Source: a bacterium
Lineage (GTDB): Bacteria > JAMOTN01
Assembly: GCA_027062325.1 (NCBI GenBank)
Contig: JAMOTN010000067.1
Span: forward strand, 1 to 22,326
Length of the DNA: 22,326 nt
Direction: 5' to 3'
The notes under the pieces were generated by a model. That model was not told the DNA's origin. It saw nothing but the letters and a program-made list of their open reading frames with translations, and searched no databases. Both the position numbers and the translations under genes were made by a program. Positions 1-22,326 of the stretch are shown here, in pieces (the stretch's first letter is position 1; each line of letters starts with the position of its first letter).

Positions 1-2
1 TT

Positions 3-401
3 ATGGTTATGACAGATCAAGTTGCAGATATGTTGACTAGAATTCGCAACGCATATATGGCTCGTAAGAGCGAAGTGGACGTTCCTTATACTGAGTTTAA
101 AAAAGAAATAGTGCGTGTTTTGAAAGAAGAGGGTTATATCAAGGATTTTAAGTTTGTTAAGAGAACTCCTCAAAGTATATTGAGGATATATCTGAAGTAT
201 GATGAGAGAGGAAAGCCGGTTATACAGGGTTTGAAGAGAGTTAGTAAGCCTGGTCGTAGAATTTATTCTGGTGTTAAGAAGCTTCCCAAGGTTATGGGAG
301 GATATGGAGTTGCTATAATCTCCACACCCAAAGGAGTAATGCCTGATTGGAAAGCACGTGAAGAGAGAGTTGGCGGCGAGATAGTATGCTACGTGTGGTA
401 G
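3..401 (+). CDS. rpsH: 30S ribosomal protein S8
   Basis: This 132-residue protein is ribosomal protein S8, which binds the central domain of 16S rRNA and is needed early in small-subunit assembly. The N-terminus (VADMLTRIRNAYMARK) and the C-terminal RVGGEIVCYVW are family signatures, and the length is normal. In other bacteria S8 can repress its own operon by binding the mRNA; no such site can be judged here because the upstream region is outside the window. ATG at 3 is chosen because many S8 proteins begin MVMTD; ATG at 9 is an alternative, and the ribosome binding site lies off the left edge. It is followed after 12 bases by rplF, and rpsN and rplE are expected just upstream. Confidence 0.97.
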   Translation: MVMTDQVADMLTRIRNAYMARKSEVDVPYTEFKKEIVRVLKEEGYIKDFKFVKRTPQSILRIYLKYDERGKPVIQGLKRVSKPGRRIYSGVKKLPKVMGGYGVAIISTPKGVMPDWKAREERVGGEIVCYVW

Positions 402-413
402 GGAGGGATAGCG

Positions 414-962
414 ATGTCTAAGATAGGAAAGAGACCTATACCAAAACCAGATAACGTCACGATTAATGTGGAGAAGAAAGATAATCTTATCGTGAAGGTG
501 AAGGGGCCTCGCGGTGAGCTTGTGAGGGAGCTTGCACCTGTAGTTGAGATAGAAATTCAGGACAATCAGATAGTTGTTAAGCCTCAGGATGAGAAAAATA
601 AGTTTTCACGCATGATGTGGGGAACTGCAAGGGCTGTGATAAATAATATGATAATAGGAGTGACTCAAGGTTTTAAAAAGAGCCTCATAGTTAAAGGATT
701 GGGTTACAGAGCAGAGGTAAAGGGTAACAAGTTGGTTTTGAATGTTGGTTATTCTCATCCGGTTGAGTTTGAAATTCCAAAGACTCTTAAAGTTACTGCA
801 GAGAAGAAAGCCGAGATAATCGTTACTGTTGAGGGAAATGACAAAGAAGAGGTGGGGCAGTTTGCAGCAAAAGTGAAGGCAGTACGTCCACCTAATCCGT
901 ATAAAGGAACTGGAATAATGTATGATGGTGAGCAGATTATAAGGAAAGAAATGAAGAAGTAG
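414..962 (+). CDS. rplF: 50S ribosomal protein L6
   Basis: This 182-residue protein is L6, a two-domain 23S rRNA-binding protein near the factor-binding region of the large subunit. The opening MSKIGKRPIPKP and the C-terminal PPNPYKGTGIMYDGE are diagnostic, the latter matching the conserved L6 signature that ends in a K-G-x-G-I motif. Length is typical. A GGGAGGG Shine-Dalgarno sequence lies about 6 bases before the ATG. It sits in the standard spc order between rpsH and rplR, and the short spacing implies one transcript. Confidence 0.97.
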   Translation: MSKIGKRPIPKPDNVTINVEKKDNLIVKVKGPRGELVRELAPVVEIEIQDNQIVVKPQDEKNKFSRMMWGTARAVINNMIIGVTQGFKKSLIVKGLGYRAEVKGNKLVLNVGYSHPVEFEIPKTLKVTAEKKAEIIVTVEGNDKEEVGQFAAKVKAVRPPNPYKGTGIMYDGEQIIRKEMKK

Positions 963-977
963 TAAGGGGTGATAGAA

Positions 978-1352
978 ATGGCTAAGAAGACAAGAGCTGA
1001 TATGAGGAAAATAAGGCACTTGCGTGTGAGAAAGAAAGTCTATGGAACTTCCGAAAGGCCTCGTCTTGCGATTTTTAGGAGCAACCGCTATATTTATGCC
1101 CAGATAATAGATGATGATAGAGGCCTAACCCTTGTTTCGGCAAGTAGCTTGGAGAAAGGGTTCAGAGAGAAATATTCTGATAAAAAATCATTGAAAAATA
1201 AAGATATTGCGGCTGAGATTGGGAAGCTCATTGCTGAGCGTGCCAAGGAAAAGGGAATTACCAAGGTGGTATTTGATAGAGGTGGTTTTAAGTACCACGG
1301 CAAGATTAAAGCTTTGGCAGATGCAGCTAGAGAGGCAGGATTGGAATTTTAA
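978..1352 (+). CDS. rplR: 50S ribosomal protein L18
   Basis: L18 binds 5S rRNA and helps join it to the central protuberance of the large subunit. The 124-residue product shows the basic N-terminus ([18 protein letters not shown]), the family motif [20 protein letters not shown], and the C-terminal [23 protein letters not shown]. An in-frame GTG at 969 would add three residues, but it overlaps the AAGGGGTGA ribosome binding site at 964-972, so ATG at 978 is preferred. The next gene starts 15 bases after the stop. Confidence 0.96.
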
Positions 1353-1366
1353 GGGGGGGATAATAG

Positions 1367-1921
1367 ATGGTTAAGATGTTCATAGATCCTAAAGAGCGCA
1401 AAAAGTTGCAACCAGATGAAATAAGCTTAGAAGAAAGAGTTTTACAGGTAAAGAGGGTTACAAAGGTTACGAAAGGTGGTAAGAGAATCCGTTTTACTGC
1501 CCTTGTTGTTGTGGGAGATAAAAAAGGCCATGTTGGTATAGGATTGGGTAAAGCACGTGAGGTACCAGATGCTATAAAAAAGGGAATAGAAAAGGCAAAG
1601 AAAAATATGATAAAAGTTCCGTTAGAAGAGGGAAGAACAATTCCTTATGAGGTTATGGCAAAATTCTCGGCCAGCAATGTTCTTTTGAAGCCAGCTGTTC
1701 CTGGACACGGTATTACTGCAGGAATTGTGGTGAGAACTATTGCTGAGCTTGCCGGAATAAAGGATTTGACTTCTAAGGTTATAGGTTCTTCGACTGCTAT
1801 AAACGTAGCGCAGGCTACTATGAAAGCTTTGAGTTTATTGAAGAGTCCAGCAGAAATTGCTAAAATTAGAGGTATCCCTGAAGCAGAGCTTAGGAGAAGA
1901 GCTAACCTGAAAGTTAGTTAA
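1367..1921 (+). CDS. rpsE: 30S ribosomal protein S5
   Basis: S5 is a decoding-centre and mRNA-entry protein involved in translational fidelity. The 184-residue product contains the N-terminal RNA-binding fold (RVTKVTKGGKRIRFTALVVV, about residues 30-50), the motif GHVGIGLGKAREVPDAI, and the C-terminal VIGSSTAINVAQATMKAL. Length is slightly longer than the 166-residue E. coli protein, largely from N- and C-terminal extensions. A run of seven G residues at 1353-1359 is the Shine-Dalgarno sequence, 7 bases before the ATG. An 81-base gap separates it from rpmD, the longest gap between the early spc genes here; I see only a weak 5-bp inverted repeat in it. Confidence 0.97.
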   Translation: MVKMFIDPKERKKLQPDEISLEERVLQVKRVTKVTKGGKRIRFTALVVVGDKKGHVGIGLGKAREVPDAIKKGIEKAKKNMIKVPLEEGRTIPYEVMAKFSASNVLLKPAVPGHGITAGIVVRTIAELAGIKDLTSKVIGSSTAINVAQATMKALSLLKSPAEIAKIRGIPEAELRRRANLKVS

Positions 1922-2002
1922 TATGGTAGTTGAACTAAGAATTAGAAATTAGGTTGTTGTAAGTTGCAACATGAATTTGTGGATGATGAGGGGTGAGGAA
2001 AG

Positions 2003-2188
2003 GTGAAGAAGGTAAAGGTAAAACTTGTTAGGGGTTTGGCAGGAAAGAGAGAGCGTCATAAAAAGACTGTGTGGAGTTTGGGTTTGAGAAAGCCGGGACA
2101 GGAGGTTATAAAAGAGGCTACTCCGCAAATAATGGGAATGATAAAGAGTGTTGACTACCTTGTTGAGTGGGAGGAGGTGCAAGAGTAA
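2003..2188 (+). CDS. rpmD: 50S ribosomal protein L30
   Basis: A 61-residue L30 of the short bacterial type. The family pattern is clear: KVKLVRGLAGKRERHKKTVW, then LGLRKPGQEVI, and MIKSVDYLVEWEEV at the C-terminus. The start codon is GTG at 2003, preceded by GGGGTGAGGAAAG, which supplies a Shine-Dalgarno sequence at a suitable distance; no in-frame ATG is available upstream. It lies between rpsE and rplO as in most bacteria, with the rplO start only one base after its stop, so the two are probably translationally coupled. Confidence 0.95.
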   Translation: MKKVKVKLVRGLAGKRERHKKTVWSLGLRKPGQEVIKEATPQIMGMIKSVDYLVEWEEVQE

Positions 2189-2189
2189 G

Positions 2190-2639
2190 ATGAAGTTTGA
2201 AAACTTGAGATTGCCAAAGGGTGCAAGACGTAGAAAAAAAAGAGTTGGAAGAGGTATAGGATCAGGGCACGGTAAAACTTCTACTCGTGGACACAAGGGG
2301 CAGAAGGCTAGAGCGGGTCGCGATATACCACCATGGTTTGAAGGTGGGCAGATGCCGCTTTACAGAAGAATTCCAAAGAGAGGTTTTAGCAATGCTCCTT
2401 TCAAGAAAGAGTATGAGATTGTGAATGTGGCTACTCTTGATAAGTATTTTGAAAATGGTGAAGAGGTGAATGTTGAGACTTTATTGGCTAAAGGTGTTAT
2501 AAAGCGCGTTGGTAAGGATGGAATTAAGATTCTTGGAAAAGGTGAGTTGACTAAGAAATTGAAAGTTGTTGCTAACAAGTTTTCCAAACAGGCAGAGGAA
2601 AAGATAAAAAAAGCTGGAGGAGAAGTTGTAGTTTTGTAG
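2190..2639 (+). CDS. rplO: 50S ribosomal protein L15
   Basis: L15 is a late-assembly 23S rRNA-binding protein. The 149-residue product shows the basic glycine-rich N-terminus (KKRVGRGIGSGHGKTSTRGH), then PPWFEGGQMPLYRRIPKRGF, and the C-terminal globular part ending in AGGEVVVL. The frame stays open 5' to 2148, but that part overlaps rpmD and does not look like L15. ATG at 2190 gives the usual MKFENLRLPKGARR start and has GAGGAGGTG at 2171-2179, inside the end of rpmD. Its stop is followed by secY after 36 bases. Confidence 0.96.
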   Translation: MKFENLRLPKGARRRKKRVGRGIGSGHGKTSTRGHKGQKARAGRDIPPWFEGGQMPLYRRIPKRGFSNAPFKKEYEIVNVATLDKYFENGEEVNVETLLAKGVIKRVGKDGIKILGKGELTKKLKVVANKFSKQAEEKIKKAGGEVVVL

Positions 2640-2675
2640 GGTAAGTTAAATTTATTACAAGGAAGGTGAAGCTTA

Positions 2676-3983
2676 GTGATAGCTGGAATGGGAGATGCTT
2701 TTAGGATAGGAGAGGTAAAGGATAGGGTTTTATTCACTCTAGCAATGCTAGCGCTTTTTAGATTGGGAGTTCACATTCCATTACCTGGAGTTGATCCCAA
2801 AGCGCTTACTCATATGATAGGTGGCGGTGGCGTGTTGGGTTTTCTCGATCTTTTTGTTGGTGGAGCTTTGAGGCGTTTTTCCATTTTTGCGTTGGGTGTT
2901 GCGCCTTACATTAACGCCTCTATCATTATGCAGCTGTTGATATATGTTGTTCCGGCACTTGAAAAAATGAGCAAAGATGAGGAAGGAAGGCGCAAGATAA
3001 ATGTTTATACGAGATATGCTACGGTTGCCGTAGCAGCGATACAAGCTTTAGGAATCACCTTTATGTTGAAAAATGCACCGGGAGTGCTACTTCCTGAGAT
3101 GCAGGAGAGATTTGCTTACTTTGCTATTTTGTCAGTTGTTACCTTAACTGCAGGAACGATGTTTCTCATGTGGCTTGGAGATCAGATAACAGAGTTTGGA
3201 ATAGGGAATGGAATATCGGTTTTAATTTTTGGTGGTATTGTTGCAAGGATGCCTGAGGCAGCTGTTCAGACTTGGAGGGCGTTCTCAGGAGATGCAAGTG
3301 CTATTCCAAAATTGGTTATTGTTCTTCTTCTTATGATAGCTGTAGTTGCAGGAGTTGTTATGATTCAAGAAGGAGTTAGAAAAATTCCAGTTCGTTATGG
3401 TAGAAGAATCTCTGGAAGAAGAGTTTACGGAGGACATTCTACTTATCTTCCAATAAGAGTTAACATGGGAGGAGTTATCCCGATAATCTTTGCAATATCT
3501 GTTTTGATGTTCCCTAATATGGTTGGAGGGTTCATTCAGAAAGCAGCTGGAGGAAAAGTTGCAACTTATCTTGGTCAGATACTTGCTTGGTTCAGGCCGG
3601 GGCATGTGGTTTATTACGTGCTTTATGCGCTTTTGATCATCTTCTTTACATTCTTTTATGCTTCCATCATATTTAACCCAGACGAGATAGCTGAAAACTT
3701 GAGAAAATACGGCGGAATGATAGCAGGAAGAAGGCCAGGTAAAAACACAGCTGAGTACATTGACAGAGTTGCAACACGTATAACGTTTGCAGGTGCTATT
3801 TTCTTGGCAATCATTGCATTAATACCTCATATGCTTAGGATGTTTGCGAAGGTGCCATTCTACTTTGGAGGAACAGCATTGCTGATTGTGGTTGGAGTTG
3901 CGCTTGACATAGTTAAGCAGATGGAGGCTCACGTAATAATGAGATATTATGAGGGAGCTCTCGGAAAGGGGCGTCTCCTTTAA
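2676..3983 (+). CDS. secY: Protein translocase subunit SecY
   Basis: SecY is the channel subunit of the SecYEG translocon in the cytoplasmic membrane. The 435-residue product has about ten hydrophobic segments and several signatures: RLGVHIPLPGVDP near residues 30-42, the TM2 and loop region GVAPYINASIIMQLL, GDQITEFGIGNGIS, and the cytoplasmic-loop NPDEIAENLRKYGGMIAGRRPG. The start is GTG at 2676 with AAGGAAGGTGA about 6 bases upstream; ATG at 2688 would give a protein four residues shorter. The 3' end of the gene overlaps a hairpin that could attenuate transcription into adk. Confidence 0.97.
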   Translation: MIAGMGDAFRIGEVKDRVLFTLAMLALFRLGVHIPLPGVDPKALTHMIGGGGVLGFLDLFVGGALRRFSIFALGVAPYINASIIMQLLIYVVPALEKMSKDEEGRRKINVYTRYATVAVAAIQALGITFMLKNAPGVLLPEMQERFAYFAILSVVTLTAGTMFLMWLGDQITEFGIGNGISVLIFGGIVARMPEAAVQTWRAFSGDASAIPKLVIVLLLMIAVVAGVVMIQEGVRKIPVRYGRRISGRRVYGGHSTYLPIRVNMGGVIPIIFAISVLMFPNMVGGFIQKAAGGKVATYLGQILAWFRPGHVVYYVLYALLIIFFTFFYASIIFNPDEIAENLRKYGGMIAGRRPGKNTAEYIDRVATRITFAGAIFLAIIALIPHMLRMFAKVPFYFGGTALLIVVGVALDIVKQMEAHVIMRYYEGALGKGRLL

Positions 3984-3999
3984 GGAGGGCTCCCTTTTT
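3951..3999 (+). terminator. Attenuator-like hairpin at the secY/adk junction
   Basis: Two competing structures can be drawn. In one, GGGAGC at 3953-3958 pairs with GCTCCC at 3989-3994, extended by A3952-T3995, enclosing an inner hairpin CTCCT/AGGAG. In the other, AAAGGGG at 3965-3971 pairs with TCCCTTT at 3991-3997, then a small internal loop, then TCTCCT/AGGAGG with a TTA loop. A run of five T follows at 3995-3999. Since adk and map are normally expressed with spc, this is more likely a partial terminator or processing site than a full stop. It overlaps the secY stop codon (3981-3983). Confidence 0.45.
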
Positions 4000-4019
4000 C
4001 TATTGAGGGGGGGATATGT

Positions 4020-4661
4020 GTGAAGGTAAGGATATTTTTCGGACCGCCGGGATCAGGTAAGGGAACTCAAGCAAAACTTGTGATAAAAGAGGATCCAAGT
4101 TGGGTACACATAGCTCCTGGAGATATACTTAGGGCAAATGTGAAGGCTGGGACAGAACTTGGAAAGCAGGCTAAGAGGTATATGGATGAGGGGGTTTTGG
4201 TTCCAGATGAGATAATAGTTGCTATGATGGCAGAGGAGTTGGATAAAGCAAGAAAAGCTAGTAAAAACGTGATTTTAGATGGCTTTCCACGTTCTGTTGC
4301 TCAAGCAGAGAGTCTCATTCGTATGCTTGAAAAGTCTGATGATGTTAGGATAATAGAGTTTTCTGTGCCTGATGAGTTAATAATAGAGAGGTTGTCAGGA
4401 AGGTTAGTGTGTCCGAATTGTGGAGCAGCCTATCATATCAAGAACAATCCCCCTCAGAAAAATGAAATATGTGATAGGTGTGGCGAGAAATTGATTAGAA
4501 GGGATGATGATAAGCCTGAAGTTATTTCAAAGAGACTAGAGGTATATAGGGAAGAGACGAAGAAGGTTTTGGAAGTTTTATTGAATCATTATCCCTATAC
4601 AAAGTTGGCTGCTGACATGAGCATTGAAGAAATATACAAGGAGTTGAAAAGGTTCTTATGA
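4020..4661 (+). CDS. adk: Adenylate kinase, zinc-LID type
   Basis: Adenylate kinase converts ATP and AMP to two ADP in the cytoplasm and keeps the adenylate pool balanced. The 213-residue product has the P-loop GPPGSGKGT (8-16), the AMP-binding DGFPR motif (87-91), and a long LID with C131-x2-C134 and C151-x2-C154, the four-cysteine zinc site seen in many Gram-positive and thermophilic enzymes. The start is GTG at 4020, with seven G residues at 4007-4013 as ribosome binding site; the ATG at 4016 is out of frame. The stop overlaps the map start in ATGA, so translation of the two genes is probably coupled. Confidence 0.96.
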   Translation: MKVRIFFGPPGSGKGTQAKLVIKEDPSWVHIAPGDILRANVKAGTELGKQAKRYMDEGVLVPDEIIVAMMAEELDKARKASKNVILDGFPRSVAQAESLIRMLEKSDDVRIIEFSVPDELIIERLSGRLVCPNCGAAYHIKNNPPQKNEICDRCGEKLIRRDDDKPEVISKRLEVYREETKKVLEVLLNHYPYTKLAADMSIEEIYKELKRFL

Positions 4662-5431
4662 TTTTCTTCAAGTCTGAGAAGGATATAGAAGGTATAGCGA
4701 GAGCGGGCAAAATTGTGGCCGAGGTTTTAAATAATGTGGCTAGTATTGTAAAGCCTGGTTTAAAAGTAGAAGAGATAGAAAAGCTGGCACGCGAAGTAAT
4801 AGCTGGGCATGGTGCCAGGGCGGCATTTTTAAATTATCAGCCACCTGGTATGAGATTGAGGTTTCCGTTCGCTACATGTGTTTCTGTGAATGAGGAAGTA
4901 GTACACGGGTTTCCTCAGGGCAAAGTTTTAAAAAAAGGGGATCTACTAAAGGTTGATGTAGGAGTGGAGCTTGGAGGTTACTATGCTGATGCAGCGCGCA
5001 CTTATATTGTAGGAGAATTTGATAATTCCAGAGATGAAGAATTGTACAATGCTGGTAAAGAAGCTCTTTTTGAGGCGATTAAAGTGGCAAAACCAGGTAA
5101 CACGGTTGGAACGATTGGACAAATAGTTAGTGCGGTGGCTCGCAAGTATGGATTTGGTGTTGTAACGAGTTACACAGGGCACGGTGTTGGCTTTGAAATT
5201 CATGAAGAACCGGAAGTACCGAATTACGGAGTAGATGGCGAAGGGGAATTGTTGGTTGAAGGGATGGTTATAGCAATTGAGCCAATGCTCACACATGGTT
5301 CAGGACGTGTAAAGGTTAAGAGAGATGGTTGGACAGTTGTTACGGTGGAAGGAAAAAAGGCTGTTCACTTTGAGCACACAGTCGCGGTGACAGCCGATGG
5401 TGGAAAAATTTTAACACCGTGGGGTGATTGA
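4658..5431 (+). CDS. map: Methionine aminopeptidase, type I
   Basis: This enzyme removes the initiator methionine from nascent proteins. The 257-residue product has the type Ia pita-bread fold markers and all expected active-site residues: H83 (VVHGFP), metal ligands D100 (KVDVG), D111 (YADAARTY), H175 (TGHGVGF), E208 (AIEPM) and E239 (EHTVAV), plus H182. There is no N-terminal zinc finger or SH3-like extension. It overlaps adk by four bases (ATGA) and ends just before infA, whose ribosome binding site lies within its last codons. Confidence 0.96.
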
Positions 5432-5432
5432 T

Positions 5433-5651
5433 TTGAAAAAGGATAGACTAGAGGTAGTTGGCACGGTTGTTGAGACGTTGCCAAATGCTACATTTAAGGT
5501 TAGACTGGATAACGGACATGAAATTCTAGCGCATATTTCAGGTAAGATGCGTATGCATTTTATAAGGATTTTGCCAGGAGATAAGGTTGCAGTGGAAATA
5601 TCGCCTTATGATTTGACTCGTGGTAGAATAGTCTATAGATACAAGAAGTAG
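5433..5651 (+). CDS. infA: Translation initiation factor IF-1
   Basis: IF-1 occupies the A site of the 30S subunit during initiation. The product is an OB-fold protein with the family signatures [40 protein letters not shown] and [20 protein letters not shown] place the start at TTG 5433, giving 72 residues, the standard IF-1 length; GGGGTGA at 5421-5427 is then 5 bases upstream. GTG at 5424 would give 75 residues, but it lies inside that Shine-Dalgarno sequence and has nothing suitable before it. It sits between map and rpmJ, as usual. Confidence 0.92.
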
Positions 5652-5663
5652 GGGGGATAAGAG

Positions 5664-5783
5664 ATGAAGGTAAGGCCATCAGTTAAGAGAATTTGTGAGC
5701 ACTGCCGTATAATCAGAAGAAAAGGTGTAGTTCGTGTAATTTGTAAGAAAAATCCAAGACACAAGCAGAGACAGGGTAAGTAG
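5664..5783 (+). CDS. rpmJ: 50S ribosomal protein L36, zinc type
   Basis: This small gene encodes a 39-residue L36. The product begins [14 protein letters not shown] and ends RHKQRQGK. The zinc ligands are C11, C14, C27 and H33, so it is the zinc-binding (C+) form and not the cysteine-free paralogue made under zinc limitation. It is one or two residues longer than common 37-38 residue L36 proteins. A run of six G residues at 5651-5656 is the ribosome binding site, 7 bases before the ATG. Position between infA and rpsM is canonical. Confidence 0.96.
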
Positions 5784-5798
5784 GGGAGGTAGAGAGAA

Positions 5799-6188
5799 AT
5801 GGCAGTAAGAATTGCAGGTGTTAACTTACCTGAATCTAAGAGTGTAGAGATTGCTCTCACTTACATATTCGGCATAGGGAGGCCGTCTTCGAAGAAAATA
5901 TTGGCGACTGTAGATGTTGATCCGAATAAGAAGGTTCGTGATTTAACAGAGGATGAGATAGCCAGAATAAGAAAAGAGATAGAAAACAATTACATGGTTG
6001 AGGGAGATTTGAGAAGAAAGATAGCTATGGATATAAAGCGTTTGATAGAGATTGGATGTTATAGAGGTCTTCGTCATAAAATGAGATTGCCTGTGCGAGG
6101 GCAAAGAACTCGTTGTAATGCACGTACTCGTAAAGGTCCGAAGAAGACAGTTGGTGGTGTAGGAAAAGCTAAGAGAAGAAAGGCATAG
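5799..6188 (+). CDS. rpsM: 30S ribosomal protein S13
   Basis: S13 sits in the head of the small subunit and contacts the P-site tRNA and 50S bridges. The 129-residue product has the start [20 protein letters not shown], the helix-hairpin-helix type IFGIG motif, the [17 protein letters not shown] signature, and a basic C-terminal tail ([20 protein letters not shown]) that in other bacteria reaches toward tRNA. GGGGAGGT at 5783-5790 precedes the ATG. It starts the alpha-operon gene set here (rpsM, rpsK, rpsD, rpoA, rplQ). Confidence 0.97.
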
Positions 6189-6206
6189 TATAGGGGGGAT
6201 ACAGTG

Positions 6207-6584
6207 ATGGCTCGCAAGAAGAGAAGAGAGAAAAAATTTGTTAGGAAGGGCGTAGTGCATATAAAGTCTACTTTTAACAATACAATTGTTGCAATTACTG
6301 ATGAAAATGGAAATGTTGTCAGTTGGGCTTCTGGTGGTACCGTAGGTTTTAAGGGGACTAGGAAAGGTACTCCTTATGCAGCTCAGCTTGCAGCAGAAGC
6401 TGCTATCAGGAAAGCTAAGAATTATGGGTTAGAAGAGGTGGAGATCTACTCTAAAGGTCCAGGTCCGGGAAAGGAGGCAGCAATTCGTGCTGTAGAGGCA
6501 ACTGGAGTGCGTGTGGCTGCATTAAAAGATGTAACTCCTGTGCCTCACAATGGATGCAGGCCTCCGGGTAGAAGAAGAGTTTAA
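6207..6584 (+). CDS. rpsK: 30S ribosomal protein S11
   Basis: S11 lies on the platform of the 30S subunit near the E site. The 125-residue product has [23 protein letters not shown]-type region [20 protein letters not shown], and the C-terminal [21 protein letters not shown] at 6207 is chosen over the in-frame GTG at 6204, because the six-G Shine-Dalgarno run at 6193-6198 is then about 8 bases away and the protein begins [10 protein letters not shown] as in homologues. It is 18 bases downstream of rpsM. Confidence 0.97.
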
Positions 6585-6625
6585 TACATTTTAAGAAGTA
6601 CCTGGTTATTCAAGGGGGGAGAAAA

Positions 6626-7252
6626 ATGGGTAGGTATATAGGACCGGTGTGTAGGTTTTGTAGGAGAGAAGGAATGAAGCTTTACCTTAAGGGGGAGCGT
6701 TGTTACACGGAAAAATGTGCTCTTGAGAGGAGGAATTATCCTCCGGGTGATCAGGGTGCGCGTCGTAAGATGAGAAAGATGACCGAATACGGGCGTCGTT
6801 TGAGAGAAAAGCAAAAACTTAAGAGAATGTACAATATGCGTGAAGAGCAGTTCGTGCGCTTCTTTGAGATGGCTGCTCGTATGAGAGAGGGTCAAGTTGG
6901 TGAAAACTTAATGAGATTGTTGGAAAGACGCCTTGATAATGTTGTTTACAGGCTTGGTTTTGCAGCTTCGCGTAATCAAGCTCGCCAGATTGTAAGGCAC
7001 GGACATATATTGGTAAATGGCAAAAAGGTGGATATTCCTTCGTACTTGGTAAAGGAAGGAGATGTGATTACTGTGAGTGAGAAGTCTCAAGATTTTATAA
7101 AAAAGATTGTGGAAGCTAATGCAAATGAAGTACCAGCTTGGTTAGAGTCGAACAAGGAGGCTCTCACTGGTAAAGTGGTAAGGTATCCGACACGTGAAGA
7201 AATGGATACACGTATAAACGAGCGTTTGATTGTCGAGTTCTACAGCCGATAA
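6626..7252 (+). CDS. rpsD: 30S ribosomal protein S4, zinc-binding form
   Basis: S4 is a primary 16S rRNA-binding protein and, in other bacteria, a translational repressor of its own operon or gene. The 208-residue product retains the N-terminal zinc site C9-x2-C12, C26 and C31, and the S4 RNA-binding domain from about residue 97 ([20 protein letters not shown] and [16 protein letters not shown]). Six G residues at 6614-6619 precede the ATG. Here S4 is inside the alpha operon between rpsK and rpoA, whereas in Bacillus subtilis rpsD is elsewhere. A hairpin follows it in the 93-base gap before rpoA. Confidence 0.97.
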
Positions 7253-7265
7253 TTCTGAAGGTGAT

Positions 7266-7298
7266 GGGCGGTTGGGCAATCTTAATGTCTGACCGCCC
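7266..7298 (+). terminator. Hairpin in the rpsD-rpoA intergenic gap
   Basis: GGGCGGT at 7266-7272 pairs perfectly with ACCGCCC at 7292-7298. The stem can be extended inward by six more pairs, several of them G-T wobbles, down to a seven-base ATCTTAA loop. The downstream sequence CTGTTTAGTTGTT is only moderately T-rich, so termination would be incomplete. It could attenuate transcription, be an RNA-processing or stability element that sets the rpoA dose relative to the ribosomal genes, or bind a regulatory protein such as S4; the sequence does not decide which. Confidence 0.5.
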
Positions 7299-7345
7299 CT
7301 GTTTAGTTGTTGCATTCACGAGAATAACAGTGGGGGTGTAGTTGA

Positions 7346-8374
7346 ATGGAGAGAATACCGGTTAAGCCAAAGATAGAGTACTATGTGATGGAGGAAGTGC
7401 CCTCAGATAGATATTTGCGTGTTGAGATTACTCAGTTAAGAAGGGGTTTTGGAGTTACAATTGGAAACTCAATAAGGAGAGTTTTATTATCTTACATAAA
7501 AGCTGCGGCACCAGTTTATTTTGAGATGAGAATAAATGGTGCTATTGTGCAGCATGAATATCAGGGGCTTGAGGGAATTTATGAGGATGTTTTGGAGATT
7601 GCCCAGAATATAAAGCAGATAAAGATAGTATTTCCTGAGAATCATTCAGAGACCCGTCTTCGTCTTAGCGTTAATAAGAAAGGAGAGTACAAGGCAAAGG
7701 ATTTTGAAACGGATGCATTGGTAAAAATAATAAATCCTGATCAGCATATTTTGACTTTGGTTAAGGATATGGAAGTTGAGATAGATATTCTTTTTAAATG
7801 GGGCATAGGTTATGTTGATGCTCATGAGAATATGGAGAGAATGCAAGGAGAATTTACTGAGGGAACTGTTATATTTGTTGATTCTCTTCACAATCCGGTG
7901 GAAAAAGTTAACTTTGATGTTGAAGATGAGGCTGGAGAGACGGGATTGGAAGAGTATGATAGATTAATTTTAGAAATTTGGACAGATGGTCGTGTTACCC
8001 CAGAGGAGGCTTTAAAAGAGTCAATAGCTTGGTTGAATGATTACTACAGTATGTTGAGTATTGCTGTTGACAGTGGAGTTGAGGTGAAAGCACCTATAGC
8101 AGAGGTTGCTTCGTTAGTAGCAGAAGAAGAGGTTAAAGAAGCAGAGGTAGCTTCTGAAGAAAATTCTATGTTGTCTATGAAGATAGAGGATATAAGCGAC
8201 TTTACACCTAAGGTGGTTAATCCCTTGAAGAAAAATGGTATAAATACTGTTGGGGATCTTGTCAAATATTCTAAGAGTGAGTTGAAGAGCTTGAAGGGTG
8301 TGGGGCCTACTACCATAAGAATAGTTGAGGAGTTTCTTGCTAAGTACAACCTTTCGCTCAAAGAGGACAAGTGA
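7346..8374 (+). CDS. rpoA: DNA-directed RNA polymerase subunit alpha
   Basis: Alpha dimerises to nucleate RNA polymerase assembly, and its C-terminal domain (CTD) contacts UP elements and regulators. The 342-residue product has the N-terminal assembly motif RRGFGVTIGNSIRRVLLS (32-49), a domain-2 insert, and a Glu/Ala-rich linker at about 248-280. The CTD spans about 283-340 (GINTVGDLVKYSKSELKSLKGVG). The CTD is atypical: the position of E. coli R265 is K289, that of C269 is P293, and those of K298 and S299 are T322 and T323, while N292 and G320 are kept. That alignment is by eye. Length is some 12-30 residues above common alphas because of the linker. GGGGGTG at 7332-7338 precedes the ATG. 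Confidence 0.96.
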   Translation: MERIPVKPKIEYYVMEEVPSDRYLRVEITQLRRGFGVTIGNSIRRVLLSYIKAAAPVYFEMRINGAIVQHEYQGLEGIYEDVLEIAQNIKQIKIVFPENHSETRLRLSVNKKGEYKAKDFETDALVKIINPDQHILTLVKDMEVEIDILFKWGIGYVDAHENMERMQGEFTEGTVIFVDSLHNPVEKVNFDVEDEAGETGLEEYDRLILEIWTDGRVTPEEALKESIAWLNDYYSMLSIAVDSGVEVKAPIAEVASLVAEEEVKEAEVASEENSMLSMKIEDISDFTPKVVNPLKKNGINTVGDLVKYSKSELKSLKGVGPTTIRIVEEFLAKYNLSLKEDK

Positions 8375-8390
8375 TTAAGGGGGGAGAAAG

Positions 8391-8786
8391 ATGAGGCATA
8401 GAAAATATCGTGGAAAATTTGGGCGTAGGATAAATGCGAGGAGAGCTTTGTTCAAAGAATTGGTACGTCAACTGTTCTTGAATGGGCGCATAAAAACTAC
8501 TGTTGCCAAGGCAAAGGTAATTCGTAAGTTTGCAGAGCGTCTTTTGAGTATTGCCAAAGAGGATAACTTTAATAATCGGAGAAGACTGCATCAGTTCTTT
8601 GGTAAGAGAGATATTGTTCGTCACGTATTTGAGAATATTACTCCTGCTATAAAGGATAGGAATGGTGGTTACACTGCAATATATAAGGTTGGATTCAGAC
8701 GTGGAGATGCTGCTGAAATGGCAGTGATTGAGGTAATAGATTATTGGAAGAGGCTAAATGAGGAAGAGAAAGAAACTGAAGAGTGA
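8391..8786 (+). CDS. rplQ: 50S ribosomal protein L17
   Basis: L17 is a peripheral large-subunit protein near the exit tunnel. The 131-residue product has the signatures MRHRKYRGKFGRR, ALFKELVRQLFLNGRIKTT, AKVIRKFAERLL and the C-terminal FRRGDAAEMAVIEVI. An acidic tail (LNEEEKETEE) ends it. Six G residues at 8379-8384 form the ribosome binding site. It is the last gene of the ribosomal block, 35 bases before the terminator hairpin at 8822. Confidence 0.97.
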   Translation: MRHRKYRGKFGRRINARRALFKELVRQLFLNGRIKTTVAKAKVIRKFAERLLSIAKEDNFNNRRRLHQFFGKRDIVRHVFENITPAIKDRNGGYTAIYKVGFRRGDAAEMAVIEVIDYWKRLNEEEKETEE

Positions 8787-8821
8787 TTTTTAAATTTGTC
8801 CTAAAAATAATTTAGATGCAG

Positions 8822-8857
8822 GCGGTCCGCACATAGCTTTTAGCGGGCCGCTTTATT
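8822..8857 (+). terminator. Rho-independent terminator of the ribosomal operon
   Basis: GCGGTCCGC at 8822-8830 pairs with GCGGGCCGC at 8843-8851 over nine pairs including one G-T wobble, with a 12-base loop, followed by TTTATT at 8852-8857. This is the strongest hairpin plus T-tract in the window and lies just after rplQ, the natural end of the spc-alpha transcript. Confidence 0.8.
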
Positions 8858-8884
8858 GTTTATGGTTGTTCTGGTTGGTATAAT
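8856..8884 (+). promoter_or_regulatory. Putative sigma-70-type promoter for the ECF-truA unit
   Basis: TATAAT at 8879-8884 is a perfect -10 hexamer preceded by TG one base upstream (TGGTATAAT, extended -10). TTGTTT at 8856-8861 is a weak -35 match at the ideal 17-base spacing. The -35 overlaps the T-tract of the terminator, so the operon end and the next start are packed together. Transcription would begin near 8891 and give a leader of about 57 bases before the ATG at 8948. A short inverted repeat (CTCT/AGAG around 8924-8936) in the leader touches the Shine-Dalgarno sequence but is too short to weigh heavily. Confidence 0.6.
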
Positions 8885-8947
8885 TGAGGCGGCGAAACAG
8901 TTCCCGTAACTACTTAATAGCAACTCTTCATGAGAGGAGATAGCTTA

Positions 8948-9688
8948 ATGTCAGAAATGTCAAATCGGCGAATTATCCAAACGGATCTTTTGGTTGGACT
9001 TAAAGATGTTAGTGTAAGTTACGTTTCGGATAAGGTGGCTTTGAATAAGGTTAATTTAAAAATTTTTTCAGGAGAAAAAATAGCTGTTGTTGGTAAAAAT
9101 GGTTCAGGAAAGACTACTCTGGGAAAGCTTTTAGCTGCTCTTGTTGAACCAAGTGATGGAGAAGTGGTGATTAACCAACCAGCGTGCTACTTATTCCAAA
9201 ATCCTGAAAATCAGGTTGTCATGCCAACTGTGGAGCGAGAAGTTGCTTTTGGTTTTGAAAATATGGCGATGGATCCAAAGATAATGCATGAGAAGGTAGA
9301 GGGTCTGTTGAGAGCTTTTGGACTTTTTAAAAAGAAGAGTTCAAATGTTGAGGAGTTGTCAGGAGGGCAACTTCAGCGGCTGGCTATTGCTTCATTGGTT
9401 GGTTTAGAGTATCGTTTATTTTTCTTTGATGAGCCTTACGCTTATTTGGATCCTGATTCTGTTAGAAATGTTGATGATATTTTGAATGATTTGGTTGATG
9501 ATGGAGTTACCGTGATGGTTGTCATACATAGGCCTCAATATCTCGAAAAGTTTAATTATCAAAGAGTTTTGTTATTTGATAGGGGACGATTAGAATATGA
9601 TGGTCCAGTTGGTAACTTCATGCGTTCAAGAAAATTGTTAGCCATGGCTGGTTGGAATGGAGATTTTTATTTCAAGTTTAAAAAGTGA
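8948..9688 (+). CDS. ecfA1: ECF transporter ATP-binding protein EcfA1
   Basis: This is one of the paired ATPases that power ECF-type vitamin and metal importers, which use interchangeable substrate-binding S components. The 246-residue ABC domain has Walker A GKNGSGKT (49-56), Q-loop Q84 (YLFQNPENQ), signature LSGGQ (137-141), Walker B LFFFDEP (157-163) and switch H194. The QNPENQ stretch is typical of EcfA/CbiO. The frame opens at ATG 8930, but AGGAG at 8935-8939 lies inside that extension and serves ATG 8948. No S component is encoded in the window, so the substrate cannot be inferred. Confidence 0.92.
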   Translation: MSEMSNRRIIQTDLLVGLKDVSVSYVSDKVALNKVNLKIFSGEKIAVVGKNGSGKTTLGKLLAALVEPSDGEVVINQPACYLFQNPENQVVMPTVEREVAFGFENMAMDPKIMHEKVEGLLRAFGLFKKKSSNVEELSGGQLQRLAIASLVGLEYRLFFFDEPYAYLDPDSVRNVDDILNDLVDDGVTVMVVIHRPQYLEKFNYQRVLLFDRGRLEYDGPVGNFMRSRKLLAMAGWNGDFYFKFKK

Positions 9689-9711
9689 TTTTTGGGTAAG
9701 GAGTGGAACAA

Positions 9712-10413
9712 GTGGTAATATACTCTTTTAAGAACTTCTCTTATGCATACTACGGTGTAACCAAAGTTTTTGAAAATTTAAATCTGCGAATTGGTTCAAA
9801 TAATCCCCAAATTGTGGCTTTTGTTGGGCCATCTGGTTCTGGAAAAACAACTCTTTTATCTGTGATGGCAAAGCTTGTAGAAGATTACAGTGGAGAAGTT
9901 CTGTTTGAGGAGAAAAATTTGAAAGATTGGAAGGAGCTTGAATTTAGAAAAAAAGTTTTGATGTTGCTTCAGTCTCCTGAAAAACAGTTGTTTGAAGAGA
10001 ATATTTTGGCAGATGTTTTGTACACATTAAAATACGATAACTTGACTGTTGAAGAGAAGATGTTAAAGGCACAGAGGGTTCTAGAATTAGTTGGCCTGCC
10101 GAAAGATAGATGGGATAAGCCCTATTACAGATTATCTGGTGGAGAGGCTAGGAAGGCTGCTTTAGCTGCTGTTTTGGTGAAGGATTCAGAGGTGCTACTT
10201 TTGGATGAGCCAACTAGTGGTATAGATAGCGAGACGCGCCAGGAACTTTATAGAATATTTAAAAATTTAAAACGAGCTGGAAAGAGTATATTCTTTTCTT
10301 CTCACGATGTTTACTTTGTTAAGGCGGTTTCTGATGAGGTGTTTTTTGTGGATAATGGTTTGGTGAAACCTGCAGAGAATGTTGAGAAGGCAAGGTATTG
10401 GGGAGTGGTGTGA
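9712..10413 (+). CDS. ecfA2: ECF transporter ATP-binding protein EcfA2
   Basis: This second ABC ATPase of the ECF module is expected to heterodimerise with the preceding gene product. The 233-residue protein has Walker A GPSGSGKT (39-46), Q-loop Q87 (LLQSPEKQ), signature LSGGE (141-145), Walker B VLLLDEP (161-167) and H198 (SSHDV). The signature ends in E, not Q, a common EcfA2 trait. I use GTG 9712, because AAGGAG at 9698-9703 is then about 8 bases upstream; the in-frame GTG at 9703 overlaps that site. Its TGA overlaps the ecfT ATG by one base (TGATG). Confidence 0.9.
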   Translation: MVIYSFKNFSYAYYGVTKVFENLNLRIGSNNPQIVAFVGPSGSGKTTLLSVMAKLVEDYSGEVLFEEKNLKDWKELEFRKKVLMLLQSPEKQLFEENILADVLYTLKYDNLTVEEKMLKAQRVLELVGLPKDRWDKPYYRLSGGEARKAALAAVLVKDSEVLLLDEPTSGIDSETRQELYRIFKNLKRAGKSIFFSSHDVYFVKAVSDEVFFVDNGLVKPAENVEKARYWGVV

Positions 10414-11210
10414 TGTTCAACTACTGGGAGGCAGATACGGTATTTCACAGGGCTAATCCAATTGTAAAAGTACTTTTGACCTTTTTGCTTTTGATTTCCA
10501 TGTTTTTTACCAAAAAAGTTGAGGTTATGGTTGTATTTTTCGCAACTTTTATAATGATGTTTTGGTTAGCAGATACGCCGTGGGCAAAGGTTAAAGGTTT
10601 TGCTAGAATGATATTCTGGTTAGTGTTAATAACTTTTCTGCTGAATCTTTTTTATTCTGAAGAAGGTAAGATTTTGTGGCAGTTTTGGAAGTTAAAGATT
10701 ACCGAAAAGGGACTATATGACTCGATTTATTTCTCGTTGCGATTTGTGAATTTGATTTTACTTGTTCAACTTCTATTGGGAACTACGCAACCGATAGATG
10801 TAGCCACAGTTGTTGGAAGAGTGTTCAAGCCATTGGCTCGCCTTTTTCCAAGCGCGGGCTTTGCAGAGATGGAGATAATGTTGCTTCTAGCTCTCAGGTT
10901 TCTTCCAATATTTCAAAATGAGATAGAGTGGCTAATAAAGTCCAAAAGAGCTAGGGGAATAGTTGAAGATACGTTTACAAAAAAGGTTGATGGAATAGTT
11001 GGAATGGTTGTGCCACTTTTAATAAGTGCTTTCAAGAGAGCAGAAGAGTTGGCTGTTGCTTTGGAGTTGAGAGGATTTGATCCGTTTAAGGAGAGAACTT
11101 CCTATGTCAAGTGGGAGTTTAGTATGGCTGATGTTGTTGTGATTCTTTTTTACCTAATTTTAATTTTTGCTGTGATAATTCAAAAGAAGATGATAGTGTG
11201 GGATATTTAG
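10413..11210 (+). CDS. ecfT: ECF transporter transmembrane protein EcfT
   Basis: EcfT is the membrane coupler that links the EcfA ATPases to an S component. The 265-residue product has hydrophobic segments near residues 17-33, 37-52, 64-81, 105-123 and 240-258. Between them is a long amphipathic region with the two Ala-Arg-Gly-type coupling motifs, ARG at 180-182 and the variant LRG at 219-221 (ELRGF). ATG 10413 is chosen: it overlaps the ecfA2 stop and has GGGGAGTGG just upstream, whereas a longer frame starting at TTG 10398 lies within ecfA2. EcfA1-EcfA2-EcfT form the shared energising module of group II ECF transporters. Confidence 0.9.
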   Translation: MFNYWEADTVFHRANPIVKVLLTFLLLISMFFTKKVEVMVVFFATFIMMFWLADTPWAKVKGFARMIFWLVLITFLLNLFYSEEGKILWQFWKLKITEKGLYDSIYFSLRFVNLILLVQLLLGTTQPIDVATVVGRVFKPLARLFPSAGFAEMEIMLLLALRFLPIFQNEIEWLIKSKRARGIVEDTFTKKVDGIVGMVVPLLISAFKRAEELAVALELRGFDPFKERTSYVKWEFSMADVVVILFYLILIFAVIIQKKMIVWDI

Positions 11211-11221
11211 GGGTGATGTAA

Positions 11222-12073
11222 TTGGTTACGTTTGTTGGGTGGTTGAGCTACAGTGGTCAAAATTACTACGGTTTTCAGCGTCAAAAAGATTTTCCAACTA
11301 TCCAAGGAGCGTTTGAAGATGTGGTTTCGACTCTAGTGCAACAAACGGTAAGGATTTCAAGTTCCGGAAGAACTGATAGGGGGGTAAATGCAGTAGGTCA
11401 TGTTGTTTCCTTCTCTTTAGATAGATTGCCTTTTTCGCCAGACAAATTTAAAGAGTTGATAAATACTCGTTTACCTGAAGATATAAGGTTGTTAGATTTG
11501 AAAGTTGTGAGTGGTAAATTTGATCCAAGAAAAAGGGCATACAGTAAGATTTACCGTTACCAGATTTGGTTGGGAGATGTTTATCCCTTTTTCGCTTCAA
11601 TGTCGTGGTGCGTCAGGACAGAAAAAAGGTTCAAGGGGTTAGAGTTTGATTTTGCAAGATGCCAGCAGGCTTGTGAAGTACTTGTTGGTGAGCACGATTT
11701 TGCTTCGTTTTGTTCGACTCAAGCAGCTAAAGAGAAGAAAAGCACTGTGAGGCGTATCTTTAATTATACGGCCAAGCTGGTTAAAGATTGTATTTTTGAT
11801 TTGTCAGGGGATTTTTTGGTTTTAGAAGTGGAAGGTGAGGGATTTTTGCAGTATCAGGTGAGAATTATGACGGCTTCGATTCTTGAAGTGGCTTTTGGAA
11901 GAGAAAATTTGGATTGGCTTAAAATGTTGCTTGAAGTAAAGGATCGGCGTGTTGCGCCACCAATGGCTCCACCACAGGGATTGTTTTTATGGAGAGTGAA
12001 TTATAGAGGAATTGAGTTTATGGATGTTTCGAAGTTAAAAAGAGATCCAGCTACTGGTAAGTTGAAATTGTGA
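11222..12073 (+). CDS. truA: tRNA pseudouridine(38-40) synthase TruA
   Basis: TruA isomerises uridines 38-40 in the anticodon stem of many tRNAs. The 283-residue product has the active-site motif SGRTDRGVNAVGH with catalytic D52, the YYGFQRQ segment near residues 15-21, and the C-terminal half motif RIMTASILEVAFG. It is some 20-35 residues longer than common TruA, partly because of a C-terminal tail (DVSKLKRDPATGKLKL). The start is TTG 11222, preceded by GGGGTGAT at 11210-11217; the ATG between them runs straight into a stop. Placement after ecfT is the usual Firmicutes arrangement. Confidence 0.93.
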   Translation: MVTFVGWLSYSGQNYYGFQRQKDFPTIQGAFEDVVSTLVQQTVRISSSGRTDRGVNAVGHVVSFSLDRLPFSPDKFKELINTRLPEDIRLLDLKVVSGKFDPRKRAYSKIYRYQIWLGDVYPFFASMSWCVRTEKRFKGLEFDFARCQQACEVLVGEHDFASFCSTQAAKEKKSTVRRIFNYTAKLVKDCIFDLSGDFLVLEVEGEGFLQYQVRIMTASILEVAFGRENLDWLKMLLEVKDRRVAPPMAPPQGLFLWRVNYRGIEFMDVSKLKRDPATGKLKL

Positions 12074-12110
12074 TGTGTTAGAAGTTTTTAAGAATAATGA
12101 GGTGAATTTG

Positions 12111-12830
12111 ATGGAATTCAGGGAGGATTTTTGGAGTTGGGGAGCAAGGCAAGAAGATTTAAATGAGAGTTACAACAGGGGAAAGCCGTATTGTCAGTGG
12201 GGAAGAGTTGGAGCTTGTTGTAGACAGTGTTTAATTGGTCCTTGTCAATTAAGGCAGCAGGATATTGCAGTGTGTGGTAAGAGATGGGAGGATGTTCTCT
12301 ACTCTTCATATGTTGAGCAACTTGCGCGTGCTTTCGCAATGATTGGTGAGCATGAGATGGCTGGAAAAATGTTAGAGCATAGTTTGAGGAGAGGTACATT
12401 GAACAAAGTTTTAGAATTGGTTAATAATTGGATGAAAAGGGTAGCTGATTCGAATAATGAAGTGAATGGTGATACAACCCCCTATCTTTGGTTGGTTGAT
12501 TGTTCGTCTGTGAGGGTGTCTGCTGGAAAGATTGCTCAAGAGTTTGCGAATAAAGCTGCTGAGCTGAATGTTGTGACGGAGAGGGTGAGATGTTTAGAGT
12601 GTGGGAGTGCTTTAAGGAAGTTTGCAATGATTGGGAGTGGAAAAGTTGCTATTCCTGAGGCTTTGTGTCCCGTTTCTATTCTGTGGTTTACGTGTGGTAT
12701 AGTAAAAGGAGTAAAAGTTGTGATAAATCCGCCATTCGATGGGATATTTTTATTTTCAAATTTGTACAAGTGGGGGAAAAAGGCTCTCTATAACTTTGAG
12801 AATTGGTTGCTGGATGAGGAAAGCATCTGA
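12111..12830 (+). CDS. Stand-alone CO-dehydrogenase N-terminal-like Fe-S protein
   Basis: The N-terminal part of this 239-residue protein matches the B/D-cluster region of anaerobic Ni CO dehydrogenase (CooS) and, more distantly, hybrid-cluster protein. C28-x7-C36-C37-x2-C40-x4-C45-x9-C55 keeps all six cysteines, with the conserved GACCRQCLIGPC and a following VCG. The helical stretch to about residue 95 (SSYVEQLARAFAMIGEHEMA) also resembles CooS. The catalytic C-cluster Rossmann domains are missing, so it cannot be a CO dehydrogenase by itself. The C-terminal half is a different domain with C131, C161-x2-C164, C186 and C195 and could bind a further cluster or zinc; I do not recognise it. ATG 12111 has GAGGTGAA just upstream; GTG 12075 lacks a ribosome binding site. 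A role as an electron carrier or redox sensor is inference. Confidence 0.75.
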   Translation: MEFREDFWSWGARQEDLNESYNRGKPYCQWGRVGACCRQCLIGPCQLRQQDIAVCGKRWEDVLYSSYVEQLARAFAMIGEHEMAGKMLEHSLRRGTLNKVLELVNNWMKRVADSNNEVNGDTTPYLWLVDCSSVRVSAGKIAQEFANKAAELNVVTERVRCLECGSALRKFAMIGSGKVAIPEALCPVSILWFTCGIVKGVKVVINPPFDGIFLFSNLYKWGKKALYNFENWLLDEESI

Positions 12831-12852
12831 GTAATAGTGGGGAGTGGATTGA

Positions 12853-14598
12853 ATGGTTAGGAAAAAAGAGGTTAAGAAGTTAAATAGCAGTATGAGGGAG
12901 AGTCTCAATTACTTAATAGATATAGCAAATTTTGTAGCGGTTGATCTTGATTTTAACAGTGTTTTACAACGAATTGTTGATCGTTCAACGGATTTTTTCT
13001 CTGCTCAAAGTTGTTCAATAATTGCTAATATTGAGGGACGTTATATTGTTGTTGCTGCTACCGGGAGTAGTAGGGATCTTATAGGAAGGGAGATAAAGCC
13101 GGGTGAAGGAATCGCAGGAAAAGTTATAGAAACGGGAAAACCTGTATTTAGTCGAGGAACTTCTAAGCGTTACAAAAAGCAGTCGTTTATGGTTATACCA
13201 TTGGAGAGAAGTGGTCGGGTTGTAGGAGTACTGAATATAACAGACAAATCTGATGGTGAATTCTCTTTTGAGGATTTTGAAATAGCGCAAGCACTCAGTA
13301 AGTATCTTGCAATATTTGTTGAAAATGCTAAGTTGTTTACAGAGCAAGCGAGACTTTATGATAAGTTGGAATTGCTTTACGTTACACTTGATAAATTGAA
13401 TAGGTACATACTTCCACGTGAAATATTTGACTTCTTAATTCATCGAATACGAGAGGTTGTTGGTGCCGAAAGAGTATCGGTGATGGTAGAAGAGGCAGGG
13501 GCTCTAAAGGTCGTAGCTGCGAGTGGTTTTGAACCTCCTGATGATTATATAACTTCTGGTATATCCTGGGAGGTTTTTACCTCCAATAAACCTTTGTGGA
13601 TAAAAAATATAGAAGAGGAAGAATTTTCAAAATTTGCAAGGCATACTGAGGAGTACACAACTAAAAGTGCAATTGTGGTGCCGCTTGAGACTGATGGAGA
13701 AGTCCTGGGAGTGTTGAATGTTACTAATAAGTTGAGTGGAGATTTTGATGAGGATGATTACAACTTAGTTGTAGCAATAGCGAATGTTTCGGCAGTAGCT
13801 CTCCATAGGGCTATGCTTTACGAACGTGTAGAGAGAAAATATGCAGAATACTTTTATTTAAGTGAGGTTGTGAAAGCTGCCCTTCATGCTACTGGCCTTG
13901 AGGCTCTTTTGAGAGAGTGGTATACCTTCCTAAAAGTGAATGCACATATACCACATCTTCACATAGTGCTGGAGGTGACGCGGAGTAGGGCATTGGATGA
14001 TGGGGATGTGTATACTTTAGAGGTTGGAGATGGACGGTTGGAGCAATTTGTTTCTGAAACCTTTAGAAATTATAAGCTGGTTTTGTTCTCTCCTGCTGAT
14101 GCTGCTTTTTTAAAGATGTTGGCTTCAGAGATGGTGATGGCGTGTGCAGCTATAGCGGGAGAGAAAATCAGATATGAGGAAAGAAAGGTAAATTTGAGTG
14201 TTAAGGTAAGGAATCCTGCAGAGGAAAAGTATGAAATAGAGAAGAAAGTGAGAATAAGAAAAGTTGCAATGGCAATAGCTGAGGATATGGGAGAGGATGT
14301 TGAGGCTTTGATAAAAGAGATAGATAAGTGGAACAAAAGTTCAACTGGTAAACTTGTTTATAAAGGAGAAAAGTGGAGTGGTGGAGGTTATCCTTATGGA
14401 TTAAAAGCTCATCAAATTCCATGGGAAGCTAGGGTTTACAGTGTTGCTGAGACTTTTACTTCTATCGCTTTAAAAGATGATGTGGAAAAAGCACTAATGC
14501 TTGTAAAAAAAGAGTCGGGAAGGAGCTTTGATCCTAAGGTAGTGGAGAGCTTAGAGAGACTTTATTACTCTGGAAAGTTGAAAGAGTTTGTAGAATAG
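12853..14598 (+). CDS. Dual-GAF protein with degenerate HD-GYP domain
   Basis: This 581-residue soluble protein has GAF1 at about 33-160 and GAF2 at about 190-320; both show the ...VxVPLxxDGEVxGVLNVTNK type of strand (GAF1: MVIPLERSGRVVGVLNIT). Next comes an unassigned stretch (325-460), then a C-terminal segment (467-581) ending like an HD-GYP phosphodiesterase: KWSGGGYPYGLKAHQIPWEAR with GYP at 512-514, then FDPKVVESL. The part that should carry the HD pair and other metal histidines is largely deleted, and the usual VADxYDA aspartate region reads VAETFTS. Cyclic-di-GMP hydrolysis is therefore unlikely; it is more plausibly a ligand-sensing or binding protein. ATG 12853 follows GGGGAGTGG. 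It lies 22 bases after the CooS-like gene. Confidence 0.8.
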   Translation: MVRKKEVKKLNSSMRESLNYLIDIANFVAVDLDFNSVLQRIVDRSTDFFSAQSCSIIANIEGRYIVVAATGSSRDLIGREIKPGEGIAGKVIETGKPVFSRGTSKRYKKQSFMVIPLERSGRVVGVLNITDKSDGEFSFEDFEIAQALSKYLAIFVENAKLFTEQARLYDKLELLYVTLDKLNRYILPREIFDFLIHRIREVVGAERVSVMVEEAGALKVVAASGFEPPDDYITSGISWEVFTSNKPLWIKNIEEEEFSKFARHTEEYTTKSAIVVPLETDGEVLGVLNVTNKLSGDFDEDDYNLVVAIANVSAVALHRAMLYERVERKYAEYFYLSEVVKAALHATGLEALLREWYTFLKVNAHIPHLHIVLEVTRSRALDDGDVYTLEVGDGRLEQFVSETFRNYKLVLFSPADAAFLKMLASEMVMACAAIAGEKIRYEERKVNLSVKVRNPAEEKYEIEKKVRIRKVAMAIAEDMGEDVEALIKEIDKWNKSSTGKLVYKGEKWSGGGYPYGLKAHQIPWEARVYSVAETFTSIALKDDVEKALMLVKKESGRSFDPKVVESLERLYYSGKLKEFVE

Positions 14599-14615
14599 TG
14601 TGAGGAGGGATTGAT

Positions 14616-15683
14616 ATGGCGAGGATTTTGGTGATAAATCCTGGATCAACTAGTACTAAGATAGCGGTTTACGACGATGAGCGCGAAATATTTAGTAAGA
14701 CAATAGAGCATTCTGCGCAGGAGATTGCGAAGTTTGACAGAATCATAGATCAGTATGAATTTAGAAAGGAACTTGTTGAGAAGACTTTGGAAGACGCAGG
14801 AATTCCTCTTGAAAGTATAGATGCAATAGCAGCGCGCGGAGGAAATATGAAACCCGTTCCTAGTGGGACTTTTGAGATAAATGATGCGATGATTGAGGAT
14901 TTGAAGGTTGGAGTAATGGGACAGCACCCTTCTAACCTTGGTGGAGTCATAGCAAAGGTTATAGCTGATAAATTGGGTATAAAGGCATATGTTGTTGATC
15001 CAGTAGTGGTTGATGAGATGGATGAAATAGCGCGTGTCACAGGACTTCCACAGATTAAGAGAAAGAGTAAGGATCATCCGTTAAATCAAAAAGCGGTTGC
15101 AAGGAAGGCAGCATCAGAGCTAGGAATATCTTATGAAGATGGGAATTTTATAGTAGCTCACATGGGTGGAGGAATATCAGTTGGAGCGCATAAAAAGGGA
15201 AAAATGGTAGATGTTACGAATGCTCTTGATGGAGATGGAGCATTTACTCCAGAAAGAAGTCAAAGATTGCCTTCTGGAGATTTGGTGCGTCTATGCTTCT
15301 CTGGAAAATACACTGAGGAAGAAGTAATGAAGATGCTTGTGGGAAGAGGTGGATTAGTTGCTCATCTTGGAACGAATGACGCAAGAGAGATAAGAAAAAG
15401 AATAGAAGCAGGGGATGAAAAGGCTAAATTAATATTTGAGGCTATGGCTTACAACATTGCGAAGGATATTGGTGCTATGGCGACGGTTTTAGAGGGAGAT
15501 GTGGATGCAATTGTTCTTACAGGTGGGTTAGCTAGGGATGGATATTTAATGAAAGTTATTAAAGAAATGGTTTCATTTATAGCACCAACATTTGTGTATC
15601 CTGGTGGATTTGAGATGGAAGCTTTGAGAGATGGAGTATTAAGAGTTTTGCGAGGTGTGGAAGAAGCAAAGGTTTACAAGTAG
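14616..15683 (+). CDS. buk: Butyrate kinase
   Basis: Butyrate kinase makes ATP and butyrate (or branched-chain acid) from the acyl phosphate, a substrate-level phosphorylation step in anaerobes. The 355-residue product fits the family in length and has the acetokinase-type phosphate motif VINPGSTSTKIAVYDD (5-20), MGGGISVGAHKKGKMVDVTN, DGDGAFTPERSQRLP, and the C-terminal ADENOSINE-type motif VLTGGLARDGYLM. The family also includes isobutyrate and branched-chain fatty acid kinases, which cannot be separated by eye. The usual partner, phosphate butyryltransferase (ptb), is not adjacent. ATG 14616 has GAGGAGG upstream. Confidence 0.9.
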   Translation: MARILVINPGSTSTKIAVYDDEREIFSKTIEHSAQEIAKFDRIIDQYEFRKELVEKTLEDAGIPLESIDAIAARGGNMKPVPSGTFEINDAMIEDLKVGVMGQHPSNLGGVIAKVIADKLGIKAYVVDPVVVDEMDEIARVTGLPQIKRKSKDHPLNQKAVARKAASELGISYEDGNFIVAHMGGGISVGAHKKGKMVDVTNALDGDGAFTPERSQRLPSGDLVRLCFSGKYTEEEVMKMLVGRGGLVAHLGTNDAREIRKRIEAGDEKAKLIFEAMAYNIAKDIGAMATVLEGDVDAIVLTGGLARDGYLMKVIKEMVSFIAPTFVYPGGFEMEALRDGVLRVLRGVEEAKVYK

Positions 15684-15695
15684 TGGGGGAAAACA

Positions 15696-16439
15696 ATGGA
15701 TGTGGCTTTGCTATTTTCTGGCGGAGTAAAGAGTTTGGAAGCTCTTGAGTTGCTGGTAGAATTAGAAGATTCAGAGAGGTTGAAAGTGTGGCCTGTGTTT
15801 TTTGCTAATCCTTTGGAAGGCTTTAAAGGAGAGCGGATCTTTTGGCAACTAAAAAAAGCAAGTTCGTTGGCCACTGCGTTTGGAAAGAAACTATATGTGT
15901 TATATCCCGATGATGAGTATGGCGATTTGATTTTGGAATTTTTCAAAGAAGGGTGGCCGCGTAGGAGGTTGTGCCAGAATATAAGGATATATCTTGTGAG
16001 GAGGTTGATAAAATCTGGGTTTAATTCTGTTGCTTTTGGAGATGTGTTGCTTGCAAGTTGTTTAGGAGGGAAAAAAGATTTCAATTATGTGGTTATGCAT
16101 AGTGGTTATAAGGGGTGGGTGTTTTTTCCACTTTCGGCGACTAAGTTGGAACCAACTAAAGTTGAGAACGTCTTATTTATTAGGAGAAGAGAAAAAGGGT
16201 TGATTGGTAAAAAAAGTGCTTATAGATTGCGAAAAAAATGGGGGGATATAGCTTTGAAAAGTAGTTGCCTTTTGCAGAAGAGGGGAGGGGAGAATGAGTT
16301 GATAAAAAAGATGAATTGGTTGGCTCAAGTTGGGGAAATAAATGATTTTTACAATTATTTAGGAGTAAAGTGGTATTGGATGGGTGGAAAGCTATATGCT
16401 GAAAAGATTGAGATTGGCGTTCAAACTACTCCATTTTAA
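15696..16439 (+). CDS. PP-loop ATP pyrophosphatase-like protein with SGGVKS motif
   Basis: The 247-residue product begins with an N-type PP-loop, SGGVKS at residues 8-13, at the end of a first beta strand (MDVALLF). Most PP-loop enzymes have SGGxDS; here K replaces the aspartate. Further on, SVAFGDVLLAS and the later WVFFPLSATK resemble the AFGDxFL and FPLW segments of the diphthine-ammonia-ligase-like (Dph6-like) PP-loop family, so an ATP-dependent amidation, thiolation or related adenylating activity is possible. Bacteria do not make diphthamide, so the substrate is unknown. Cysteines occur in RRLCQN, LASCLGG and SSCLLQ. ATG 15696 follows a five-G ribosome binding site. It heads the five-gene run to 22135. 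Confidence 0.65.
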   Translation: MDVALLFSGGVKSLEALELLVELEDSERLKVWPVFFANPLEGFKGERIFWQLKKASSLATAFGKKLYVLYPDDEYGDLILEFFKEGWPRRRLCQNIRIYLVRRLIKSGFNSVAFGDVLLASCLGGKKDFNYVVMHSGYKGWVFFPLSATKLEPTKVENVLFIRRREKGLIGKKSAYRLRKKWGDIALKSSCLLQKRGGENELIKKMNWLAQVGEINDFYNYLGVKWYWMGGKLYAEKIEIGVQTTPF

Positions 16440-16454
16440 TTGGGAGGGAGAAGA

Positions 16455-18791
16455 TTGAAAGCTTCTGAGATAGTGAAAAAATACTTTTCATTGGATAACG
16501 AGAAGAAGAAACTGTTGGTGGAGAAGATAAAAAAGTTGCCGCTTGATATTTCTGTTAAGTTGATAGCTGTTATTTTGAAAAAAGAAGAAGATCAGGAGAT
16601 GCGAGTATATCTAAAAGAGATTTATCAATCTTTAAATCCAGAGCCTAAGAAAGAGCCTACGTTGGAGGAACTGATTAAGGAAGGTAATACTAAAGCGTTT
16701 GATTTGTTTAGGAAGAAAAGTATAGAGGATAGAATAGCTTTTTTGAAAGCTTTTAATGAGTTGGATGCTCCTTTGGTTAATAAAGAGAGGTTTTTAGAAG
16801 AAGTTTTATTAAAGAGTACAAATTCGATGGTTATAGCTACTGCTATTTCTCTTCTTAAAAACTTTGATAGGAATAGGAGAGTAGAAAGAAGGGTTGAGAA
16901 GTTTTTGGAACACTCCGATGAGAGGGTAGTTGCTAACTCCATCGAGCTTTTGACAGAGTGGGGGGATAAGAGAGTCAAGGATAAGATAAAAGAGTTTGTA
17001 AACTCTGGTGATGCTCGTATAAAAGCAGCAGCTGCTATGTACTTTGAGAAATTGGGATTTGCTGAGGAATTAAAGGAGGCTGTGGAAAGCTTGAATACGG
17101 CAGGAGATGCTGCCTCTAAAGAAGCTTTGGAGTGGGTTGCTGATAATGTAAAGTTAGAAGATGAGAAAAGTGTGCAAGAGACTGAAAAAACAGGAGATTT
17201 TCCGGAGAATAAGAATAAGGAAAGTGCGAATGAAGAGGATCAGAAAGATAGTAAGCAGTTTAAAGAGGGAGAGAGTACACCGGTTATTGAAAGTTCTATC
17301 GGAAATGGGACAGCTGGTGAGAAGATTGAAACTCGTATTGAGACTGAGAGTGAGCAAATAAATAGGTTGCTCAATTCGGTGGACAAGAGGGCAAAGAACG
17401 ATAGGTTTAGAAAGGTTGTAATGATGGTTTTGCTTTTGGTATTGGTTTCTCTGGGGGCTGTCGCAAGTTACTGGTGGTTTAAGATTGGGAGAGGAGAGGT
17501 TTCAAATACGGTGGTTTCAAAGGGTGTTCGTAAAGATTCTTTAAGAGTGAACTCAGGAAGAGGTTTGAAACAGCCTCCCCAACGTGCTCAAAATCCTATC
17601 GAGAAGATTAGAAAATATGTGAGATTTGGTGATTGGGATAATGCATACACTGCTTTAGTAGACTGGTTAGATGGAGTTTCGCATATTAACCAATGGTCTG
17701 ATGTGCTGCTTGCTGTTGATGTGTTGATCAATGCTCCTGCTACTATGAGGGACAAGGAGAGTATTTTGAGGACTTTGCTCAAGCGCTGTTCGGATAATAG
17801 TATGGCTGTTTTTGCAAGAGCCTATTTTAACTACTACGCTTATGGTGGAAAGGGAATAGATGAGAAGGTGGTGGCAGTTCTGGATAAAGTTTCCAACTCC
17901 AAGGTTAGGGAGTTTGTGAAAAAAGTGCGGGAGTATTTATTCCAGAAAAAGTTTGTAGTTTATCAAAGTGAGGTCAAAACTGCAGTGAAAGCTTTGATTG
18001 ATAATGTTTGGAAAGGGAAAGTTGTTGGAGTTTTTGCTTTTGAGAAGGCTGCTTTGGAAAAAGTTTTAAAGATAGCTTCTGCAGATTTGAAAATTGTTGC
18101 TACTAGTGTCAAAAGAGGAAAGGGAAGCGATTGGAAGATGTTATTGAGGGTAAAAGGCAGTTTAGTATTTTGGAATGGTATTGAAAAGAGTGGAATATTT
18201 GATTTGGTGTTTTTGTGCAGAAACAATGGTATTGTAGGTTTCAGTGTGGTGGAGAAGGATGTTAAGACTTATGATAAGTTAAAATCTAGTGGAACTGCTT
18301 TAGGAAACTGGGCTTTGGCTTTGAGAAGGGTATTGCGTGCAAAAGGGAAGGGAGAAGTTATTAAAGCTGCAAGGAGTTATGTGAAGAGTTATAAACATGT
18401 GGCTCCTTTTACCTATTACCGGAAGTTGATTGATGAAGGTGTTGAAAGAAGTGATGAAGTTTTAATAGGGTGGATGTACAATCTTTTTGAATGGGAAGAT
18501 TACTGCGATGATAAAATGAAAAAAGAAAGGGAAGAGTTAACAAATATTCTCTCGAATATGGAAAGTTACAGTCAGGAAGGCTTATTGGGAAAATTGAAGG
18601 GGTTGAAAGGAGTAAGTATGGAGTTGAAGGCTTTGATATGGAGAGTGGCTGTTGAGGTAAATGATGCGAATACTGCAGCTAAAATTACTAAATTCTATGA
18701 GTTAAATGCACCTTTTAATGTATTCTTTAGAAGAATAATGTTATCAAAGGAGAAGGTGGTCTTATGGAAAGACTTGAGGAAATTGTTGTAA
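16455..18791 (+). CDS. HEAT-like repeat membrane protein, function unknown
   Basis: I do not recognise a named family for this 778-residue protein. Residues 1-230 are helical and HEAT-like, with repeated pairs such as SNMVIATAISLLKNF, DERVVANSIELLTEW and DARIKAAAAMYFEKLG. About 235-310 is a charged low-complexity linker rich in E, K, N and S. A single membrane segment lies at about 321-343, preceded by RFRK, so the N-terminus should be cytoplasmic. The 430-residue C-terminal part would be extracytoplasmic or periplasmic; it has no clear domain and ends with helical repeats. TTG 16455 is chosen: GGGAGG at 16442-16447 precedes it at good distance, while TTG 16440 overlaps the upstream stop. The last 28 bases overlap the next gene. 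Confidence 0.7.
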   Translation: MKASEIVKKYFSLDNEKKKLLVEKIKKLPLDISVKLIAVILKKEEDQEMRVYLKEIYQSLNPEPKKEPTLEELIKEGNTKAFDLFRKKSIEDRIAFLKAFNELDAPLVNKERFLEEVLLKSTNSMVIATAISLLKNFDRNRRVERRVEKFLEHSDERVVANSIELLTEWGDKRVKDKIKEFVNSGDARIKAAAAMYFEKLGFAEELKEAVESLNTAGDAASKEALEWVADNVKLEDEKSVQETEKTGDFPENKNKESANEEDQKDSKQFKEGESTPVIESSIGNGTAGEKIETRIETESEQINRLLNSVDKRAKNDRFRKVVMMVLLLVLVSLGAVASYWWFKIGRGEVSNTVVSKGVRKDSLRVNSGRGLKQPPQRAQNPIEKIRKYVRFGDWDNAYTALVDWLDGVSHINQWSDVLLAVDVLINAPATMRDKESILRTLLKRCSDNSMAVFARAYFNYYAYGGKGIDEKVVAVLDKVSNSKVREFVKKVREYLFQKKFVVYQSEVKTAVKALIDNVWKGKVVGVFAFEKAALEKVLKIASADLKIVATSVKRGKGSDWKMLLRVKGSLVFWNGIEKSGIFDLVFLCRNNGIVGFSVVEKDVKTYDKLKSSGTALGNWALALRRVLRAKGKGEVIKAARSYVKSYKHVAPFTYYRKLIDEGVERSDEVLIGWMYNLFEWEDYCDDKMKKEREELTNILSNMESYSQEGLLGKLKGLKGVSMELKALIWRVAVEVNDANTAAKITKFYELNAPFNVFFRRIMLSKEKVVLWKDLRKLL

Positions 18792-19198
18792 AGGTTGGTG
18801 ATGATTTACCAACCGTATTGCGGAAGTTGGTTGATGCTAAGGCTACCGAATTGCCAGTTGTGGATAGCGATTTTAGAGTTGTAGGGGTTATTGGGTTGCC
18901 AGAAATTGTTGATGTTACCATGCCTTTGAAGGAAATGGGAATAGTGCGGGAGTTTGCTACGCTTCTTGATGTAGAAATTGATCCTTTGTTAAACACTTTG
19001 GTTAGGGCAATAGATCTTGCAAATGATGAATATGATGTTATAGGAGAAGATTGGACTTTGTCAGAGGTTTTGGCTGTTTATAGGCCCGGGAGAATTGTTG
19101 TTGTGGTGGATGAGAGAGGACGACTCAAAGATTTTTTGACTGCTTATAAAATTGCTTCTCTCCTTCTCAAGGAAATTGAAATAGGAATGAATGCTTGA
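18764..19198 (+). CDS. CBS domain-pair protein
   Basis: This 144-residue protein is a pair of CBS domains (Bateman module), which bind adenosine nucleotides such as AMP, ATP or SAM and usually regulate a partner. CBS1, about 8-50, is clear (DLPTVLRKLVDAKATELPVV, FRVVGVIGLPEIVD). CBS2, about 97-140, is more divergent (DWTLSEVLAVYRPGRIVVVVDERG, then FLTAYKIASLL), with an insertion of about 45 residues between them. There is no attached enzyme or membrane domain. ATG 18764 lies inside the 3' end of the HEAT membrane gene, in another frame, suggesting coupled translation and a possible physical partnership. Confidence 0.8.
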   Translation: MERLEEIVVKVGDDLPTVLRKLVDAKATELPVVDSDFRVVGVIGLPEIVDVTMPLKEMGIVREFATLLDVEIDPLLNTLVRAIDLANDEYDVIGEDWTLSEVLAVYRPGRIVVVVDERGRLKDFLTAYKIASLLLKEIEIGMNA

Positions 19199-19230
19199 GT
19201 TTTGAAAGTTGCAGGTAGAAGGTGAGGAGA

Positions 19231-20049
19231 TTGATAAGATACGGATTTCATCTGGCTCTTTATCCTAGAAAGTGGAAACATGCTGATTTTATCGAATCTA
19301 CAGAAAAGTTGGGATGTAACTTCTGTCAAGTATTTGCAGGAAATCCGCGTGGATGGAGTTTAAGGGCGAACAAGGAGAAGTTGCATGAGTTGGGAAAAAG
19401 AGCTAAGGAAAAAGGTATAGGAGTCCTTGTTCATACAGGTTATCTTGTGAATCTTGCTTCAAGTTTGCCGGGCGGAATTGAAAAGTCTATTAGAAGGATA
19501 GATGAAGAGATAGAGGCGGCTCATCTGTTGGGGAGTGATTACATTGTTGTGCATATGGGAAAGCCCAAAAATTTAGGCAAAGAAGAGGGTATTCGTTTGA
19601 TGATAGAGGCTTTAAAGTTGATCTCCAAAGATAAGAGGAAGTTTATACTGCTGGAGAATACTGCGGGAGCAGGAAGTGAGCTTGGGGCTAGTGTATATGA
19701 GTTGAAGAGTGTTTTAAGTGAAGTTGAGGTTGGCGGTATTTGTTTTGATACTGCTCATGCCTACGCTGCAGGAATTGATGTGGCAGATGTATCAAAGTTG
19801 AAAGAGTATGCTGACTTTTTTAGAAAATACGTTAAAGTTATCCATCTAAATGATACTGCCCGTCCTTTTAAAAGCCATGTTGATAGACATGCACTTTTAA
19901 AAAATGGATATATTGGTTCTAAGCTTGAGGACTTTGTTAAGTTTTGTTTGGATTTGAGCGTGAGGAATTTTGTGGTTGAACTTCCTTCTGATGATTTTGA
20001 GGAGTACGTTAGGAATGCCCAGATTTTAAAGGAGTGGTTGGGTGTCTGA
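19231..20049 (+). CDS. nfo: Endonuclease IV family AP endonuclease
   Basis: This enzyme family cleaves DNA at abasic sites and repairs 3'-blocked ends. The 272-residue TIM-barrel product retains every metal ligand of the family: H68 (LVHTGY), H108 (VVHMG), E142 (LLENTAG), D173 and H176 (FDTAHAYAAG), H205 (IHLND), D218 and H220 (HVDRH) and E250 (VVELP). The start is TTG 19231 (MIRYGFHLAL), which aligns with the usual N-terminus MxxxGxH; AGGTGA at 19220-19225 is 5 bases upstream. GTG 19222 overlaps that site. Its 3' end overlaps the TPR gene by eight bases. The loop HVDRHALLKNGYIGSKL differs somewhat from the common consensus, but the active site is complete. Confidence 0.9.
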   Translation: MIRYGFHLALYPRKWKHADFIESTEKLGCNFCQVFAGNPRGWSLRANKEKLHELGKRAKEKGIGVLVHTGYLVNLASSLPGGIEKSIRRIDEEIEAAHLLGSDYIVVHMGKPKNLGKEEGIRLMIEALKLISKDKRKFILLENTAGAGSELGASVYELKSVLSEVEVGGICFDTAHAYAAGIDVADVSKLKEYADFFRKYVKVIHLNDTARPFKSHVDRHALLKNGYIGSKLEDFVKFCLDLSVRNFVVELPSDDFEEYVRNAQILKEWLGV

Positions 20050-22135
20050 AGTTAATCTTGATATAGAAAGGGCAAAGTCGGAGGCTTCCCGGCTCATTGT
20101 TCAGAAGAGATGGAAAGAGGCACTAGAAGTTTTAAAAAGTGTATGGGATAGGGAGAAAAATGTTGTAATAGGTGCGATGTTGCTTGATGTTTTAAATAAG
20201 CTTGGATACGCTGAAGCAGCTTGTGAAGTTGCCCTTGAGATTTTTAATAAGTTTGGATTGAAGAATTATGCTGCTTATGTTTTGATAATGCTTGCAGAGA
20301 TTTTTCCGAAAAATCTTCCAAATGAGTTAAAAGAAAAGTTAGAGAATAACCGTCGTGAATTTTTCAAGATTTTTCTGAAATTTTATGAAGGCTTGAAGAA
20401 TAAGCTAGATAAATTGGTAATGGGAAATTTCAGTGAGAAAGCAGGAGATATAAAAGAAAATGAGGAAAGTATAGTTCAAGAGTTTGAGCTCAATAAAGAA
20501 CTTGTGGATAACCTTTTTTCTGCTTTGTGTGAATTTGACAAAAATACCTGTTCAAAAGTTTTGGATATATGGGCGAATCGTTTGGCAAAACTCTATCGAG
20601 AGTACAGACGTGAAGAGTTATTAGAAATGGCCAAATATATGCTTGAACTTTCGCTTGATACGTCTAAGTCTCTGTCTTCATTTCTTGGATTGGCTGTCTT
20701 GTACGTTGATATAGGAGATTACGATGCGGCACTTGAGCTTTTGTGGAAGGCTGAAATGTTTTATCCCAAAGAACTCAAAATACTGGATAGGATGTCAGAA
20801 GTTTATCTGCGCGTTGGAGATTTAAAACAAGCGTGTAGAGTTTTAGAGAAAGCTTTGCAATTAAATTCAGATGATGTGGAAGTTATGAAGAAGCTGGGGA
20901 TAGTCTACAGGGAATTGGGTGAATACGATAAGGCTGAAAATATTTTAAAAGAAGCTTTGAACAAGGGTGAAGATTGGGAAATTTACTACAATCTAGGAAA
21001 GATATCGTACTTAAAAGGTGATTATGAGGCAGCCCAGATCTACTTGAAAAAGAGCAAGGCGATGAATCCAAATGATACCTATACTTACAATGCATTGGGA
21101 AAACTTTACGCTACAATGGGCAAGTTTGCCAAGGCTATAAGGGAGCATCAACAAGCTCTGGAAAGGAATCCTTATGATTACTATGCTTACCTTTGCTTAG
21201 CTCAGATTTACATGCAGCTTGATAGGTATGATGATGCATATGAGTTGTTAGAAAGAGCGGTTCGTGAGTTGGAGAATGCGGAATTAAAGGTGATGTACGC
21301 TCAACTTTTGAGAAAGCGTGATCGATTGGACGTTGCTTTAGATGTGCTTCAAGAGGTGGTTTTAAAAGACCCAGCTAATTATCAGGGTCATTACAACCTT
21401 GGGTTGGTTTACATGTCGCGAGGGGAGGAAGAGTTGGCTTTGAGGGAGTTTGAGATTGCATGGTCGTTATCGAGGGAAGATGTTTATGTTGCTAATGCTT
21501 ATGCGTCTTTACTGATTGAGCGGGGTGAGTATGAGAAGGCTGAGCGTGTGTTAAGTAAAGTTTTGGATAAAGAGGATCCTTATACATTGAATCTACTTGG
21601 AATTTGTAAGCTTGAGAGAGGAGATGAGAATGAGGCTAAAAAATTGTTTGAGCGTGCAATAGAGAAGCTTGATAAATCAGAATTTCGTTTGAACTTAGCG
21701 TATGCACTTGAGAAAATGGGAAAAGTTGATCATGCTTTAAAGGAATATGAGGATGTTGTGAAGAAAAATCCAAACTATGCACTCGCAAAATATCATCTAG
21801 GAAAATTGTATTTGGAAAAGGGTGATTATTCTAAAGCTTTAAGTTGGTTGAGAGCCGCTTGGTATGATGATCCACACGATGTATATGTGGTTAATAAGTT
21901 GGCGATTACATATATGAATTTGGGAAGAGTTAAGCAGGCAGAAGAAATTTTAAAAGAGGCTATTAAGTACGCTCCCGAGGATTGGATGTTGTGGTATAAT
22001 TTGGCTGAAGTTTACGAAAAGTTAGGGAATTTATCTGAACAAAAGAGAATGTTGTACAAGGCTTTGGAGCTTGCAGAAGGAGATAATAAGAAGTTGGTGG
22101 AGCAGAAGTTAAATGTTATTGAAGTTGCGAGTTGA
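20042..22135 (+). CDS. Large TPR-repeat protein
   Basis: The 697-residue protein has no signal peptide or membrane segment and is predicted to be cytoplasmic. Residues 1-215 are helical but not obviously TPR. About 14 tandem tetratricopeptide repeats follow (215-690), each with a W/Y-x-x-LGxxY-type helix A and a closing P-x-x region: MKKLGIVYRELGEYDKA, YNALGKLYATMGKFAKA, HYNLGLVYMSRG, WYNLAEVYEKLG. TPR arrays are protein-binding scaffolds. GTG 20042 lies inside the end of nfo, with AAAGGAG at 20029-20035 as ribosome binding site, so it is translationally coupled to nfo. Its stop faces a minus-strand gene with one base between. The function is unknown; the operon suggests partnership with the membrane or CBS proteins. 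Confidence 0.85.
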   Translation: MSEVNLDIERAKSEASRLIVQKRWKEALEVLKSVWDREKNVVIGAMLLDVLNKLGYAEAACEVALEIFNKFGLKNYAAYVLIMLAEIFPKNLPNELKEKLENNRREFFKIFLKFYEGLKNKLDKLVMGNFSEKAGDIKENEESIVQEFELNKELVDNLFSALCEFDKNTCSKVLDIWANRLAKLYREYRREELLEMAKYMLELSLDTSKSLSSFLGLAVLYVDIGDYDAALELLWKAEMFYPKELKILDRMSEVYLRVGDLKQACRVLEKALQLNSDDVEVMKKLGIVYRELGEYDKAENILKEALNKGEDWEIYYNLGKISYLKGDYEAAQIYLKKSKAMNPNDTYTYNALGKLYATMGKFAKAIREHQQALERNPYDYYAYLCLAQIYMQLDRYDDAYELLERAVRELENAELKVMYAQLLRKRDRLDVALDVLQEVVLKDPANYQGHYNLGLVYMSRGEEELALREFEIAWSLSREDVYVANAYASLLIERGEYEKAERVLSKVLDKEDPYTLNLLGICKLERGDENEAKKLFERAIEKLDKSEFRLNLAYALEKMGKVDHALKEYEDVVKKNPNYALAKYHLGKLYLEKGDYSKALSWLRAAWYDDPHDVYVVNKLAITYMNLGRVKQAEEILKEAIKYAPEDWMLWYNLAEVYEKLGNLSEQKRMLYKALELAEGDNKKLVEQKLNVIEVAS

Positions 22136-22136
22136 A

Positions 22137-22325
22137 TTAGTAAGGAATAAGTAGTGCAATGATGATTCCAAGAGCTGCTATTGAAGGAGTAAGGTATCTA
22201 TAGCTTTTAACTCGTTTTGTAGTTTGGAGTTTAAAGGCGTTGCGTTTTATGAACTGAGTTATCTTGTTAACTGCAGGAATCACATCATATTTATCTTCTA
22301 TTTTCACAAAAACCCCGCCGGTTTC
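22137..22325 (-). CDS. C-terminal end of a membrane-anchored protein (partial)
   Basis: Reading the minus strand from 22325 down to the TAA at 22139-22137 gives 62 uninterrupted codons. The peptide begins ETGGVFVKIEDKYDVIPAVN and continues with a basic stretch (QTTKRVKSYRYLTP) followed by a hydrophobic segment at the C-terminus (SIAALGIIIALLIPY). This looks like the tail of a protein anchored by a C-terminal membrane helix. The 5' end lies beyond the window and there is no internal start, so the family cannot be named. It converges on the TPR gene. Confidence 0.6.
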   Translation of the reverse strand, partial: ETGGVFVKIEDKYDVIPAVNKITQFIKRNAFKLQTTKRVKSYRYLTPSIAALGIIIALLIPY

Positions 22326-22326
22326 T

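Follow-up and report, generated by a model that had tools for sequence, protein, structure and literature searches.

A short protein with the D/B-cluster region of Ni-CO dehydrogenase and without a complete C-cluster ligand set

Can the cluster-bearing N-terminal end of a CO dehydrogenase (CODH) stand alone as a protein, and if so, what might it do? The question is raised by a gene in a 22,326-nucleotide stretch of bacterial DNA (hereafter the window) whose product has 239 residues, about 400 fewer than full CODHs (about 600-690 residues). The gene is intact and native. Its synonymous codon usage was 0.197, against 0.14-0.24 in the other non-ribosomal genes (map excepted), and it sits in a long same-strand run, 37 bp after the upstream gene, which from its translation we take to be truA-like, and 22 bp before the downstream gene (Table 1). 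A ribosomal protein cluster on the same contig makes it very probable that the gene belongs to the organism, whose assembly amounts to 1.65 Mb and is 84% complete. An alternative, longer start at the GTG at 12075 is possible. Cysteines had been listed in an earlier note on this DNA at positions 28, 36, 37, 40, 45, 55, 131, 161, 164, 186, and 195 of the 239-residue protein, and all of them match the translation. Elsewhere in the window, at 8930-11210, two ABC ATPases and a membrane protein resemble the energy module of an ECF transporter, with no adjoining substrate component.

Table 1. Features of the locus (positions are those of the window)
Feature	Position	Strand	Basis
Upstream gene, 37 bp away	11222..12073	+	coordinates from ORF list
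Shine-Dalgarno-like GAGGTG, 6 nt 5' of the ATG at 12111	12099..12104	+	sequence reading
Stand-alone CODH-N-terminal-like Fe-S protein (putative), 239 aa	12111..12830	+	translation uninterrupted; neighbour-like codon usage
Region homologous, by sequence comparison, to the CooS N-terminal D/B-cluster region and first helices, residues 21-94	12171..12392	+	phmmer, 46-CODH HMM, shuffles
Type II D-cluster motif C28-x7-C36 (= C39, C47 of CODH-II)	12192..12218	+	CODH alignments
B-cluster ligand set C37, C40, C45, C55 (= C48, C51, C56, C70 of CODH-II)	12219..12275	+	CODH alignments
C-terminal half, residues 113-239, probable alpha/beta domain; C131, C161, C164, C186, C195	12447..12827	+	weak CODH domain-3 resemblance; guided model
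GAF-GAF-degenerate HD-GYP protein, 22 bp downstream	12853..14598	+	HD_5 match at profile positions 99-170 of 170

Sequence comparisons indicated that residues 21-94 are homologous to the N terminus of CooS-type Ni-CODHs and are CooS-like rather than Hcp-like. The best phmmer match in the PDB was CODH-II (E 3.4e-7, query residues 19-100), all PDB chains found at E <10 were CODHs, and an HMM built from 46 CODHs scored 45.7 bits across the region, so that the profile match to CooS over roughly the first 100 residues is significant. The general models responded as well, NCBIfam TIGR01702 with 21.4 bits (E 6e-5; its equivalog cut-off of 478 bits was not reached) and Pfam Prismane PF03063 with 17.5 bits (E 0.0017; its gathering score of 27 bits was not reached). 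The N-terminal 110 residues scored 48.3 bits. Full shuffles reached no more than 2.5, and the highest values in sets of 500 were 20.3 when the cysteines were held in place and 40.9 when C, G, and P were; because the real score lies above every class of shuffle, the match to CODHs exceeds what cysteine composition would give, though the motif contributes to it. All six D/B cysteines were invariant in an alignment with 13 CODHs, where they fall on C39, C47, C48, C51, C56, and C70 of CODH-II, which we take, following the established assignment, to be its D- and B-cluster ligands. The CooS pattern that had been read in residues 28-55 is thus in register with CODHs, and the similarity extends past it through the first helices, to residue 94, as had also been claimed. 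The loop ahead of the last B-cluster cysteine is x9, 4 residues shorter than that of CODH-II; x9 is common in full CODHs. C28-x7-C36-C37 satisfies the definition of a type II D-cluster motif (C-x7..13-C-C; PMC6344411), and the four B-cluster cysteines are also present. A full-length AlphaFold2 model made with an N-terminal-only alignment (mean pLDDT 47.7) was too poor to reveal the N-terminal fold, and the Foldseek matches of that model are meaningless.

The alternative of an Hcp-like N terminus, also raised previously, was ruled out, as the Hcp HMM gave no match to this region (best domain -3.7 bits) and the cysteine pattern is not that of Hcp. Hcp genes were encountered in two other settings. 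A 432-residue Hcp (L021, 4990-8067, on contig C61 of G000) lies near peroxiredoxin-, desulfoferrodoxin-, and rubrerythrin-like open reading frames, an oxidative or nitrosative stress group. At a second locus (L151, 1480-1887, minus strand), a mid-contig open reading frame of 135 residues carries only the C-terminal Prismane part, of Hcp type, and is probably the remnant of a truncated hcp.

The C-cluster of CODH-II, its Ni-Fe-S active site, is held by His261, Cys295, Cys333, Cys446, Cys476, and Cys526, the first three of which are carried by the middle domain. A profile search for this domain in the 239-residue protein gave no signal (15 shuffles were as good); with no middle domain recognisable, these three ligands have no counterparts and the C-cluster set cannot be complete. 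Two equivalents at most, C131 and C161, can be proposed from a weak match to CODH domain 3. In CODH-II, His93 is part of the acid-base machinery, together with Lys563. The near-invariant His column corresponds here to Ile78, and an alternative gapped alignment placed no His there either; at the position of Lys563, a guided alignment that itself rests on the weak domain-3 match shows no Lys. With the C-cluster set incomplete, we would not expect the protein to oxidise CO. Nor was the rest of a CODH found elsewhere: a PF03063 search of the 84%-complete assembly gave no such remainder, its sole other match being one separate 432-residue Hcp, and CdhD was not found in the same genome. A broken or split CODH was accordingly rejected, given this result and the intact frame, codon usage, and ribosome site, and the description of a stand-alone protein rather than a frameshifted enzyme was upheld. 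The accompanying statement that the Rossmann domains are gone is certain for the middle domain only, as domain 3 may or may not have been retained in reduced form.

The origin of the C-terminal half is the point on which a second explanation turns. The half is probably an alpha/beta domain, as judged from modelling, and in sequence its 127 residues weakly resemble CODH domain 3. The whole protein might thus be a drastically shortened CODH, in which the D/B region was joined to a compacted domain 3 while both the middle domain and the unit with C526 were lost; C131 would then correspond to C446, C161 to C476, and PEALC.. to PEWMSEKA.., and a simpler cluster would occupy what was once the active site. 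We regard this as a serious though minority possibility; it concerns where the C-terminal half came from and is compatible with the function that we favour below. It draws on the spacing of C131 and C161, 30 as between C446 and C476 of CODH-II; on two collinear segments, in the correct order, that hmmsearch found with a CODH domain-3 HMM, which only 3 of 300 shuffles equalled (8 of 300 for a combined CODH and Hcp profile); and on MAFFT E-INS-i, which arrived unprompted at the same placement with full-length sequences. Against it, MAFFT auto and L-INS-i placed the C terminus elsewhere, a gapped-profile version of the test was equalled by 13 of 300 shuffles and by 6 of 66 unrelated segments of the window, and a domain-3 profile from the CODHs closest to the protein in the tree of the N-terminal region was equalled by 78 shuffles. 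The Hcp domain-3 profile (126 shuffles as good) and CODH domain 2 gave no signal in this half. With several templates tried, even the lowest p, about 0.01, falls short of significance. An AlphaFold2 model of residues 113-239, guided by CODH domain-3 rows, had a pLDDT of 62.7 and alternating strands and helices, with C131, C161/C164, and C186 following successive strands; this would suit a compacted domain 3, but the input alignment presupposes that domain, and the structures that matched best were those of a de novo protein and of receiver-like domains (Z 11.3, rmsd 2.5, 113 aligned), a common arrangement. That no CODH stood among the matches listed does not count against domain 3. Residues 101-239 and 113-239 matched nothing in Pfam, PDB sequences, or the genomes. 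The half may thus be new, as had been proposed, or may be a shrunken domain 3: nothing matched it significantly, and the resemblance to domain 3 is collinear but weak. A DGC domain (PF08859), suggested by eye, was dismissed at -0.5 bits, with 57 shuffles as good and no four-Cys motif.

Relatives of the protein were sought widely, and the search for orthologues that had been proposed earlier found none: not in 59 or 386 diverse bacterial genomes, not in 39 genomes of another phylum chosen by closest SecY (only 56% identity), and not in viral contigs, plasmids, or an exact-peptide scan of genome contigs, the genomes compared all being from outside the source's phylum and related to it at the level of domain. 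The C-terminal half searched alone against genomes likewise found no relative. The motif with its exact x9 loop was also looked for in 84,980 species, a scan that would miss orthologues whose loop differs in length; of the 78 stretches returned, the real ones were CODHs (full length, or cut by the end of a contig or stretch) and the rest chance. The N-terminal profile matched in 44 of the 386 diverse genomes, and among these matches the 239-residue protein was the only short frame that the end of a contig does not explain: contigs end within the gene in G096, G038, and G174, an 82-aa frame lies at a contig start (G379:C64:29-127), and a 549-aa frame in G302 sits on a 3.1-kb contig. The protein is thus known as one sequence from one genome, on which its operon link also rests. 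A tree of the N-terminal region (100 columns) gave it a branch to the CODHs of 8.1 changes per column, too long for phylogenetic placement and compatible with relaxed constraint, which counts against the functional reading preferred here. The single genome, the very long branch, and the missing orthologue would all be expected of a decaying, functionless CODH fragment, and truncated prismane remnants do occur elsewhere, such as the 135-aa Hcp C-terminal frame in L151. We nevertheless consider such a relic improbable, as the gene has no stop or frameshift, keeps its six cluster cysteines and native codon usage, and has a good ribosome site and tight spacing to its neighbours.

The explanation that we tentatively prefer, at somewhat below an even chance, is a non-catalytic derivative of the CooS N terminus that works as an Fe-S redox dimer, either as a sensor or as a relay. 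In CODHs, electrons pass from the C-cluster to B, on to D, and from there to ferredoxin or another partner (PMC6168284; for the cluster architecture, see also PMC6344411). As the B and D sites are kept and C is lost, a homodimeric redox module is the simplest reading. By analogy with CODH structures, and plausibly, as the earlier note had suggested for dimerisation, two subunits would form a homodimer in which C28 and C36 of both hold one common, exposed D-cluster, and C37, C40, C45, and C55 would bind one [4Fe-4S] B-cluster per subunit. Less certainly, the cysteines that the guided model places at successive strand ends of the C-terminal domain may bind a further cluster or metal. Such a dimer, lacking a C-cluster and with it CO oxidation, could act as a redox relay or as a switch responsive to redox state or gas.

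The gene immediately downstream bears on the choice between these roles. Its product, whose nearest solved relative is 4mcw, retains GGGYP, and the half of the HD-GYP domain with the HDxxK/HH metal ligands is absent by eye, which makes phosphodiesterase activity improbable. This GAF-GAF-degenerate HD-GYP neighbour makes sensing slightly likelier than a general electron carrier, and two adjacent proteins, each with its binding or wiring part kept and its catalytic part lacking, would be in keeping with a sensing pair, a suggestion drawn from one locus. That the D/B module is instead a ferredoxin-like wire, diffusible or complex-bound, that serves an oxidoreductase onto which the C-terminal half docks seems to us rather unlikely; the B- and D-clusters of CODHs do bring electrons to the surface, and here that module persists with the catalytic site gone, but we recognised no oxidoreductase among the neighbouring genes of the window. 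Very improbable, in our judgement, is a role in CODH maturation or assembly through mimicry of the D/B region. Homology makes such structural mimicry conceivable, but neither a CODH nor CdhD was found in the 84%-complete assembly, and the 239-residue sequence has no His-rich stretch like that of a Ni chaperone; this role, also suggested in the earlier note, has been weakened because the genome search found no CODH to assemble. Two further genes of the window stand out in their own right. One (15696-16439) encodes a 247-residue orphan with an SGGVKS start that is PP-loop-like and no Pfam, NCBIfam, or meaningful PDB match; the other (16440-18791), which runs into the start of the following gene (CBS domains), encodes 783 residues with HEAT repeats at the N terminus, a hydrophobic stretch in the middle, and no recognised domain at the C terminus.

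What the locus suggests is a D/B-cluster end of CODH that is able to exist with no Ni-Fe-S active site attached. Were that the case, the protein would offer a small soluble model for the electron exit path of CODH and a hint as to how CODHs were assembled from modules or dismantled. A bolder and unlikely proposal makes it the first representative of a family that has detached the electron-transfer and dimerisation module of CODH from catalysis and employs it, in a CODH-less lineage, as an Fe-S redox or gas sensor with a GAF-GAF-degenerate HD-GYP partner. In the full-text literature, with subscription papers mostly outside the scope of the search, we found no account of a stand-alone D/B module. 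Two CODH surveys discarded hits below 400 or 550 residues (PMC8776680, the source on mini-CooS, <400 aa; PMC6344411), cut-offs by which proteins like the present one would be overlooked.

Among known systems, Hcp, of which this genome has a 432-aa example, shares with the protein the CODH superfamily and Pfam Prismane, and differs in its N-terminal cysteine pattern, in an HMM that does not match, and in its hybrid-cluster ligand set, which the protein does not have. Mini-CooS is, like the protein, small, divergent, and CooS-like; it has been reported with complete metal-cluster motifs (Techtmann et al. 2012, as described in PMC8776680), whereas the 239-residue protein lacks the C-cluster set, a distinction that follows from the description of mini-CooS rather than from its sequence. 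CooS with a type II D-cluster (Carboxydothermus CODH-II; TIGR01702) is far longer, at about 640 versus 239 residues, and has the middle domain, the full C-cluster set, His93, and a domain 3 that is here absent or unrecognisable; what the two have in common are the D and B motifs, in register, and the first helices.
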